64,000 nt of DNA from Acidobacteriota bacterium (lineage in GTDB: Bacteria; Acidobacteriota; Vicinamibacteria; Vicinamibacterales; SCN-69-37). The position numbers and the translations under genes are program-made. A model generated the notes under the pieces. The model was not told the DNA's origin, did not search any database, and was given only the letters and a program-made list of their open reading frames with translations. Positions 1-64,000 of the stretch are shown one piece after another (positions within the stretch are counted from its first letter, which is position 1; every line of letters starts with the position of its first letter). The DNA is taken from assembly GCA_020853395.1 (NCBI GenBank), contig JADYYY010000002.1:84609-148608 (forward strand), given 5' to 3'.

Positions 1-428
1 CTGCCGGCGGCGAGCAGCGCGACGAGCAGGCCAGGCGCGCGCCAGACCGGCGCCTGGAACAGCAGGGCGACGAGCGGCACGAGCAGCAGCTCGACGAGCA
101 GCAGCACGCCGACGATGCCGAAGAGCTTGCCGAGATAGACGGCCGACCGCTCGACGGGCGCGAGCAGCAGCGCCCGCAGCGTCTCGGCCTGCCGTTCCCG
201 CTCGAACGTCCGGCCCAGCGCGAGCGTGCCCGAGAAGGCCACCGACACCCACAGGATCCCCGCCGCCGCGTTGTCCACGGCCCGGCCGTCGCGCACGAAG
301 GCGAAGGAAAAAACGAGCACGACCGAGACGGCGAAGAAGAGCGTCGTGTAGACGAGCTCCCGGCTGCGCGCTTCCACGCGCAGGTCCTTGCGCGCGATGA
401 GCCACGCGGTGCGGATCACGCGGATCAC
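1..428 (-). CDS. ccmB: Heme exporter subunit CcmB, 3' end outside the window
   Basis: Membrane subunit of the CcmAB ABC complex, which in System I cytochrome c maturation uses ATP to release holo-CcmE. About 142 residues are visible and the C-terminus runs off the window edge. A short basic N-terminus (RKDLRVEARSRE) leads into a first hydrophobic helix. The motif ERERQAETLRALLLAP, matching the conserved CcmB loop, follows, and then a second hydrophobic stretch rich in Leu and Val. The GTG start at 428 overlaps the ccmA stop (GTGA), so the two are translationally coupled. Identity rests on the motif and on position directly after ccmA. Confidence 0.88.
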   Translation of the reverse strand, partial: MIRVIRTAWLIARKDLRVEARSRELVYTTLFFAVSVVLVFSFAFVRDGRAVDNAAAGILWVSVAFSGTLALGRTFERERQAETLRALLLAPVERSAVYLGKLFGIVGVLLLVELLLVPLVALLFQAPVWRAPGLLVALLAAG

Positions 429-1183
429 CGGGCGGCCCTCGCGACCGCATCGCGATAGCGCTGCCGCAGCGCCCCGTCGCCGTCCATGGCGATCGTCCGT
501 CCCTCGCGCAGGCAGATCGCATCGTCGACCAGCCCGTCGGCGAGCTCGAAGTCGTGCGTCGCCATCACGACGATCGCCCGCTCGGTCCGAAGCGCGCGGA
601 TGCGTTCCACGAGGACGGCGGCCGACGCATCGTCGAGCCCGGTGAACGGCTCGTCGAGCAGGACGAGACGGGGCCGATGCAGCAGCGCGCGCTCGAGCGC
701 GAGGCGCTGGCGGAGCCCGCGCGAGAACTTCCCCGCCCGATCGTGCGCACGCTCGGTGAGCCGCGCCGCCGCGAGCGCGGCCTCGACCCGCGCCGCCGCG
801 TCAGGCAGTCCGTAGAGGTTCGCGAAGAACTCGAGGTTCTCTCTGGCCGTCAGATCCGCATACAGGAAGAGATCATGGCCGAGCACGCCGATGTGGCGGC
901 GCAGCTCGTCGCCCCACTTCGCGGCGGGACGATCGCCGTAGTGCACGTCGCCGGACGTCGGGCGCATGAGGGTCGCGAGCACGCCGAGCAGCGTCGACTT
1001 CCCCGATCCGTTCGGGCCGAACAGCCCGACGATGCGGCCGGCAAGGCAATCGAGGGTCACGCGCGAGAGCGCGCGGCGCCGGCCGTAGTGCCGCGAGAGG
1101 TCGCGGACGTAGACGGCGTCGAAGTCCGCCGGCACCGCTGAACCGGCGGCGGCCGGCGACCGATCGGGCCGGCCGGTCGTCAC
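425..1183 (-). CDS. ccmA: Cytochrome c biogenesis ABC ATPase CcmA
   Basis: 252-residue ATP-binding subunit partnering CcmB. Visible motifs are Walker A GPNGSGKS (56-63), an ABC signature-like FSRGLRQR (153-160), Walker B LVLLDEP (173-179) and the H-loop ATHD near 209-212. The signature lacks the usual LSGGQ, as is normal for CcmA (SRGMxQR type), which separates it from generic exporters. The GTG start at 1183 overlaps the upstream stop by four bases (GTGA). The first 20 residues, before FDAVYVRDLSRHYG, are a non-conserved extension. It works at the cytoplasmic face of the inner membrane. Confidence 0.93.
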   Translation of the reverse strand: MTTGRPDRSPAAAGSAVPADFDAVYVRDLSRHYGRRRALSRVTLDCLAGRIVGLFGPNGSGKSTLLGVLATLMRPTSGDVHYGDRPAAKWGDELRRHIGVLGHDLFLYADLTARENLEFFANLYGLPDAAARVEAALAAARLTERAHDRAGKFSRGLRQRLALERALLHRPRLVLLDEPFTGLDDASAAVLVERIRALRTERAIVVMATHDFELADGLVDDAICLREGRTIAMDGDGALRQRYRDAVARAAR

Positions 1184-2214
1184 GCCGCGAGCGGCCGCGC
1201 GCGGCGCGTTCCAGGGGCGAACGCCGCCCACAGGCCGAGACACGCGATCGCGCCGGCCGCGACGAGCGCCACGATCCGCGGCCATCGCGCGTGATGCGGC
1301 AGGCCCGTGATCTCGATGCGCAGCGGCGTGCCGGCGGCAATGGCCGGGCCGGTGGCGATGATGAGCGGCTGCCCTTGCTCGGTCGCCGACTGCGTGGACG
1401 AGAACTGCGGCGACGTCGCGCCCATCTGTCCCGTCTTCAGCGCAAAGAACTGGAGCTGCTGGAGCGGCGCGGGCCAGCGCTGCTCGAGCACGGCCGTGGG
1501 CCCGCTGTACGGCAGCTCGAACCTGACGTTCACCTGCGTGGTGCCCGGCTTGAACGGGCCGGTGACGATGACGCGCGGACCGTTGGCGGAGGCCTGGGGC
1601 GACGAGTCCTCGATGAGGGACGTCCCACGCGCGCCGGTCGGCATCTCGACGATGAGCGGGCCGCCGATGTCCACCGGCGTGCGCGCCGTGTTCAGAATCG
1701 ACAGCACGTAGAAGATCAGCAACTGGTCGTTGCTGAACTCGGCGATGACGCGCGAGCCCGGGCCCAGCACGACCGCGCCGCCCGTGGCCGGTCCGGCGGC
1801 TTGGCGCTGCTCGTCGGCCGCACGCGCGGCGGCGTCGGGGTCGAGCGCGGCCAGCACGAACCGGAAGCCCGTCTGTTCGATCGTGACCTCCTGCGACTCG
1901 AGGCGCTCGCCGTCGACCGTCGCGGACGCCTTCACCCGGCTTCCCGGCTTCAACCCCGAGAACTGCGCACGTCCCTGCGCGTCGGTGTTCAACGTCGTGG
2001 TCTTGCCGTCCACGAGGAACTCGACCGGCACCCCAGCGAGGTTGTTGGCGAAGTTCCCGCGAATCACGCGGACCGACACGGTGCCGGCCGGCAGATCGCT
2101 CGCCGGCAGCGGAACACCCGACATCTGGCGGAGGTCGGGCATCTGCGCGTGAAGATGGGCCGCCGCGAGCGCGACGACCACGCACGCCACGGCGGCGATG
2201 GCGGCGCGCATCAT
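1180..2214 (-). CDS. Secreted Ig-like (carboxypeptidase-regulatory type) membrane protein in the ccm operon
   Basis: 344 residues. A signal peptide (about 1-24, ending AHLHAQ) is followed by a beta-rich carboxypeptidase-regulatory/Ig-like stretch (NLAGVPVEFLVDGKTTTLNT, then GLKPGSRVKASATVDGE). After it come a long beta-rich periplasmic region and one C-terminal transmembrane helix near 318-340 with a short basic cytoplasmic tail. Its ATG overlaps the upstream TGA (ATGA) and its stop overlaps the ccmA start, so it is embedded in the maturation operon. No catalytic motif is visible. I infer a role in apocytochrome or heme handling from context only; the exact function is unknown. Confidence 0.75.
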   Translation of the reverse strand: MMRAAIAAVACVVVALAAAHLHAQMPDLRQMSGVPLPASDLPAGTVSVRVIRGNFANNLAGVPVEFLVDGKTTTLNTDAQGRAQFSGLKPGSRVKASATVDGERLESQEVTIEQTGFRFVLAALDPDAAARAADEQRQAAGPATGGAVVLGPGSRVIAEFSNDQLLIFYVLSILNTARTPVDIGGPLIVEMPTGARGTSLIEDSSPQASANGPRVIVTGPFKPGTTQVNVRFELPYSGPTAVLEQRWPAPLQQLQFFALKTGQMGATSPQFSSTQSATEQGQPLIIATGPAIAAGTPLRIEITGLPHHARWPRIVALVAAGAIACLGLWAAFAPGTRRARPLAA

Positions 2215-2763
2215 GCCAGCCGCGCCCCGCAGCTCTTGCAGAACCGCGCGTCGGGCTCGTTGCGCGTCCGGCACGTGCCGCACGTGAGCGCCGCACGCGG
2301 CTCTGGGCGGGCGTGCGCGTCGGCGGCGCGGCTCTGGGCCCGGCGTTCAGCCGGCCGCGGCCTCTCGGCGGCCCGCTCCAGCTCGGTCATGATCTCCACG
2401 GCGCGGCCGCGCAGCCTGCCGCTCAGGTCGGCAAAATCCGCGTCGCCGATCTTGCCCATCGCCCTGTCGAACTCGAGCTCTTTGATGGACCGCAGGACGA
2501 GCGCCTTCTCCTGCTCGAGGAAGGCGCGGCGCTGCTCGCTGACGACCTCGGCCTCGCCCGTCGTTCCGCCGAAGAACCCGGCGACCGCGCGGTGCATCGC
2601 GCTCGCGACGAGGCCGGCGCACAGCACCGCCGCGCTGATGAGCAGCAGCGCGGCCGGATGCGTGTGCCGCGCCTGGATCACGGCCCACGTCGCGCCGGCG
2701 AGCGACAGCAGCATGTAGAAATGCCAGGGCTGGAATCCGGAATCGCCGCCAGGGCGGCTGCGC

Positions 2764-2789
<26 letters not shown>
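2211..2789 (-). CDS. CcmI-like membrane protein with C-terminal zinc ribbon
   Basis: 192 residues. Two hydrophobic helices (about 23-40 and 46-63) are followed by a charged coil containing KELEFDRAMGKI (103-114) and DADFADL. This resembles the N-terminal coil of CcmI/CycH. A Pro/Arg-rich linker then leads to a four-cysteine zinc ribbon (C170, C173, C184, C187). Canonical CcmI carries TPR repeats that bind apocytochrome; here the ribbon takes their place. The start overlaps the end of ccmF/H by 26 bp. Placing it as a CcmI equivalent is inference from the coil motif and the operon; the ribbon could also bind heme, metal or another Ccm protein. Confidence 0.75.
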
Positions 2790-5244
<2,455 letters not shown>

Positions 5245-5652
5245 TTACTGCCCGCCCTTTGCGGCCTTGGCTTCGGGATCGTACTTCGACGGGCACTTCG
5301 CCATGACTTCCTTCGCGTGGAACCCGTCGGGGCCGAGCGTGCCGGTCAGCACGACCTCGGCGCCATCCTTGAAGGTGTCGGGCACGACGCCCGTGTAGCT
5401 GGCGAGCACGATCTTGTCACCGTTCTTGACGTTGAAGCGGTAGTCGAGCGTGTCGGGCCGCTTCATGATCGACTTCTCGACGACGAACCCGTGGAGGTTC
5501 ATCTGCTTGCCGTACCAGGTCTCGGGCGTGTCCATCACTTCGTCGACGTGCTTGTAGTAGGCCGCGCTCTCGCGCATCGTCGTGAAGAGCAGCGCGCCGA
5601 GCGCGCCGAAGACGACGACCACGGAGAGGATGGCACGGACGGGTCTGGTCAT
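5245..5652 (-). CDS. ccmE: Heme chaperone CcmE, cysteine (CxxxY) type
   Basis: 135 residues. An N-terminal membrane anchor (about 8-24) carries a small periplasmic OB-fold that binds heme covalently and passes it to CcmF. Seen: the family pattern ETWYGKQMNLHGFVV, then TGTLGPDGFHAKEVMAK, then CPSKY at 120-124. In most bacteria the heme-binding residue is the His of HxxxY; here it is Cys120, the CxxxY variant known from Desulfovibrio and some archaea. It is the first gene of the operon, with ccmF/H starting at the next base. The 12-bp gap to maf upstream has little room for a separate promoter. Confidence 0.92.
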   Translation of the reverse strand: MTRPVRAILSVVVVFGALGALLFTTMRESAAYYKHVDEVMDTPETWYGKQMNLHGFVVEKSIMKRPDTLDYRFNVKNGDKIVLASYTGVVPDTFKDGAEVVLTGTLGPDGFHAKEVMAKCPSKYDPEAKAAKGGQ

Positions 5653-5664
5653 GGCTGCCTCGCT

Positions 5665-6291
5665 TCACTCTTCAGGATACGGTCCGGCACCAGGGATATC
5701 AACATCGCTTCCGGCCGGCCGCGGCAGGGTGGCCCGGCCGCTCATCTCCTCGAGCAAGCGGGCGAGCCCGGCGATCGGCAGACCGACGACGTTCGTGTAC
5801 GAGCCGTCGATCCGGGGAATGAACCGCGACGCGCGCCCCTGGATGGCGTAGCCGCCCGCCTTGTCCATCGGTTCTCCCGTGCCGACGTACCAGGTGATGT
5901 CGGTCTCCGAGAGCGGCAAGAACCACACGGTGGTGCGCTCGAGGTGCGTGTGCAGGCCGCCACGCGCCGCGACGGCGACGGCCGTCAGCACCTCGTGCGA
6001 TCGCCCGCTCAGCAAGTGCAGCATGCGGTGCGCCTCGACCGTGTCGCGCGGCTTGCCGAGAATCTCCTCGTCGCGCAGGACCACGGTATCGGCGGCGACG
6101 ACGATGCGGTGCGGATGCCGCAACGCGGCGGCCGCGGCCTTCAGCCGGGCGACGCGATCGACGTAGAGCACCGCGGCCTCGTCGGGTAGGACCCGTTCGT
6201 CCACGTCCATCGGGTCCACGTCGAACTCGAAGCCGGCGGCTTCGAGCAGCTCGGCGCGGCGCGGCGACGCGGAGGCGAGCACGAGGCGCAT
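5665..6291 (-). CDS. maf: Maf-like nucleotide pyrophosphatase
   Basis: 208 residues. Maf/YhdE proteins hydrolyse non-canonical or regulatory nucleoside triphosphates (dTTP, UTP and modified pyrimidines) to monophosphates in the cytoplasm. The N-terminal signature ASASPRRAELL, the VAADTVV segment with the catalytic Asp, GKPRDTVEAHRML and the C-terminal GYAIQGRASRF pattern are all present. I start at ATG 6291 because the Maf signature MRLVLASASPRR begins there; the open frame upstream is low-complexity Arg/Ala. It lies 12 bp upstream of ccmE on the same strand, so the two may share a transcript, and it is divergent from the next gene. Confidence 0.92.
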   Translation of the reverse strand: MRLVLASASPRRAELLEAAGFEFDVDPMDVDERVLPDEAAVLYVDRVARLKAAAAALRHPHRIVVAADTVVLRDEEILGKPRDTVEAHRMLHLLSGRSHEVLTAVAVAARGGLHTHLERTTVWFLPLSETDITWYVGTGEPMDKAGGYAIQGRASRFIPRIDGSYTNVVGLPIAGLARLLEEMSGRATLPRPAGSDVDIPGAGPYPEE

Positions 6292-6311
6292 GGGAGAGTA
6301 TTGTAGTCGCC

Positions 6312-6596
6312 GTGCTCCCGCTCGACCATGCCGCGTTGGGCGCGCTCCGCGCGATCCTGGACGCGCAGCCGCTGACCGACGCGAAAGTGATGTTCGCCTG
6401 GACGATCGCCGCGGGTCCAGCGCTCGCGCGCGCGGCGACCGTCGCGCGCGGCGAGGACGGCGTCGTGCGCGTGCGGCCGGCGTCCGTGGCGTGGCAGCGC
6501 GAGATCCAACGCGCCGTGCCGCTGCTGCGATCACGAATGGCCGACCTGCTCGGGCCGGACGTCGTCGAGAAGCTCGACGTCGTCCCGGCGCGATAG
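6312..6596 (+). CDS. DUF721/DciA-like protein
   Basis: 94 residues from a GTG start. The segment VRPASVAWQREIQRAVPLLRSR followed by MADLLGPDVVEKL matches the DUF721/DciA family, whose best-studied members help load the replicative helicase DnaB. Only the compact DUF721 core is present; many DciA proteins are longer. It is divergent from maf with only 20 bp between the starts, so the two probably share an overlapping promoter region. The helicase-loader role is known for the family but is only inferred here. Confidence 0.72.
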   Translation: MLPLDHAALGALRAILDAQPLTDAKVMFAWTIAAGPALARAATVARGEDGVVRVRPASVAWQREIQRAVPLLRSRMADLLGPDVVEKLDVVPAR

Positions 6597-6638
6597 CCGA
6601 GCGCCGTGCGGGCGGCGAATGATGGCAGGATCCTCACC

Positions 6639-7817
6639 ATGCGCGAAGCGGTGATCGTCGGCGCCGTTCGAACACCGACCGGCAAGTTTCTCGGCACGCT
6701 CAAGGACGTCTCCGCCACCGAGTTGGGAGCGATCGCCATCGCGGCCCTGCTCGAGCGGACGGCAGTCGACCCGGCCGTCATCGACGAGTGCATCATGGGC
6801 AACGTCGTCGGCGCCGGGCTCGGACAGGCACCGGCGCGGCAGGCAGCACTCCACGGCGGGCTGCCCCATGCGGTCGCCGCGCTGACGATCAACAAGGTGT
6901 GCGGCTCCGGCCTGAAAGCCGTGATGCTCGCGGCCCAGGGCATCGCGGCCGGCGACATCGACGCCGCGATCGCGGGCGGCATGGAGTCGATGAGCAACTG
7001 CCCGTATCTGCTGCAAGGCGCCCGCGACGGCCTGCGGATGGGCCATCGCCAGCTCGTGGACTCGATGATCCTCGACGGCCTCTGGGATCCGTTCCACGAC
7101 ATCCATATGGGCATGACCGGCGAGCACGTCGCGGAGATCCACCAGGTGACGCGTGAAGCGCAGGATCGGTACGCGGTCGAAAGCCACCGCCGCGCGGCCC
7201 TGGCGACGGCGTCCGGCTGGTTCCGCGACGAGATCGTGCCGGTCGAGGTTCGGACGAAGAGCGCCCCCGTCGTGCTCGACCGTGACGAGAGCGTTCGCGG
7301 CGACACCAGCGTCGAGGCGCTCGGCCGTCTGAAGCCGGCGTTCAAGCGCGACGGCACCGTGACGGCCGGCAACGCGCCGGGCGTGAACGACGCGGCCGCC
7401 GCCCTCCTCGTGACGAGCGCCGACATGGCGCGTACGCACGGCCTCGAGCCGATGGCCCGAATCGTCGGCTCGGCCACCTCGGGTCTCGAGCCGAAGCTCG
7501 TCATGATGACGCCCGTCGAGGCCGTGCGGAAGCTCCTGCGCCGGATCGGCTGGACGATCGACGACGTCGAGCTCGTGGAGCTGAACGAGGCGTTTTCCGT
7601 TCAAGCCGTGGCGGTCACGCGCGAGCTGGGCCTCGACCCCGAGCGCGTCAACGTCCACGGCGGCGCCGTCGCGTTGGGCCATCCGATCGGCGCGAGCGGT
7701 GCGCGCATCCTGACCACGCTGCTCTACGCGCTGCGGCGGACCGGCAGAACGCGCGGCATCGCCACGCTCTGTCTTGGCGGCGGCAACGGCGTCGCGTTGG
7801 CGGTGGAGGCACTGTGA
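6639..7817 (+). CDS. Acetyl-CoA acetyltransferase (thiolase)
   Basis: 392 residues. Catalyses reversible Claisen condensation/thiolysis of acyl-CoA, probably two acetyl-CoA to acetoacetyl-CoA. The nucleophilic cysteine lies in NKVCGSGLK (C88), the catalytic histidine in [14 protein letters not shown] (about H348) and the second cysteine in TLCLGGGNG (about C378). ATG 6639 is chosen because [16 protein letters not shown] is the family N-terminus. The stop overlaps the next gene's GTG, so thiolase and dehydrogenase are coupled. Together they could run butyryl/hydroxybutyryl-CoA metabolism in either direction; no crotonase or PHB synthase is nearby to decide. Confidence 0.95.
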
Positions 7818-8662
7818 TTCGAGAAGTCGGCGTCGCGGGTGCGGGGACGATGGGCGCGGGCATCGCGCAGGCATTTGCCCAGGCGGGATATCGGGTGCGC
7901 CTGTACGATTCGGCACCCGAAGCCTACGCCCGAGCGCGCGAGGCGATCGAACGCAGCCTCGCGAAGCTCGTCGAGAAGCAGGCGATCGGATCCGCGGACC
8001 GGGAGGCGGCGCTCGGCCGCATCCATCGTGCCGCGTCGATCGAGGCGCTGGACGCCGCCGACTTCGTGATCGAGGCCATCGTCGAAGACGCGGACGAGAA
8101 GCGGACGCTTTTCACGGCGCTCGACGCGCTCGTCCGGCCGGACGTCGTCCTCGCGTCGAACACGTCCTCCATCCAGATCGCCACGCTGGCGGCCGTGACG
8201 CGTCGTCCGGCACAGATCGTCGGCATGCACTTCATGAACCCGGTGCCGCTCATGCCGCTCGTGGAAGTCGTGCGCGCGGTCACGACGTCGCACGCGACCG
8301 TGGAGGTCGTGACGGCGCTCGCCCGGTCGCTCGGCAAGACGCCCGTCGAAGCCGCGGATCGCCCGGGCTTCATCGCCAACCGCGTGCTGATGCCGATGAT
8401 CAACGAGGCCGTGTCGGCGCTCGCCGACGCGGTCGGTACCGCCGAAGCGATCGACACCGTCATGAAGCTCGGGATGCGCCACCCGATGGGCCCGCTCGCG
8501 CTCGCGGATCTCATCGGCCTCGACGTCTGCGCCGCGATCATGGACGTGATGGCGAAAGGCCTCGGCAGCGACAAGTACGCGCCCCATTCGCTGCTGCGAC
8601 GCATGGTCGCGCAAGGAAAGCTCGGACGAAAGACGGGCGAGGGCTTCTATCGATATCGGTAG
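7814..8662 (+). CDS. 3-hydroxybutyryl-CoA dehydrogenase family protein
   Basis: 282 residues, the usual length for a stand-alone 3-hydroxyacyl-CoA dehydrogenase. It interconverts 3-hydroxyacyl-CoA and 3-ketoacyl-CoA with NAD(P). The dinucleotide-binding [11 protein letters not shown] lies at 9-19. [20 protein letters not shown], and [16 protein letters not shown] with the catalytic His follow. The C-terminal helical domain carries [18 protein letters not shown] and [12 protein letters not shown]. The GTG start overlaps the thiolase stop (GTGA). The product of the upstream thiolase is the expected substrate. Confidence 0.95.
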
Positions 8663-8696
8663 CCAGCGCCGCGACTCGGCGTGTCCGCACGGGCCG

Positions 8697-9332
8697 TCAC
8701 AAGTCCTCGACCGAGATCAGCCGGCGCCGGATCGCCTCGACGACGACCTGCCCGCGGCTTTCGACTTGCAGCTTGTCGAGGACGTGCGCGACGTGCGACT
8801 TGACCGTCTGTTCGCCGATCTCCAGAGCCGCGGCGATCTGCTTGTTGGACTTGCCGAGCGCGACGAGGCGCATGACCTCGAGCTCTCTCGGCGTGAGCGG
8901 CGTGGCAGGCGCCGCAGACGCCAGCACGGCGCCCGCCGCCGTCGGATCGATGTAGGTGCGCCCGTGCGCGACGGCCCGGATCGCCGACACCAGCGTTTCG
9001 GGCTCGGCATCCTTCCTGAGGTAGCCGACGGCTCCGGCACGCAGCACCGCGATCATCCGCGGCTCGTCCACCGACGCGGTCAGCGCGAGCACCTTCAAGC
9101 CCGGCATCCGCGCGACCGCCCGCCGCGTGGTTTCGATGCCGTCCAAGCCGCCGGGGATCAGAAGATCCTGCAGCACGACGTCCGGCCGCCACTCGGTTAG
9201 ATGACGCAGCAGCTCTTCCCCGCTCGCCGCAATCCCGACGATGCGGAAGTCGGGAAACGATTCGAGCCAGGCCTTCAGGCTCCGGGTGACGACGCGATGG
9301 TCGTCCACGAGGGCGACGGCGATGGGCGTCAC
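8697..9332 (-). CDS. NarL/LuxR-family response regulator
   Basis: 211 residues. Receiver domain about 1-120, with acidic pair D10/D11, phospho-acceptor D56 (VVLQDLLIPGG), the conserved Thr in ALTAS and Lys in YLRKD. The LuxR-type helix-turn-helix follows, with TPRELEVMRLVALGKSNKQI and EQTVKSHVAHVLDKL. It should bind DNA when phosphorylated by the kinase encoded just upstream. GTG 9332 overlaps the kinase stop by four bases, so the pair is translationally coupled. The regulon is not evident. It ends 34 bp from the convergent dehydrogenase gene. Confidence 0.93.
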   Translation of the reverse strand: MTPIAVALVDDHRVVTRSLKAWLESFPDFRIVGIAASGEELLRHLTEWRPDVVLQDLLIPGGLDGIETTRRAVARMPGLKVLALTASVDEPRMIAVLRAGAVGYLRKDAEPETLVSAIRAVAHGRTYIDPTAAGAVLASAAPATPLTPRELEVMRLVALGKSNKQIAAALEIGEQTVKSHVAHVLDKLQVESRGQVVVEAIRRRLISVEDL

Positions 9333-10645
9333 GACGTTGCGGCGACAAGGCGGCGCGCACGGCGCCAGGCGACGGCGTAGCGGACACAGTTGAACGCGAA
9401 GAGGCCCAGCGGGAGAAACGACGCCGAGAACGTCAGCGGCACCCACCGGGCGAGGAAGATCACGGCGAGCGCCAGCGTCGCGAGCCCGTAGGCCACCGCG
9501 CGAGTCCTGAAGTACGCCGGCTCGACCAGATACAGCGGCATCCACACCACGAGCGACGTTCCGCCGCCGAGCCGAGTTCCTATTTCCGCATGGCCTTTGT
9601 GTTCGCGGGCTCTTTCGCGAATGTTGTCCAGACCCTGTCCGGCGGACGTTCGATTCCCATCGACGCCTACGCCATCGTCCTCGACGGCCAACTCCACTGA
9701 GTGCGCCGTGCCGTGCAGCGAGACGTGGACCGCCGTTGCCCTCGCGTGACGCGCGACGTTCGAGAGCGCTTCCTGGGCAATTCGGTAGAGCGCGTCAGGC
9801 GCGCCCGGTGGAAGCAGCCCGCTCGGCGGCAGCGCTCCGATCTCGAGGGTCACCTTCGCACCCGTCCGGAGCTCGAGCGCCTCGCACTCGCGTCGCAACG
9901 CGTCACGCAGGCCGGACAGCTCGATCGGCGAGGTGCGCAGGCCCGCGATGAGCGAGTCGAGCTCGGTCATCGCCGAGCGGGCGCCGTCTCGAATCCGCGC
10001 GAGCGCCGCCGCGGCCTCCGCCGGATCGCCTGCAAGGCGGGCTTCGGCGGTCGCGGCGGACGTCTGGATCGCGAATATCTGCTGCTTCACGGCGTCGTGG
10101 AGATCCCGAGCGAACCGGGCACGTTCCTCGAGCGCGGCCGCCTTCCGGATTTCGTGCTCGTATCTCGAGCGCATTTGAAGATCGAGCTGGAGGTCAGGGA
10201 CGAGCGTCACGAGGGAGTGCGTCGTGCGCCGTCCCCGATCCTCGACGACCGCTTGACCGGCCAAGAGCAGGCTGGAGACGAGCAGCGCCACGTTGAGGCC
10301 GGCGCCATACCAGCGCGGAACGTCGTAGCCCCAGATCGCCCGTGCCTGCAAGAGCAGGACGCTCGCCAGCAGCCAGTGCCCGCCGACGAACCACCGGAGC
10401 GCCCGCCGTCCGGCATGGTCCTCGTCGAACTGCTGCAGCCCGGCGGCGGCGCAGGCCAGCAGGAGCGCCGACCCGCCGGCGATCCTGACGAGCGCGTCAG
10501 GACGCGCTCCCGGCCAATTCAACGCGCCGTGAATCCAGACCGGGCCCCACAGGAAGACCAGCAGGCCGAAGGCGGCGACTCCAACGGCGTAGGCTCGGAA
10601 CACCACGCGAGGCGTCACCAGATCGAGCTGACCGGAGCGCACCAT
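9329..10645 (-). CDS. Membrane sensor histidine kinase (HisKA_3) with C-terminal membrane helices
   Basis: 438 residues. Four predicted N-terminal membrane helices (about 16-35, 52-70, 87-102, 117-134), a HisKA_3 dimerisation domain with phospho-acceptor H183 in RFARDLHDAVKQQ, and an ATPase domain with the N-box SNVARHA (295-301), VEDDGVGV and GQGLDNIRERA. Unusually, about 60 residues follow the ATPase domain and contain two further hydrophobic segments (about 383-398 and 405-422), so the C-terminus appears re-anchored in the membrane. ATG 10645 is preferred; an upstream ATG would add 21 non-conserved residues. It is the partner of the overlapping response regulator. The signal is unknown and no periplasmic sensor domain is visible. 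Confidence 0.88.
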   Translation of the reverse strand: MVRSGQLDLVTPRVVFRAYAVGVAAFGLLVFLWGPVWIHGALNWPGARPDALVRIAGGSALLLACAAAGLQQFDEDHAGRRALRWFVGGHWLLASVLLLQARAIWGYDVPRWYGAGLNVALLVSSLLLAGQAVVEDRGRRTTHSLVTLVPDLQLDLQMRSRYEHEIRKAAALEERARFARDLHDAVKQQIFAIQTSAATAEARLAGDPAEAAAALARIRDGARSAMTELDSLIAGLRTSPIELSGLRDALRRECEALELRTGAKVTLEIGALPPSGLLPPGAPDALYRIAQEALSNVARHARATAVHVSLHGTAHSVELAVEDDGVGVDGNRTSAGQGLDNIRERAREHKGHAEIGTRLGGGTSLVVWMPLYLVEPAYFRTRAVAYGLATLALAVIFLARWVPLTFSASFLPLGLFAFNCVRYAVAWRRARRLVAATS

Positions 10646-10775
10646 GGCGCGAGTGTAGGACCGAACGCGCCCGCCGCGCATCCGCCAAAGGACCGGCAGC
10701 GGCGTCACTCGTTCAGGGGAGGCTGCCGTCGAGGCTGCAGGAGATCACGGCCGCGGACGGTGACCGCTCCGCCGT

Positions 10776-11513
10776 TCAGCGTGCGTTGAGCAGCCGCTTC
10801 GTCTCGCCGTGCCGCGGCCGTTCCAGCACGTCCTGCGGCGGTCCCGATTCGACGACCACGCCCTGGGCGAGGACGATGACGGCGGTCGCGTAGTCGCGGA
10901 CGAAGTCCACGTCGTGCGACGTGAGGAGCAGCGCGCGCCCGGTCGCGGCGATCGCTCGCAGCGTGTCGCCGAGGCTGTTGCGCCGCGCGGGATCGAGCGA
11001 TGCCGTCGGCTCGTCGAGCAAGAGCAGCGGCGGATCGGTCGCGAGCGCTCGAGCGATCGCCACGCGCTGTGCTTCTCCGCCCGACAGCTCGCGCGGCAGC
11101 GCGCCGCCGCGATGGCCGACACCGAGCTCGTCGAGCAGGGTCTGCGCACGGGTGCGCGCCGCGGCCGGCGCCACGCGCTGGACGTGCACGGGCGCGAGCG
11201 CCACGTTCTCGATCGCCGTGAGGTGGTCGAACAGATGATGCGCCTGGAACACGAGCCCGACGTGGCGGCGGAGCGACGCCAGCGCCGCGTGGGGCGACGC
11301 GCCGGTGTCGAGACGCACTGGGCCGACGACGATCGCGCCGGCGTCGAAGGGCTCGAGGCCCGTCACCGCGCGCAGGATCGTCGTCTTGCCCGAGCCCGAG
11401 AGGCCCATGAGCGCGACGATCCCGTGCGGCGGCACTTCGAAGGACACGCCGCGCAGGATCTCGCGCGCACCACGGCGCAGGCCGAGCGACGCGACGCTCA
11501 AGACCGCGCTCAC
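10776..11513 (-). CDS. Polar-amino-acid-type ABC transporter ATP-binding protein
   Basis: 245 residues. Walker A GLSGSGKTT, Q-loop FQAHHL, signature LSGGEAQRVAIARAL, Walker B LLLLDEPTASLD and H-loop TSHDVDF are all intact, with the length and pattern of GlnQ/HisP ATPases. The GTG start at 11513 overlaps the stop of the fused binding-protein/permease gene (GTGA). The two genes therefore make a complete importer: the neighbour supplies both substrate-binding and membrane domains and this protein supplies ATP hydrolysis. The substrate cannot be read from sequence; an amino acid is the family expectation. Confidence 0.92.
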   Translation of the reverse strand: MSAVLSVASLGLRRGAREILRGVSFEVPPHGIVALMGLSGSGKTTILRAVTGLEPFDAGAIVVGPVRLDTGASPHAALASLRRHVGLVFQAHHLFDHLTAIENVALAPVHVQRVAPAAARTRAQTLLDELGVGHRGGALPRELSGGEAQRVAIARALATDPPLLLLDEPTASLDPARRNSLGDTLRAIAATGRALLLTSHDVDFVRDYATAVIVLAQGVVVESGPPQDVLERPRHGETKRLLNAR

Positions 11514-13534
11514 GAGATCGTCGCCGCCTTCCAGCGTTCCTCGAGGCGCCGCGCCAGATGCGCGAGCGGCAGCGACATCGCGAGGTACAGCCCGGCGCAC
11601 AGCAGCCCGGGGACGACCCAGCTCCCGAGATTCGTCGCGAAGATCTGCGTCTGCTTGGTGAGCTCCATGACCGTCAGCACGGAGACGAGCGACGAGTCCT
11701 TGAGCATCGCGACGAAGTCGTTCGTCATCGGCGCGAGCGCCAGGCGGAACGCCTGCGGTCCGCGCACGAGCCGGAGCGTCTGCCGCTCGGTGAAGCCGAG
11801 CACGCGCGCGGCCTCGAGCTGGCCCTTCGGCACGGCTTCCAGCGCCCCACGGTAGATCTCGCTTTCGTAGGCGGCGTAGTTCAGCCCGAGACCGATCAGC
11901 GCGGCCGCGAACGCTGGCAGGCGGATCACCGACGCGAGGCCGTAGTAGATGACGAAGAGCTGCAGCAGGATCGGCGTGCCGCGCATGACCTCGACATAGC
12001 CGGTCAGCAGCAGCCGCACGATGGCCGGCCCGTACACGCGGCCGATCGCGATCGCCGCGCCGAGCAGAATCGCCAGCGACATCGAGAGACCCGAGAGCAC
12101 GAGCGTGACGGCCGCGGCCGAGAAGAGCGCCGGGAGGTACGCGCGGGTCATCGCCAGGGACGACATCCGAGGCTGCCCTTCTTCAGCGCCATCTCGAAAG
12201 CCCGAATCGGCGGCACGTCCCTGCGGCGTCTCGCCGGCCAGCACCCTCGCGTAGAGCGCCGGCTGATCGGCGTTCCACACCTGCCAGCGCCGGAAGATCG
12301 TCTCCAGCCGGCCGTCCTGCATGGCGGCTTCGAGAACCCCGTTGATCTGGTCACGGAGTGCGCGCTGCGCTGGCGCCAGAATGCCGACGTAGTGGCCGAC
12401 CGCGACGGCCTCGGGATGCGTGACGATGCCTCCGACGCGCCGCATCGACCGCTCGGCGATCACGTGGTCGAGCAGCACCGCGTCCACCCGCCCGGCCACC
12501 AGGTCCGTATACGGGTGCACGTCATCGTCGTACGAGACGGGCCGGAGGCCGTGATCGCGTTCGGCGGCGAGCAGGATCTCGTACGCGAGCGTGCCGCCGA
12601 GCGTCGCGACACGACGGCCGCGCAAGTCGGAGAGCGCGCGGAACCGATCGCGGTCGGCCGCGCGCACGGTGAGCACCTCGCGGAACTCGTAGTACGGAAC
12701 CGTGACGGCGAGCGCGGCGCGGCGTGCCGGCGAATCCTCGACGCCGCCGAGGCCCACGTCGAAGTCACCGCGCGCGACCGACTGGTCGAGCGAGGTGAAC
12801 GTGATCTGGATGAACTCCGCGCGGCGGCCGAGGTCCTTGGCGATGAGCTCGGCGATCTCGACGTCGAAGCCGCGCAGTCGATCGGGACGCGCCGGGTCGG
12901 CTTCGATGAAGGGCGCGCCGCCTTCGGCGTCCGCGCCCCAACGAAGCGGCGGCGCGGGCTGCGCATTCGCCGGTGCCCCAAGGGCGAGGATCGCGACCAC
13001 CGCCGAGGCGAGCAGCCGCCGGACGGGCACGCGCGACCGCCAACGCCAGACGAGCGCGACGATCGGCAGCAGCAGCGCGAGCTCGCGGAGAAGTGCGAGC
13101 GCGTTGTGCGTGAAGAACACCGGCCCGTCGTAGTGCCGCCAGATCGGCATGAACAGCGCGACGCCGGTCTGCCAGTGCTCGCGCGAGAACGGCCAGCGGA
13201 TCATCACGCCGATGGGCGGCGTGCCGTCGGGCGAGAGCGCGTCGAACAGCGGATGGCTGAAATACGCGAGCAGCGCGGTGAGCCAGATGCGTGCACGGGT
13301 CGGCGCGATCGGCCAACGCCACACTGCCGCCGCGGTCGCGACGATCAGGGCCGCGCCGAGACTGTGCGTTTCGCGGCTGTGCCGGTCGACGAGCAGGTCG
13401 AGGTCCGGCGACATCCCGATCGCCGCGAGCACGCCCGCCTGCACCAGCAGCGATCGGCGGCTGGTCGTCGCTGGCGCCGCGACGGCCCACCCGATCGCGA
13501 TGGCGCCGAGCGCGTGTCCGACGGGAGAAGGCAC
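11510..13534 (-). CDS. YdjM-like membrane domain fused to amino-acid ABC substrate-binding protein and permease
   Basis: 674 codons in one uninterrupted frame. Residues 1 to about 168 are a YdjM/DUF457-type membrane domain (GHALGAIAIGW, SPDLDLLVDRHSRETHS, FSHPLFDALSPDGTPP). From residue 169 a second signal-peptide-like start appears (GTG at 13030; VRRLLASAVVAILALGA, cleavage after PANA). A PBP2-type substrate-binding domain (about 195-420) and a HisM/GlnP-type permease (about 450-670, with the EAA loop AARVLGFTERQTLRLV) follow. Binding-protein/permease fusions are known; the YdjM front end is not usual. Either it is a true triple fusion or two products start at 13534 and 13030. The first GTG sits six bases after a TATGAT on its own strand, suggesting a leaderless transcript. 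Confidence 0.8.
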   Translation of the reverse strand: MPSPVGHALGAIAIGWAVAAPATTSRRSLLVQAGVLAAIGMSPDLDLLVDRHSRETHSLGAALIVATAAAVWRWPIAPTRARIWLTALLAYFSHPLFDALSPDGTPPIGVMIRWPFSREHWQTGVALFMPIWRHYDGPVFFTHNALALLRELALLLPIVALVWRWRSRVPVRRLLASAVVAILALGAPANAQPAPPLRWGADAEGGAPFIEADPARPDRLRGFDVEIAELIAKDLGRRAEFIQITFTSLDQSVARGDFDVGLGGVEDSPARRAALAVTVPYYEFREVLTVRAADRDRFRALSDLRGRRVATLGGTLAYEILLAAERDHGLRPVSYDDDVHPYTDLVAGRVDAVLLDHVIAERSMRRVGGIVTHPEAVAVGHYVGILAPAQRALRDQINGVLEAAMQDGRLETIFRRWQVWNADQPALYARVLAGETPQGRAADSGFRDGAEEGQPRMSSLAMTRAYLPALFSAAAVTLVLSGLSMSLAILLGAAIAIGRVYGPAIVRLLLTGYVEVMRGTPILLQLFVIYYGLASVIRLPAFAAALIGLGLNYAAYESEIYRGALEAVPKGQLEAARVLGFTERQTLRLVRGPQAFRLALAPMTNDFVAMLKDSSLVSVLTVMELTKQTQIFATNLGSWVVPGLLCAGLYLAMSLPLAHLARRLEERWKAATIS

Positions 13535-13603
13535 GGCGGGATCATAGGGTACCGGCGCGGCCGGGCCGCTGTGCTGGTCCGAGCCCGCGTCACTCGACGG
13601 AAC

Positions 13604-13634
13604 GGCGCATCGGTCTCAGCGAGGCCGATGCGCC
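13604..13634 (-). terminator. Hairpin terminator candidate after the Spy-like gene
   Basis: Perfect 10-bp inverted repeat, GGCGCATCGG against CCGATGCGCC, with an 11-nt loop, 39 bp beyond the stop of the stress operon on the minus strand. On that strand it is followed by GTTCC rather than a long U-run, so it may need Rho or act as a 3'-end stabiliser. It separates the stress operon from the transporter gene. Confidence 0.6.
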
Positions 13635-13672
13635 GTCTTCACGCTCTCCGCGAGCCTTGGGTGCGCTGTGCG

Positions 13673-14296
13673 CTACTGCCCTCGGCCACGAGGTCCTTGG
13701 AACCTTGGTCCCTGGAACCGCTGTCCCGCGGAACCTTGGAACCTCGGTCCCCTGCCTCCCTGGAACCCTGGTCCACCGGGACCTCGGCCACCTCGTCCGC
13801 GGAACCGCGGTCCCGTGGTTCTGGCCGTCTGCCGCTGCTCGGGCGTGAGCACGTCCGCAATCGCGGCGTCGGACTTCACGCGTGCGTCGAGGATCTGTTT
13901 CTCGAGCGTCGCCACGCGCGCGGCGAGCGAGGAGACCTTGCCGTTGTCGCGGCTGTCGGCGAAGAGCTCACGATGCAGATTGCGGCGCGCGAGAACGAGC
14001 TCGTCCGTGAGCGGCGCGACCTCGTCGCGCGACTTCCGAACGATGGCGCTGATCGTCTTCTGCTGATCGTCGGTCAGGTTGAGCCGCGGACCGGCGAAGC
14101 CGGCGGGCCCGCCGCGGCCTGCGCCGCCGCGCCCGTCGGGCACCCGGTCGGGAACCGCCTGGGCCGGGGCCGACGCCTCGGGCGCGGGCGGGCCGCCGCC
14201 GCGCCGAGGGCCGCCGGCGCGCTGCGCGTCGACGGTGACGGCCACCGACAGCGCGATCAGCGAGGCGGCACCGATGGTGACGAGATGAGTGCGCAT
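13673..14296 (-). CDS. Spy/CpxP-like periplasmic protein with Gly/Arg/Phe-Gln-Gly-rich tail
   Basis: 207 residues. Signal peptide about 1-24 (ending VDAQ), a Gly/Pro-rich spacer, then a helical Spy/CpxP-like core with LTDDQQKTI (74-82) and LTPEQRQ (150-156), the LTxxQ motifs of this chaperone and metal-sensor family. From 163 onward the protein is a low-complexity tail of RGG and FQG/FQGP units repeated several times, which is unusual for Spy. ATG 14296 is chosen because the signal peptide begins there and a strong AGGAGG lies just upstream. Last gene of the ECF sigma operon. Probable job: periplasmic folding or metal stress buffering. Confidence 0.82.
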   Translation of the reverse strand: MRTHLVTIGAASLIALSVAVTVDAQRAGGPRRGGGPPAPEASAPAQAVPDRVPDGRGGAGRGGPAGFAGPRLNLTDDQQKTISAIVRKSRDEVAPLTDELVLARRNLHRELFADSRDNGKVSSLAARVATLEKQILDARVKSDAAIADVLTPEQRQTARTTGPRFRGRGGRGPGGPGFQGGRGPRFQGSAGQRFQGPRFQGPRGRGQ

Positions 14297-14369
14297 GAAC
14301 GACCTCCTGGAGAACGGCGTCGCAACCGGGCGACGCGTGCTGATCCAGTAGACCGCGCGCACCAGCGAT

Positions 14370-14864
14370 TTATTCCCCGCCCCGGCGGCCGCGCCCTCCC
14401 GCGCGTCCGTCACCCCGCCCGAACAAGCCGTTGCGTGCTCCCCCGGGGCCCAGCAGCCGGCCGCGAAGGTTCTGGAACCGCTCCCGCTGTTCGGGCGTCA
14501 GCACGGCGCTCACCTCTTCCTGGAGGGCACGCTGTTCGGCGACGAACTGCTGGCGCGTCTGATCCTGCAGCGAGCGAATTCGCTCGTCACGCCGCCGCAG
14601 GATGTCGACAACGGCCGCGCGCTGCTCCGCTGTGAGCCGAAGCGCGCGGTCCAGCCGATTCGCGTTGATCTCGGCAACCTCGGCGGACGTCAGGCCCGCG
14701 CCTCGGCCGCCGCGCCCGGTGAGGCCAGGCAGCGGCGCGATGCCGGCGGACGCGGGCGGCGGCGCGAAGCGCCAGCGGCGGTCGACGATGATGCCGGCGA
14801 GCGCGCCGGTGGCGAAGACGATCGTCACGAACGCCGCGAGCCACACCTTCGAGTTGCCGGTCAT
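14370..14864 (-). CDS. Spy/CpxP-family periplasmic metal-sensor-like protein
   Basis: 164 residues. An N-terminal signal/anchor helix (about 8-26, VWLAAFVTIVFATGALAG) leads to a helical domain with LTSAEVAEIN, LTAEQRAAVVDILRRRDER and LTPEQRERFQNLRGRL, the repeated LTxxQ-type motifs of the Spy/CpxP/ZraP group. A Gly/Arg-rich end (RGDGRAGGRGRRGGE) echoes the tail of the neighbouring paralogue. ATG overlaps the anti-sigma stop (ATGA). By context it is either an effector of the ECF regulon or an accessory sensor for the anti-sigma factor. Confidence 0.85.
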   Translation of the reverse strand: MTGNSKVWLAAFVTIVFATGALAGIIVDRRWRFAPPPASAGIAPLPGLTGRGGRGAGLTSAEVAEINANRLDRALRLTAEQRAAVVDILRRRDERIRSLQDQTRQQFVAEQRALQEEVSAVLTPEQRERFQNLRGRLLGPGGARNGLFGRGDGRAGGRGRRGGE

Positions 14865-15364
14865 TGCGGGATCTCCTGGAGCGCGTCGGCCAGCGGCGTG
14901 TCCGGATCGGCGAACAGCATCAGCGACATCACCTCGTCGGGAGCGGTCTCGTCGGTCGCGAGCGCAGCGGTGGCCACGCTCGACGTCGCGCCGCCCGTCA
15001 CGAGCGGCGCCGCGTCGGCAGTCGACGTGCTGCTGGTTTGCCAAGCGAAGGCCGCGATCGCGAGCGCCGCCGTGACGGGCGCGAGGCGCCACGTCCAGCG
15101 CCGGGAATCGAAGCGCTCCCACCACGGGGCGGGTGCCTCGCGCTCGATCGCGCGCACGACGCGGGCCGCGAACCCCGGCACAGCCGCCGCGCGTGGCTGC
15201 GCGGCGAGCGCGCCGTGCACGAGCTGCTGGGTCGCGAGCGCGGCACGGCAGCCCTCGCACGACGCGGTGTGACGCAACAGCCGATCGAGGTCGGCCGGCG
15301 CGATCGATCCGTCGCCGGCCCTCACGAGCAGCGGCACGTATTCCGGACAGGCGTCACGTGTCAT
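14861..15364 (-). CDS. Zinc-finger (zf-HC2) transmembrane anti-sigma factor
   Basis: 167 residues. The N-terminal zf-HC2 motif has H32, C36 and C39 (RHTASCEGC), the zinc-binding anti-sigma domain that holds the ECF factor inactive. One membrane helix lies near 93-107 (LAPVTAALAIAAFAW), followed by a short acidic periplasmic tail. The gene overlaps the sigma-factor gene by 11 bp, the standard arrangement for a sigma/anti-sigma pair. Release presumably follows proteolysis or a conformational change triggered from the periplasm; no protease gene is adjacent. Confidence 0.9.
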   Translation of the reverse strand: MTRDACPEYVPLLVRAGDGSIAPADLDRLLRHTASCEGCRAALATQQLVHGALAAQPRAAAVPGFAARVVRAIEREAPAPWWERFDSRRWTWRLAPVTAALAIAAFAWQTSSTSTADAAPLVTGGATSSVATAALATDETAPDEVMSLMLFADPDTPLADALQEIPQ

Positions 15365-15935
15365 GGTCGGTCTCCGTGCCCAGCAACGCGGCGCGCAGTC
15401 GCTGGCGACCGCGGAAGAGCCGCGATTCGACCGTGCCGATCGGCAGGCTCAGCGCGGCCGCGATCTCGCGATAGTCGAGCCCCTCGATGTCGCGCAGCAC
15501 GAGCACCTCGCGGAACTCGATCGGCACCGCCGCCAGCGCGCGGTTCACGCGGTCGCGATCGACGAGCGCCCGCTCTACGTCGGCCGGCGAGGGCATCTCG
15601 GCGAGGACATCGTCGCCGGGCGCGTCCTCACGCCGATCGCGCCGCCGCGAGACGTGCGTTCGCGCCGTGTTGGCGGCGATGCGATATAGCCAGGTGCGAA
15701 AGAGGCTGCCCCCGCGAAAGCCCCTCAGCCCCTGGAACGCGCGGAGGAACACCTCCTGCGCGACGTCCTCCGCCTCGTCCGGCCGCGGCAGGAGCGCTCG
15801 GGCGACGTTGACGATCCGGTGCTGGTACTTCTCGACGAGCAGGCCGAAGGCCTGCACGTCGCCCGCGCGCGATCGTTCGACGAGCGGCTGATCCTCATCG
15901 CCCGCCTGCGCGCCGGCCGGCGCCTGTGCTGTCAC
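15354..15935 (-). CDS. RpoE-type ECF sigma factor
   Basis: 193 residues from GTG 15935. Region 2 contains the EDVAQEVFLRAFQGLRGFRG segment and FRTWLYRIAANTARTH; region 4 contains FREVLVLRDIEGLDYREIA and GTVESRLFRGRQRLR. It is the first gene of a four-gene operon with its anti-sigma factor and two Spy-like proteins, an arrangement that fits envelope or metal stress control. The ribosome site in front of the GTG is weak, which may limit expression. The sigma-specific promoter could not be recognised in the 376-bp region shared with recA. Confidence 0.92.
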   Translation of the reverse strand: MTAQAPAGAQAGDEDQPLVERSRAGDVQAFGLLVEKYQHRIVNVARALLPRPDEAEDVAQEVFLRAFQGLRGFRGGSLFRTWLYRIAANTARTHVSRRRDRREDAPGDDVLAEMPSPADVERALVDRDRVNRALAAVPIEFREVLVLRDIEGLDYREIAAALSLPIGTVESRLFRGRQRLRAALLGTETDHDT

Positions 15936-16093
15936 GTTCTTCAGACTCTCATGCGGGGGCGATTATTCCCGCCAGCGATCGGACGCGCCCGCAGCCCGCC
16001 ACGGCCTCGCGTCGGCCATCACGCCGGCGGCCGGCGTCTCGGACCAGTCGGCTCTCACTCCACCTCTGTGTCCCGCCCTGTCAGACCACCCCG

Positions 16094-16104
16094 GCAGAAT
16101 CTGC
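16094..16104. promoter_or_regulatory. Palindrome GCAGAATCTGC, copy 1
   Basis: Five-base arms GCAGA/TCTGC around a central A. An identical copy lies at 16128, 34 bp away centre to centre (a little over three helical turns). Position between the ECF sigma operon and recA suggests an operator for a dimeric repressor, possibly LexA, but it matches no LexA box I know. Confidence 0.4.
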
Positions 16105-16127
16105 AAAGGGAATCGGGCGACCGGTAC

Positions 16128-16138
16128 GCAGAATCTGC
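16128..16138. promoter_or_regulatory. Palindrome GCAGAATCTGC, copy 2
   Basis: Exact repeat of the element at 16094, about 90 bp upstream of the recA -35 box. The exact duplication in otherwise unstructured DNA is the main reason to call it a site. Confidence 0.4.
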
Positions 16139-16224
16139 GGCCAAGCACGAGAGGCGAAAGTCCATCACGCGTGTAAGTTGCTCAATAGTAGGAGGATAAG
16201 CTCATCATGTGGTCTGATTTTCGC

Positions 16225-16253
16225 TTGACACCAGGCTGGCACGCTCCTAGAAT
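16225..16253 (+). promoter_or_regulatory. Near-consensus sigma-70 promoter of recA
   Basis: TTGACA at 16225-16230, 17-bp spacer, TAGAAT at 16248-16253. The -35 box is perfect and the -10 box is five of six. Transcription would start near 16260, leaving a leader of about 50 nt before the recA ATG. It is the strongest promoter I can see in the window. Confidence 0.85.
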
Positions 16254-16311
16254 CCCGTCCGGTCCGGCACGCGTCACGCCCTTCGGCGGCGGCGCTTCAC
16301 TGAGGAGTCCC

Positions 16312-17376
16312 ATGGCAGCACCCGTAGAACGATTCGAACGGCACGACGACCGGACGGACAAGGAACGCCTGAAGGCGGTCGAGATGGCGGTCGGCCAGAT
16401 TGAAAAGCAGTTCGGCAAGGGGTCGATCATGCGGCTCGGCGGCAAGGACGCCATCGCGCCGATCGCCTCGATCTCGACCGGATCGATCAGCGTGGACTGG
16501 GCGCTCGGCGTGGGCGGGCTGCCGCGCGGGCGCGTCATCGAGATCTTCGGACCGGAGTCCTCGGGCAAGACCACCCTGGCGCTGCAGACGATCGCCCAGG
16601 CGCAGAAGCTCGGCGGCGTGGCGGCCTTCGTCGACGCCGAGCACGCGCTCGACGCGCAGTACGCGCAGAAGCTCGGCATCGATCTCGAGAACCTGCTCGT
16701 CTCGCAGCCCGACAACGGCGAACAGGCGCTCGAAATCGTCGAGGTCCTCGTCCGCTCCAACGGCGTCGACGTCGTCGTCGTGGACTCGGTCGCGGCGCTC
16801 GTTCCGCGCGCGGAGATCGAGGGCGAGATGGGCGAAGCGCAGGTCGGCCTGCAGGCGCGCCTGATGTCGCAGGCCCTCCGCAAGCTCACCGGCGTGGTCT
16901 CGAAATCGAAGACCTGTCTCATCTTCATCAACCAGCTTCGCGAGAAGATCGGCGTGATGTTCGGCAACCCGGAGACGACGACCGGCGGCCGCGCGCTGAA
17001 GTTCTACTCGTCGGTGCGGGTCGACATCCGTCGCATCGGCGCCATCAAGGACGGCGAGACGACCGTCGGCGGCCGCACGCGGATCAAGATCGTCAAGAAC
17101 AAGCTCGCACCGCCCTTCCGCGAGGCCGAGTTCGACGTGATGTACGGCGAAGGCATCTCGCGCGAGGGGGACCTCGTCGACCAGGGCGTCGAACACAAGA
17201 TCATCGACAAGAGCGGCACCTGGTTCTCGTACGGCGGCGAGCGGATGGGCCAGGGACGAGAGAACGCGAAAGCGTTTCTCAAGGCGAATCCCGACATCGC
17301 CATGGCGATCGAGCAGAAGCTTCGTCAGGCCCTGGGCCTGCCGCCGATCGGCGGTGGCTCGGCCGCGGGGGAATGA
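16312..17376 (+). CDS. recA: RecA recombinase
   Basis: 354 residues, the usual RecA length. The ATP-dependent strand-exchange protein and SOS co-protease coats single-stranded DNA in the cytoplasm. Walker A GPESSGKT is near 80-87. The segments [55 protein letters not shown] and GGRALKFY follow, and the C-terminal domain is shorter and less acidic than in E. coli. The start at 16312 has GAGGAG five bases upstream; an in-frame ATG at 16207 would add 35 residues but precedes the promoter. It converges with the VWFA gene 10 bp away. Confidence 0.97.
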
Positions 17377-17386
17377 CGATCCGCGC

Positions 17387-19297
17387 TCACTCGACGTGAA
17401 ACCGGATCTGCCGGCCCGTCTTCATCGGGCCGGCAGCCGCTTGCACCTGCAGCAGGTACTCCCCAGGTTCGAGTTCGGCCAACGGCAGCTCCAGGCGGTA
17501 CTCGGCCGTCCGAACCGTCGGCTGCCCGCCGTCGACGTTCACCGTCTCGGCGCGTTCGAACACGACGCGATCGGCTTCGTCGCGGAGCCGAGCCGTAACG
17601 GCGATCGCCCCGGCATCCTTCGAAGACTGATAGAGCCGGAGCACGGCGGCCGCCTGCTCGTGCGCGCCGAAGGTCCGCGCCGTGGTCGGCGTGAATGGCA
17701 GCAGCGCGGCGAGCGGATCGCTGCCGCTGGCGCGCGACGCGGGCACCCGCGTGAGCACGAGGCCGGAGGCTGACAGCGCTTCGCGTGCGAAATCCGGCAC
17801 CGTGACGTACACGAAGGCGCTGCCGGCGCGGCCCGTCGCCGAGCTGTCGGCCGCGAGCCGAATCTCGTAGCGGCCCGGCGCGAGATCGAGCCGGCTGCCC
17901 AGGTCGTAATGCACGACGTCGGCCGCCGTCGGCCGCCGCGTCAGCTCCAGCTTCGTCGTCGCCACGCCCTTCGAACGCCGATCGCCAGTGGCCTGGCTGA
18001 AGGCGCGCACCGCGATGTCGATCACTTCACGCGCCGGCGCGTCCGGTCCACGATCGAGACCCGCGACCACGGCAACCGCCGCGCCCGCCGGCGTCGCGAA
18101 CGGCGCCGCCGTCAGGCTGAGCGGCAGATCGCCGACCGGCCGGGCGCCGGCCATCGCGTTGTCGAGCGCGGTGGGCACGACTTTGGCCGGCGCGCTCTTC
18201 GTGTTCGATCCGCTGTAGTAACCGCTGCGCGTCCGGACCGTGACCCCAGGATGGGAAACGCGCACTTCGACCCGCCGGAATCCGTCGCTGCCGGACGACG
18301 GCGGCTCGACGCCGAGCATGTAGTACGAGCCGGTCTCCACCAGCATCTCGGACACGCGGGCGTCTGGCGCGTTGGTCCGCGTGACGATGCGGCCGCCCGT
18401 GTTGTCCGCGAACATGCCCATGACGGACGAGGTGTTCGGGCTGATGTCGATCCCGAGCGAGTCAGCCAGACCGCGTGTGTCGTACTGGTAGACGTTCACG
18501 TTCGCTCGCTGCAGGGCCCGAAACGTCCGCTCGAGATCGGGGCCGGAGTCCCACAGGGCAGCGCTGTCGCCTGCCTTCGTCATGCCGTCCACGCCGCCGA
18601 TGCTCTGCGGACCCGTGGTGTAGTTTCCTTCCGGGCTGATGTAGGCGATCGCCTTGCGGCGGCCCGGCCAACTGTCGCGCATGAAGTCGCTGACGGCACG
18701 CAGCGTCGCCGTCACGCACTCGTTGTGCGGGCAGGCCATCGACGGCGGCGGTTCCGGCAGCGCGGGGCGGCTCGACGTGAAGCGATCGATCGCCTCGCGG
18801 ATGCGTGACACGTCGGTCGTGAACTCCTGCCCCTTCTCGTGCGAGAAGGTGTAGATCACCGCCGCGTAGTCGGAACGGCCGAGCTCGTCGACGATGGCGT
18901 GAGCGATCCGCTTCGCCTGGAGCACGTCGGCCGGGTTCACGGCGACATTCCAGTCGTCGAGGAGCAGGACGATCAGCCGGTCAGGCTCGAAGCGATTGGA
19001 GACGACGTCCGGCGCGACCTCGTGGAGCCAGGCGGCCGCGCTGACGTGGCGCTCGGGCACGTCCACCGCGTTGAAGGCGACGATGGGGAGCGGCGTGCCG
19101 CGTTCGAGCACCGTGAAGTCACGCGCGGTGAGGCCGCGGACCGGCCGGCGGTCGTCGTCGAGGACCGAGACGTCGAGCGTGACCAGGTCGACGCCCGCGC
19201 GGAACGTCGGTGGCAGTTCGGCGGGCGGCGTCTGCTGCGCATCCGGGACCGCCAGCCACGCGAGGCCGAGCACAAGGCCGAGGAAGGCGCGGCGCAT
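17387..19297 (-). CDS. Secreted VWFA-related acidobacterial protein
   Basis: 636 residues. Signal peptide about 1-22 (ending VPDAQQ). An N-terminal beta domain ([32 protein letters not shown]) is the hallmark of the acidobacterial VWFA-related family. A von Willebrand A-like fold follows ([20 protein letters not shown]), with a degenerate MIDAS, since LLDD replaces DxSxS. The C-terminal half is beta-rich ([17 protein letters not shown]). Likely exported and involved in binding or structural roles; no enzymatic motif is seen. It lies 49 bp downstream of the DUF2934 gene on the same strand, so the two could be co-transcribed. Confidence 0.88.
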
Positions 19298-19346
19298 GGA
19301 GATGTCGGGCGACGTGCCAGTGTACACCGGCCCCCGCGCGAAGCCG

Positions 19347-19562
19347 TCAGTCCTCGCGATTCTCCTCGGCGATCTCGAGGTCGACTTCGCGCTCGGCCTG
19401 CAGCCAGTCGTCGAGATCCTGACCGGCCTCGCCGCCCCGCGCTTCGTAGATCTCGTAGGCGCGTGCGGCGACGCGCTCGAGCCGCTGGTCGCGCATCTCT
19501 TCCGCGGGCGTCGGCAGCGCGGTCTCGTCGGGAGCAACCTTCGGTGTCTTTCGCCTGGCCAT
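19347..19562 (-). CDS. DUF2934 small protein
   Basis: 71 residues. The segment IYEARGGEAGQDLDDWLQAE is the diagnostic DUF2934 motif, found in small cytoplasmic proteins of unknown function in Acidobacteriota and Proteobacteria. The N-terminus is Lys/Arg-rich (MARRKTPK) and the rest acidic and helical. A GGAGGTG ribosome site precedes the ATG. Function unknown. Confidence 0.85.
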   Translation of the reverse strand: MARRKTPKVAPDETALPTPAEEMRDQRLERVAARAYEIYEARGGEAGQDLDDWLQAEREVDLEIAEENRED

Positions 19563-19655
19563 GAGGCACCTCCGTGCAGAGCTGACCCACTCTACCGCCT
19601 TGCCGCGTCACCTGCGGCACCGCACTGAGCAGCCGATCGAGCGAGGTCGCCGCCG

Positions 19656-19683
19656 TGCCAATCGCCCGCACCTGAGATATGAT
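19656..19683 (+). promoter_or_regulatory. Candidate promoter of tRNA-Phe
   Basis: TGCCAA at 19656-19661 and TATGAT at 19678-19683 with a 16-bp spacer, ending 28 bp before the mature tRNA. The -10 box is good; the -35 box matches TTGACA poorly. Confidence 0.4.
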
Positions 19684-19711
19684 TCGTCGTCTGTACGGCG
19701 CTTGCCCGAGT

Positions 19712-19787
19712 GCCGAGGTAGCTCAGTTGGTAGAGCACGTGACTGAAAATCACGGTGTCGGCAGTTCGATTCTGCCCCTCGGCACCA
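19712..19787 (+). tRNA. tRNA-Phe (GAA)
   Basis: 76 nt. Acceptor stem GCCGAGG (19712-19718) pairs with CCTCGGC (19777-19783). The D-arm AGCTCAGTTGGTAGAGC, the anticodon arm CGTGA-CTGAAAA-TCACG with anticodon GAA, and the T-arm GGCAG-TTCGATT-CTGCC are all canonical. Discriminator A is followed by an encoded CCA. It should deliver phenylalanine to UUC/UUU codons. Confidence 0.97.
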
Positions 19788-20136
19788 TTCGCCATCTTCT
19801 CATCCAGTAGCAGCTTCGACGAAGCCGTACCGTCGACGACACGCATCCGCGTCCGGTGCGATGCGCGCTGAGGCCTGACGCAATTCCAGTCGAACGAGTC
19901 GGGCGCGCCGCGAGCTGCCATCGACGCGGAATCCAGCGTTGACGTCATCACCGTTGGCTGCGGGGTCTTGGCAGCCTCGCAGTGAGCCATCGACTCCATG
20001 GACCGGCAGGCCTGAAGTCGACCCTGCCGGGGAACGAGTCCAGTCGAGCGGTGGCGAACGCGCTTGCCGCCGACTGGTTCAGGGAGATCCTGGCTCTTGC
20101 CTCGCGTCACGTGAGCCGCTGAGCGGCCTGTTGCTT
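19788..20136. other. Gene-free stretch between tRNA-Phe and padR
   Basis: About 350 bp with no supported gene. A frame on the minus strand spans the tRNA and this region but its protein is partly an antisense reading of the tRNA. No integrase remnant or duplicated tRNA 3' end was seen, so there is no sign of a tRNA-targeted island. Confidence 0.5.
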
Positions 20137-20139
20137 CAT

Positions 20140-20160
20140 ATATCTTGCGTAACAATATAT
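20140..20160. promoter_or_regulatory. Inverted repeat operator/promoter candidate of padR
   Basis: ATATCTTG, 5-bp spacer CGTAA, CAATATAT: an 8-5-8 inverted repeat with one mismatch in an abruptly AT-rich patch. It ends 11 bp before the padR ATG. A TTGCTT at 20131 with AATATA at 20154 (17-bp spacing) could be the core promoter, giving a very short leader. PadR proteins commonly bind such ATAT/ATGT-flanked repeats in their own promoters, so autoregulation is likely. Confidence 0.6.
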
Positions 20161-20171
20161 ATGGCCATACA

Positions 20172-20549
20172 ATGGCTGTCGTGGACGCCGACGAGAGTCG
20201 CAACGGCGCGCGAAGAAGCATCGAGCGCGAGCTGAAGCGCGGCACGCTCGAGTTGATCGTCCTGCACCTGCTGGCCCCAGGCGAAGCCTACGGGTACGAG
20301 ATCGGCTCCGCGCTCGCCACCGCGAGCGATGGGACGCTGACGGTGACGGACGGCACGCTCTACCCCGTCCTGTATCGCCTCGAGCGAGCCGGGTTCGTCC
20401 AGGTCCGGTGGGACACGCCCGAGCGTGGCGTACCGCGCAAGTACTACAGGCTCGCACCGGCCGGCCATGCCGAGCTGGCCCGGCTGGAACACGAGTGGAC
20501 CACCTTTGCCACCGCCATGGCGAAGCTGCTGCGCAACGAGAGGAGCTGA
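20172..20549 (+). CDS. PadR-family transcriptional regulator
   Basis: 125 residues. A winged helix-turn-helix with the PadR pattern ELKRGTLELIVLHLLAPGEAYGYEI, then DGTLYPVLYRLERAGFV and RKYYRLAPAGHAEL, and a short C-terminal dimerisation helix. ATG 20172 is preferred over an upstream TTG at 20145, which lies inside the inverted repeat. It overlaps nothing and is followed three bases later by the RDD/HAAS gene. PadR next to HAAS-type membrane proteins is a recurrent pair in which the membrane protein may modulate or be the target of the regulator. Confidence 0.9.
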   Translation: MAVVDADESRNGARRSIERELKRGTLELIVLHLLAPGEAYGYEIGSALATASDGTLTVTDGTLYPVLYRLERAGFVQVRWDTPERGVPRKYYRLAPAGHAELARLEHEWTTFATAMAKLLRNERS

Positions 20550-20551
20550 CC

Positions 20552-21160
20552 GTGACCACGTTTGATAGCTATCTCGAGCAGGTACTCGATCGGATCCCTC
20601 GTCACCTGCCGTTGCGCGATCAGGTGGCGCAGGACCTCAGGAGCACGTTCGCCGATCGACAGGCGCGCGGCGAGGGCGCCGATGAGGCAATCCGACAACT
20701 GGGGGATCCCACCGCGCTGGCGGAGTCGTACCTGTCGGCTGTGCCGATGAGGCCGGCGCCCTTCATGGCCCGCGTCGGCGCGAAGCTCGTGGACGCGTTG
20801 CTCTACGGCATGGCGCTGCCGATTCCGGCGATCGTCTTGCTGCGGATGACGTTCACCGGCACCAACACAGGTCCAAGGACCATCGCGGTCGTTTTGATCC
20901 TTGGATTGATCGGGATGGGGTTCTGGCTCCTGAGCGCCGCGGCCGAGACGCGGTACGGCCGAACGCCTGGCAAGAAGCTGATGGGCCTGCACGTCGTGCG
21001 CGAATCGGGTCGTCGCATCGGCTTCGGTCAAGCCATCGTCCGCCAGTTGCCGATGTTCCTGAACATCTTCTGGATCGACGCGCTGTTCGCGCTGTTCACC
21101 GAGCGACATCAGCGCGCGTTCGAGCTGCTGTCGCGCACGCGCACCGTGCGCGACGCGTAG
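20552..21160 (+). CDS. HAAS-like N-terminus fused to RDD membrane domain
   Basis: 202 residues from GTG 20552, with GAGAGGAG just upstream. The N-terminal 60 residues (VLDRIPRHLPLRDQVAQDLR, then QLGDPTALAESYL) resemble the HAAS signalling helices usually encoded next to PadR. The rest is an RDD domain: ARVGAKLVDALLYG, a helix near 92-110, GRTPGKKLMGLHVV and a last membrane segment. RDD proteins are small membrane proteins linked to ion or compatible-solute transport, but function is poorly defined. Forms a two-gene unit with padR. Confidence 0.85.
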   Translation: MTTFDSYLEQVLDRIPRHLPLRDQVAQDLRSTFADRQARGEGADEAIRQLGDPTALAESYLSAVPMRPAPFMARVGAKLVDALLYGMALPIPAIVLLRMTFTGTNTGPRTIAVVLILGLIGMGFWLLSAAAETRYGRTPGKKLMGLHVVRESGRRIGFGQAIVRQLPMFLNIFWIDALFALFTERHQRAFELLSRTRTVRDA

Positions 21161-21431
21161 GGTGCGCGCACCTCCCTATCGAGCCGCTCGACATGTCTCT
21201 GCCGGCAGCAATCCGCCTTGCCGGTGCGTTCGCCGCTTCGTGGCCTCACACGCTGGTCAGGTGACGCCTGAGGGCGTCGGCCCGATGGCGCACCAAGAAC
21301 GTCTTCGTCTCCGAGCTGGATGATCTGGTTGTGTATGATTCGCCAGGCCAGGGGCGAAGAAGCTTTCGCGCGCCGCGATCGCAGAAGCGGGCGCGAGGCC
21401 ATTTCCTCTCGCCTCATCACGAGGGAACTCC

Positions 21432-21827
21432 GTGCGACTCGATGTCTACGTGAACTATCGCGGCACGTGCGAGGCCGCGTTCCGATTCTACGAGCAGCAC
21501 CTCGGCGGCCACATCACCTCCATCGTCCGGCACGAGGAGCAGCCGAATCCGAACGTGCCCTCGGACTGGGGTGAGAAGGTGCTGCACGCTCGCGTCGAGA
21601 TCGGCACGACATCGCTGATGGGGGCCGACATGCCACACGCCGAGCCGATGCGCAGCGCGTACCTGACGCTCACGCTCGATACCGAGGCAGACGCGGAACG
21701 CGTCTATGCGCTGTTGGCGGACGGCGGTGAGATCTTCATGAAGATGGAGAAGACCGGCTTCGCAAACCGGTTCGCGATGCTGCGCGACCGCTTCGGCACA
21801 TCCTGGATGCTGCTGCAGCAGTCGTAG
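21432..21827 (+). CDS. VOC-family PhnB-like protein
   Basis: 131 residues from GTG 21432 (ribosome site GAGGGA). The pattern VNYRGTCEAAFRFYEQHLGG at the N-terminus and DRFGTSWMLLQQ at the C-terminus is typical of PhnB-like glyoxalase/bleomycin-resistance fold proteins. No reaction can be assigned; these proteins form metal-binding dimers of varied activity. A TATGAT at 21334 might be the -10 box, with no clear -35. It stands alone, 270 bp from the RDD gene. Confidence 0.88.
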   Translation: MRLDVYVNYRGTCEAAFRFYEQHLGGHITSIVRHEEQPNPNVPSDWGEKVLHARVEIGTTSLMGADMPHAEPMRSAYLTLTLDTEADAERVYALLADGGEIFMKMEKTGFANRFAMLRDRFGTSWMLLQQS

Positions 21828-21873
21828 CGCGCACGCGGCGCTCCGATCGCGAGACGAATCGCCTCGCGGTGGG

Positions 21874-22059
21874 ATGGACCGCATGTCGACGCTCAACCCT
21901 GTACGTCTGCGCGAGCTCGACACTTCGGACGCTGCTCTTCGTGCGATGCTCGAGATTCTGCGCGATCAGATGGGCAAGACGTACATCATCGTCTACACGC
22001 TCAACGAGCCGCGAGAATCCGGCCTCCTGCGCAACTTCGTGCCGACACCATCCGCGTGA
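21874..22059 (+). CDS. Small protein of unknown function
   Basis: 61 residues (57 from the second Met). Third codon positions are mostly G or C as in neighbouring genes, which supports real coding. The sequence has a helix (LRAMLEILRDQMG) and a hydrophobic strand (TYIIVYTL) and matches no family I recognise. It lies 46 bp after the VOC gene on the same strand and could be co-transcribed. Confidence 0.45.
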   Translation: MDRMSTLNPVRLRELDTSDAALRAMLEILRDQMGKTYIIVYTLNEPRESGLLRNFVPTPSA

Positions 22060-22114
22060 AGGCAGTCATCTTGCAAAGGGTGTCGAACGCTTCTCCCCCA
22101 GGAGCCCGACGTCC

Positions 22115-22303
22115 ATGCACTTCGACTGGCGCCCGTCGCTGCCGCTCACCTGTCCCGAATGTCTCGGCGACGCGGCGCTCCATCGATCGCGAATCCGCTT
22201 GTACGAGTGGCCCCTGCTGCTCGTCACCGGCGCGCGGCCATACCGGTGTCACGGGTGTGGATGGCGAGTCTGGGTACGGCTCACCATGCACTCGCACGCG
22301 TAG
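22115..22303 (+). CDS. Small zinc-ribbon protein
   Basis: 62 residues. Two cysteine pairs, CPEC near 14-17 and CHGC near 45-48, with aromatic residues between (LYEWPLLLVTGARPYRCHGC), give a compact rubredoxin-like zinc ribbon. CCAGGAG upstream of the ATG is a reasonable ribosome site. Function is unknown; such isolated ribbons are frequent in Acidobacteriota. Confidence 0.62.
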   Translation: MHFDWRPSLPLTCPECLGDAALHRSRIRLYEWPLLLVTGARPYRCHGCGWRVWVRLTMHSHA

Positions 22304-22426
22304 GCTCGGTCGCCATTCACGGAACGATCACCCAGCGCCGCCACGCCGCAGCCGATCGCCGTGCGCACGGAGCATCCAGGACGCCCGCGCGCACGGCCCT
22401 CTACGTGTTCGATGTCGCAACAGCGC

Positions 22427-22948
22427 TCAGTCGCCCACCGGCTTGGTGGCCGGGCAGGTATTCGCCAGCCGCGTGATGCGCTTCACCGTCACCTTCTGGA
22501 GGTCGGCGTCGGCCGTCTTCGCGTCCTTGTCGTCGCCGGCCTTGTCGTCGCCGGCCTTCTGTTCGCCGCCGGGGGCGCGCGACTCGCTCGAGCTACTGGC
22601 ACCGACCGGCGAGGCGGCCACGATCCGCACGTGGCTGTTGAGCACCGGCTTGATCTGATCCGGCGTGGCGTTGATGTCGAGCGCGAATCGCTGACCCTTG
22701 CTGTCCTTATCTGCGGTCTCCAGCCTGGCGTTGTCGAGGAAGTACGCGTTGGGACCCGAGCCCTGAACGAGGCAGCCGACGAACGTCGCGTCAGTGGCGT
22801 CGTCCGAAGACGAGGGCGGCTGCGCGCTCTGCGGCGCGGGCGCCTGCGAGGAAGGCGATGGCGACGCTGGGCTCGGAGAATCCTGCGCGGCGACGAGCGC
22901 GCCGGCAACGACAATGCTGGCAAAGACACCGAAGAGATTGCGAGTCAT
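22427..22948 (-). CDS. Secreted Ser/Pro-rich protein of unknown function
   Basis: 173 residues. A signal peptide (about 1-21, ending ALVAAQ) precedes a low-complexity Ser/Pro/Ala linker (about 22-50). A small domain follows with FVGCLVQGSGPNAYFLDNA and HVRIVAASPV, then an Asp/Lys-rich stretch (AGDDKAGDDKDAK) and a C-terminal strand ending near C166. FVGCL...YxLxxA is the signature of a widespread small secreted family in Acidobacteriota without known function. AGAGGA precedes the ATG. It converges with the zinc-ribbon gene. Confidence 0.72.
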   Translation of the reverse strand: MTRNLFGVFASIVVAGALVAAQDSPSPASPSPSSQAPAPQSAQPPSSSDDATDATFVGCLVQGSGPNAYFLDNARLETADKDSKGQRFALDINATPDQIKPVLNSHVRIVAASPVGASSSSESRAPGGEQKAGDDKAGDDKDAKTADADLQKVTVKRITRLANTCPATKPVGD

Positions 22949-23604
22949 TTGAACGTCCTCTCATGAGTTGCGGAGAAACGCGTGCTGGGGGACGCCGCTC
23001 GATCTCAGGTCAAACGCCGTGCCAGGCAGCGACGCACGCGGTCGGGCGACGGCGGGGCGGCTCCGTGGGGAGCCGTGAACTTTCTGCCCGGCCGCCGCGC
23101 GCGAGCTGTGTTGGGGACACTGGTCGCGAGGCCATCCGGTCTGCCCGGCGCGTCGCCACATCGGGCTCGGCCAGGCGCGACCGCGACGTGCTACATGGCA
23201 GGAACACGGAGCTGACGATCCGGGACGTGCGTCGCATCGGCGCGCGGGCCGTCCGCTGCGAGGGTCGCGCCCGAGACGGTGCGGCAGCCTTTCCGCCTCG
23301 CCCTGGTCTGGATCAGCACCGTGTAGCCGCCGGCACGCGCCGCGAGCATCTCTCAGGACGATGCCTGTCGATTGCTTGGCGTGGCGTCCGAGAGGTTTCG
23401 CAGGCGGCGTGACGACCCGAAGAATCCAGGTTCGCTGCGGCGGTCGGCGTGCCGTTGCCCTGCGCGTGTGGTAACTGTGCCGTGTCTAGGCTCACGTCTC
23501 GCGCTCGCGCCCGCGTGCCCGGCACATCACTCGCGGAAGATGATCGGCATGGGACTTGAATCGCGAGGAATCGCCCGACGGCCGTGGCCGCCGGCGATCA
23601 CGTG
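22949..23604. other. Gene-free stretch before treZ
   Basis: About 655 bp. Overlapping frames exist but are Arg-rich, lack ribosome sites and match nothing, so I call none. A minus-strand TGGCACGGCGTTTGA at 23010-23024 resembles a sigma-54 site but lacks the invariant GC at -12. No repeat, tRNA or terminator was seen. Confidence 0.5.
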
Positions 23605-25515
23605 ATGCCTTCAGACGCTCCCGCACCGGTGGCGATCACACCACGTCGTTTCAGCATCGGCGCAGAAGCGCAGGCCGGCGGTGGCGTGCACTTCCGCGTG
23701 TGGGCTCCGGCCGCAGGCCGCGTCGACGTCGTGTTCTCCGACAAGGACGGCACGCCGTCCGGCCGCGCGTTGCCGCTCTTGCCAGAGGCCGACGGCTACT
23801 TCGCGGCGATGGCAGAGACGCCCGCCGGCGCGCGGTACTGGATCCAACTCGACGGCCAGAACCGCTATGCGGATCCGGCGTCGCGCTTTCAACCCGAGGG
23901 ACCGCATGGACCGTCCGCCGTGATCGATCCGTTCGCCTTCCGGTGGACGGATGCCGCGTGGGGCGGCATCACGGCGCCGGCACCGATCGCTTACGAGCTC
24001 CATGTCGGGACGTTCACCGCGGAGGGCACGTGGCGCGCCGCGGCGGCGAGACTTCCCGCGCTCGCCGCGCTCGGTGTGGAGGTCATCGAGCTCATGCCGG
24101 TCGCCGAATTCCCCGGGCGATTCGGCTGGGGGTACGACGGCGTGCTGCTCTTCGCGCCGACGCGGCTCTACGGCGAGCCCGACGACATGCGGGCCTTCGT
24201 CGATCAGGCCCACGCTCTCGGTCTCGGCGTCATCCTCGACGTCGTCTACAACCACGTCGGACCGGACGGCTGCCACCTCGCGAAGTTCTCGCCTGACTAC
24301 TTCTCGCCCACCCCCACCGAATGGGGCCAGGCGATCAACTATGACGGGCGGCACTGCGGCGGCGCGCGGGAGATGGTCGTGGCGAACGCTGGGTACTGGA
24401 TCGAGGAGTTCCACGTCGACGGATTGCGCCTCGACGCGACGCAGTCCATCAAGGACACGTCGAAGGTGCACATCCTCACCGAGGTCGTCGCCGAGGTGCG
24501 TCAGCGCGCCCGCGGACGACGGACCTGGATCGTCGCGGAGAACGAACCGCAGGAGAGCGGGCTGCTCCGCGCGGAGCGGATGAACGGCCATCCGCTCGAC
24601 GCGCTCTGGAACGACGACTTCCACCACAGCGCACACGTTGCGCTCACGGGCCGCCGCGAGGCGTACTACACGGACTATCGGGGTCGGCCGCAGGAGTTCG
24701 TGTCCGCCGTCAAGTACGGGTTCCTCTATCAAGGGCAGTGGTACGCGTGGCAGCGGCAGCGCCGCGGGCAGTCGGCGCGCGGATTGCCTCCAGCGTCCTT
24801 CGTCTGTTTCCTCGAGAATCACGATCAGGTCGCGAACTCGCGTGCCGGGCTCCGTCTGCATCAGATGACGAGCCCTGGCCGGCTGCGTGCGATGACCGCG
24901 TTGCTGCTCCTGGGACCGTGGGCGCCGCTCCTCTTCCAAGGACAGGAGTTCGCGGCGTCGGCGCCGTTCCTGTACTTCGCGGATCATGGCGGCGATCTCG
25001 CCGGCGCCGTGCGATCGGGCCGGCGCGAGTTCCTCGCGCAGTTTCCAAGCCTTGCGGCGCCGGATCTGCCGTTCGCTGCGCCAGAGGATCCCGAGACGTT
25101 CCGCCGCTGCGCGCTCGACTGGCGCGAGCGCGCGCTCCATACGGAGGCGGTCGACCTGCACCGGACCCTAATCGCGCTCCGCCGCACCGATCCGGCCTTC
25201 CACGACGCTGCGCGCTTCTCGTGGGACGGTGCCGTCCTGAGCGACTCCGCGTTCGCGTTGCGCGCGATGGACCGGCCGACTGACGACGGCCCGCCATCGC
25301 GTCACGACCGTCTGGTCGTGATCAACCTCGGCGCCGACGCGCGGCTCGACGTCGTGCCCGAGCCGCTGCTTTCGCCAGCACCGGCGGCCAACTGGCGCAT
25401 CGTGTGGTCGAGCGAGGATCCGGCCCATGGCGGCGCCGGCACGCCGCCGCTCGGCGACATCTGGACGCTGCCAGCCGAGAGCGCGCTCGTGCTCGCGCCG
25501 GAGGATGCGCCATGA
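23605..25515 (+). CDS. treZ: Malto-oligosyltrehalose trehalohydrolase
   Basis: 636 residues. GH13 enzyme that releases trehalose from maltooligosyl-trehalose. An N-terminal beta domain (GVHFRVWAPAAGRVDVVF) precedes the (beta/alpha)8 barrel with IELMPVAEFPGRFGWGYDG, nucleophile D277 in GLRLDATQ, acid/base E312 in VAENEPQ and D407 in ENHDQV. ATG 23605 is preferred; a GTG 21 bases earlier is possible. Its stop overlaps the debranching-enzyme start. The usual partner TreY is not in the window, so the substrate supply must come from elsewhere. Confidence 0.95.
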   Translation: MPSDAPAPVAITPRRFSIGAEAQAGGGVHFRVWAPAAGRVDVVFSDKDGTPSGRALPLLPEADGYFAAMAETPAGARYWIQLDGQNRYADPASRFQPEGPHGPSAVIDPFAFRWTDAAWGGITAPAPIAYELHVGTFTAEGTWRAAAARLPALAALGVEVIELMPVAEFPGRFGWGYDGVLLFAPTRLYGEPDDMRAFVDQAHALGLGVILDVVYNHVGPDGCHLAKFSPDYFSPTPTEWGQAINYDGRHCGGAREMVVANAGYWIEEFHVDGLRLDATQSIKDTSKVHILTEVVAEVRQRARGRRTWIVAENEPQESGLLRAERMNGHPLDALWNDDFHHSAHVALTGRREAYYTDYRGRPQEFVSAVKYGFLYQGQWYAWQRQRRGQSARGLPPASFVCFLENHDQVANSRAGLRLHQMTSPGRLRAMTALLLLGPWAPLLFQGQEFAASAPFLYFADHGGDLAGAVRSGRREFLAQFPSLAAPDLPFAAPEDPETFRRCALDWRERALHTEAVDLHRTLIALRRTDPAFHDAARFSWDGAVLSDSAFALRAMDRPTDDGPPSRHDRLVVINLGADARLDVVPEPLLSPAPAANWRIVWSSEDPAHGGAGTPPLGDIWTLPAESALVLAPEDAP

Positions 25516-27590
25516 GCGGCGTGCCGATGCCGCGCCGCGAGCTGGTCTTTCCTGCCGGCGACCTGATCGATCCGTCGCTCGAGTGGCTCGTGACCAACGG
25601 CCTCGGCGGCTACGCGTCGGGCCCGGTGCGCGGCGGGCTCACACGCCGGTTTCACGGGCTGCTCATCGCGTCGCTGCCGGCGCCGGTCGGCCGCCTCATG
25701 TGTCTCAACCTCCTGCGCGTGACGGTCGACGACGGCACGACGTCGGCGTGCCTGGATCACGAGGCGTTCGACGCGCTGGCCACCGGCGTCGTGCGCCCGG
25801 CGCAGTTCACGCTCCATGCCGGCCTTCCCGTCTGGCGATACGAGGCTCATGCCTGGACGATCGATAAACGCATCGTCATGCCGTACGGACAGAACACGAC
25901 GCACGTGTTGTTCACGATCGTGCGCAGCGAGGGGCCGCTCGAGCTGCGGCTTCGGCCGATGTTCCAGATTCGCCCTCATGAGGGGCTGCTGACCGCCGAC
26001 ACGCCGCCGGTCCACGCGACTGCCGTCGAGTCCGGCGCCGCCGAGACGATGGTGACGGGCACGAGCCTGGCGATCCGCTGGATGGCGCGCGGCGAGGACG
26101 TCCGCGATCTCGCGGAGGCCGCGACCGCGGTGGCGGAGTACCCGATCGAGCACGCGCGCGGCTACGACTACCAGGGCACGCTCGTCAGTCCCGGCGCCTA
26201 CGTGGTGCGCGCCGCGGCCGGCCACGACGTGTCGTTCACCGTGTCCACCGAGCCGTGGTCCGCCGTGCGGGCGGTCGCGCCGGCCGACGCGCTCGCGGCG
26301 GAACACGCGCGTCGGCGCTCGCTCTTGCAGCTCGCAGGCGATCCCCGGGGCCTCGCTGCCGAGCTCACCCTTGCGGCCGATCAGTTCATCGTCGCGCCGG
26401 TGGGACGTAGTTCCGAGGTCGCGCGCGCGCGGGCGCACGGCGAGGAGCCGCGCAGCGTGATCGCCGGCTATCACTGGTTCACCGATTGGGGCCGCGACAC
26501 GATGATCAGCCTCGAAGGGCTGGCGCTCGCGACCGGCCGCTGGCGCGAGGCCGCGTGGATCCTGCGCACGTTCGCGCATCACGTGCGCGATGGCCTCATC
26601 CCCAACATGTTTCCCGAAGGTGAGCACCTGGGCCTGTACCACACAGCCGACGCGAGCCTGTGGTTCTTCCACGCCGTGCACCGCTACGGCGCGATCACCG
26701 GCGACCGCACGCTCTGCGAGGAGCTCCGCCCCGCGCTCGTCGCGATCGCCGAGCATCACGTCGCCGGCACCCGCTTCGGGATCGCGATCGATCCGGCGGA
26801 CGGCCTGCTGCGCCAAGGCGCGGAAGGCTATCAGCTCACGTGGATGGATGCGAAGGTCGGCGACTGGGTGGTAACGCCCCGGCGCGGGAAGGCGGTGGAG
26901 ATCAACGCGCTCTGGTACAACGCGATGCGCCTGCTCGCGCGCTGGGACGTCGAGTCGGGCCGCGACGCCGACGCCGCACGCTGGCGCGGACACGCGGATC
27001 GCGCCGCCGCCTCCTTCAACCAGCGGTTCTGGAATCCGGCGGCGGGCCATCTGTTCGACGTGATCGACGGCGGCGCCGGCGACGACCCGGCGTGCCGCCC
27101 GAATCAGTTGCTCGCGATCTCGCTCGATCATCCGGTGCTCGATCCGGTCCACTGGCAGCCCGTGCTCGACGTCATCGTCCGCGAGCTGCTCACGCCCGTG
27201 GGGCTGCGCACGCTCTCCCCGCACCATCCCGACTACCGGCGGACGTACGACGGGAACCTGCACGCGCGGGACGCGGCCTACCATCAGGGCACCGTCTGGC
27301 CGTGGCTGATCGGTCCGTTCATCGACGCCTGGCGCCGCGCCCACCCCGACGATCACGAGATGCCACGGCGGGCGCTCGCCGCGTTTCCGGCCGAGATGAG
27401 CAGGACGGGCGTGGGATCGCTGCCCGAGATCTTCGATGCGGAGGCGCCGTTTCACGCGCGCGGCTGCATTGCGCAGGCCTGGAGCGTTGCTGAAGTGCTG
27501 CGCACCTGGCGCCTTCTGCGCGACGCGTCACCCGAGCCCGCCTCGTCGCTCGCCCACGCATGGTCTCGCGACGCTCACCCTTCTCGGTAA
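25512..27590 (+). CDS. Amylo-alpha-1,6-glucosidase (glycogen debranching enzyme)
   Basis: 692 residues. An N-terminal domain (LEWLVTNGLGGYASGPVRGG, RRFHGLLIA) is typical of bacterial/archaeal-type glycogen debranching enzymes. The C-terminal (alpha/alpha)6 catalytic domain contains YHWFTDWGRDTMISLEGL, YHTADASLWFFHAVHRY, LTWMDAKVGDWVVTPR and YHQGTVWPWLIGPFIDAW. It removes alpha-1,6 branches of glycogen in the cytoplasm, which would supply linear maltodextrins to a TreY/TreZ route. ATG overlaps the treZ stop (ATGA). Confidence 0.94.
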   Translation: MSGVPMPRRELVFPAGDLIDPSLEWLVTNGLGGYASGPVRGGLTRRFHGLLIASLPAPVGRLMCLNLLRVTVDDGTTSACLDHEAFDALATGVVRPAQFTLHAGLPVWRYEAHAWTIDKRIVMPYGQNTTHVLFTIVRSEGPLELRLRPMFQIRPHEGLLTADTPPVHATAVESGAAETMVTGTSLAIRWMARGEDVRDLAEAATAVAEYPIEHARGYDYQGTLVSPGAYVVRAAAGHDVSFTVSTEPWSAVRAVAPADALAAEHARRRSLLQLAGDPRGLAAELTLAADQFIVAPVGRSSEVARARAHGEEPRSVIAGYHWFTDWGRDTMISLEGLALATGRWREAAWILRTFAHHVRDGLIPNMFPEGEHLGLYHTADASLWFFHAVHRYGAITGDRTLCEELRPALVAIAEHHVAGTRFGIAIDPADGLLRQGAEGYQLTWMDAKVGDWVVTPRRGKAVEINALWYNAMRLLARWDVESGRDADAARWRGHADRAAASFNQRFWNPAAGHLFDVIDGGAGDDPACRPNQLLAISLDHPVLDPVHWQPVLDVIVRELLTPVGLRTLSPHHPDYRRTYDGNLHARDAAYHQGTVWPWLIGPFIDAWRRAHPDDHEMPRRALAAFPAEMSRTGVGSLPEIFDAEAPFHARGCIAQAWSVAEVLRTWRLLRDASPEPASSLAHAWSRDAHPSR

Positions 27591-28324
27591 CGGCCCATCG
27601 CGGGTGGCCGCTGCCGGACGCGCCCTGGATCATGGCGCAGCGCTGGCACGACCTGCTCTTCGCGCACTGGCCCTGTGATCCTGCCCCGCTCCGACGTCTG
27701 CTGCCCGCCCGCCTTTCGCTCGACGTGCGCGATGGCTGTGCCTGGGTCGGCGTCGTGCCCTTCGTCGTCCGAGGCCTGCGCCTGCGCGGGCTGCCGCCGT
27801 TCCCCACGGCACACGCCTTTCCGGAGCTGAACGTTCGCACGTACGTCACGATCGACGACAAACCCGGCGTCTGGTTCTTCAGCCTCGACGCGGCGTCCAC
27901 CCTCGCCGTCGTCGGTGCACGCCTGGGATTCTCGCTGCCGTATTTCCGTGCGGCAATGCAGGCCGGCCGCGTCAAGGGCGAGATGCGCTTCACGAGCGTA
28001 CGTCGCGGACGCCGGCGCGCACGGTTCGCGGCGAGGTACAGGCCGCACGGCCAGACGTTCAACGCCGTGCCGGGATCGCTGGAGCACTTCCTGACCGAAC
28101 GCTACTGTCTCTACGCGGCGAACCGCGCGGGACGGCTGTGGCGAGCCGAGATCCAGCATCCACCGTGGAGCCTCCGAGCCGCGAGCGCAGAGATCGACGT
28201 CAACACGGTTGCGGCGGCGGCCCGCGTCCGTCTTCCGGCCGGATCTCCGCTCCTGCACTTCTCGCTGCGCCAGGACGTGCGCGTGTGGGCGCCGGTCGGC
28301 GTCGGCAGACGATTCGCGCGTTGA
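27560..28324 (+). CDS. DUF2071 (YqjF-like) protein
   Basis: 254 residues. Segments AQRWHDLLFAHWPCDPAPLRRLLPARLSLD, AWVGVVPFVV, FPELNVRTYV, GVWFFSLDA and FLTERYCLYAA match the DUF2071/YqjF family, whose function is unknown and whose fold resembles acetoacetate decarboxylase. It overlaps the debranching-enzyme gene by 31 bp in another frame, so it belongs to the same transcript. A second in-frame Met at residue 25 (MAQRWHDL) is an alternative start nearer to the domain. Confidence 0.88.
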   Translation: MVSRRSPFSVTAHRGWPLPDAPWIMAQRWHDLLFAHWPCDPAPLRRLLPARLSLDVRDGCAWVGVVPFVVRGLRLRGLPPFPTAHAFPELNVRTYVTIDDKPGVWFFSLDAASTLAVVGARLGFSLPYFRAAMQAGRVKGEMRFTSVRRGRRRARFAARYRPHGQTFNAVPGSLEHFLTERYCLYAANRAGRLWRAEIQHPPWSLRAASAEIDVNTVAAAARVRLPAGSPLLHFSLRQDVRVWAPVGVGRRFAR

Positions 28325-28404
28325 CGGCCGTGCGCTGCTCTGTCTACCCTGAAGGTCTCCCCGCACGCAGATCCCGGTGCGTCGTATCCGGGCGATCGTG
28401 AGCC

Positions 28405-30216
28405 GTGGCTCAGCAGTCCGTCATCACTCCCACGTCGTCGCCGCTCGTCGGATTCGATGGGCATCCCTATCCCAGGCATCAGCTCCGCCGTCGCGACTGG
28501 ATGTCGGCGAACGGCGTCTGGCACTTCGCGATCGATCCGGCCGGTACCATCTCCGATCCGGGCGCTGTGCGCTGGGCCGGCGAGATCGTCGTGCCGTACT
28601 CGCCGGAGGCGCCTGCGAGCGGCATCGGCGACACCGGATTGTACAGCGCGTGCTGGTACCGGCGCGCGATCGAGGTGCCGTCGCTCGCCGAGGGCGAGCG
28701 GCTGCTCTTGCACTTCGGCGCGGTGGACTATCGCGCCACCGTCTGGGTGAACGGCCATCTCGCGGGCGAGCACGAGGGCGGCTACACCCCGTTCACGTTC
28801 GACATCACGCCTCATGTCGCCGGCACACGCGACGCCGACATCGTCGTATGGGCGTACGACGATCCGCAGGATCTCGCGAAGCCGCGCGGCAAGCAGGACT
28901 GGCTGCTGCGCGCGCACTCGATCTGGTATCCGCGGACGACGGGCATCTGGCAGACGGTGTGGCTCGAGCGCGTCCCGGCCACGTGGATCGGCGCGCTGCG
29001 CTGGACGCCGAACCTCGTGCGCTGGGAGATCGGCTGTGCGGCCGTGCTGCACGGCGCACCCTGCGACGGCGCGCGTCTCCACCTGCTGCTCCGGACCGAC
29101 GACGCCGTCCTGGTGGACGACTCGTACCTCGTCGTCGGCGGCGAGGTGCATCGCCGCGTCGCGCTGTCCGACCCCGGCATCGACGATTTCCGCAACGAGC
29201 TCCTGTGGAGCCCTGAATCGCCGCGCCTGATCGACGCCGAGCTTCGGCTGACGACCGCCGACGGCCGCCTGCTCGACACGGTCCAGAGCTACACAGCGCT
29301 GCGATCGATTACCGTCGACGGCGACCGGATCATCCTGAACGGCCGTCCGTACGGCTTGCGACTCGTGCTCGATCAGGGGTACTGGCCGGAGACGGGCCTC
29401 ACGCCGCCTGGCGACAATGCGCTGAGGAAGGACGTCGAGCTCGCGAAGGCGATGGGGTTCAACGGCGTCCGCAAGCACCAGAAGCTCGAGGATCCCGGTT
29501 ATCTCTACTGGGCGGATCGGCTCGGTCTACTCGTCTGGGGCGAGATGCCGAGCGCGTATCGCTTCACGCAGGACTCGACGCAGCGGACGACGCGCGAATG
29601 GATGGCCGCGATCGGCCGCGACTACAGCCATCCGTGCATCGTGGCGTGGGTGCCGTTCAACGAGTCGTGGGGCGTGCCGAATCTGCCGCTGAACGAAGCC
29701 GAGCGTCACTACGTGCGCGCGCTCTATCACCTCACGCGCACGCTCGATCCGACGCGGCCGGTCGTGGGCAACGACGGATGGGAAAGCGTGGCGACCGACA
29801 TCATCGGCATCCACGACTACGACGGCGATCCGGAGCGGCTCGCCCGACGCTACCGCGCGGACGAGATCCTGCCGCGGCTCTTCAAACGCGAGCGTCCGGG
29901 CGGACGGCTGCTCGTGCTCGAGGGCGAGCGGCACGCCGATCAGCCGATCATCCTCAGCGAGTTCGGCGGCATCTCGATCGTGGATCGCTCCGATCGGACC
30001 TGGGGCTACTCGCACGCCAGCTCGTCGTCGGCGCTCGCCGACCGCTACGCGGCGCTGCTGCGATCGGTGCGATCGCTCGGGCTGTTCTCCGGCTTCTGCT
30101 ACACGCAGTTCGCCGACACGTATCAGGAAGCCAACGGCTTGCTCTTCGCCGATCGCACGCCGAAGTTTCCGATCGAGGCGATCGCGGCGGCCACGCGCGG
30201 CGCCGCCGAGCGCTGA
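28405..30216 (+). CDS. Glycoside hydrolase family 2 protein (beta-galactosidase/glucuronidase type)
   Basis: 603 residues from GTG 28405. The N-terminal sugar-binding jelly roll (LLHFGAVDYRATVWVNGHLAGEHEGGYTPF) is followed by an Ig-like domain. The TIM barrel has acid/base E420 in FNESWG and nucleophile E519 in ILSEFGG. No signal peptide is visible, so it should act in the cytoplasm on a beta-linked disaccharide or glycoside. Substrate is not predictable. It is 80 bp downstream of the DUF2071 gene and on the same strand as the whole carbohydrate block. Confidence 0.92.
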   Translation: MAQQSVITPTSSPLVGFDGHPYPRHQLRRRDWMSANGVWHFAIDPAGTISDPGAVRWAGEIVVPYSPEAPASGIGDTGLYSACWYRRAIEVPSLAEGERLLLHFGAVDYRATVWVNGHLAGEHEGGYTPFTFDITPHVAGTRDADIVVWAYDDPQDLAKPRGKQDWLLRAHSIWYPRTTGIWQTVWLERVPATWIGALRWTPNLVRWEIGCAAVLHGAPCDGARLHLLLRTDDAVLVDDSYLVVGGEVHRRVALSDPGIDDFRNELLWSPESPRLIDAELRLTTADGRLLDTVQSYTALRSITVDGDRIILNGRPYGLRLVLDQGYWPETGLTPPGDNALRKDVELAKAMGFNGVRKHQKLEDPGYLYWADRLGLLVWGEMPSAYRFTQDSTQRTTREWMAAIGRDYSHPCIVAWVPFNESWGVPNLPLNEAERHYVRALYHLTRTLDPTRPVVGNDGWESVATDIIGIHDYDGDPERLARRYRADEILPRLFKRERPGGRLLVLEGERHADQPIILSEFGGISIVDRSDRTWGYSHASSSSALADRYAALLRSVRSLGLFSGFCYTQFADTYQEANGLLFADRTPKFPIEAIAAATRGAAER

Positions 30217-30331
30217 CGGCGGCCGCGCGACGGCATTGCCGAAGGTATCCCACGGCGTGCCACTCGCGCCGGCGCGCGGACCGCGATCGCCAAGACGCTG
30301 CGCGGCACAGCTTTTGAAATCTTCGCGGCGC

Positions 30332-31540
30332 ATGACGACTTCCTTTCGCCCGGCGGCCGCTGCCGCCGCGGCCGATCTGCTCTGCTTCAGCCACCTCCGC
30401 TGGACGTACGTCTTTCAGCGCCCGCAGCACCTGATGGTGCGGTTCAGCCGAACGCGACGCGTGTTCTTCGTCGAGGAGCCGCTCTTCGATGCCGAGCGCG
30501 CGCACGTCACGGTCTCGACCTCGAACGGCGTCCACGTCGTCGTGCCGCACCTGCCGCAGGGTCTGGACGCGGGCGGCGCGATCGCCGCGCAGCGACGACT
30601 GCTCGACTGCGTGCTCGCGGGCTATGAGATCGAGCGGCCGATCGTCTGGCTCTACACGCCGATGGCGCTGCCGATCTTCGAGGGGCTCGAGGTGAGCGGG
30701 ATCGTCTACGACTGCATGGACGAGCTCGCCGGGTTCGCGGGCGCGCCGCAGGGCTTGCGCGAGCGTGAGCAGGCGCTCCTGCGCCGGGCGGACGTCGTCT
30801 TCACCGGCGGCGTGTCGCTGTACGAGGCGAAGAAGCGCCTGCATCGCAACATCCATCCGATGCCGAGCAGCGTGGACGTGGCGCACTTCCGCCGCGCCCG
30901 CGGCCGCTGCCAGCCCCCGCTCGACCAGCGGCGGATCGCGCGGCCGCGGCTCGGCTTCTGCGGCGTGATCGACGAGCGGATGAACATCGAGCTCGTCCAG
31001 GCGGTCGCCGAACGGAACCCGGCGTGGCAGTTCGTGATGCTCGGGCCGGTCTGCAAGATCGATCCGGAGTCGCTGCCGCGCCGCGAGAACGTCCACTATC
31101 TCGGCATGAAGGCGTACGACGATCTGCCGGCGTACATGGCGGGCTGGGACGTGGCGCTCATGCCGTTCGCGCACAACGACGCGACGCGCTACATCAGCCC
31201 GACGAAGACGCCGGAGTACCTCGCGGCGGGATGCCCGGTCGTCTCCACGTCGATCCGCGACGTCGTCCGGCCCTACGGCGAGCTGGGCCTCGTCGAGATC
31301 GCCGATTCGGTGGAGGAGTTCGAGGCCGCCGTGCGCCGATCGCTCACGCCGGCGGGCCGCGACGCGGTGAAGCGTGCCGAAGCCTTCCTGTCGCGCCTGT
31401 CCTGGGATCAGACGTTCGCGTCCATGCACCGGCTGATCGAGGAAGCCGTTGGGCAGCAGGCCCAGACGCGCATCGAGGAGGAACGGCCGGCGCGGCCGGT
31501 GTCGTTCGTGCCCGCGTTTGCGCCGCAGAGCACGATGTGA
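30332..31540 (+). CDS. Glycosyltransferase (GT-B fold, TuaH-like)
   Basis: 402 residues. The N-terminus (LLCFSHLRWTYVFQRPQHLMVRF) is typical of a GT-B glycosyltransferase group that often lies next to UDP-galactopyranose mutase. The C-terminal half carries LGFCGVIDERMN, LGMKAYDDLPAYMAGWDVALMPF and the nucleotide-sugar segment SPTKTPEYLAAGCPVVS. ATG 30332 is chosen because conserved sequence begins shortly after; the frame upstream is not conserved. Likely adds a sugar, possibly galactofuranose, to an envelope polysaccharide. Confidence 0.9.
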   Translation: MTTSFRPAAAAAAADLLCFSHLRWTYVFQRPQHLMVRFSRTRRVFFVEEPLFDAERAHVTVSTSNGVHVVVPHLPQGLDAGGAIAAQRRLLDCVLAGYEIERPIVWLYTPMALPIFEGLEVSGIVYDCMDELAGFAGAPQGLREREQALLRRADVVFTGGVSLYEAKKRLHRNIHPMPSSVDVAHFRRARGRCQPPLDQRRIARPRLGFCGVIDERMNIELVQAVAERNPAWQFVMLGPVCKIDPESLPRRENVHYLGMKAYDDLPAYMAGWDVALMPFAHNDATRYISPTKTPEYLAAGCPVVSTSIRDVVRPYGELGLVEIADSVEEFEAAVRRSLTPAGRDAVKRAEAFLSRLSWDQTFASMHRLIEEAVGQQAQTRIEEERPARPVSFVPAFAPQSTM

Positions 31541-31566
31541 GCGGCGAGCGGACGGGACCGGCGTCG

Positions 31567-32688
31567 ATGTTCGACTACCTCATCGTGGGCGCCGGCTTCG
31601 CCGGCAGCGTGATGGCAGAGCGGCTGGCGGCCGACGCCGGCCGCAGCGTCCTGCTCATCGATCGCCGCCGGCACATCGCCGGCAACGCGTACGACCACTA
31701 CGACGATGCGGGGATCCTCGTGCACCGGTACGGACCTCACATCTTCCACACCAACTCGCGCGAAGTGTTCGATTACCTGTCGAGATTCACCGAGTGGCGG
31801 CCGTACCAGCACCGGGTCCAGGCGTGGGTGGACGGCCAGCTCGTGCCGATTCCGATCAACCTCGACACGGTCAACACGCTCTACGGCCTGCAGCTCACGT
31901 CGTTCGAGCTCGTCACGTTCTTCGAGCGCGTGGCGGAGCGGCCCGCCGCGATCCGCACCTCCGAGGACGTGATCGTGAGCAAGGTCGGCCGCGAGCTGTA
32001 CGAGAAATTCTTCCGCAACTACACGCGCAAGCAGTGGGACTGCGATCCGTCGGAGCTCGACGCGTCGGTGACGGCCCGCGTGCCGGTGCGAACGAACCGC
32101 GACGACCGGTACTTCACCGACACGTACCAGGCGATGCCGCGGCACGGGCTCACGCGGATGTTCGAGCGCATGCTCGCCCACCCGAAGATCAAGGTGCTGC
32201 TCAACACGGACTATCGCGAGGTGCGCAGCGTCATCCCGCATCGTGAGGTCATCTTCACCGGGCCGATCGACGAGTACTTCGACTATCGGTTCGGACGGCT
32301 CCCTTACCGATCGCTGGACTTCAGGTTCGAGACCTTCAATACGGACCGCGTTCAGCCGGTGGCGGTCATCAACTACCCGAACGAGAACCCGTACACGCGC
32401 GTCACCGAGTTCAAGCACCTGACCGGCCAGGAGCACCCGAAGACCACCGTCGTGTACGAGCACCCGAAGGCCGAGGGCGATCCGTACTACCCGGTGCAGC
32501 GGCCGGAGAACCTCGAGCTGTACCGCAAGTACCAGATGCTGGCGGCCACGCTGCCGAACGTGCACTTCGTCGGGCGCCTCGGCACGTACCGCTACTACAA
32601 CATGGACCAGGTCACCGCGCAGGCGCTGACGCTCTACGCGAAGCTGACCGGCCAGACACGCCGCGACGCGCTGGCGAATCCAGCGTAG
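31567..32688 (+). CDS. glf: UDP-galactopyranose mutase
   Basis: 373 residues. Flavoenzyme converting UDP-galactopyranose to UDP-galactofuranose, the donor for galactofuranosyl polymers. The FAD-binding YLIVGAGFAGSVMAERL and RRRHIAGNAYDHYD are at the N-terminus; YGPHIFHTN, NYTRKQWDCDPSEL, TDTYQAMPRHGL, YPNENPYTRVTEFKH and the C-terminal VGRLGTYRYYNMDQV are all intact. It follows the glycosyltransferase by 26 bp and is the last gene before a strong hairpin. Confidence 0.95.
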   Translation: MFDYLIVGAGFAGSVMAERLAADAGRSVLLIDRRRHIAGNAYDHYDDAGILVHRYGPHIFHTNSREVFDYLSRFTEWRPYQHRVQAWVDGQLVPIPINLDTVNTLYGLQLTSFELVTFFERVAERPAAIRTSEDVIVSKVGRELYEKFFRNYTRKQWDCDPSELDASVTARVPVRTNRDDRYFTDTYQAMPRHGLTRMFERMLAHPKIKVLLNTDYREVRSVIPHREVIFTGPIDEYFDYRFGRLPYRSLDFRFETFNTDRVQPVAVINYPNENPYTRVTEFKHLTGQEHPKTTVVYEHPKAEGDPYYPVQRPENLELYRKYQMLAATLPNVHFVGRLGTYRYYNMDQVTAQALTLYAKLTGQTRRDALANPA

Positions 32689-32691
32689 TCG

Positions 32692-32727
32692 GAGGCGGCC
32701 GCCGCAGCGCGGCGCGGCGGCCGCCTC
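32692..32727 (+). terminator. Strong hairpin after glf
   Basis: A perfect 14-bp stem, GAGGCGGCCGCCGC against GCGGCGGCCGCCTC, with an 8-nt loop, beginning three bases after the glf stop. It is followed by ACCTT rather than a U-run. It most likely marks the end of the carbohydrate transcript. Confidence 0.65.
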
Positions 32728-32749
32728 ACCTTGATGCGAGGAGCACGTC

Positions 32750-33789
32750 ATGGCTCGGACCAGCGCACCGTCCTTCCCGGCGTCCGCCTTGCTGCCCGTG
32801 GTGGCGTTCGGAGGGGCGATGCTCGCCGGCGCCCTGCTCAAATCCTCGCCGCGCCGGACGTCGTTCCGCGATCAGGTCGTTCTCATCACCGGCGGATCGC
32901 GGGGGCTCGGTCTGGCCCTCGCGGAACGGTTCGCCGTCGAGAGCGCCCAGATCGTGCTCGTCGCCCGCTCGCAGGACCAGCTCGAGCGCGCCGCCGAGCG
33001 GGTGCGCGCCCGTGGCGCAGCGAGCGTGCTGATCCGCGTTTGTGACATCCGCGATCGAGCCGGCGTCGAGCGGGCCGTGGCCGACACGATTCGGGAGCGC
33101 GGCCGCATCGACGTGCTGGTCAACAACGCCGGGATCATCCAGGTCACGCCGTTCGAGCACGCGCAGCTCGAGGATTTCCCCTTCATTTCATCCGGGCGTG
33201 CCTCCCCCATTTCGTTGCGCAAGGCGGCGGCCGCATCATCAACATCTCGTCTGTCGGCGGGCGCCTCGCGCTGCCGCACCTGCTGCCGTACTGCGTGGGC
33301 AAATTCGCCCTCGCCGGGCTGTCCGACGGGCTGCACGCGGAGCTCCGGCGCCACCACATCGTCGTGACGACGGCGACGCCGCACCTCATGCGGACCGGGT
33401 CTCATCGGAATCCGCTCGTGCGCGGGCAGCACAAGAAGGAGGCGGTCCTGTTCGCGCTCGCGGGCAGCCCGCTCACAGCGATCGATGCCGGCCGCGCGGC
33501 CGCGATGATCGTCGAAGCGTCACGCATCGGGCGCGCGCGAATTGCGCCCGGCTGGCCCGCGCGCGCCGCGCAACTGCTCCAGGCCGCCGCGCCAGAGGCC
33601 GCGGCCGCGCTGCTGGCCGCCCTCGCCACGTGGGTGCTTCCGGGGCCGGCGCCGCGTCCGGCCGGCGATCGCGGCCGGCAGTCGCGAGACATCGACACCG
33701 GCGTGCTCGCCCGTGTGTTCGCGACCGAGGCCGCCAGGCGGTACAACCAGCGGATCTCGCCCGACGAAGCGGCGCAATCGAGCGCGTGA
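32750..33789 (+). pseudogene. Short-chain dehydrogenase broken by an internal deletion/frameshift
   Basis: The first frame (32750 to about 33180) encodes an N-terminal hydrophobic segment, VLITGGSRGLGLALAERFA and VLVNNAGIIQVTPFEHAQLE. The second frame (about 33193 to 33789) resumes with RACLPHFVAQGGGRIINISS, the catalytic YCVGK and a normal SDR tail. Between them, near 33180-33192, the reading frame changes and about 15-17 residues usually present (the alpha-E helix start) are missing. The simplest explanation is an out-of-frame deletion of roughly 50 bp, leaving a 205-residue truncated product. An assembly error is possible. All other motifs are intact, so the event looks recent. Confidence 0.8.
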
Positions 33790-34015
33790 CGTCCGCACGT
33801 TGACCCTCCGGTTCCCCATCTCGACGGCACGGGCATCCGTGCGGGAAGCCACGCACATCAACCCCGTGGCCCCGGATCTGCACGCATTCAGCCGTAGCCC
33901 GTCGCGCGACCCACGGATCGCGACGCAAGTCGAGACCCGCGGCGCTGGAGGCGACGAGGCTCCAGACCACCCCATAGGACCCGGGACCCGGGACCGTGAC
34001 TAGAAAGAGGCTTCA

Positions 34016-34726
34016 ATGCGGAATCATCAACAACACCACGAATCGCGGTGGCGCAGCGACGATGAGTTCGAGCGGGCGAACTCCGGCCGGCGAGCCCAGC
34101 GCGCCCAGTCCGATGCCGTCGAACACGGCGCGGATGACCTCCTGGACGGTGACGGGCACGGCGACGCGTCCGAGCCCTGGGACGTCGAATGGGTCCGTCG
34201 TGACGACCCGCGAGAGGCGGGGGCTGGCGCACGCGAGGTGCGCGGCGACCTCGACCTTCCTGGTGAGTATCGAAGCGCGCGATCGAACGAGGCGCCGGTG
34301 GGACCGCGGCGCGGGCACCGGGGCGCCAATGACCTCGCGTCGCCCGGGTCACACGCCGGTAAGGGGCCACGCGGCTATCGCCGCACCGACGAGCGCATCT
34401 GGGAGGACGTCTGCGAACGGCTGGCGTGCGATCCCGATCTCGATGCGAGCGACATCGAGGTCTCGGTCAGCGACGGCGACGTCCAGCTCGAGGGTGACGT
34501 CGCGTCCGAGCCAGCCAGGCGCGCGGCCGAGGAGATCGCCGCCTCCGCGTTCGGCGTGCAGCGCGTCGAGAACCGGCTGCGCGTGCGGCTGTTCGCCGGG
34601 GCCGATCATCCGGTCGCCTCAGCGCCGCCGCCGGTGATCGAAGGCTACACCGCGGGCGCGAGCGACGGTTCGCGGAAGGCGGACGGCGAGGCGGACGGCG
34701 AGCGCCGGCACTCGCGGCATCAGTGA
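34016..34726 (+). CDS. BON-domain protein
   Basis: 236 residues. A very polar, charged N-terminal region (about 1-122) without a signal peptide is followed by one BON domain (RTDERIWEDVCERLACDPDL, IEVSVSDGDVQLEGDV, VQRVENRLRV). The tail is Asp/Gly/Lys-rich. BON domains bind phospholipid surfaces and occur in OsmY-like stress proteins. AGAGG lies eight bases before the ATG. The lack of a signal peptide suggests a cytoplasmic role or non-classical attachment. Confidence 0.8.
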   Translation: MRNHQQHHESRWRSDDEFERANSGRRAQRAQSDAVEHGADDLLDGDGHGDASEPWDVEWVRRDDPREAGAGAREVRGDLDLPGEYRSARSNEAPVGPRRGHRGANDLASPGSHAGKGPRGYRRTDERIWEDVCERLACDPDLDASDIEVSVSDGDVQLEGDVASEPARRAAEEIAASAFGVQRVENRLRVRLFAGADHPVASAPPPVIEGYTAGASDGSRKADGEADGERRHSRHQ

Positions 34727-34813
34727 CGTGGGCTCGCCCGCACGGAGGCGCCCGCGACGTGCCGCGCGCCGACCGCGCCACGTGACGCGCGGTGCCGACC
34801 AGGAGATCGCAGG

Positions 34814-35710
34814 ATGGCGAAGACGCGAACGCGCACACGGGCCGCCTCGGACCGCCGGCCGAAGCCGCCGTTTCCGAAGCAGCATCAGCCGAAGCCCGGC
34901 CGCGAATCCGAGCTCGAGCCCCGCCCGAAGTACGAGGCACCCGACTACCGGGCGTCCGGCAAGCTCAACGGCAACGTGGCGATCGTGACGGGAGGCGACT
35001 CGGGGATCGGCCGTGCCGTCGCCGTCCTGTTCGCTCGCGAGGGCGCCGACGTCGCGCTCGTGTTCCTTCCCGAGGAGCGCGACGACGCCGAGGAAACGGC
35101 GCGCGCCATCGAAGGTGCCGGACGCCGCGCCCTCCTCATCGCGGGCGATCTTCGCCGGCCGGCGTTCTGCCGGCGCGTCATCGCCACGACCGTCCGGCGA
35201 TGGGGCCGGCTCGACGTCCTGGTCAACAACGCGGCGTTCCAGCAGCACCAGCCGTCCATCGCCGAGATCAGCGACGCCCAATGGACGCGGACGTTCGAGA
35301 CCAACATCTTCGCGATGTTCTGGCTGACGCAAGCGGCGCTGCCCCATCTCCGGCCGGGCGCCGCGATCATCAACACCGGCTCGATCGTCGGCCTCAACGG
35401 CAGCGGCAAGCTCCTCGACTACGCGTCGACCAAAGGCGCGATTCACGCCTTCACGAAGTCGCTCGCCCAGTCGCTGGTGGATCGGGAGATTCGAGTGAAC
35501 TGCGTGGCGCCAGGGCCGGTGTGGACGCCGCTCAACCCGTCGGATCGTCCGCCGGACGAGGTCGCCACGTTCGGCCAGGACACGCCGATGGGCCGGCCCG
35601 GCCAGCCGGAGGAAATCGCCCCGGCCTACGTGTTCTTCGCGTCGAACGCCGACTCGAGCTACATCACCGGCGAAGTGCTGACGATCACCGGCGGCAAGAC
35701 GGTCGCGTGA
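34814..35710 (+). CDS. Short-chain dehydrogenase, general-stress (YhdF/YghA) type
   Basis: 298 residues. A Lys/Arg/Pro-rich N-terminal extension (1-50) ending EAPDYRASGKLNGN is typical of this group. The NAD(P)-binding IVTGGDSGIGRAVA, VLVNNAAFQQ, catalytic Ser in NTGSIVG and YASTK, and the C-terminal SSYITGEVLTITGG are intact. Substrate unknown; homologues are general-stress oxidoreductases. AGGAG precedes the ATG. Its integrity contrasts with the broken SDR 1 kb upstream. Confidence 0.93.
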   Translation: MAKTRTRTRAASDRRPKPPFPKQHQPKPGRESELEPRPKYEAPDYRASGKLNGNVAIVTGGDSGIGRAVAVLFAREGADVALVFLPEERDDAEETARAIEGAGRRALLIAGDLRRPAFCRRVIATTVRRWGRLDVLVNNAAFQQHQPSIAEISDAQWTRTFETNIFAMFWLTQAALPHLRPGAAIINTGSIVGLNGSGKLLDYASTKGAIHAFTKSLAQSLVDREIRVNCVAPGPVWTPLNPSDRPPDEVATFGQDTPMGRPGQPEEIAPAYVFFASNADSSYITGEVLTITGGKTVA

Positions 35711-35829
35711 GCCGTCGAGGATGCGAGCCTGAAGTGTGAGTCCAGAGGCTTGCGGTCGTGGTCTTGCCGCGGTCCCCTGCAACGGCCGGCGACGTCCCGG
35801 GCGGGCCGCGACGCGCGTGGCGTCCGAAA

Positions 35830-36552
35830 TCAGATCAACTTCGACACGATCCCGCCCGGCGCGAGGTTGATTCGCAGCGTGAGGAACGCGACGCCGACGC
35901 TCCACGGCTCGTCGCGATGCTCCAGCCCGTGGTGCACATGGCGGACGACGCCGATGGCGTCGCAGAAGGCACACGTCAAGCGGAGCCGATCCTCCGGGCT
36001 CAGCCGGTGGGCGGTCGTGAATCGCAGGCCGGAAATCGATAGATCGCGCGTCGTGCCGGTGAGCGGCGCCCCGTAGGGATAGGCGAAGTGGAACGCCAGC
36101 GGCCATTCCCGGCTGATGCGGTGGAACGCCCGGCGAGCCGTGTCGTCCTGCTCGTGCATGCTGGCTGGATAGAGCGGGCTGGCGCACAACGCGCAGATGG
36201 CCGACGGCCGCGTCAGATCTCGCGCCGGGTGCAGCGTGCCGCAGAACTCGCACGCCGTGACGGGCGACGCCGCGGCTTGGCGTGGAGCTTCATCGGCCGG
36301 AGGCAGCAGGACCGCGGCCTCGGCGCGCCGTTCGGAGGCGGCCGCCAGGGTTCGGTCGTAGCGGGCCCGCGCCTCGGGATCGCTCAGCACCGCGAACGCG
36401 TCGTTGATGCGGGCCGCCATGTCCGGATCGCCGCCGAGGTCCGGGTGCATGCGGAGCCGCCGCATGAGCGTCAGGTAGCTCATGTGGACGATCTCGCGTG
36501 GCGCGTCCGGCTGCACGTGCAGCACTTCGTAGTGCGTCGGCGTGCGGACCAT
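35830..36552 (-). CDS. DnaJ J-domain, four-cysteine ribbon and PilZ domain fusion
   Basis: 240 residues. J-domain 1-67 with the HPD motif at 36-38 and NDAFAVLSDPEARARYDR. A linker follows, then a four-cysteine cluster (C101, C104, C120, C123) that can form a zinc ribbon. A C-terminal PilZ-type domain (about 139-228) has RRAFHRISR and DLSISG (170-175), the RxxxR and D/NxSxxG motifs that bind cyclic di-GMP. ATG 36552 is chosen because the J-domain starts six residues later. I know of no characterised protein with this order; it could couple an Hsp70 partner to c-di-GMP. It is divergent from the TonB receptor. Confidence 0.85.
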   Translation of the reverse strand: MVRTPTHYEVLHVQPDAPREIVHMSYLTLMRRLRMHPDLGGDPDMAARINDAFAVLSDPEARARYDRTLAAASERRAEAAVLLPPADEAPRQAAASPVTACEFCGTLHPARDLTRPSAICALCASPLYPASMHEQDDTARRAFHRISREWPLAFHFAYPYGAPLTGTTRDLSISGLRFTTAHRLSPEDRLRLTCAFCDAIGVVRHVHHGLEHRDEPWSVGVAFLTLRINLAPGGIVSKLI

Positions 36553-36730
36553 GTGCGTGAGCGTGTCCCGGACCGGTAGTCGGCCGCGCGGCGTCGATCT
36601 TGAGCCGAGGCACGCACCGTCGGAATTCGCGGATAATAGCGAGGCCTGACGAATGTGTTCTGGACGCCGGCCTGGCCGGTCCGCTCGCTCCGGGCGGGCC
36701 GGACGCGATCGGCTACACGGATTCGAGGTC

Positions 36731-39109
36731 ATGACAGCATCGACGGCATTCTTCCTCAGTCAGCTCCTCCTCGCGCTACCAGGCGGGAGCCCGATCCAGC
36801 AGGCCCCCGCGACCACTACCGCCTCTACCGCCACCACCGTCTCGGGCGTCGTCCGTGACGCTGGCGGCGGCGTGATTGCGGGCGCCAACGTCATCGTCCG
36901 CGTGGCGTCCGGTGCCGAACGTCAGGGCGTCGCGGGCTCGGACGGCCGGTTCAGCGTCACGGCGCCCGCGCCCGGCGCCGTGACGGTCATCGTTCGCGCC
37001 GACGGGTTCGCCGAGTTCCGCCGGACGTTCGCCGCCGGCGAGCCCGCCGGCGCCGTCGAGGCGACGCTCGCCGCGGCCGGCATCACCGAGCAGGTCAGCG
37101 TGACGCCGACGCGCACCGAACAGCGGCTGGGCGACGTCCCGGCCGCCGTGAACGTGATCGCCAAGGAAGAGATCCGCCAGACGCCGGCCGTCGTCGCCGA
37201 CGACGTGCTGCGCCGGCTGCCGGAGTTCAGTCTGTTCCGCCGGTCGAGCAGCATCTCGGCGCACCCGACGAGCCAGGGCGTGTCGCTGCGCGGCATCGGA
37301 CCGAGCGGCGTGAGCCGCAGCCTCGTGCTGCTCGACGGCGTCCCGTTCAACGACGCGTTCGGCGGATGGGTGTACTGGACCGCGCTCCCGATCGAGAGCG
37401 CCGAGCGGATCGAGGTCGTCAACGGCGCGTCGTCGAGCCTGTACGGCAGCTACGCGATGGGCGGCGTGCTGAACGTCGTGACGAGCCAGCCGACGCGGCG
37501 GACCGTCGAGATGAAGGCGCAGTACGGCAACCGGTCCACGCCCAAGCTCGACCTGCGCGCGAGCGACGTGTGGGGCAAGGTGGGCGTCGCCGTGGACGCC
37601 ACGGCCTTCGACACCGACGGCTATGCCAACGTGCTGCCCTCGCAGCGCGGCGGCGTCGACAACAACGTCGCCGTTCAGTACAAGAACGTCGCCGTCAAGC
37701 TCGACTACAACCCGACGGACCGGGTGCACGCGTTCGTCCGGGCCGGTTACTTCACGGAAGAGCGCGCCAACGGCAAGCGCACGAGCTTCACGCCGACGAT
37801 CGAGGAATCGAACGACACGGCCTGGACGTACACGAGCGGCGGCGTGCGCGCGGTGCTGCCCGACTCGAGCAGCCTGCAGGCGACGGTCTTCACCGACGCC
37901 AAGGAGTTCCACAGCAACTTCCTCGCGATCCCCGATGCGGGCACGACCAGGAACGTCGGGCGCCTCTCGCTGACGCAGACCGTGCCGACCGACGCGGTCG
38001 GCGGCATGGCGCAGTGGTCGCGCGTGTTCCGCGGCCGCCACGCGGTGACCGGCGGCATGGACTTCCGCTGGGTGGACGGCGACAGCGTGGAGGACGCGTA
38101 CGACGCGCAGACCGGCGCGAACAAGACGCTCCACCGGGTGGCGGGCGGCACGCAGCGGCTCTTCGGCCTGTTCGTGCAGGATGTCATCACGCCGACCGAT
38201 CGGCTGACGGTGACGCTGAGCGCGCGAGTCGACCGCTGGCGGAACTACGACGCGCACAATGTCGAGACCATGCTCTCGAACGGCGCCGTGAGTGATCCGG
38301 ACCTGGCCGACAAGCAGGACACGGTGGTGAGCCCACGCGTCGGCGTGCTCTACCGCCTGACCGATCGCGTTTCGGTGTGGGGCGACCTGGCGTCCGGCTT
38401 CCGCGCGCCGACGCTGAACGAGCTGTACCGGCGGTTCTCGCTCGGCGCGCAGGTCACGCTCGCGAACCCGGCGCTCGGGCCCGAGCGGCTCGTGGGCGGC
38501 GAATTCGGCATCAACATCCTGCCCGTCCGGGGGCTGACCTGGCGCACGACGGTGTTCGACAACCGGATGAAAGACCCGGTCGCGAACGTCACGCAACCAT
38601 CTCCGCCCAACACGCTGAAACGAGAGAACCTGGGGCGCACACGTATTTGGGGCATTCAGACGGACGCGGACTACCGCATCGGCGACCACGTCCGCGTCGG
38701 CGGCGCCTACATCTACGACATCGCCAAGGTGCGCGAGAACGACGTGAACCCGGCGCTGGTCGACCGTTACCTGCAGCAGGTGCCGAAGCACCGCGGCGCG
38801 TTCCAGTTCCAGTACGCCGATCCGAAGTACTTCAGTGCCGGCGTCGACGTGCAGGCCGTGGGCGATCAGTTCGACGACGATCTCAACACGCCGGCGCGCG
38901 TGCTTCCGGGCTACGCCGTCGTCAACGCCAGCGTCTCGCGCGCGCTCGGCCCGACGCTCCAAATCTTCCTCGCCGCGCAGAACCTCTTCGACAAGGAGTT
39001 CTGGATCGGCACGGCCAGCGACGCCAGCGGCAATCCGATCGCGCCGACGCTCATCGGCATGCCGCGGCTCGTCAGCGTCGGGCTCAGGATTCGCGTGCAG
39101 GGACGGTAG
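36731..39109 (+). CDS. TonB-dependent outer-membrane receptor with carboxypeptidase-regulatory domain
   Basis: 792 residues. A signal peptide (about 1-22) precedes a carboxypeptidase-regulatory-like domain (TVSGVVRDAGGGVIAGANV; about 34-115). The TonB-dependent plug follows (ITEQVSVTPTRTEQRLGDVP, SQGVSLRGIGPSGVSRSLV, YGSYAMGGVLNVV) and then a 22-stranded-type barrel ending in VSVGLRIRVQGR. It imports a large ligand (siderophore, cobalamin or saccharide) across the outer membrane using TonB energy. A GATAAT at 36632 is a possible -10. No inner-membrane transporter is adjacent, so the ligand is unknown. Confidence 0.93.
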   Translation: MTASTAFFLSQLLLALPGGSPIQQAPATTTASTATTVSGVVRDAGGGVIAGANVIVRVASGAERQGVAGSDGRFSVTAPAPGAVTVIVRADGFAEFRRTFAAGEPAGAVEATLAAAGITEQVSVTPTRTEQRLGDVPAAVNVIAKEEIRQTPAVVADDVLRRLPEFSLFRRSSSISAHPTSQGVSLRGIGPSGVSRSLVLLDGVPFNDAFGGWVYWTALPIESAERIEVVNGASSSLYGSYAMGGVLNVVTSQPTRRTVEMKAQYGNRSTPKLDLRASDVWGKVGVAVDATAFDTDGYANVLPSQRGGVDNNVAVQYKNVAVKLDYNPTDRVHAFVRAGYFTEERANGKRTSFTPTIEESNDTAWTYTSGGVRAVLPDSSSLQATVFTDAKEFHSNFLAIPDAGTTRNVGRLSLTQTVPTDAVGGMAQWSRVFRGRHAVTGGMDFRWVDGDSVEDAYDAQTGANKTLHRVAGGTQRLFGLFVQDVITPTDRLTVTLSARVDRWRNYDAHNVETMLSNGAVSDPDLADKQDTVVSPRVGVLYRLTDRVSVWGDLASGFRAPTLNELYRRFSLGAQVTLANPALGPERLVGGEFGINILPVRGLTWRTTVFDNRMKDPVANVTQPSPPNTLKRENLGRTRIWGIQTDADYRIGDHVRVGGAYIYDIAKVRENDVNPALVDRYLQQVPKHRGAFQFQYADPKYFSAGVDVQAVGDQFDDDLNTPARVLPGYAVVNASVSRALGPTLQIFLAAQNLFDKEFWIGTASDASGNPIAPTLIGMPRLVSVGLRIRVQGR

Positions 39110-39111
39110 AG

Positions 39112-39789
39112 CTGGCCTCGCGCACCGTACCCGTTCAGGTTGCCCCCGAGCTGACGGGCCTCGTCTCCCCCGCCGTGCTGGCGCTGGATAAGGTCGTCGT
39201 GCGCGAGCACGACGCACCACTCGACGTCGCGATCCATCAGGCCGCGATCGCTGACGCGGCGTCGGCCGAGCGCGCCGGCGTCACCGCAGCGGTGCGGGCG
39301 ATGTACCGCCGTGTCGGCATCGATCCCACCAAGACACGGCCCTCGTCGGAGGCGCTCCTGCGGCGCGTCCGGAAGGGCGAGCCGCTTCCGCGCGTCAACA
39401 CCGCGGTAGACATCGTCAACTGGTGCTCGCTGGAGTCGCAGTTGCCGTTCGGGCTCTACGATCTCGCCGCGATCGACGGCGGCGTCACGCTCCGCCTCGG
39501 TGCCACGGGGGAGCAGTACGGCGGAATCCGCAAGGACGTCGTGCACCTCGACGGGCGGTTGACGCTCGCCGATGCGCGCGGCCCGTTCGGAAACCCGACC
39601 TCGGACTCCGCCCGCACGATGGTCACGACCGCGACGACGCGGCTGCTCGTCGTGATCTTCGCCCCGGCCACGCTGCCGGGCGCCATCGTCCAAAGGGCGC
39701 TCGCCGTCACGCGCGAGCGGCTCGTCAGGTTCTGCGGCGGCGTCTCGGCCGACGCGGACCGTGACAGTCCAGGCGGTCCCGACTCATAA
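39112..39789 (+). CDS. Stand-alone B3/4 domain protein
   Basis: About 225 residues. The pattern YRRVGIDPTKTRPSSEALLRRV, VDIVNWCSLESQLPFGLYDLAAIDG and the run of short beta strands match free-standing B3/4 domains, related to the editing module of phenylalanyl-tRNA synthetase beta subunit (COG3382). Function is unproven; a role with aminoacyl-tRNA or amino-acid derivatives is plausible. The start is uncertain: the first in-frame GTG is at 39175, yet similarity appears to begin near 39112, where only CTG is available. It follows the TonB receptor stop directly. Confidence 0.7.
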   Translation: MASRTVPVQVAPELTGLVSPAVLALDKVVVREHDAPLDVAIHQAAIADAASAERAGVTAAVRAMYRRVGIDPTKTRPSSEALLRRVRKGEPLPRVNTAVDIVNWCSLESQLPFGLYDLAAIDGGVTLRLGATGEQYGGIRKDVVHLDGRLTLADARGPFGNPTSDSARTMVTTATTRLLVVIFAPATLPGAIVQRALAVTRERLVRFCGGVSADADRDSPGGPDS

Positions 39790-39790
39790 T
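39761..39790 (+). promoter_or_regulatory. Sigma-70-type promoter candidate of the outer-membrane protein gene
   Basis: GTGACA (39761-39766) and CATAAT (39785-39790), each five of six, with an 18-bp spacer. It lies at the end of the B3/4 gene and would give a leader of about 50 nt containing GGAGGAG before ATG 39846. Confidence 0.6.
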
Positions 39791-39845
39791 CGGCGGGATG
39801 TTCAGGCGGTGGCGTCCCCGAGATGCACCGTGGAGGAGCGGAAAC

Positions 39846-40991
39846 ATGATGCGATGCTGGCGATCCCTCGTATGGGTCGCCTTGCTCTCGGCGGGCCACG
39901 TCTCGGCGGCCGCCGCGCAGACGCTGGTGCTGCGCAATGTCGGAGCCGCGGCTTCGGTCGAGGTCGTGTACGAAAGCGAGGTCGTCGGCAAGGGAGCGCC
40001 TGACCCGGCGGGCACCGCACAGATTCCGCTCACCCTGCCGCTCGCGCCAGGAACGACCGAGCACGTGCTCCAGTTCCAGGTCGATCGCTGTCAGAACCTG
40101 GTTCGCGTCGGCTTGGCGGACCGGGACCGGCTGATCCCGGCGGCGCCGCCGGAATGCGAGCGGCAGGAGCTGACCGGGCTCTACGTCATCCGGCGCAACA
40201 CGTCCGTCGTCATCGACCTGCAGACGGCGACGCCGATGCTGCTCGTGCGTCAGGGGCCACCGCCGCCCCAGTGGCTGAGAGGCGACTACACCGGCGACAT
40301 GCCGGCCGTCGTGCAGCCGCGGGCCGTGACCCTCTCGATCGGCCTCACGCTCCCCCGCCTGATGAAGACGTTCGCGCTGGCCTGCGGCGACGTGCGGCCC
40401 TGCACGGCGACGGACTTCAAGCCGGCGGTCACCTTCGGCGGCACCTACTGGTTCCGCAATTCGCTCGGCGCCGAGGTGAGCCTCATCAAGGGCGCGACGC
40501 TCGAGGCGCGTGGCACCGAGGATCCTCTGACGTTCACCCACCGCTTCGAGACCGACATCCTGACGCTCGCCGGCACGACGGGCGGTCTCTTCGGCACGGT
40601 CCGCGTCTACGCGCGAGGTGGGCTCAACTACCATCGCGCGACGTCGACGGTGGATCAGACGCTGGCGGATCGGCAGCAGGGCGATGTCCTCATCAAAGGC
40701 GAGTCCGAGCGCTTCATCGTCAACACCGAAGGCTGGGGATGGATGTTCGGCGGGGGCTTCGAGTGGTACCTCAGGCCGCCTTTCGGCATCTTCGCCGAGG
40801 GCGCGTTCCACAAAGTCAAGGGGAAGGCAGTGGGACCGGGAGAGACCGTCGTGAACGAGCGCGTCATCGCCATCACGGCGGGCGGCCGGCTCTATCTTCC
40901 CAGCCCGTTCGGGCGCGGCGGTGCACCCGCGCGCCCCGTGCCCGTGCCAGCAGCGCCCGACCCGGCCGCGGCCGCGCCGGCGGCACCGTAG
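39846..40991 (+). CDS. Secreted outer-membrane-type beta protein of unknown function
   Basis: 381 residues. Signal peptide about 1-24 (ending AAAAQ); an N-terminal domain with a possible disulphide (C around 79 and 103), a Pro-rich hinge (RQGPPPPQWLRGDY) and a C-terminal region of alternating strands (VTFGGTYWFRNSLGAEVSLI, GGGFEWYLRPPFGIFAEGAF, GGRLYLPSPF) that suggests an eight-stranded-type barrel. It ends with an Ala/Pro-rich tail. GGAGGAG precedes the ATG. No specific family recognised. Confidence 0.75.
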   Translation: MMRCWRSLVWVALLSAGHVSAAAAQTLVLRNVGAAASVEVVYESEVVGKGAPDPAGTAQIPLTLPLAPGTTEHVLQFQVDRCQNLVRVGLADRDRLIPAAPPECERQELTGLYVIRRNTSVVIDLQTATPMLLVRQGPPPPQWLRGDYTGDMPAVVQPRAVTLSIGLTLPRLMKTFALACGDVRPCTATDFKPAVTFGGTYWFRNSLGAEVSLIKGATLEARGTEDPLTFTHRFETDILTLAGTTGGLFGTVRVYARGGLNYHRATSTVDQTLADRQQGDVLIKGESERFIVNTEGWGWMFGGGFEWYLRPPFGIFAEGAFHKVKGKAVGPGETVVNERVIAITAGGRLYLPSPFGRGGAPARPVPVPAAPDPAAAAPAAP

Positions 40992-40993
40992 CG

Positions 40994-41434
40994 CTACTGG
41001 ATCGCGACGAGCTCGACTTCGAAGATCAGCGTCGAATTCGGCGGGATCGCGCCGGAGCGCGTGTCGCCGTAGGCCTTCGACGGCGGGAGCACGAGCCGGC
41101 GCGTGCCGCCGACGCGGATGCCCTCGAGCCCGTCGTCCCAGCCGGTGATGACTTCACCGAGACCCAGCGTGAACGCGTACGGCGTGCGGCCGCTCGACGT
41201 GTCGAAGATCGCACCTTTGTTGTCGGGCCGGCTCCCGTCGTAGATCCACCCGGTGTACTCCACGAGGACGAGCTGGCCGCGCGTGGCGACATCGCCCGTG
41301 CCCACGACGAGATCCGTCGTGCTGAACGGCGCGTAGACGGACGGCGCGGTGACCGCGCTGCGGCATCCCGTCCCCGCCATGACGGCCGCGCACAGCCATG
41401 CGGCGATTCCCATCCGACCGATACGCCCGATCAT
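40994..41434 (-). CDS. FKBP-type peptidyl-prolyl isomerase, exported
   Basis: 146 residues. The N-terminal signal (IGRIGRMGIAAWLCAAVMAG) ends in GTGC, a weak lipobox, so it may be a periplasmic lipoprotein. The FKBP core is complete: LVLVEYTGWIYDGS, FDTSSGRTPYAFTLG, EVITGWDDGLEGIRVGGTRRL, PPSKAYGD and PNSTLIFEVELVAI. It accelerates proline isomerisation during folding in the envelope. ATG 41434 is preferred because the signal peptide starts there; an upstream start would add 45 residues overlapping the next gene's promoter. It is divergent from the CxxCH gene. Confidence 0.92.
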   Translation of the reverse strand: MIGRIGRMGIAAWLCAAVMAGTGCRSAVTAPSVYAPFSTTDLVVGTGDVATRGQLVLVEYTGWIYDGSRPDNKGAIFDTSSGRTPYAFTLGLGEVITGWDDGLEGIRVGGTRRLVLPPSKAYGDTRSGAIPPNSTLIFEVELVAIQ

Positions 41435-41507
41435 CGTCCGTCCGCTCCAGCGCTCGTGCGCTGGCGAAATTCTGTCATGAATCTGCCGCGCGCGGGCATC
41501 CGTCCGA

Positions 41508-41537
41508 TTGACCCTCTCGAACAGCCGGTGGTATAAG
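41508..41537 (+). promoter_or_regulatory. Sigma-70-type promoter of the CxxCH protein gene
   Basis: TTGACC (41508-41513), 18-bp spacer, TATAAG (41532-41537), each five of six. Predicted start near 41544, with AAGGA about five bases before ATG 41563. Confidence 0.7.
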
Positions 41538-41562
41538 CCGCTGACTCCAACACGAAGGAAGT

Positions 41563-44310
41563 ATGACATTGCGATCGAGGTCCTTCATCGCTGCGTGCGC
41601 GATCGTCGGCGCCGCGCTGGTCGTGCTGTCGGCGCAGGCGCCGTCTCCGCCGGCCCAGCCGGGCGGTGCTATTCAGACGCCAACCGGCGGCCGCGGGCCG
41701 GGTGCCGCGCCGGACGCCGACGATCCGGCCAACGCCGCGGCGGACCTCTCGCCGAAACCGCCCGTGCTTCCGCTGCGGCCCGAGCAACAGGCCAGGCGGT
41801 TCTGGCTTCCTCCGGGCTTCCGGATCGAACCCGTGCTCTCGGATCCGCTGATCGACTCGGCCGCCGCCATCACGTTCGACGGCAACGGCCGCATGTACCT
41901 CGTGGAGCTGCGCGGATACGAGCAGACCATCGATGGCATCGACGCGCTGCAGCCGATCGGGCGCATCTCGCGGCACGAGGACCGCGACGCCGACGGGTCG
42001 TTCGAGACGCACAGCGTGTTCGTCGATCGGCTGCTGTTCCCCCGCTTCGCGATGCCGTTCGGCCCCGACAGCGTGCTCGTGCTCGAGACGAACAACGACG
42101 AAGTCTGGCGGTACTCCGACACGAACGACGACGGCGTCGCCGATCGCCGTGAGCTGTTCACGGCGAGCTTCGGCCGCGGCGGCAGCATGGAGTCCCAGCC
42201 GTCCGGCCTGCTGTGGGCGATGGACAACTGGCTCTACAGCACGGTCAACGCGTTCCGCGTGCGGTGGACGCCGCACGGCGTCCTGCGCGAGCCGACCGGA
42301 CCGAACCGCGCGCAGTGGAGCGTGGCGCAGGACGACGACGGCAAGGTCTGGTTCCAGCACGGCGCGAGCGGCATGCCGGGCTACTTCCAGTTCCCGGTGC
42401 ACTACGGCAACTTCGACTGGCCCGATCAGTTCGAGCCGGACCTGAACATCCTCTGGGGTGCCCCGATTCTCGTGGGCGACATCCAGGCCGGTATTCCGGG
42501 GACGCGGCTGCCGGACGGCTCGCTCGTCTACGGCACCGCGTCGGCGGGCAACGAGGTCTTCCGAGGGCACCGGCTTCCTGCCGACATGGTCGGCGACTAC
42601 TTCTACGGCGAGACCGTGGCGCGCGCCGTCCGTCGTCTGAAGGTCGTCAAGGACGGCGGGCTGACGCAGCTCCGCAACGCCTATCCGCGGTCCGAGTTCA
42701 TCCGCTCGCTGGATCCGCTGTTCCGTCCCGTCGACGTGGCGACGGGCCCCGATGGCGTCATGTACATCGCCGACATGTACCGCGGGATCATCGAGGGCGC
42801 GCTCTGGGCCAAGGAAGGCACCTATCTCCGGCAGAAGATCCGCCAGTACCAGTTGGACAAGGTGCTCGGATACGGGCGAGTCTGGCGCGTGACCTACGAC
42901 GGCATCGCGCCGGACCGCACGCGGCCGCGGATGTTGTCGGAGACGTCTCAGCAGCTCGTCGCGCACCTCGCCCACCCGAATGGCTGGTGGCGCGACACGG
43001 CGCAGCAGCTCCTCGTGTTGAGGCAGGACGCCTCGGTCGTGCCGGCCTTGCAGCGGCTCACGCGCCCGCCGGCCGCGCTGCTCACGCGGTTCCACGCGCT
43101 CTGGACGATCGAAGGGCTGGGGGCGCTCGACGCATCGCTCGCCCGGACACTGCTCAGGGATCCCGAGCCGCGCATGCGCATCCAGGCGATCCGTGCGAGC
43201 GAGTCGCTCTACAAGGCCGGCGACCGCTCGTTGGCCGCGGACTGGCGGCAGGCCGCCGGCGACGCGGATCCCGACGTGATCATCCAGGCGATGCTCACGA
43301 TGAATCTCCTGAAGGCGCCGGACCTCTCCACGACGGTCGGATCCGCGAGGGAACGGCATCGGGCGCGCGGCGTGCAGTTCGTTGCCGATCGCGTGCTCAA
43401 CCCGCCGGCGGCGGCCGGCGGCGCCGGGCGCGGTGGGCTCTTCACGCCAGACCAGCAGGACTCGATCGCCCGCGGCAATACGGCCTACAACGAGATCTGC
43501 TTCTCGTGCCATGGCGACGACGGGCGCGGCACGCCGCAGCCGGGAGCCTCGGTGGGCCTCACGATGGCGCCGTCGCTCGCCGGCTCCGCGAGGGTGATGG
43601 CGCATCGCGACTACCTCATCACGTCCCTGCTCCACGGCGTCACCGGGCCGATTGACGGCCGCACGTATCCAGAGGTGATGGCGCCGATGGGATCGAACTC
43701 GGATCAGTGGATCGCCGACGTCGCGAGCTACGTGCGCAACGCGTTCGGCAACAGCGCGCCGCCGGTGACGCCAGGCGACGTCGCGCGGGTCCGGGCCGCG
43801 ACCGCCGGCCGCCAAGGACTGCGGACCGTGGCGGCCATCGAGGCGGCGCTGCCTCGCGTGCTCGTGCCGGACGCGACGTGGCGCGTGAGCGCCAGCCACA
43901 ACGCCGACAGCGCGCGCGGCGCGCTCGACTACTCGCGCTGGACGACCGGCGTCGCTCAGCAGCCCGGCATGTGGTTCCAGATCGAGCTGCCGTCGCCCGC
44001 CGCGTTGACCGAGGTGCAGTTCGAGTCGCAGGCGATCGGCGGCGGGCGCGGCGGGCCGCCGCCCACCGCGGCGTTCCCGCGAGCGTTCCGCGTCGAGGTC
44101 TCGATGGACGGCACGGCCTGGCAAACGGTCGTCGCGGACGGACGCGGCCAGGGGCGCACCACCGCCGCCGCATTCGCGCCGGCAACGGCCCGCTTCGTCC
44201 GCATCACGCAGACCGCGGCGCTCGACGGGGCGCCACCTTGGACGATCGAGCGGCTGCGACTCTACGCCGCGCCAGCGGCATCGGCGGCTGGCCGGGGAGG
44301 TTCCCAATGA
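41563..44310 (+). CDS. PVC-type heme-binding CxxCH protein with propeller, HEAT, cytochrome c and discoidin-like domains
   Basis: 915 residues. A signal peptide (about 1-25) precedes a six-bladed propeller of the membrane-bound dehydrogenase family (about 75-430; DSAAAITFDGNGRMYLVEL, DGVMYIADMYRGIIEG). A HEAT-like helical segment (about 460-590) and a cytochrome c domain with one heme site, CFSCH (C646, C649, H650), follow. The C-terminal discoidin/F5-8-type domain (about 775-905) should bind carbohydrate. Relatives in Planctomycetes/Verrucomicrobia and Acidobacteriota are thought to oxidise sugars or alcohols; the substrate is unknown. Heme attachment needs the ccm system at 1-5652. ATGA overlap with the LamG gene. 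Confidence 0.9.
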   Translation: MTLRSRSFIAACAIVGAALVVLSAQAPSPPAQPGGAIQTPTGGRGPGAAPDADDPANAAADLSPKPPVLPLRPEQQARRFWLPPGFRIEPVLSDPLIDSAAAITFDGNGRMYLVELRGYEQTIDGIDALQPIGRISRHEDRDADGSFETHSVFVDRLLFPRFAMPFGPDSVLVLETNNDEVWRYSDTNDDGVADRRELFTASFGRGGSMESQPSGLLWAMDNWLYSTVNAFRVRWTPHGVLREPTGPNRAQWSVAQDDDGKVWFQHGASGMPGYFQFPVHYGNFDWPDQFEPDLNILWGAPILVGDIQAGIPGTRLPDGSLVYGTASAGNEVFRGHRLPADMVGDYFYGETVARAVRRLKVVKDGGLTQLRNAYPRSEFIRSLDPLFRPVDVATGPDGVMYIADMYRGIIEGALWAKEGTYLRQKIRQYQLDKVLGYGRVWRVTYDGIAPDRTRPRMLSETSQQLVAHLAHPNGWWRDTAQQLLVLRQDASVVPALQRLTRPPAALLTRFHALWTIEGLGALDASLARTLLRDPEPRMRIQAIRASESLYKAGDRSLAADWRQAAGDADPDVIIQAMLTMNLLKAPDLSTTVGSARERHRARGVQFVADRVLNPPAAAGGAGRGGLFTPDQQDSIARGNTAYNEICFSCHGDDGRGTPQPGASVGLTMAPSLAGSARVMAHRDYLITSLLHGVTGPIDGRTYPEVMAPMGSNSDQWIADVASYVRNAFGNSAPPVTPGDVARVRAATAGRQGLRTVAAIEAALPRVLVPDATWRVSASHNADSARGALDYSRWTTGVAQQPGMWFQIELPSPAALTEVQFESQAIGGGRGGPPPTAAFPRAFRVEVSMDGTAWQTVVADGRGQGRTTAAAFAPATARFVRITQTAALDGAPPWTIERLRLYAAPAASAAGRGGSQ

Positions 44311-45200
44311 CGATGCGTCTGTCCTGGGCTGCGGCGTGCGCCGCGGGCCTGCTGCTCCTCGGGGGCATGCTCGTGATCGAGGAGATCCCCGTGCAGGCGC
44401 AAGCCGGTCTGCGCGCGGCGCTCACCTTCCACGCCGGGTTCGACAACGGCGTGAACGCCGTGCACGCCGCCGGAGATCGAACGCTCTACTCCGCGCCGAC
44501 GTTTGCCCGTCGCCAGGAGGGCACGCCGGGCCTGCCGGCGACCGGCGAGGTGCAGGTCGCCTCGGGCCTCGGACGCTTCGGCGACGCCCTGCGCTTCACC
44601 GCGCGCCGCCACCCGTCCGTGTTCTTCAAAGCGCAGCGCAACGTGCCCTACGCCAAGACGAACTGGGCCGGCACCGTGTCGTTCTGGCTGAGCGTCGATC
44701 CGGCCGGCGAGCTCGATCCGGGATTCTGCGATCCCGTTCAGATCACGCCGCACGCCTGGAACAACGCGGCCTTCTTCGTCGAGTTCGAGAAGACCGCGAC
44801 CGCGACGCCCTTCCGGCTCGGGGTCTACGCCGATCTGAACGTCTGGAATCCGACGAACCGCCGCTTCGAGGACATTCCCGGACCCGAGCGTCCGCTCGTC
44901 ACCGTGGAGCAGCCGCCGTTCGGCAAGGGCAAGTGGACGCACGTGGCCTTCACGTTCGATCGATTCAACACGGGCGAGCCGGACGGCGTGGCGCGGCTCT
45001 ACCTCGACGGTCAGCCCGCGGGCGCGCTCACGGCGCGCCGGCAGACGTTCACCTGGGACCCGGCCCAGGCCGCGATCAACATCGGCGCCGGGTACGTCGG
45101 CATGTTCGACGAGCTGTCGGTGTTCGGACGCGTGCTCTCGGATGCGGAGATCAAAGCGCTCCACGCGCTCCCGACCGGCGTGGCAGGCCTGCTGCCGTAG
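44307..45200 (+). CDS. Secreted LamG/concanavalin-like protein
   Basis: 297 residues. A signal peptide (about 1-32, ending PVQAQA) is followed by one LamG-like jelly roll (GTVSFWLSVDPAGEL, WTHVAFTFDRFNTGEPDGVA, RLYLDGQPAG, IGAGYVGMFDELSVFGRVLS). LamG modules bind glycans or proteins outside the membrane. Translational coupling to the CxxCH protein (ATGA) suggests both work on the same extracellular substrate. Confidence 0.87.
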   Translation: MTMRLSWAAACAAGLLLLGGMLVIEEIPVQAQAGLRAALTFHAGFDNGVNAVHAAGDRTLYSAPTFARRQEGTPGLPATGEVQVASGLGRFGDALRFTARRHPSVFFKAQRNVPYAKTNWAGTVSFWLSVDPAGELDPGFCDPVQITPHAWNNAAFFVEFEKTATATPFRLGVYADLNVWNPTNRRFEDIPGPERPLVTVEQPPFGKGKWTHVAFTFDRFNTGEPDGVARLYLDGQPAGALTARRQTFTWDPAQAAINIGAGYVGMFDELSVFGRVLSDAEIKALHALPTGVAGLLP

Positions 45201-45266
45201 CGGATCCGGCCGTCCGCCTCACGCGGCCGGGCCCCGGCGATCGGGACGGCGGAGTACGCTAGACGC

Positions 45267-47120
45267 GTGTCGTTGTGGCGTCGCCCATCCACGCGCATCG
45301 GTGCGCTCGCGATCGTCTGTCTCGTCGCGCACGTGGGGCTCGCGCACGGCGCGGGCGTTGGACGTCACGCTGCGGACCTGCCGCTGCTCGTCGCGTTGGC
45401 CGCCGGAGGTGGCCCGCTGGTCGCGCAGCTTGCGCGTCACGCCTGGCGCGGCGAGTTCGGCGCCGACCTGCTCGCCGGCATCTCGATCCTGACCTCGATC
45501 GCGCTCGGCGAGTACCTGGCCGGGACGATCGTCGTCCTCATGCTCTCGGGCGGACAGGTCCTCGAGGACTACGCGATCGGTCGCGCCTCTTCCGCCCTGA
45601 CGGCCCTCGCGGCGCGGATGCCCACCATCGCGCACCGCGTCGACGCGCAGGCGACGAGCGACGTGCCGGTCGAGGCGCTCGCGGTCGGCGACGTCGTCGA
45701 GATCCACCCGCACGAGATCTGCCCGGTCGATGGCGTGGTGATCGCCGGCCACGGGCGGATGGACGAGTCCTATCTCACCGGAGAGCCGTTCGAGATCACG
45801 AAGACGCAGGGCTCGCCGGTGATCTCCGGCGCGCGAAATGGCGACGCGCGGCTCACCGTTCGCGCCACGCGGCGCGCAAACGACTCGCGCTATGCCCGCG
45901 TCATGGCCGTCATGCGCGACGCCGAGCAGCGGCGTCCGCGCCTTCGACGGCTCGGCGACGAGCTGGCCATCGTCTACACGCCGCTCGCCGTCGGGCTCGC
46001 GGGAGCGGCCTGGCTCGTCACCGGCGATCCCGTCCGCTTCCTCGCCGTCGTGGTCATCGCGACGCCCTGTCCCCTGCTGATCGGGATCCCGGTCGCCATC
46101 ATCGGCGCGGTGTCGCTCGCGGCGCGCCGCGCGATCATCGTCAAGAGCCCCGTCGTGCTCGAGCAGATCACGAGTTGCCGGACCGCCATCTTCGACAAGA
46201 CGGGCACGCTGACGTACGGCGAGCCGGAGCTGGTCGAGCAGACGACGGCAGACGGCCAGGATGCGCGCGAGATGCTGGCGCTCGTCGCGAGCGCGGAGCG
46301 CTACTCCAAGCATCCGCTGGCGCGCGCGATCGCCGCGGCCGCCGCGAAGGCCGGGTTCGCGCTGAGCGACGCCACCGAGGTGAGCGAGCCGCCGGGCGCG
46401 GGCATGCGTGCCGTCGTTCGAGGCCGGCGGATCCACCTGCAGAGCCGGCGCGCGTTCGTGGCGTCGCCCGCCGGCGCCGGCGTGGCGCTGCCGGCCGAAG
46501 CGGGCGGGCTGGAGTGCCTGGTCGCGATCGACGGCCGCTTCGCCGCGCTCCTGCGGTTCCGCGACGCGCCCCGCGCCGAGAGCCGGGACTTCGTCAGCCA
46601 CCTGGCGCCCGCGCACCACTTCGATCGCGTGATGATCGTCTCGGGCGACCGGCGGGCGGAGGTCGCGTTCCTCGCCGAGCGTGTGGGGATCGGCGCGATC
46701 CATGCCGAGCAGACGCCCGAGCAGAAGCTCGAGCTCGTCCGCCAGGAGACGGCCAGAGCGCGAACGCTCTACGTCGGCGACGGGATCAACGACGCGCCGG
46801 CGATGAAAGCCGCCACCGTCGGCATCGCGCTCGGACGCAACACCGAGGTCACCGCCGAGGCGGCCGACGTCGTCATCCTCGACAACACCCTTCGCAAAGT
46901 GGACGAGGTGCTGCACATCGGACGGCACATGCGGGCGGTCGCCCTGCAGAGCGCGATCGGGGGCATGGCGCTGAGCCTGGCCGGGATGCTGGCCGCGGCC
47001 GCGGGCCTGCTCACGCCCGTCAACGCCGCGATTGGCCAGGAGATCATCGACGTGCTCGCCGTGCTGAATGCGTTGCGTGCCGGCGTCGCCCCGGCCCAGA
47101 TTCAGGACTTCGAACGGTAG
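45267..47120 (+). CDS. Heavy-metal-type P1B ATPase without N-terminal metal-binding domain
   Basis: 617 residues from GTG. The membrane core has the metal-site motif TPCPLL (C268), a CPL rather than the common CPC. The actuator loop is LTGEP where TGES is typical of other P-type ATPases. The phosphorylation loop DKTGTLT (D310), SKHPLA and GDGINDAPAM are intact. No HMA domain or His-rich tail is present at the N-terminus, and there are about six to seven predicted membrane helices. It pumps a transition metal or related cation out of the cytoplasm, but the ion is not assigned. No metalloregulator gene is adjacent. Confidence 0.9.
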   Translation: MSLWRRPSTRIGALAIVCLVAHVGLAHGAGVGRHAADLPLLVALAAGGGPLVAQLARHAWRGEFGADLLAGISILTSIALGEYLAGTIVVLMLSGGQVLEDYAIGRASSALTALAARMPTIAHRVDAQATSDVPVEALAVGDVVEIHPHEICPVDGVVIAGHGRMDESYLTGEPFEITKTQGSPVISGARNGDARLTVRATRRANDSRYARVMAVMRDAEQRRPRLRRLGDELAIVYTPLAVGLAGAAWLVTGDPVRFLAVVVIATPCPLLIGIPVAIIGAVSLAARRAIIVKSPVVLEQITSCRTAIFDKTGTLTYGEPELVEQTTADGQDAREMLALVASAERYSKHPLARAIAAAAAKAGFALSDATEVSEPPGAGMRAVVRGRRIHLQSRRAFVASPAGAGVALPAEAGGLECLVAIDGRFAALLRFRDAPRAESRDFVSHLAPAHHFDRVMIVSGDRRAEVAFLAERVGIGAIHAEQTPEQKLELVRQETARARTLYVGDGINDAPAMKAATVGIALGRNTEVTAEAADVVILDNTLRKVDEVLHIGRHMRAVALQSAIGGMALSLAGMLAAAAGLLTPVNAAIGQEIIDVLAVLNALRAGVAPAQIQDFER

Positions 47121-47230
47121 TCTCGCGAGGGGCTCCTGTGGGGCGTTTCGTGCTGTCGAGTCCCCCATCAGGGCCCTTGCGCGGCGTGACACTTGGCGAG
47201 ATTGTTGTTCTGATCGTTCGAGACGGAACG

Positions 47231-48397
47231 ATGGCCGACACCCTTGGGTTCCTGGCGTCTCCACCGTCGAATCACACGGCAACCGCCTGGGCCTGGCGGC
47301 GTCTCGGGGCGCTCGTGGCGCCTGCCGGGCTCGTGCTGAACGGCCGCCACCTCTGGGATCCTCAGCTCCACAGTGCGTCGGCCGCGTGGCGCATCCTGCT
47401 CGGCGGCACGCTCGGCGCCGGCGAGGCGTACGTTGACGGCGACTGGGACTGCGCCGCGCTCGACGTGCTCACGGCGCGCCTGCTCGCCGCCGAAGCCGAT
47501 CGGCCGCTCGCCTGGCGCGCATCGGCGATCGCCCAGGCACTCGCCGCGCGAGTCGTGAACGGGCAGACGAAGCGGCGCGCGCGCCGGGCGATCACGAGCC
47601 ACTACGATCTCGACGACGCGCTCTACGAGGCGATGCTCGGCCCGACGATGGCGTACAGTTGCGGCTACTGGCGCGCCGCGACGACGCTCGACGAGGCGCA
47701 GCGGGCGAAGTGGGCGCTCGTCTGCCGGAAGCTCGCGCTGACGCCCGGTCAGCGGCTGCTCGACGTCGGCTGCGGCTGGGGCGGGTTCGCCGAGTATGCC
47801 GCTCGGCATCATGACGTGAAGATCGTGGGCATCACCGTCTCGCCGAGCCAGGCCGCGGCAGCACGCGCACGCTGTGCGGGCCTGCCGATCGACATCGTCG
47901 AGTGCGACTACCGCGACGTCCGCGGCCGCTTCGATCGAATCGTGTCGATCGGAATGTTCGAACACGTCGGACCGCGGAATTACCGAGCCTACTTCGACAC
48001 GATGCGCCGCCTGCTGACGGAGGACGGCCTGATGCTCCTGCACACGATCGGCGGCCTCGTCTCGCGGCGCACGACCGATGCCTGGATCGACCGGCACGTG
48101 TTTCCGGGATCCGTGCTGCCGTCAGCCGCACAGATCGCGCGCGCGCTCGAGGGCCGCTTCGTGATCGAGGATTGGCACAACTTCGGTGCGGATTACGACC
48201 GGACGCTGATGGCGTGGCACGCGAGGTTCGAGGTGGCGTGGCCCGCGCTGGCGCACCGGTATCCGGAGCGCTTCCGCCGGCTCTGGCGCTACTACCTGCT
48301 CACCTGCGCGGGCACGTTCCGCGCGCGCCGCAATCAGCTCTGGCAGCTCGTGCTGTCTCCCCATGGCGTCGCCGGCGGGCACCGCCGGTTGGCCTGA
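47231..48397 (+). CDS. cfa: Cyclopropane-fatty-acyl-phospholipid synthase
   Basis: 388 residues. SAM-dependent enzyme that cyclopropanates unsaturated acyl chains of membrane lipids. An N-terminal lipid-binding part (GEAYVDGDWDC) is followed by YDLDDALYEAMLGPTMAYSCGYW, the SAM motif LLDVGCGWGGFAEYAA, VGITVSPSQ, SIGMFEHVGPRNY and the C-terminal FGADYDRTLMAWH, with RRLWRYYLLTCAGTFRAR last. ATG 47231 gives the normal length. It lies 110 bp after the P-type ATPase gene in a different frame. An envelope-stress role fits the neighbouring genes. Confidence 0.93.
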   Translation: MADTLGFLASPPSNHTATAWAWRRLGALVAPAGLVLNGRHLWDPQLHSASAAWRILLGGTLGAGEAYVDGDWDCAALDVLTARLLAAEADRPLAWRASAIAQALAARVVNGQTKRRARRAITSHYDLDDALYEAMLGPTMAYSCGYWRAATTLDEAQRAKWALVCRKLALTPGQRLLDVGCGWGGFAEYAARHHDVKIVGITVSPSQAAAARARCAGLPIDIVECDYRDVRGRFDRIVSIGMFEHVGPRNYRAYFDTMRRLLTEDGLMLLHTIGGLVSRRTTDAWIDRHVFPGSVLPSAAQIARALEGRFVIEDWHNFGADYDRTLMAWHARFEVAWPALAHRYPERFRRLWRYYLLTCAGTFRARRNQLWQLVLSPHGVAGGHRRLA

Positions 48398-48479
48398 CGC
48401 ACGCCGACACGTCGGCTGGCGAGCGGCATCCAAGATCTGAACGTTCTCGGCGACGAGTTCGCGTGGAGAGAAGGCGTCG

Positions 48480-48908
48480 ATGATTCTCACGTGCAGCCAG
48501 TGTGGACAGAAGAACCGCATCGGAGCTGGGGCGCTCGCCGCCCAGTCGCGCTGTGGCCAGTGCAAGGCTCCGCTCGGACCGTTGTCCTGGCCGCTCGACG
48601 CGGATTCCGCGCTCTTCGACGCCATCCTGCAGGAAGCGCGCGTGCCCGTGCTCGTGGATTTCTGGGCCGCGTGGTGCGGCCCTTGCCGCATGGCGGCGCC
48701 CGAGGTGAAGCGCACGGCGGAGATCATGGCCGGACGCGCGGTCGTGCTGAAGGTCGACACGGAACGGCATCCGGAGCTCGCTGCGCGCTACCGTGTGAGC
48801 AGCATTCCGAACTTCCTGGTCCTCAAGGACGGCCGCGTCTTCTCGCAGCAGGCTGGCGCCGTGCGCCACGCAGAGATGGCGCGCTGGCTGGAAGCCGCCG
48901 GCGCGTGA
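48480..48908 (+). CDS. trxC: Thioredoxin 2-like protein with N-terminal zinc ribbon
   Basis: 142 residues. N-terminal zinc ribbon with CSQC (5-8) and CGQC (about 25-28), then a thioredoxin domain with active site WAAWCGPCR and the cis-Pro segment SSIPNFLVLKDG. This is the TrxC architecture: a cytoplasmic, oxidative-stress-linked disulphide reductase. GAGAGAAGG precedes the ATG. It ends 41 bp from the convergent hybrid kinase gene. Confidence 0.92.
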   Translation: MILTCSQCGQKNRIGAGALAAQSRCGQCKAPLGPLSWPLDADSALFDAILQEARVPVLVDFWAAWCGPCRMAAPEVKRTAEIMAGRAVVLKVDTERHPELAARYRVSSIPNFLVLKDGRVFSQQAGAVRHAEMARWLEAAGA

Positions 48909-48949
48909 TCGACGTTCCCGAGCCACCGCTCTGGCGGCACGATCGCCGC

Positions 48950-51619
48950 TCAACCTGCCGAGGCGTTCGCACCCGCGGCGGCCGCCTCGTCCGCTTCGCC
49001 GCCCGCTCCACGGCGCTCGAGCAACTCGCGGACCTTCCGGCGCAGCGTCGACGGCACGAAGGGCTTCTGGAGAAACCCGGCCCCGAGCGTCTTGGCGTAG
49101 ACGGCCGTCGACGGATCGCTCGCGTATCCTGACGTGAACAGCACGCACAGATCGGGCCGCAGTTCTCGAAGTCTCGTCACGAGCTCGCGCCCGCCCATCA
49201 CCGGCATGACGACGTCCGTGACGACCGCGTCGATCGAGTCGAGCGCGCTGGCCGCGATGCGCATGGCCTCCTCGCCGTTCTGCGCCTCGAGCACGCGATA
49301 GCCGGCCGCCGCAAGGGCTTCGCGCGCCATGCTGCGCACGGCCTCGTTGTCCTCGACGAGCAGCAGCGTCTCGCCGGTCACGGCCGGCGATGAGGCCGGC
49401 TCGGACACCGCATCCGCCTGCGACGCCGGCGCGCTCGTTCCCGGCAGCGTGATGACGAACGCCGTGCCGAGGTTCGGCGCGCTGTCGACCGAGATCCGGC
49501 CGCCGCTCTGCTGCACGATGCCGTACACGGTCGCCAGGCCGAGGCCGGTGCCGCGTCCTACGGGCTTCGTCGTGTAGAACGGCTCGAAGATGTGCGCGCG
49601 CACCTCGGGCGTCATCCCGCACCCGGTGTCGCCCACCGTGAGCCGCACGTCGTCCGTGCCGGCGTCGCCATCCATCGACGTGGCGATCGTCAGCCGTCCG
49701 CCGTTCGGCATCGCGTCGCGCGCGTTGACCGCGAGGTTGAGCAGCACCTGTGTCAACTGGCCAGGGTCGGCCTTGACGCACCGGATGCCGGGCTCGAGGG
49801 CAAGGACCAGCTCGACCGATTCGCCGACGAGCCGGCGCACCAGGCTTTCGGCATCGATGACGATCGTGTTGAGATCGACGACGACCGGCTGCAGCACCTG
49901 CTTGCGGCTGAACGCGAGCAGGTCGCGCGTGAGCGCCGCGGCATGCCGGCCCGCGCGCTGGACTTCCAATAGATGCGGGTGCGCCGCCGCGGCGGTCGGC
50001 GTCTCGTCGAGCAGCAGATCGGTGTAGCCCAGGATGGCGGTCAGCAGGTTGTTGAAATCGTGTGCGACGCCGCCGGCCAGCCGTCCGATGGCCTCCATCT
50101 TCTGCGCATGACGCAACTGTTCCTCACGCTGCTGCAGAGCACGCGCGGCGTCGTGCCGATCGGTGATGTCGCGCACGATGCCGGTGACGAACCGCTCGGG
50201 ACCGGCGGTCCAGGTCGCCGCCGACACCTCGACGGCGACGCTCGAGCCGTCGCGCCGGCGGGCGCGGTACTCTGCCGTGCGCTGGAGCCAGCCGCTCGTG
50301 CCGGCCAGCACCTCGCTGAACACGCGGGCGGCATCGGCCTGCAGTTCGTCGGGCACGAGCAGCGTGAGCGGCTGCGCGATCGCTTCCTGCTCGGTGTAGC
50401 CGAACAGCCGTTCGGCGCCCGGATTCCAGAACTGGATCGTGCCGTGCGCGTCCACCGAGATGATCGCGTCGTTGGCCGAGTCGGTGATGGCGCGGAACCG
50501 CTCGTACGCGATGTGCAGCTCCTGCGTGCGGGCCTGGACCTGTTCGTGCGAGTCCCTGAGCACGGCCGTCATGTGGTTGAACGCCTGCGCCATGCGCCGC
50601 GTCTCGACGGGCCCGCGCGGGGGCACGTGCCGCTGCCAGCGTCCCGCGGCGATCTCCGTGGCGGCATCCGCGAGATCGCGGATCGGACGCGTGAGGCGGC
50701 GGCCGAACACCACCGTGCTGCCCACGGCGACCACGAGCGTCACGACCGTCAGCCAGCGCAGCGTGGACTCGATGCGCGCGAGGGCCATGGCCGTCGGCGA
50801 CCAGTCCTTCAGCAGCAGCAGCGCGAGATCGCGCTGTGCGGCGTCGAGCACGTCGAAGCGACCGACGTACTGCGCGCCTCCCAGCGGGCGCACGTCGGTC
50901 GCGCCGTGCAGCACGCGCAACGCGTCGGGCTGCGTGCGCACCAACACGTCGAGCGCTTGCCTCGCATCGCCGGTCAGGCTGCTGCCGCACAGGTGCCCGC
51001 ACAGGAAGCTGACCTCGCTGTTCGTGATGGCCGCCAGCTCCGCCGCGACCTGGTCGTCGAACCGGAACGCGGCCGTGAACGACCCGATCAACTCGCGACC
51101 GAACAGCGCGGGTTCGGAGACGACCAGGAACAGATCGGCGCCGAGCAGCGTGATGACGCTGGCCGACGAGCCGCCGACGGCCGCCATGAGCGGGCCCACG
51201 AGCTGGGGAACCGACGCCTGATGCGCGCCGACGCCCGAGCGGCCGAGCCAGCGGCCCGACGCGTCCGTGACGACGCAGAGCTGCGCGCCGAGCTTCGCGC
51301 AGTACTCCGCCGTCATGTGATCGATGGTCGGGGCGTCAGCGGCGACTTCCGGCGCCGCGAGCGAGGCTCGGAAAACCGGCAGATCGACGATCAGCCGCGT
51401 GGCCTTGGCCGCCGCCTGCCGGCGCGTCTCGGTCAGCCGGGTGAACGCGACGTGCGCCGCCGCGAGGTCGTCGGCCGATCGAGCCAGCGAGTAGCGGGTC
51501 ACGATGGCGCGGGTCGCGATCAGCATCGCGGCGAGCGAGAGCACGGCGATGCCAACGATGCTGACGAGCACGCGGGCTTCGAGCCTGGCATGCCACGGGA
51601 TCGCCGAGGGCTGCCGCAT
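48950..51619 (-). CDS. Hybrid sensor histidine kinase with Cys-containing extracytoplasmic domain
   Basis: 889 residues. Membrane helices at about 17-40 and 288-305 enclose a periplasmic sensor with C107, C115 and the cluster CGHLC (207-211). HAMP (about 306-358), PAS (about 370-490), HisKA with phospho-acceptor H in GGVAHDFNNLL (about 520), an HATPase with NLAVNARDAM and GTGLGLATVYG, and a C-terminal receiver (about 755-875, phospho-Asp in VVTDVVMP near 801) follow. It lacks a DNA-binding output, so a phosphorelay or the nearby HD-GYP receiver may be downstream. It is nine bp downstream of the barrel gene in one operon. The Cys/His cluster makes a metal or redox signal plausible. Confidence 0.92.
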   Translation of the reverse strand: MRQPSAIPWHARLEARVLVSIVGIAVLSLAAMLIATRAIVTRYSLARSADDLAAAHVAFTRLTETRRQAAAKATRLIVDLPVFRASLAAPEVAADAPTIDHMTAEYCAKLGAQLCVVTDASGRWLGRSGVGAHQASVPQLVGPLMAAVGGSSASVITLLGADLFLVVSEPALFGRELIGSFTAAFRFDDQVAAELAAITNSEVSFLCGHLCGSSLTGDARQALDVLVRTQPDALRVLHGATDVRPLGGAQYVGRFDVLDAAQRDLALLLLKDWSPTAMALARIESTLRWLTVVTLVVAVGSTVVFGRRLTRPIRDLADAATEIAAGRWQRHVPPRGPVETRRMAQAFNHMTAVLRDSHEQVQARTQELHIAYERFRAITDSANDAIISVDAHGTIQFWNPGAERLFGYTEQEAIAQPLTLLVPDELQADAARVFSEVLAGTSGWLQRTAEYRARRRDGSSVAVEVSAATWTAGPERFVTGIVRDITDRHDAARALQQREEQLRHAQKMEAIGRLAGGVAHDFNNLLTAILGYTDLLLDETPTAAAAHPHLLEVQRAGRHAAALTRDLLAFSRKQVLQPVVVDLNTIVIDAESLVRRLVGESVELVLALEPGIRCVKADPGQLTQVLLNLAVNARDAMPNGGRLTIATSMDGDAGTDDVRLTVGDTGCGMTPEVRAHIFEPFYTTKPVGRGTGLGLATVYGIVQQSGGRISVDSAPNLGTAFVITLPGTSAPASQADAVSEPASSPAVTGETLLLVEDNEAVRSMAREALAAAGYRVLEAQNGEEAMRIAASALDSIDAVVTDVVMPVMGGRELVTRLRELRPDLCVLFTSGYASDPSTAVYAKTLGAGFLQKPFVPSTLRRKVRELLERRGAGGEADEAAAAGANASAG

Positions 51620-51628
51620 GACGCGACC

Positions 51629-52636
51629 TCAGAATCGCAGCGTCTGCGTCACGCCGACGTCAATCGCGGTGTGCCGGCCGGTGCGCAGCGCCTGCGGCTG
51701 GTGGACGACGTTGACGAACACCGCGAGCGGCCGGAGGACGCGCAGCCGGGCCCCTGCGGTGTACCGGCGAAGGAAGCTCGAGCGGCTGTCCGCGAGGTAG
51801 TCGAGCCGGTCGAGCCGCGCCACGGCCGTGACGGGGCCCATGCCCACGCGGTGCACGATGACGTCGACGTACCCGCCGCGGGTGCTCGTGCCGTCGAAGG
51901 GCTGGCCCGTGATCCACTCGCCGCGCAGCATCACGCCGCCGCGCATCCAGCGCGCGTCCACGCCGGTGAAGCGCATGCGCCCCGACACCCACGGGCCTTC
52001 GCGGTAGGCTTCCGAGTCGAGACGGCTGACGCCGAGGACCAGCGCGCGGTAGACGCCTTGCGCCCGCACGACGACGTCGCGGGTGCGCGGCCGTGGATCG
52101 TCGCCAGGATCGCCCGGCGTGCCGAAGCTGGCTTCGACGGTGAGCGACGCACGGCCCGCGAGCACCGAGACGCCGTGCTCGAGCGCGGTGTTCGACAAGG
52201 CCCAGTTGCCGCCGTAGCGGATCAGCGGCGCGCGCGCGAACCCGAAGTAGCCGTGATCGCTTCGTCCCGAGATGCCGAACGGCGTGCGGTATCGTCCGCC
52301 GCGCACGCCGAAGATCAGGCCGCGCGCCGTGGCCGTGCGCTCGACGTACGTCTCCATCACGTGAAGCCGGTCGTCGTACGGGAACGACGTGCCGAAGGCG
52401 TCGGAACCGGTTACGCCCGTCGCGGCCCAGGTCGCCTCGACTTGCGCGCGCCAGCCGCGGCCCACGGCTCCGAACAACCGGACTTGCACGCCGCCCGCCG
52501 TGGCCTCATCTGTCGAATGGCCGACGGTCATGTCGGTTTCCCGTGTCAGCGACACCTGAGCGCCAGCCGGCGCGGGACCCATCAGGATGAGGGCGACGGC
52601 GCTTCCGGCGGCGAGCGTCCAGCCTCCGGACGTCAC
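51629..52636 (-). CDS. Outer-membrane beta-barrel (porin-like) protein
   Basis: 335 residues. Signal peptide about 1-27 (ending APAGAQ); the rest alternates short amphipathic strands and turns and ends in the aromatic residue of VGVTQTLRF, as in outer-membrane barrels. The segments GLIFGVRGGRYRTPFGISGR and RLDYLADSRSSFLRRYTAGARLRV resemble porins of the DcaP/OprP-like sort. GTG 52636 overlaps the cupredoxin gene stop (GTGA). It may admit the ligand of the cupredoxin or the kinase; no specificity can be read. Confidence 0.78.
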   Translation of the reverse strand: MTSGGWTLAAGSAVALILMGPAPAGAQVSLTRETDMTVGHSTDEATAGGVQVRLFGAVGRGWRAQVEATWAATGVTGSDAFGTSFPYDDRLHVMETYVERTATARGLIFGVRGGRYRTPFGISGRSDHGYFGFARAPLIRYGGNWALSNTALEHGVSVLAGRASLTVEASFGTPGDPGDDPRPRTRDVVVRAQGVYRALVLGVSRLDSEAYREGPWVSGRMRFTGVDARWMRGGVMLRGEWITGQPFDGTSTRGGYVDVIVHRVGMGPVTAVARLDRLDYLADSRSSFLRRYTAGARLRVLRPLAVFVNVVHQPQALRTGRHTAIDVGVTQTLRF

Positions 52637-53214
52637 GGCCACGACACCTCGAGCGGCGCCCCGGACGACGGATCGAACTCGCCGTTCAGGACGGGCCCGC
52701 CGGGACGCCACGCGTGGTAGCGCGTCGGCGCCGCGGGGAGGTTCGGGATCACGAACCGCCCGCCGCGATCGGACACCGCGTAGTAAGCCGTCTCGAGGAC
52801 CATGACGTACGCGGCCATCTGCGGATGGATGTTGCAGAACACCCGGCTGAGGCCCGGCCGATCGAACGGCACTTCCTTCACCATGCCGACCGGGTAGAGT
52901 CCCAGGTCGAACTTGCGGCTGTCGTGAAACGAGAAGACGTTGTGAAAGACGCGGTCGTGATTCGGAAACTTGACGCGCGTCCCGACGCGCACGGCGAGCA
53001 CGTGCGGGAAGAACTGCATATCGCGCTGGTTCAGCACCGCGTCCGCCTGGGACGAGGGGGCCGGCGGCTGGCCGTCGGCAACGTCCAGCCAGATGACGGC
53101 GTCGGCCACCGGCCGGCCTGACGCGAGCGCGAGGCCGGTGAGATTGTTCGCGACGAGCGCGCGTGATGGCAACAACGCCACGAGCGCCAGCGCGGCCGCG
53201 AGAGGACGCCTCAT
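52633..53214 (-). CDS. Periplasmic cupredoxin-like (methylamine-utilisation-annotated family) protein
   Basis: 193 residues. Signal peptide about 1-22. A plastocyanin-like fold carries candidate copper ligands H86 and H91 (FPNHDRVFHNVFSFHD), then C127, H130 and M133 or M138 (FCNIHPQMAAYVMV). The final part (YYAVSDRGGRFVIPNLPAAP) is a carboxypeptidase-regulatory-like strand pair. The family is often labelled methylamine utilisation protein by old annotation, but no mau gene is here. First gene of an operon with the barrel and the hybrid kinase, so it may present copper or a redox state to the sensor. Confidence 0.83.
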   Translation of the reverse strand: MRRPLAAALALVALLPSRALVANNLTGLALASGRPVADAVIWLDVADGQPPAPSSQADAVLNQRDMQFFPHVLAVRVGTRVKFPNHDRVFHNVFSFHDSRKFDLGLYPVGMVKEVPFDRPGLSRVFCNIHPQMAAYVMVLETAYYAVSDRGGRFVIPNLPAAPTRYHAWRPGGPVLNGEFDPSSGAPLEVSWP

Positions 53215-53343
53215 GCCGCGACCACGTAGCAAGGCGCATGCCCGGCGATCTGCTGCCGGATGCGACAACGCGTTGCGCGTCACCGCGCAGTCCTGCGCGA
53301 CCGTCGTGTGAGTGCCAGCTCGGGTGGAGTAACATCACGCGCG

Positions 53344-54342
53344 ATGTTGTCGCCCTCGCGGTCGGGACGTGCGGCGCCAGGCGGAACGATCCTCGTCGTC
53401 GACGATCTGGACGCCAACCTCAGCCTGCTCGATCACATCCTGTCCGCGCAGGGCTATCGCGTGGCCCGCGCCCGCGACGGCGAGGAGGCGCTCGACCTCG
53501 TCATGCGCGAACGTCCCGACCTCGTGCTCTCGGACGTGCGCATGCCGAAGTGCGACGGCTTCGATCTGTGCCGCGCGCTGAAGTCGTCGCCGGAAACGCG
53601 GCTCACGCCGGTCGTGCTGATGACCGGCGCGGCCGAGGCGGCCGACCGCATCAAGGCGATCGAAGCCGGCGCCAACGACTTCGTGACCAAGCCGATCGAT
53701 CAGGCCGAGCTGAAGGCGCGGGTCCGATCGCTCATGCAGCTCAAGCGGTACACCGACGAGCTGGACTCGGCCGAGGAGGTGCTGCGCAGCCTCGCGCTCA
53801 TGATCGAGGCGCGCGATTCCTACACCGACGGCCATTGTCAGCGCCTTTCACGCTACGCCACCGAGCTCGGGCTGAAGCTGAATCTGGAGGAGGACGACCT
53901 GCAGGCGCTCGCGCGCGGCGGCTACTTCCACGACATCGGCAAGATCGCCGTCCCGGACGCCATCCTGTTGAAGCCCGGACCGCTCACGGCGCGTGAGCAG
54001 GAGCGCATGCGCGAGCATCCGGTCGTCGGCGACCGGCTCTGCGGCAACCTGCGCGCGCTCGGCCGCGTGCGCGCCATCGTCCGCCATCATCACGAACGGC
54101 TCGACGGCAGCGGCTACCCCGACGGGCTCCGCGGCGACCAGATCCCCCTGCTGGCGCAAGTCATCGGCGTCGTCGACGTCTACGACGCGCTCACGACGGT
54201 GCGGCCCTATCGCGCGCCGCTCGATCAGCGGCTGGCGCTGGCCGAGCTGCAGCGCGAGGCCGGCCGCGGCCTCTTCCGTCGGGATCTCGTCGAGGCGTTC
54301 GTCGAGACGCGGCAGACCGGCGCGCCCGTGCCGGAACTGTAA
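53344..54342 (+). CDS. HD-GYP response regulator (c-di-GMP phosphodiesterase)
   Basis: 332 residues. The receiver domain (about 14-130) has D20/D21, phospho-acceptor D64 (LVLSDVRMP), MTGAA and VTKPID. The HD-GYP domain has HCQRLSRYA, FHDIGKIAVPDAIL, MREHPVVGDRL, HHERLDGSGYPDGLRGDQIP and the VVDVYDALTTVRPYR signature. All metal ligands and the GYP loop are intact, so it should degrade cyclic di-GMP to GMP when activated. It is divergent from the cupredoxin/kinase operon with 129 bp between starts; the hybrid kinase is a candidate partner. Confidence 0.95.
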   Translation: MLSPSRSGRAAPGGTILVVDDLDANLSLLDHILSAQGYRVARARDGEEALDLVMRERPDLVLSDVRMPKCDGFDLCRALKSSPETRLTPVVLMTGAAEAADRIKAIEAGANDFVTKPIDQAELKARVRSLMQLKRYTDELDSAEEVLRSLALMIEARDSYTDGHCQRLSRYATELGLKLNLEEDDLQALARGGYFHDIGKIAVPDAILLKPGPLTAREQERMREHPVVGDRLCGNLRALGRVRAIVRHHHERLDGSGYPDGLRGDQIPLLAQVIGVVDVYDALTTVRPYRAPLDQRLALAELQREAGRGLFRRDLVEAFVETRQTGAPVPEL

Positions 54343-54373
54343 TCGGTCGCTCAAAACCGTGCGCGCCGGCCCG

Positions 54374-54408
54374 GGCAGTGCCGGTGCGACGTCGGGGCGG
54401 GCACTGCC
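54374..54408. repeat. Inverted repeat between HD-GYP and PilZ genes
   Basis: Arms GGCAGTGCC (54374-54382) and GGCACTGCC (54400-54408) with a 17-nt loop, 32 bp after the HD-GYP stop and 26 bp before the sigma-54 site. It could act as a 3'-end hairpin of the HD-GYP transcript or as an enhancer/operator site for the downstream promoter. No U-run follows. Confidence 0.45.
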
Positions 54409-54433
54409 GGTGTCGGGGCTCCATCGGAAGTCG

Positions 54434-54448
54434 TGGCACGTAGATTGC
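54434..54448 (+). promoter_or_regulatory. Consensus sigma-54 promoter of the PilZ gene
   Basis: TGGCACG-TAGA-TTGC: the -24 GG (54435-54436) and -12 GC (54447-54448) are separated by the required 10 bp and every consensus base is present. The start would be near 54460, only about five bases before ATG 54465 or 47 before ATG 54507. Activation would need an AAA+ enhancer-binding protein, which is not encoded in this window. Confidence 0.85.
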
Positions 54449-54464
54449 GTTTTGCGGCCGGCGT

Positions 54465-54860
54465 ATGGAGCTCCTCAAGTACACCGCGGTCCCCTCCCCC
54501 GCTCAGATGGACCGGCGACGTACCCCGAGGCTCACGCCGACCGGGGAAGTACACGCCGAGGTCTTCGGCACGAGCGCGCGCATCACGATCACCGACGTCA
54601 GCCATCACGGCATGAAGGTGCAGGCCACGGCGCCGTTCTGGCCCGGGACGCGGCACGTCATCCGCGTCTCCGCCGGACACGCCGCGCCCATCGACCTGCT
54701 CGCGACCGTGGTCCACTGCCAGCGTGCCGTCACCGACTGCGGCGCGCCCTGCTTCGTCGTCGGCTGGCAGTTCGTGCCGGGCACGCCGGGCACCGATGAA
54801 GCCGCCATGCGCCTCGTCGACCTCGTGACCGGCGACGGACCGTCCGGCCTCGCCTCCTGA
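54465..54860 (+). CDS. PilZ-domain protein
   Basis: 131 residues from ATG 54465 (117 from ATG 54507, where the PilZ start MDRRRTPRL begins). The RRxxPR motif, ITDVSHHGMKV (the D/NxSxxG motif with an extra His) and VVGWQFVPG define a single PilZ fold, a cyclic di-GMP receptor. It lies just after the HD-GYP gene but has its own sigma-54 promoter. Given that promoter, the second Met, with a longer leader, may be the real start. Probably controls pili, flagella, or matrix. Confidence 0.85.
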   Translation: MELLKYTAVPSPAQMDRRRTPRLTPTGEVHAEVFGTSARITITDVSHHGMKVQATAPFWPGTRHVIRVSAGHAAPIDLLATVVHCQRAVTDCGAPCFVVGWQFVPGTPGTDEAAMRLVDLVTGDGPSGLAS

Positions 54861-55010
54861 TCCGGAACACCTCGATTCGACGCGACGGCACGCGAGCGAA
54901 CACGCCGCCGACTGATCCATCGCCGCGCGCGCTGCGCCGGTGATCCGGCGGGCGTGCACCGTCGTCGCGCCTTCACGGCGGACCTCGCCGCGGCCGCGAG
55001 GGGCGTCGGC

Positions 55011-55016
55011 TATACT
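55011..55016 (+). promoter_or_regulatory. -10 element candidate of the PQQ operon
   Basis: TATACT, five of six, with no recognisable -35 box at 16-18 bp upstream. Transcription would begin about ten bases before ATG 55033, with GAGGG as ribosome site. Confidence 0.35.
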
Positions 55017-55032
55017 CGGCAGCGAGGGCCTT

Positions 55033-55971
55033 ATGCTGCATCCGCTTCGACCGACGCTCGTCGGCGTGCTCGTACTGTGTTCGCTCGTCTGGATGGCGCC
55101 CGGCGATCTGAGGGCGCAGGCCGACACCCGGCGAATCTACGTGTCGGTGCTCGACAAGGACAGCAAGCCCGTGCTCGACATGCAGGGCGCGGAGTTCGAG
55201 GTAAAAGAGGGCGGCAAGGCCGTGTCGCTGGGCGACGTGAAGCTGGCCGCCCGGCCGGTGCGGGTGGCGCTGATCATCTCGGATCGCGGGACGGGTCAGT
55301 TCCAGGGCGCGGCGCTCCGCTTCGTCGAAGCGGTCCTCGGCCACGGCGAAGTCGCGATCACCGGCATCTCGACGCAGCCCGAGCGCTTCTCCGATTACTC
55401 CGACAGCGTGGACGTCCTGCGCGAGGGGCTTCTGCGGATCGGCCGGCGCGCGATGGCGAGCGGCGCGAGCGCTCAGCTCGTGGAAGCGATCCTCGAGGCG
55501 ACCAAGGACATCGACCGCGAAGGCTACCGGCCCGCGGTTGTCATCATGCGCAACGGCGGGGAGGGGCCGACACCGGTCCGCGCCGAGACCGTGCGCGAAG
55601 CCATCCGCCGCACCGGTGCGGTGCTCTACGCGATCTCGACCACCGGCACGCAAGGGATCCAGCGCGGCAACCCGACGACCCCGGCGACCGCGGCGGGCGT
55701 CGCGCAGGCCGCGGCGCAGTCCGAGGTGCAGGAAGGCATGCTCACGCTCGGCACGATCCTCGGCGAGGGGTCGAAGGACTCGGGCGGCTATCACGATCAG
55801 GTCGTCGCGACGACGCTGATTCCGACGATGCAGAGGCTCGCGGCCGAACTGGTGAACCAGTACGAGATCACCTACACGTTGCCGGCAGGAGTCAAGCCGA
55901 ACGATCGCGTGTCCGTGTCCTCGAAGCGCAAGGGGCTGACGGTCCGAGCGCCGACGCGGATTGCCAATTGA
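55033..55971 (+). CDS. Secreted VWFA-like protein of the PQQ dehydrogenase operon
   Basis: 312 residues. A signal peptide (about 1-29) is followed by IYVSVLDKDSKPVLDMQGAEFEVKEGG, the acidobacterial VWFA-related front domain, and a von Willebrand A-like domain whose metal site is degraded (ALIISDRGTGQ in place of DxSxS). The rest follows the family (GYRPAVVIMRNGGE, LVNQYEITYTLP). It is the first gene of a unit with a diheme cytochrome (58 bp gap) and a PQQ dehydrogenase, so it may be an assembly or scaffolding factor. That role is inference. Confidence 0.8.
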   Translation: MLHPLRPTLVGVLVLCSLVWMAPGDLRAQADTRRIYVSVLDKDSKPVLDMQGAEFEVKEGGKAVSLGDVKLAARPVRVALIISDRGTGQFQGAALRFVEAVLGHGEVAITGISTQPERFSDYSDSVDVLREGLLRIGRRAMASGASAQLVEAILEATKDIDREGYRPAVVIMRNGGEGPTPVRAETVREAIRRTGAVLYAISTTGTQGIQRGNPTTPATAAGVAQAAAQSEVQEGMLTLGTILGEGSKDSGGYHDQVVATTLIPTMQRLAAELVNQYEITYTLPAGVKPNDRVSVSSKRKGLTVRAPTRIAN

Positions 55972-56029
55972 TCGGCTCGGGCAGGCCCGCCGCGCCGGTG
56001 GCGCCACAGGACCAGGAGTACGTGTCTTC

Positions 56030-56965
56030 ATGCGTGTGAGACGAATCCTCAGCGGCGCCGGAAGTCTGGCGCTCGTCGCCGGCCTCGCGCTGCCGATGAG
56101 CGCGCCATCGGAGGCGGCGCAGAACGCACCGGCGACGCCGGCCGCGCCGGCGGCGCGCGGTGGACGGCAGGCCGGCCCGCAGGCGCCGGCCGGCGGCGGC
56201 CGCGGTCGCGCGACGTTTCCGGCGCAGCAGCGTCCGCCTGCCGACCCGGCGCTCGTCGCGCGCGGCCAGAGCCTCTACAGCGTGTCGTGCACGAGCTGCC
56301 ACGGCGGCGATCTGCGCGGCGGCCAGCTCGGCGGCCCGAACCTGCTGCGATCGCCGGTCGTGCTCGCCGACGATCTCGCCACGCTGCTCCAGCCGATCCT
56401 GCAGGGCAGCCGCGCGGAACGCGGGATGCCGGCGATTCCGCTCCCGCCCGATGCCGTGAACGCCGTCGCGGCGTACCTCCACAGCGTCGTGGCACAGAGC
56501 CGCGGCCAGGGCGCACCGCCGCCCGGGCCTCCCGTCGTCCTCAACGTGCTCGTCGGCGATCCGGCCGCGGGCGCCGCGTACTTCGCCGCGAAGTGCAGCA
56601 CGTGTCACTCGCCGACCGGCGATCTGCAGGGGCTCGCCTCGCGCGTGCCGGATCCGAAAGCGCTGCAGAACCTCTGGGTGGCGGGCGGCGGCGGCCGCGG
56701 TGCCGCCGCGTCTCCCCGCCGCATCGTCACCGCCACGGTCACGCCGGCGTCGGGGCCGGCGGTGTCCGGACGGCTCGTCAAGATCGACGACTTCATCGTG
56801 ACGCTGGCGCTCGGGGACGGGCGACTGCGCAGCTTCGGCCGCGAGCGCGAAGACGTGCCGCGCGTCGAGATCCGCGACCCGCTCTCGGCGCATCGCGATC
56901 TGCTCCGCGTCTACACCAACAAAGACATGCACGACGTCACGGCGTACTTGGCGACTCTGAAATGA
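56030..56965 (+). CDS. Diheme cytochrome c
   Basis: 311 residues. Signal peptide about 1-30; an Ala/Pro/Gly-rich linker; first heme site C87-x-x-C90-H91 (SCTSCHGGDLRGG) in a typical c domain with methionine candidate near 133 (GMPAIPL). The second heme site is C189-x-x-C192-H193 (KCSTCHSPTGDLQG), in a domain extended by beta strands. It should accept electrons from the PQQ dehydrogenase that overlaps its stop (ATGA) and pass them to the respiratory chain in the periplasm. Confidence 0.92.
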   Translation: MRVRRILSGAGSLALVAGLALPMSAPSEAAQNAPATPAAPAARGGRQAGPQAPAGGGRGRATFPAQQRPPADPALVARGQSLYSVSCTSCHGGDLRGGQLGGPNLLRSPVVLADDLATLLQPILQGSRAERGMPAIPLPPDAVNAVAAYLHSVVAQSRGQGAPPPGPPVVLNVLVGDPAAGAAYFAAKCSTCHSPTGDLQGLASRVPDPKALQNLWVAGGGGRGAAASPRRIVTATVTPASGPAVSGRLVKIDDFIVTLALGDGRLRSFGREREDVPRVEIRDPLSAHRDLLRVYTNKDMHDVTAYLATLK

Positions 56966-58638
56966 CCCGCACACGATTGCTGTTCGCGCTCGCACTCCTG
57001 TCGACCCCGATGCTGCTCTCCGCGCAGGGCGGTGGCATTGCTCCCGAGCAGCTCGCCGCCCCGCTCGGCGACTCGTGGCCAACCTATTCCGGCGACTACT
57101 CCGGCCGCCGCTACAGCGCGCTGAAGGAGGTCGACACCAGCACCGTGCGCCATCTTTCGCTCGCCTGGATGAGCCGCATGCCGGCCGGCTCTGCGACGCC
57201 CGGCCGCGGCGGCGGCGCGGCGATGCAGGTGGGCGGTTTCGGCAGCGGCGACTTCCCAGCCGGCTCGGCGCCGACGGTCAAAGGCACGCCGCTCATGGTG
57301 GACGGCACGCTCTACGTTTCGGCCCCGGACAATGCCTGGGCGGTCGACGCGCGCGATGGGCGCCTGCTGTGGCACTACTTCTGGAAGACGCGCGGCGGCA
57401 CGCACATCGCGAACCGCGGGCTCGGGATCTGGAACGATTTCCTCTACATGGTGACGCCCGACAACTACCTCGTGTCGCTCGACGCGAAGACGGGCAGGGA
57501 ACGGTGGAACAAGGTCCACGCGGATTTCAACCAGCAGTACTTCTCGACGACCGCGCCGATCGTCGCCGGCAATCACGTGCTCGTCGGGACGGGCAATGAT
57601 CTCGACTCACCCGGCTACATGCAGTCGTTCGATCCGGTCACCGGCGACGTCCAGTGGCGCACGTACCTCGTGCCGATGAACGCCGGCGATCCCGGCCTCG
57701 AGACCTGGCCGAGCCTCGAGGCGGCACGCTACGGGGGCGCGCATCCGTGGCTGCCGGGCGTCTTCGATCCCGAGACGCGGCTGTACATCTTCGGCACCGG
57801 GAACCCGACGCCGGCCTACACGCCGGGGCGCGGTGAGGGGGACAACCTGTACACGTGCTCGCTCGTCGCGCTCGACGTGGACACCGGGAAGATGGCGTGG
57901 CACTTCCAGACGTCGCCGCACGACACGCACGACTGGGACTCGGCCCAGACGCCGATTCTGATCGACGCGGTCGTCAACGGCCGCCCGCGGAAGCTGGTCT
58001 CGACGGCCGCGCGCAACGGCTACTTCTACACGGTCGACCGCGTCACGGGTGAACCGGTCGTGACGGTGCCGTACGGCCTCACGACCAACTGGGGCGTACA
58101 CGTGCGCCCGAACGGCACCGTGCAGCGCGATCCCGACAAGGATCCGATCATTCCTGGCGCCATCGTCTCGCCGAACGCATCCGGCACCATCAACTGGGAG
58201 CCGCCGGCGTACAACCCGAATACGAAGCTCTTCTACGTGTCGGAACGGAACGTCTTCTCGATCTTCTACCTGACGGATCCCGATCCGAGAGGATCCATGG
58301 GGCTCGGCGGCCACGAGAAGATCGACGTGGGCACCGGCGGCAACTTCCTGACCGCCGTCGATCCGACCACCGGGCGCATTGCCTGGCGCCGGCCGTACGT
58401 CGGCGCCACCGGGCTCGCGGGCGGCGGTGGCGGGCTGTTGACCACGGCCGGCAACCTCGTCTTCACGAGCGACGCAGGCGGCAACTTCGTCGCCTACGAT
58501 GCGGCCACGGGCGCGCCGCTGTGGCACACGCGAATCGGCACCGCCACGAACCCGCCGATCACGTACCGGCTCGACGGCCGGCAGCACGTGCTCGTGGCGG
58601 TCAACGACACGCTGTTCGACTTCGTGCTGAACCCGTGA
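56962..58638 (+). CDS. PQQ-dependent dehydrogenase (quinoprotein)
   Basis: 558 residues. A signal peptide (about 1-21) is followed by an eight-bladed propeller with quinoprotein tryptophan-docking repeats (WPTYSGDYSGRRYSALKEV, DARDGRLLWHY, DAKTGRERWNK, TGKMAWHFQTSPHDTHDWD, TGAPLWHTRIGT). Length and WHFQTSPHDTHDWD fit the methanol/ethanol dehydrogenase group. I did not find a clear adjacent Cys-Cys disulphide ring, and the lanthanide-marker Asp cannot be fixed without alignment. It oxidises an alcohol, or possibly a sugar. It is coupled to the diheme cytochrome by ATGA. No pqq biosynthesis genes are in the window. Confidence 0.93.
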   Translation: MTRTRLLFALALLSTPMLLSAQGGGIAPEQLAAPLGDSWPTYSGDYSGRRYSALKEVDTSTVRHLSLAWMSRMPAGSATPGRGGGAAMQVGGFGSGDFPAGSAPTVKGTPLMVDGTLYVSAPDNAWAVDARDGRLLWHYFWKTRGGTHIANRGLGIWNDFLYMVTPDNYLVSLDAKTGRERWNKVHADFNQQYFSTTAPIVAGNHVLVGTGNDLDSPGYMQSFDPVTGDVQWRTYLVPMNAGDPGLETWPSLEAARYGGAHPWLPGVFDPETRLYIFGTGNPTPAYTPGRGEGDNLYTCSLVALDVDTGKMAWHFQTSPHDTHDWDSAQTPILIDAVVNGRPRKLVSTAARNGYFYTVDRVTGEPVVTVPYGLTTNWGVHVRPNGTVQRDPDKDPIIPGAIVSPNASGTINWEPPAYNPNTKLFYVSERNVFSIFYLTDPDPRGSMGLGGHEKIDVGTGGNFLTAVDPTTGRIAWRRPYVGATGLAGGGGGLLTTAGNLVFTSDAGGNFVAYDAATGAPLWHTRIGTATNPPITYRLDGRQHVLVAVNDTLFDFVLNP

Positions 58639-58641
58639 CGC

Positions 58642-59742
58642 TCAGCGCCCCTTGGCGACAACGCCCCAGGGGCTTCCGCCGGTGACGATCCGCTTCACCT
58701 GGCCCGTCGCGACGTCGATGACGCTGACGTCCTTCGATGGGCCGTTCGCCGTGTAGAGCGTCGCGCCATCGGCGCTGAGGGCGATGCCCCAGGGCCGATC
58801 GCCGACCTCGCCGATCGTGCGCGCGGGCTTGCGCGACGCGACGTCGATGACGCCGACCGACTTCGCGCGGCCGAGCGACACGAACAGCTCCTTGCCGTCG
58901 TTCGACAGGACCGCGCCCATCGGCCGCGGCGGAACCGGGCCGTCCTTCGGCAGCGCGATCGTCGCGGTCACTTTGTGCGTACCGGCGTCGAAGACCGTGA
59001 TGGCTCCGCCGTTCTCTCCGGTCACGAAGCCCGTACGGCCGTCGGCGGTGAACACGACCGACCGCGGCCGCGCGGCCGCCTTCATGCGGGCGACGACTTT
59101 CAGCGCCGTGGTGTCGACGGCCACCACCTCGTTCTCCTCTTCACAGGTGACGTAGACGACCTTGCCGTCCGGACGAATCGTCACACCCTCCGGCTCCTCG
59201 CCGACCTTCACCCGTGCGCGCACGGTGCCGGTGCCGAGGTCGACGACCGACATCTCCGCGGTCTCCTCGTTCGAGACGAACAGCGTGCGGCCATCGTCGC
59301 TCACGTCGAACGACTCGGGATCCTGGCCGCTCTGCATCACGGTCGCGACCTTGTGCGTCGCGAGATCCACGACGCCGATCCCGTCGGCGCTGCGATCGCC
59401 AGGCGGAAGCGTGCTCTCGTCGACGCCGGGCGCGGCAATCGGTGACCCCGACAGCGCCACGTACAGCTTGGTCCCGTCCGGCGAAATCTGGAGCCCGCGA
59501 GGACGTTTGCCGACCGCGATCCGCTGAATGACGCTGCCCGCATCGGGATCCACGACGACGATCTCGCCGCCGGTCTCGTCGGACACATAGAGCTTCACGC
59601 GGGGTTCAGGAGCCGGCGCAGGCGTCGTGGCCGCCGGAGCTGGTGTACTGCTCTGTCCGCACCCGGCCGCGACCACCGCCGCGACGAGCACCGCCCGCAC
59701 GCCCAGGCCACCGGACCACCATCCACGATATGAACCTCGCAT
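58642..59742 (-). CDS. YVTN-type beta-propeller lipoprotein
   Basis: 366 residues. The signal ends in VAAGC (lipobox), with a Pro/Ala-rich spacer behind it. Seven blade-like YVTN repeats follow, for example GKRPRGLQISPDGTKLYVAL, GQDPESFDVSDDGRTLFVSN and DRPWGIALSADGATLYTAN. Such propellers are anchored periplasmic or surface proteins, sometimes linked to cytochrome or PQQ peptide biology. It is convergent with the PQQ dehydrogenase with a 3-bp gap. AGAGGAG precedes the ATG. Confidence 0.9.
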   Translation of the reverse strand: MRGSYRGWWSGGLGVRAVLVAAVVAAGCGQSSTPAPAATTPAPAPEPRVKLYVSDETGGEIVVVDPDAGSVIQRIAVGKRPRGLQISPDGTKLYVALSGSPIAAPGVDESTLPPGDRSADGIGVVDLATHKVATVMQSGQDPESFDVSDDGRTLFVSNEETAEMSVVDLGTGTVRARVKVGEEPEGVTIRPDGKVVYVTCEEENEVVAVDTTALKVVARMKAAARPRSVVFTADGRTGFVTGENGGAITVFDAGTHKVTATIALPKDGPVPPRPMGAVLSNDGKELFVSLGRAKSVGVIDVASRKPARTIGEVGDRPWGIALSADGATLYTANGPSKDVSVIDVATGQVKRIVTGGSPWGVVAKGR

Positions 59743-59957
59743 ACGCCGCTCCTCTCAGTGTGCTCAGTGTGCAGAACCGCTCTCAGGACTCGCGGCTCCA
59801 GGACGCTCTCTTACGAGAACGAAATCATCGCACAGATCCGTCAGCCACTTCGGCAGGCGGCGCTCGCTGCTCCGGCGGATCTCGGCCTCGAACGGGACTC
59901 TCTTCGCCGTCCAGGCTGGACCACTTCTTGCGCTCGCCGCGAGCCTGGACGTTCACC
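59743..59957. other. Divergent intergenic region
   Basis: About 215 bp between the YVTN lipoprotein and the pseudokinase gene. No canonical promoter pair could be recognised on either strand; no repeats seen. Confidence 0.4.
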
Positions 59958-62027
59958 ATGTTCCCAGCCTCGAATCGCATGTCCCCAGTGCCGGCCGACC
60001 TGCCCGGCGTCGACACCGACACGACTCAAAGCAGACGCCTGTCCGCCGACGGCCTCGGCGAACGATGGCTCGTCCAGGACCCGACCCACGGTCCGCTGGA
60101 GATCCTGAGACTGCAGCGGACGTTCATCGACGCGCCTGAGTTCGAGGCCCGACTTCGACTCCGCGTGGACGACCTGCGCCAGCTCCGGCATCCGGCGCTG
60201 GCGGTCGCTCGCAGCGTCGAGTGGCTCGATGGCGGCGAGGGACTGGGCGTGGTCTCGCCGCACGTGCCCGGGCGCCGGCTCGCCGACGTGCTCGCTCAAG
60301 CGCGAGGCGCGGCATTTGCGCTCGAGTTCGTCCGTCAAGTGACGCCGGCGGTCTGTGCGATTCAGCAGGTGCGTCCCGGATTCGCCCACGGATTGCTGAC
60401 GCCCGATCGGATTGTCGTCACCCGCGACGGCCGTCTCGTGATCGTCGACTTGCCGTTTGCACCAGCCGTCGAGTCGATGCGCTGGTCCGCGGCGCAACTG
60501 CGACAGGAGCTCGGGATTGCGGTTCCGGACGCACCGGGCGCCGTTCCGCTCGATCCTCGGCTCGACGTCGTGCAGATCGGGTTCATCGCCTTGGCGCTGC
60601 TCCTCGGCCGGCGGCTCGAGCCTTCGGATTTTCGCGGCAACATCCCGGCCCTGATGGAGGAGGCCGGACGTCGCGGGGCTGACACGCGTGACATGCGCTC
60701 ATGGCTCGAGCAGGCGCTTCAGCTCGTCGAGACGCCGTTCGAGTGCGCGCTCGACGCGCTCGAGGCGCTGACGGCCGCCGGATCCGGTACGGTCGTCGCC
60801 TTTCGTGGAGCGGATGCGGCTCGGCCCAGCGACGCCGAGACGCCGCAGCAGCCGGCGGCCGCGCCACCCTCCCTCGCGACAGGGCCAGTGGCTCCGCCGG
60901 TGCCGCTGTCTTCTCACCAGGCGCTCGGTGCTTCTTCGGTCGCTGAACGGCGAGTGCCTACACCATCTGCGGAGCCCGAGGCTCCTGGAGTTGCATCCGC
61001 ACCGGCGACGAGCGATCCAGCGAGCCGCGTCGCGCCGCGCAGCGCATCGGTGGGCGCTCGATCCGGCGCACCGGTCGTCGCGCCGCCGTCGATCCAGGAT
61101 CGCGCACCGCAACCGCCACCTCCATCCGTCGAGTCGCCTCGTTCCGTCGCGCCAGCCGTCACGACGATCCCGACGTCGCCGCTCTCGTCGATCGCATCGG
61201 ATGACGCGCCCGAGCCGAGTGCGGCACCTATGGTCCCGATGCCAGTACCTGTCGAGAAGAGCTCCTCGTCTCGGAAGCCCATGAGGCTCGGCCTCGTCCA
61301 TTGGGTGCTCATCGCGCTCGCGGTCGTGGCGAGCGTTCAAGCCGCGGCCATCGCGGGGCTGCTGACGTCACAGCCGACGTCGCCGGCCGTGCCCTCGGTG
61401 ACGATCGCCGCGCCGGCCCTCGGCCGGGCACCGGCGGCCGCACCGTCCGCCGATCAGCCCGACGTGACGCCGGCGCCCGCTCCTGCTGCGGGCACGTCGC
61501 CGGCCGCGCCGGGAGCTTCGGCATCTTCGGTTCCTGTTCCGCCGCCGCCTGCCCCGCCGGCCAGCGCCGGTGCTGCGCCAGCCGAGAGCACACCGGCTCG
61601 TGCGAAGCCGACGGGTCAGGTTGGCGGCGTGAGGGTCATGGCGCCATTCGACTGCCAGGTGTTCGAAGCCGGCGTCCTGATCGGCACGACCGCCGGTCCC
61701 ATTGCTCTCCCCGAAGGCAGCCACGATCTCGAGCTCGTCAACGAGGCGATCGCGCTGCGCGTCAAGCAGCGGATTGCCGTGAAGCCGGGCGAGCTGGCGA
61801 ACGTGACGCTCGCCGTTCCGAACGGGCGCGTCAACATCAACGCGGCGCCGTGGGCGAGCGTCTCGATCGACGGCACCGCCGCGGGCGACACGCCGCTCGC
61901 CAACGTGTCGCTGCCGGCCGGCTCGCACGAGTTCCTGTTCCGCCATCCGCAGCTCGGCGAGCAGCGCATCGTCGCGCTCGTGAAGGCCGAGGGCGTGACG
62001 CGGGTGAGCGCGAGCTTCCAGCGATGA
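59958..62027 (+). CDS. Membrane-anchored pseudokinase with periplasmic PEGA-like domain
   Basis: 689 residues. An N-terminal kinase-like domain (about 30-290) retains the fold pattern but lacks the catalytic residues: the HRD loop reads HGLLTPDRI (144-152), DFG is replaced by VDLP (163-166) and no VAIK lysine is visible. A very long Pro/Ser/Ala-rich linker (about 300-435), a membrane helix (about 443-468), a second Pro/Ala linker and a PEGA-like periplasmic pair of repeats (VFEAGVLIGTTAGPIALPEG; VSIDGTAAGDTPLANVSLPAG) follow. The start could be 59958 or 59979. It is coupled to the next gene by ATGA. Confidence 0.83.
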   Translation: MFPASNRMSPVPADLPGVDTDTTQSRRLSADGLGERWLVQDPTHGPLEILRLQRTFIDAPEFEARLRLRVDDLRQLRHPALAVARSVEWLDGGEGLGVVSPHVPGRRLADVLAQARGAAFALEFVRQVTPAVCAIQQVRPGFAHGLLTPDRIVVTRDGRLVIVDLPFAPAVESMRWSAAQLRQELGIAVPDAPGAVPLDPRLDVVQIGFIALALLLGRRLEPSDFRGNIPALMEEAGRRGADTRDMRSWLEQALQLVETPFECALDALEALTAAGSGTVVAFRGADAARPSDAETPQQPAAAPPSLATGPVAPPVPLSSHQALGASSVAERRVPTPSAEPEAPGVASAPATSDPASRVAPRSASVGARSGAPVVAPPSIQDRAPQPPPPSVESPRSVAPAVTTIPTSPLSSIASDDAPEPSAAPMVPMPVPVEKSSSSRKPMRLGLVHWVLIALAVVASVQAAAIAGLLTSQPTSPAVPSVTIAAPALGRAPAAAPSADQPDVTPAPAPAAGTSPAAPGASASSVPVPPPPAPPASAGAAPAESTPARAKPTGQVGGVRVMAPFDCQVFEAGVLIGTTAGPIALPEGSHDLELVNEAIALRVKQRIAVKPGELANVTLAVPNGRVNINAAPWASVSIDGTAAGDTPLANVSLPAGSHEFLFRHPQLGEQRIVALVKAEGVTRVSASFQR

Positions 62028-62971
62028 TTCGCCTGGCGATCGGCGGGCTGGTCGCGGCCGCGCTGCTGGCGGCGCCGCCTCGCGCGGCTGGACAGGAGTC
62101 GCTCGCGCGCGCGAAGGACTACTACGCGTCGGCGTCGTACGACGAAGCGCTGCGCGTGCTCCAGCAACTGCGCGGGCGCGCGCCCGACGATCCCGACGTT
62201 GCGGCCTACGAGATGTTCTGCCTGCTGGCCATGGGCCAGGACGCTCAGGCACGCGCCGCCGTCGAACAAATCGTGCGGCGCGATCCGCTGTACCGCCCGC
62301 CGGCGACGGAGACGTCGCCGCGCGTCCGCGCGTACTTCGAGGACGTCCGCCGGCCGCTGCTGGCGCCGCTCGTCCGGGAGCTGTACGCGAACGCCCGAAG
62401 GCACCTCGATCGGCGCGAGCTCGCGCCCGCCTCCCTCGGATTCGATCGGGTCGTCGCGCTCATCGACGAGCTCGGGCCGCACGACGATCCCGGCCTGGCG
62501 GACTTGCGGCTGCTCGCCGTCGGGTTCCGTGATCTCGCCCGCGTCACGCCGTCCGGCACCGCCGATGAGGTCGCGAGCGGAAGTCCTGCACCCGCCGTGT
62601 CCGGACCGACGGCGGCTGCGCCGCCCGCGCCAGCGCCGGCCGAGGCGCCTGCGCCATCGGCCGATCCGCCGCGCATCTACGGGCCCGACGATGCCGACGT
62701 CACGCCGCCAACAGCGCTGTCTCGGGACATCCCGTCGTGGAAGCCGATGAGCGCCACCGATCGGCTGCGCAACTATCGCGGCCAGCTCGAGCTGCTGGTG
62801 GATGGCGCCGGAAAGGTCACGGCGATCACCGTCGTGCAGCGGGTGCATCCCGAGTACGACCGCGCGCTCATCCGTGCCGCGGCCGAATGGACGTTCCGGC
62901 CGGCGACCCGCGCGGGCGTCCCGGTGCCCTACAGGTTGGTCGTCGATATCGTGCTGGCGGCCCGCCCGTAG
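62024..62971 (+). CDS. Secreted TPR-like protein with TonB C-terminal-type domain
   Basis: 315 residues. A signal peptide (about 1-21), two TPR-like helical hairpins (ARAKDYYASASYDEALRVLQ, AVEQIVRRDP), a Pro/Ala-rich linker (about 185-215) and a C-terminal TonB_C-like domain (VTPPTALSRDIP, GQLELLVDGAGKVTAITVV, WTFRPATRAGVPVPYRLVV). Unlike true TonB it has a cleavable signal and no ExbBD-type anchor helix. ATG overlaps the pseudokinase stop, so the two form a unit; its end overlaps the convergent nucleotidyltransferase by 43 bp. Confidence 0.83.
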   Translation: MIRLAIGGLVAAALLAAPPRAAGQESLARAKDYYASASYDEALRVLQQLRGRAPDDPDVAAYEMFCLLAMGQDAQARAAVEQIVRRDPLYRPPATETSPRVRAYFEDVRRPLLAPLVRELYANARRHLDRRELAPASLGFDRVVALIDELGPHDDPGLADLRLLAVGFRDLARVTPSGTADEVASGSPAPAVSGPTAAAPPAPAPAEAPAPSADPPRIYGPDDADVTPPTALSRDIPSWKPMSATDRLRNYRGQLELLVDGAGKVTAITVVQRVHPEYDRALIRAAAEWTFRPATRAGVPVPYRLVVDIVLAARP

Positions 62972-63924
62972 CCGGATCGGCTGTCGTCGCCGGAGCCGGC
63001 TGCGCTCTGAGCCGTCCGGCCGGCGCGTCGGTCGGCCGAGCGGTCTGCTCGCCGCGCCCTGGCAGAACACCTCACGCGGTACCACTGGTGCAGCCGCTCT
63101 GGCGTGCCGAGATCTGACCAGCCCATAGCCGCGGGCCAGATGTACGCGCTCAGCCGCCGTGCGCGTCCGAGAACGTCGCGCGAGAAGTCGTGTGCCGGCA
63201 GTGCGGCGTAAGCCGACTCCAGGAACGTGCCGCGCTCGGCCGGAGGCAAGCGAAGCGCCGCGTCGAAGACGCCGTGCAGATCGGGCAAGAGCTCCACGTA
63301 GAGATCGCGGATCGCGCTCGCGCGCCCCACGATCACCATCGTGTTCCAGACCGCGCCGCGAGCGAGCAACCGCGTGGCAACCTCGCTCGTCGGCTTCTCG
63401 ACGAACGCCGAGACCGGCACGAACCCGCCGGGCTCGCTCCCCTCGCCGAGCGAGATCCAGCCGTAGTCGTCGCGCGGTGCCGCGGCTTCCACGCCGAACA
63501 GCACGAGATCGTTGCGCTGCTGTGCGCGCCGCGCCGCCTCCGCCACTCCTCGCCGGAACGTCGCATCGTCCAACACGCCATGATCGGACGGGGTGATCAC
63601 GACGATGGCGTCAGGCTGCGTATCGAGGACGGGCGTGAGCGCCAGCAGCACGCCCGCGGCCGTTCCGCGATCGCGCGGCTGCACGACGACGGTCGTGCCG
63701 GCCCCCGCCACCTCGCCGGCAACCACGTAGTCGACGTGGCTCGCGTCGACGATCACCACCGTCCTCGACGGTGGCGCCAGCGGCTGCAGACGATCGAGCG
63801 TTTGGCCCAACAGCGACGTGCCGCACGGTGCGCGATAGAACTGCTTGGGCACGCCGCCCGTCACCGCGGCCAGTCGCTTGCCCGCTCCCGCGGCAAGAAC
63901 GACGGTCCACAGTTGGTCTCGCAT
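62929..63924 (-). CDS. Mannose-1-phosphate guanylyltransferase-like sugar nucleotidyltransferase
   Basis: 331 residues. NTP-transferase fold with VVLAAGAGKRLAAVTGGVPKQF (split here: VVLAAGAGKRL at 8-18, VPKQF at 25-29), the metal-binding PSDHG, FVEKPTSEVA, WNTMVIVGRA and the C-terminal MGWSDLGTPERL. The order is that of GDP-mannose pyrophosphorylases, making GDP-mannose for glycans, but the nucleotide is not certain. The last ~45 residues are Arg/Ala/Ser-rich and overlap the convergent gene, suggesting a stop lost and a run-on tail. GAGGAG precedes the ATG. Confidence 0.88.
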   Translation of the reverse strand: MRDQLWTVVLAAGAGKRLAAVTGGVPKQFYRAPCGTSLLGQTLDRLQPLAPPSRTVVIVDASHVDYVVAGEVAGAGTTVVVQPRDRGTAAGVLLALTPVLDTQPDAIVVITPSDHGVLDDATFRRGVAEAARRAQQRNDLVLFGVEAAAPRDDYGWISLGEGSEPGGFVPVSAFVEKPTSEVATRLLARGAVWNTMVIVGRASAIRDLYVELLPDLHGVFDAALRLPPAERGTFLESAYAALPAHDFSRDVLGRARRLSAYIWPAAMGWSDLGTPERLHQWYRVRCSARARRADRSADRRAGRTAQSAAGSGDDSRSGYGRAASTISTTNL

Positions 63925-64000
63925 GGCGTGCTCCTCGAATGCCCGCGGACGGACCCGGCAGGCCTGGAGGGGGGCGTGCGGTTCCAGGCTTCTTCGAGCT
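63925..64000. other. Window end, no gene seen
   Basis: 76 bp upstream of the nucleotidyltransferase, with no gene or clear promoter visible before the edge. Confidence 0.4.

Follow-up and report, generated by a model that had tools for sequence, protein, structure and literature searches.

Results

Gene content of the locus

Three genes lie end to end on the minus strand of the window, by which we mean the whole 64,000-nucleotide stretch of DNA that was analysed and which comes from a soil bacterium. They encode a cupredoxin (52633..53214, 193 aa), a predicted outer-membrane barrel (51629..52636, 335 aa, GTG start) and a hybrid histidine kinase (48950..51619, 889 aa). The start of the barrel gene and the stop of the cupredoxin gene overlap by 4 bases (GTGA), and the barrel and kinase genes are separated by 9 bp. 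On the plus strand, a gene for a REC-HD-GYP protein (53344..54342, 332 aa) diverges from the cupredoxin gene across an intergenic region of 129 bp (53215..53343). Both the minus-strand arrangement and the distance to the oppositely oriented HD-GYP gene agree to the base with the original prediction. That prediction did not include the gene found 122 bp downstream of the HD-GYP gene (54465..54860, plus strand, 131 aa), which encodes a PilZ-domain protein (Pfam PilZ, 30.5 bits against a cut-off of 22.5), a putative c-di-GMP receptor; the genome has five PilZ matches in all, this one included. The sequence between the cupredoxin and HD-GYP genes is little conserved in comparison with the related genome G003, where the gap is ~346 bp. 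A conserved divergent promoter between the two genes was therefore ruled out.

The cupredoxin has a signal peptide and is predicted to be periplasmic. Its predicted type-1 copper ligands follow the cupredoxin order (H91, C127, H130, M133), and the family motif reads HNVFSF...FDLGxYPxG...FCNIHPxM. The plastocyanin-type Copper-bind match in Pfam is weak (E 8e-4; 20.2 bits, cut-off 21.2), as is a match to CarboxypepD_reg; the nearest solved proteins are the cupredoxin domains of copper nitrite reductases and amicyanin. The predicted ligands are invariant in the cupredoxin alignment A2 and are kept in 14/15 members of the three-gene set (hereafter the trio), the exception being the G003 cupredoxin, in which a Tyr (Y130) replaces the second His ligand. 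With amicyanin and methylamine utilisation, relatives of the window cupredoxin share only the name: neither the window operon nor the loci of annotated relatives contain methylamine dehydrogenase genes.

The barrel protein carries a signal peptide and a C-terminal Phe, and a Pfam scan returned no match. Its structure model (pLDDT 77, pTM 0.75) predicts 16 strands, and its best fold matches are the porins OmpM1 (E 7e-13), OmpU and OmpF, with TM scores of about 0.6. A predicted 16-stranded barrel with a signal peptide is what is expected of a general porin, and homologues 39–49% identical to it occupy the equivalent position in other trio loci. Two further candidate relationships were considered. 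Homology with DUF3034 was ruled out, none being detectable, and homology with the ~400-aa protein of kinase-NtrC loci is only weak (probability 55%).

The kinase is organized as TM, periplasmic double Cache domain (residues about 40–275), TM, HAMP, PAS, HisKA, HATPase and REC, with H520 in HisKA and D802 in REC. The sensor model (pLDDT 90) matches Cache, DctB and LuxQ folds, the closest being the amino-acid and C4-dicarboxylate receptors Tlp3 and DctB. Placed between two TM helices and ahead of HAMP, this modelled fold identifies the sensor as a double Cache domain. Pfam dCache_3 scores below cut-off for the window sensor and above it for the orthologues L081 and L083; the window sensor is also homologous to those of the related modules described below. 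Four cysteines, C107, C115, C207 and C211, the last two delimiting a CGHLC sequence (207–211), are encoded within 50987..51301 on the minus strand. The original prediction took them to be a sensor metal site, but the full quartet is missing from the 13 other trio sensors and is found in the window and G003 only. CGHLC is thus a feature of this lineage, and a family-wide conserved metal site was ruled out. The copper reading of the locus consequently stands on its cupredoxin half, where the four type-1 ligands are conserved, and not on the cysteine quartet.

Cupredoxin, barrel and sensor form a conserved unit

Recurrence of the operon in other genomes, proposed as a check by the original prediction, was borne out. 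Cupredoxin, barrel and sensor genes recur together, with a homologous 16-strand porin, in at least 13 other loci. Among 15 trio loci the barrel is present in 14, the cupredoxin in 13 and a sensor-type gene in 13, and no other neighbour family recurs across these 15. Such joint recurrence indicates that the arrangement is more than chance. Of 80 loci identified across bacteria through the trio's cupredoxins, 78 also contain a homologous Cache-type sensor gene; the remaining two are cut by contig ends. The reverse test, carried out on 60 related genomes, placed 41 of 50 sensor-profile matches within 2.5 kb of a cupredoxin match, where about 0.15 would be expected. Judged by sequence comparison, cupredoxin, barrel and sensor are a real conserved unit that occurs in several bacterial phyla. 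No description of a porin-cupredoxin-sensor module was found in the literature searched, the coverage of which leaves out many subscription papers.

Output domains of the sensor are exchanged

Across loci, the sensor is coupled to hybrid kinases, histidine kinases with NtrC, GGDEF-EAL, fused HD-GYP, Ser/Thr kinases and SpoIIE phosphatases. GGDEF-EAL is attached to a sensor homologue, together with the trio's cupredoxin and barrel, in L083, L085 and L090, whereas L081 and, apparently, L211 have an HD-GYP domain fused to the trio sensor. L081, the nearest sister of the window trio, groups with the window and G003 (tree support 92/98). Its HD-GYP domain is 42% identical to that of the window, which has closer relatives elsewhere; L081 is thus an independent link and not a fusion of the same gene. 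A more distant locus (G018:C99) contains a cupredoxin, a sensor-HD-GYP protein that extends across an assembly gap, and a barrel. Loci of Pseudomonadota carry DUF3034, a truncated globin, a cupredoxin and dCache_3-HAMP-GGDEF-EAL; loci annotated in the order DUF3034, truncated globin, 'methylamine utilization protein' and EAL occur in Burkholderiales and Novosphingobium. The DUF3034-globin loci resemble the window in that the gene immediately after the cupredoxin homologue encodes a homologous sensor, here with GGDEF-EAL as output, and differ in that a DUF3034 protein replaces the porin, a globin is added and the output is one-component. Within the literature searched, DUF3034 is named in two papers. 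The outputs of most relatives are kinases with no tie to c-di-GMP. Taken over all loci, sequence comparison shows exchange of output between kinase, GGDEF-EAL and HD-GYP.

The surroundings of these modules were also inspected. In paralogous kinase-NtrC loci, 16/25 have a sigma-54-like element ahead of the first gene after NtrC, and in some examples that gene encodes a small CuA-motif cupredoxin. Some related modules have cytochromes or additional cupredoxins nearby. Neither copper-resistance genes nor an oxidoreductase recur beside trio loci, and no OmpR-type DNA-binding regulator is encoded next to the window operon.

The divergent HD-GYP gene and c-di-GMP

HD-GYP enzymes destroy the messenger c-di-GMP. 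The window protein consists of REC and HD_5 domains (Pfam), with D64 in the receiver and the catalytic motifs HDIGK (196), HHHE (248) and GYP (257). HD_5 genes are scarce: there are two in the window genome, and one was found in G003, a genome that is 87% complete. In both genomes one of them adjoins the trio although the flanking genes differ, an adjacency with a chance of about 0.1%. The G003 orthologue, 78% identical to the window protein, lies beside the cupredoxin gene, and the G003 kinase is encoded on another contig. Adjacency is limited to these two related genomes; in other trio genomes the HD-GYP orthologues sit elsewhere, among unrelated genes. The route to c-di-GMP suggested by the original prediction is strengthened by the GGDEF-EAL outputs carried by trio sensors, by the HD-GYP fusions and by these scarce HD_5 genes adjoining the trio, and on such comparisons a link between the trio and c-di-GMP is well supported.

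No Hpt domain was found in the kinase by Pfam scan, so that one step is missing from the relay by which hybrid kinases usually reach a separate receiver. The sole Hpt match in the window genome lies within a 736-aa frame on another contig, and none was found in the G003 genome.

Discussion

Several known systems share parts of this arrangement. RpfC of xanthomonads is a DSF-responsive kinase with a multi-TM input domain and an Hpt domain at its C terminus. The window pair resembles RpfC/RpfG in combining a hybrid histidine kinase with a REC-HD-GYP response regulator that retains catalytic motifs, but its kinase has a periplasmic double Cache input and no Hpt, and the unit includes a cupredoxin and a porin. 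LuxP is a periplasmic protein of the sugar-binding type that carries AI-2. LuxP/LuxQ likewise pairs a double-Cache hybrid kinase with a separate periplasmic protein, and the LuxQ domain is one of the folds nearest to that of the window sensor; here, however, a type-1 copper protein takes the place of LuxP and the unit contains a porin, the likeness resting on sensor fold and gene linkage. CusS/CopS-type copper systems share an envelope sensor kinase and possibly a relation to copper, whereas the window operon lacks an OmpR-type regulator and copper efflux genes and has a hybrid kinase with an HD-GYP neighbour. IsmP (PA14_37690) of Pseudomonas aeruginosa, a CHASE4-GGDEF-EAL protein that binds copper 1:1 in vitro, also places a periplasmic Cache-like domain on a c-di-GMP enzyme, but here one protein does the copper binding on its own; the text of that paper (PMC13277305) contains neither the word 'cupredoxin' nor the word 'operon'.

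We propose, with a probability of roughly one half, that the locus encodes a dedicated envelope-sensing module running from porin to cupredoxin to Cache kinase to HD-GYP protein. The proposal builds on sequence comparisons: the conserved trio, the homologous Cache sensor with which it is paired in different lineages, the exchange of outputs and the scarce HD-GYP genes in two genomes. The porin-type channel would admit a signal to the periplasm, which may be copper ion or else a small compound that is redox-active or binds copper. The conserved cupredoxin ligands, with their one exception in G003, and the CuA-motif genes after NtrC in paralogous loci fit this copper theme. Depending on its metal or redox state, the cupredoxin would dock on the double Cache domain of the kinase, or pass the signal to it, in the fashion of LuxP and LuxQ, which presumes contact between cupredoxin and sensor. 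The state of the kinase would then set phosphorylation of the receiver in the divergently encoded HD-GYP protein, presumably by direct phosphotransfer with no Hpt step, and the HD-GYP protein, controlled in this way, would break down c-di-GMP. The neighbouring PilZ protein may read the resulting c-di-GMP level.

Several observations weigh against the proposal, among them the Tyr ligand position of the G003 cupredoxin, the lack of recurrent copper-resistance genes beside trio loci, the missing Hpt, the restriction of HD-GYP adjacency to two genomes and the prevalence of kinase outputs with no tie to c-di-GMP. Cache domains, moreover, usually bind small molecules directly, and the cupredoxin therefore need not be a ligand carrier. 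The sensor might instead bind some ordinary small metabolite that enters through the porin; the cupredoxin would then be a co-expressed electron carrier or copper store outside perception, and control of c-di-GMP by the kinase, via the HD-GYP protein, would be unaffected. The sensor's likeness to Tlp3 and DctB, the general porin fold of the barrel and the cytochromes or extra cupredoxins near some related modules all fit such a scheme. We nevertheless consider it unlikely, at perhaps one chance in four, since the cupredoxin is the constant partner of the sensor across lineages and outputs, and no oxidoreductase recurs beside trio loci. It is less probable still that the trio is the sensing unit and the HD-GYP gene a mere neighbour, the kinase acting through its own receiver or another regulator. 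The restriction of adjacency to two genomes, the absence of Hpt from the kinase and the scattered HD-GYP orthologues point in that direction; against them stand the retention of adjacency between differing flanks in genomes with only two and one HD_5 genes, and the sister loci that fuse c-di-GMP domains to a homologous sensor. That the four cysteines form a switch based on thiol chemistry or metal binding, by which this branch would sense thiol redox state or copper directly, is very improbable: the window and G003, both with an adjacent HD-GYP gene, have all four in common, but neither C107 nor C207 is present in any other of the 15 trio sensors (C115 is in 8/15 and C211 in 4/15), and the secondary structure of the model assigns C107 and C115 to one Cache lobe, the first, but C207 and C211 to a hairpin in the second lobe.

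Beyond this locus, the envelope-sensing module points tentatively to a broader scheme, which we hold with less than even confidence. A type-1 copper protein may serve as a detachable sensing subunit of Cache transducers in several phyla, with a porin as outer-membrane entry, so that one copper- or redox-reading front end would feed histidine kinases, c-di-GMP enzymes, Ser/Thr kinases and SpoIIE phosphatases. The module is small and occurs in many lineages with different outputs, and it is open to testing in cultured Burkholderiales, where its GGDEF-EAL form is present. If the scheme is correct, proteins that are now unannotated or named after methylamine use would be sensory partners of signalling proteins, and control of c-di-GMP would acquire a defined periplasmic input. 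Bacteria would have a testable route for reading copper or redox state outside the inner membrane, through a class of envelope sensor that uses an electron-transfer protein for perception.

Organization of the cupredoxin locus

The original prediction described a three-gene minus-strand operon opposite a divergent HD-GYP gene, and all of its coordinates proved correct on rechecking. The stop codon of the cupredoxin gene (52633-53214, minus strand) shares 4 bases with the GTG start of the barrel gene (51629-52636, minus), 9 bp separate the barrel stop from the start of the hybrid kinase gene (48950-51619, minus), and the HD-GYP gene (53344-54342) lies on the plus strand, 129 bp from the operon. 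In Pfam searches the cupredoxin gave a weak Copper-bind match, the kinase the series HAMP-PAS-HisKA-HATPase-REC, the HD-GYP protein REC and HD_5, and the barrel no domain match. Structure prediction models the barrel as a 16-strand porin and assigns the kinase's periplasmic region a high-confidence double Cache fold (pLDDT 90), for which Tlp3, DctB and LuxQ are the closest solved folds. HDIGK, HHHE, GYP and the receiver Asp are all retained in the HD-GYP protein. A PilZ-domain gene encoding a putative c-di-GMP receptor (54465-54860, plus), one of five in the genome, follows 122 bp past the HD-GYP gene, outside the region first delimited. Nearby on the plus strand are a P-type ATPase of the metal-transport type (45267-47120), with a TPCP motif and no N-terminal metal-binding domain match in Pfam, and, at 55961-58638, a cytochrome c with two CxxCH motifs and, after it, the reading frame of a quinoprotein-like (PQQ-type) dehydrogenase.

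Recurrence of the trio

Recurrence of the operon, initially proposed as a check, was borne out. Genomes from elsewhere in the window's order carry cupredoxin orthologues about 50–64% identical, which are followed by the conserved barrel and sensor. When 84,980 species genomes were scanned with patterns derived from the trio's own cupredoxins, 80 loci were found, 78 of them with a homologous sensor gene (on the opposite strand in 5 of the 78); the other two, L086 and L094, are both interrupted by contig ends. Genes beyond the window were called with a simple codon-model script. At 15 window-type loci, no gene family other than those of barrel, cupredoxin and sensor recurs. Conversely, in 60 related genomes, 41 of 50 sensor-profile matches have a cupredoxin no more than 2.5 kb away, against about 0.15 expected; the profile was made from module members, so this figure gauges how tightly sensors of this type are linked to cupredoxins and does not extend to Cache sensors at large. 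Isolates are the source of both the Myxococcota strain (L145) and the Pseudomonadota plasmids. Several of the records are metagenome bins whose names are open to doubt, which makes the Armatimonadetes label of L081 uncertain; L134 (titled Bordetella parapertussis) and L093 (Acidimicrobiia, the G046 contig) look acidobacterial in sequence and are probably binning or naming errors.

Outputs attached to the sensor

The same barrel and cupredoxin accompany sensors with different outputs: a hybrid kinase (window, its closest relative G003, L084, L088, L089, L091, L092 and L093), GGDEF-EAL (L083, L085 and L090), or a directly fused HD-GYP domain (L081; 587 aa, dCache_3-HAMP-HD_5). In genome G016 and locus L087 the sensor ends solely in a short DHp-like or PAS remnant; these sensors (L040 7363-8691 in G016; L087 8475-10256) lack an ATPase domain, hence any obvious catalytic output. 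When the three proteins are concatenated, their tree clusters L081 with the window and G003 (support 92/98) and requires at least two changes of catalytic output. Among more distant members, a histidine kinase with an NtrC-type regulator is found at over 20 loci of the order; others carry a kinase with two receivers, a Ser/Thr kinase (L106, L151) or a SpoIIE phosphatase (L145, L155). At L136, L141, L146, L149 and L157, a gene on the opposite strand beside the cupredoxin encodes an adenylate cyclase with a similar HAMP/Cache sensor. The loci of Burkholderiales and Novosphingobium (L074-L078) run DUF3034, truncated globin, cupredoxin (annotated as a methylamine utilization protein) and dCache_3-HAMP-GGDEF-EAL; they are on megaplasmids, Comamonas L076 lacking the globin and L078 being unannotated and known from gene calls only. 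Sensors from three of these module groups are homologous by profile comparison. Judged from sequence, sensor outputs have been exchanged among module loci. One of the kinase-NtrC loci is in the window genome itself, a second, paralogous module (contig G000:C10; L052 7773-12757) comprising a barrel-like protein of about 400 aa, a cupredoxin, a sensor kinase and an NtrC-type regulator.

Link to c-di-GMP

Searched in full, the window genome (99.9% complete) yields only two HD_5 genes and G003 (87% complete) a single one. In both genomes, one HD_5 gene adjoins the cupredoxin, for which the chance expectation is about 0.1%, and since the outer flanking genes of the two genomes differ, the pairing is not merely shared long-range gene order. 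Counting against the link, no HD-GYP orthologue adjoins the trio in the other trio genomes, which makes the pairing a trait of the window's lineage. At a more distant cupredoxin locus (L211, contig G018:C99), cupredoxin, sensor and HD-GYP genes appear to be co-directional across an assembly gap, followed by a barrel. The trio as a unit and its c-di-GMP link are well supported.

Copper and redox evidence

The copper- or redox-responsive route to c-di-GMP first envisaged stands in part: HD_5 scarcity, adjacency in two genomes and fused outputs favor the c-di-GMP link, whereas CGHLC (sensor residues 207-211) does not hold as a general sensing site. C107, C115, C207 and C211, the cysteines put forward as the sensor site, are found as a full set in just two of 15 trio sensors, those of the window and G003 (C115 in 8, C211 in 4), which rules them out as a general sensing site. 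Cupredoxin ligands His91, Cys127, His130 and Met133 are invariant in a wide alignment and kept in 14 of 15 trio members, the exception being G003 (L037 2-484), where Tyr130 replaces the second His ligand (CNIYPQM). Solved distant relatives are amicyanin and copper nitrite reductase domains.

A sigma-54-like promoter element precedes the first post-NtrC gene in 16 of 25 kinase-NtrC loci (Fisher p ~1e-8 versus other genes, at a position picked after looking). Examples of that gene encode a small CuA-type CxxxCGxxHxxM cupredoxin (two), a different cupredoxin (one) and a barrel-like protein (one); the small cupredoxins, with elements ahead, are at L041 12954-13289 and L046 5622-6020. By gene clustering, the family including them is close by in 18 of the 25 loci. 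This suggests that related kinase-NtrC modules control copper and electron-transfer proteins, which bears only indirectly on the window.

Comparison with known systems and proposed mechanism

In its output the window system resembles RpfC/RpfG, and its input may be like that of LuxP/LuxQ; it belongs to neither, having no Hpt, another input and another partner protein. The closest published copper and c-di-GMP case found is PA14_37690, a CHASE4-GGDEF-EAL protein of P. aeruginosa that binds copper on its own (PMC13277305); the literature searched held no description of the three-gene module.

Pfam finds no Hpt domain in the kinase, and searches for free Hpt proteins gave one match in the genome, within a 736-aa frame on another contig, and none in G003; phosphotransfer would therefore have to run directly from HisKA to the HD-GYP receiver, and the kinase's attached receiver might serve as brake or sink. 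We infer the signal and both protein contacts (copper protein with Cache domain, kinase with HD-GYP receiver). On the reading we favor, at slightly better than even odds (about 0.52), the porin would let a signal in; the copper protein would read it and act on the Cache domain; the kinase would in turn set phosphorylation of the HD-GYP receiver and hence the level of c-di-GMP.
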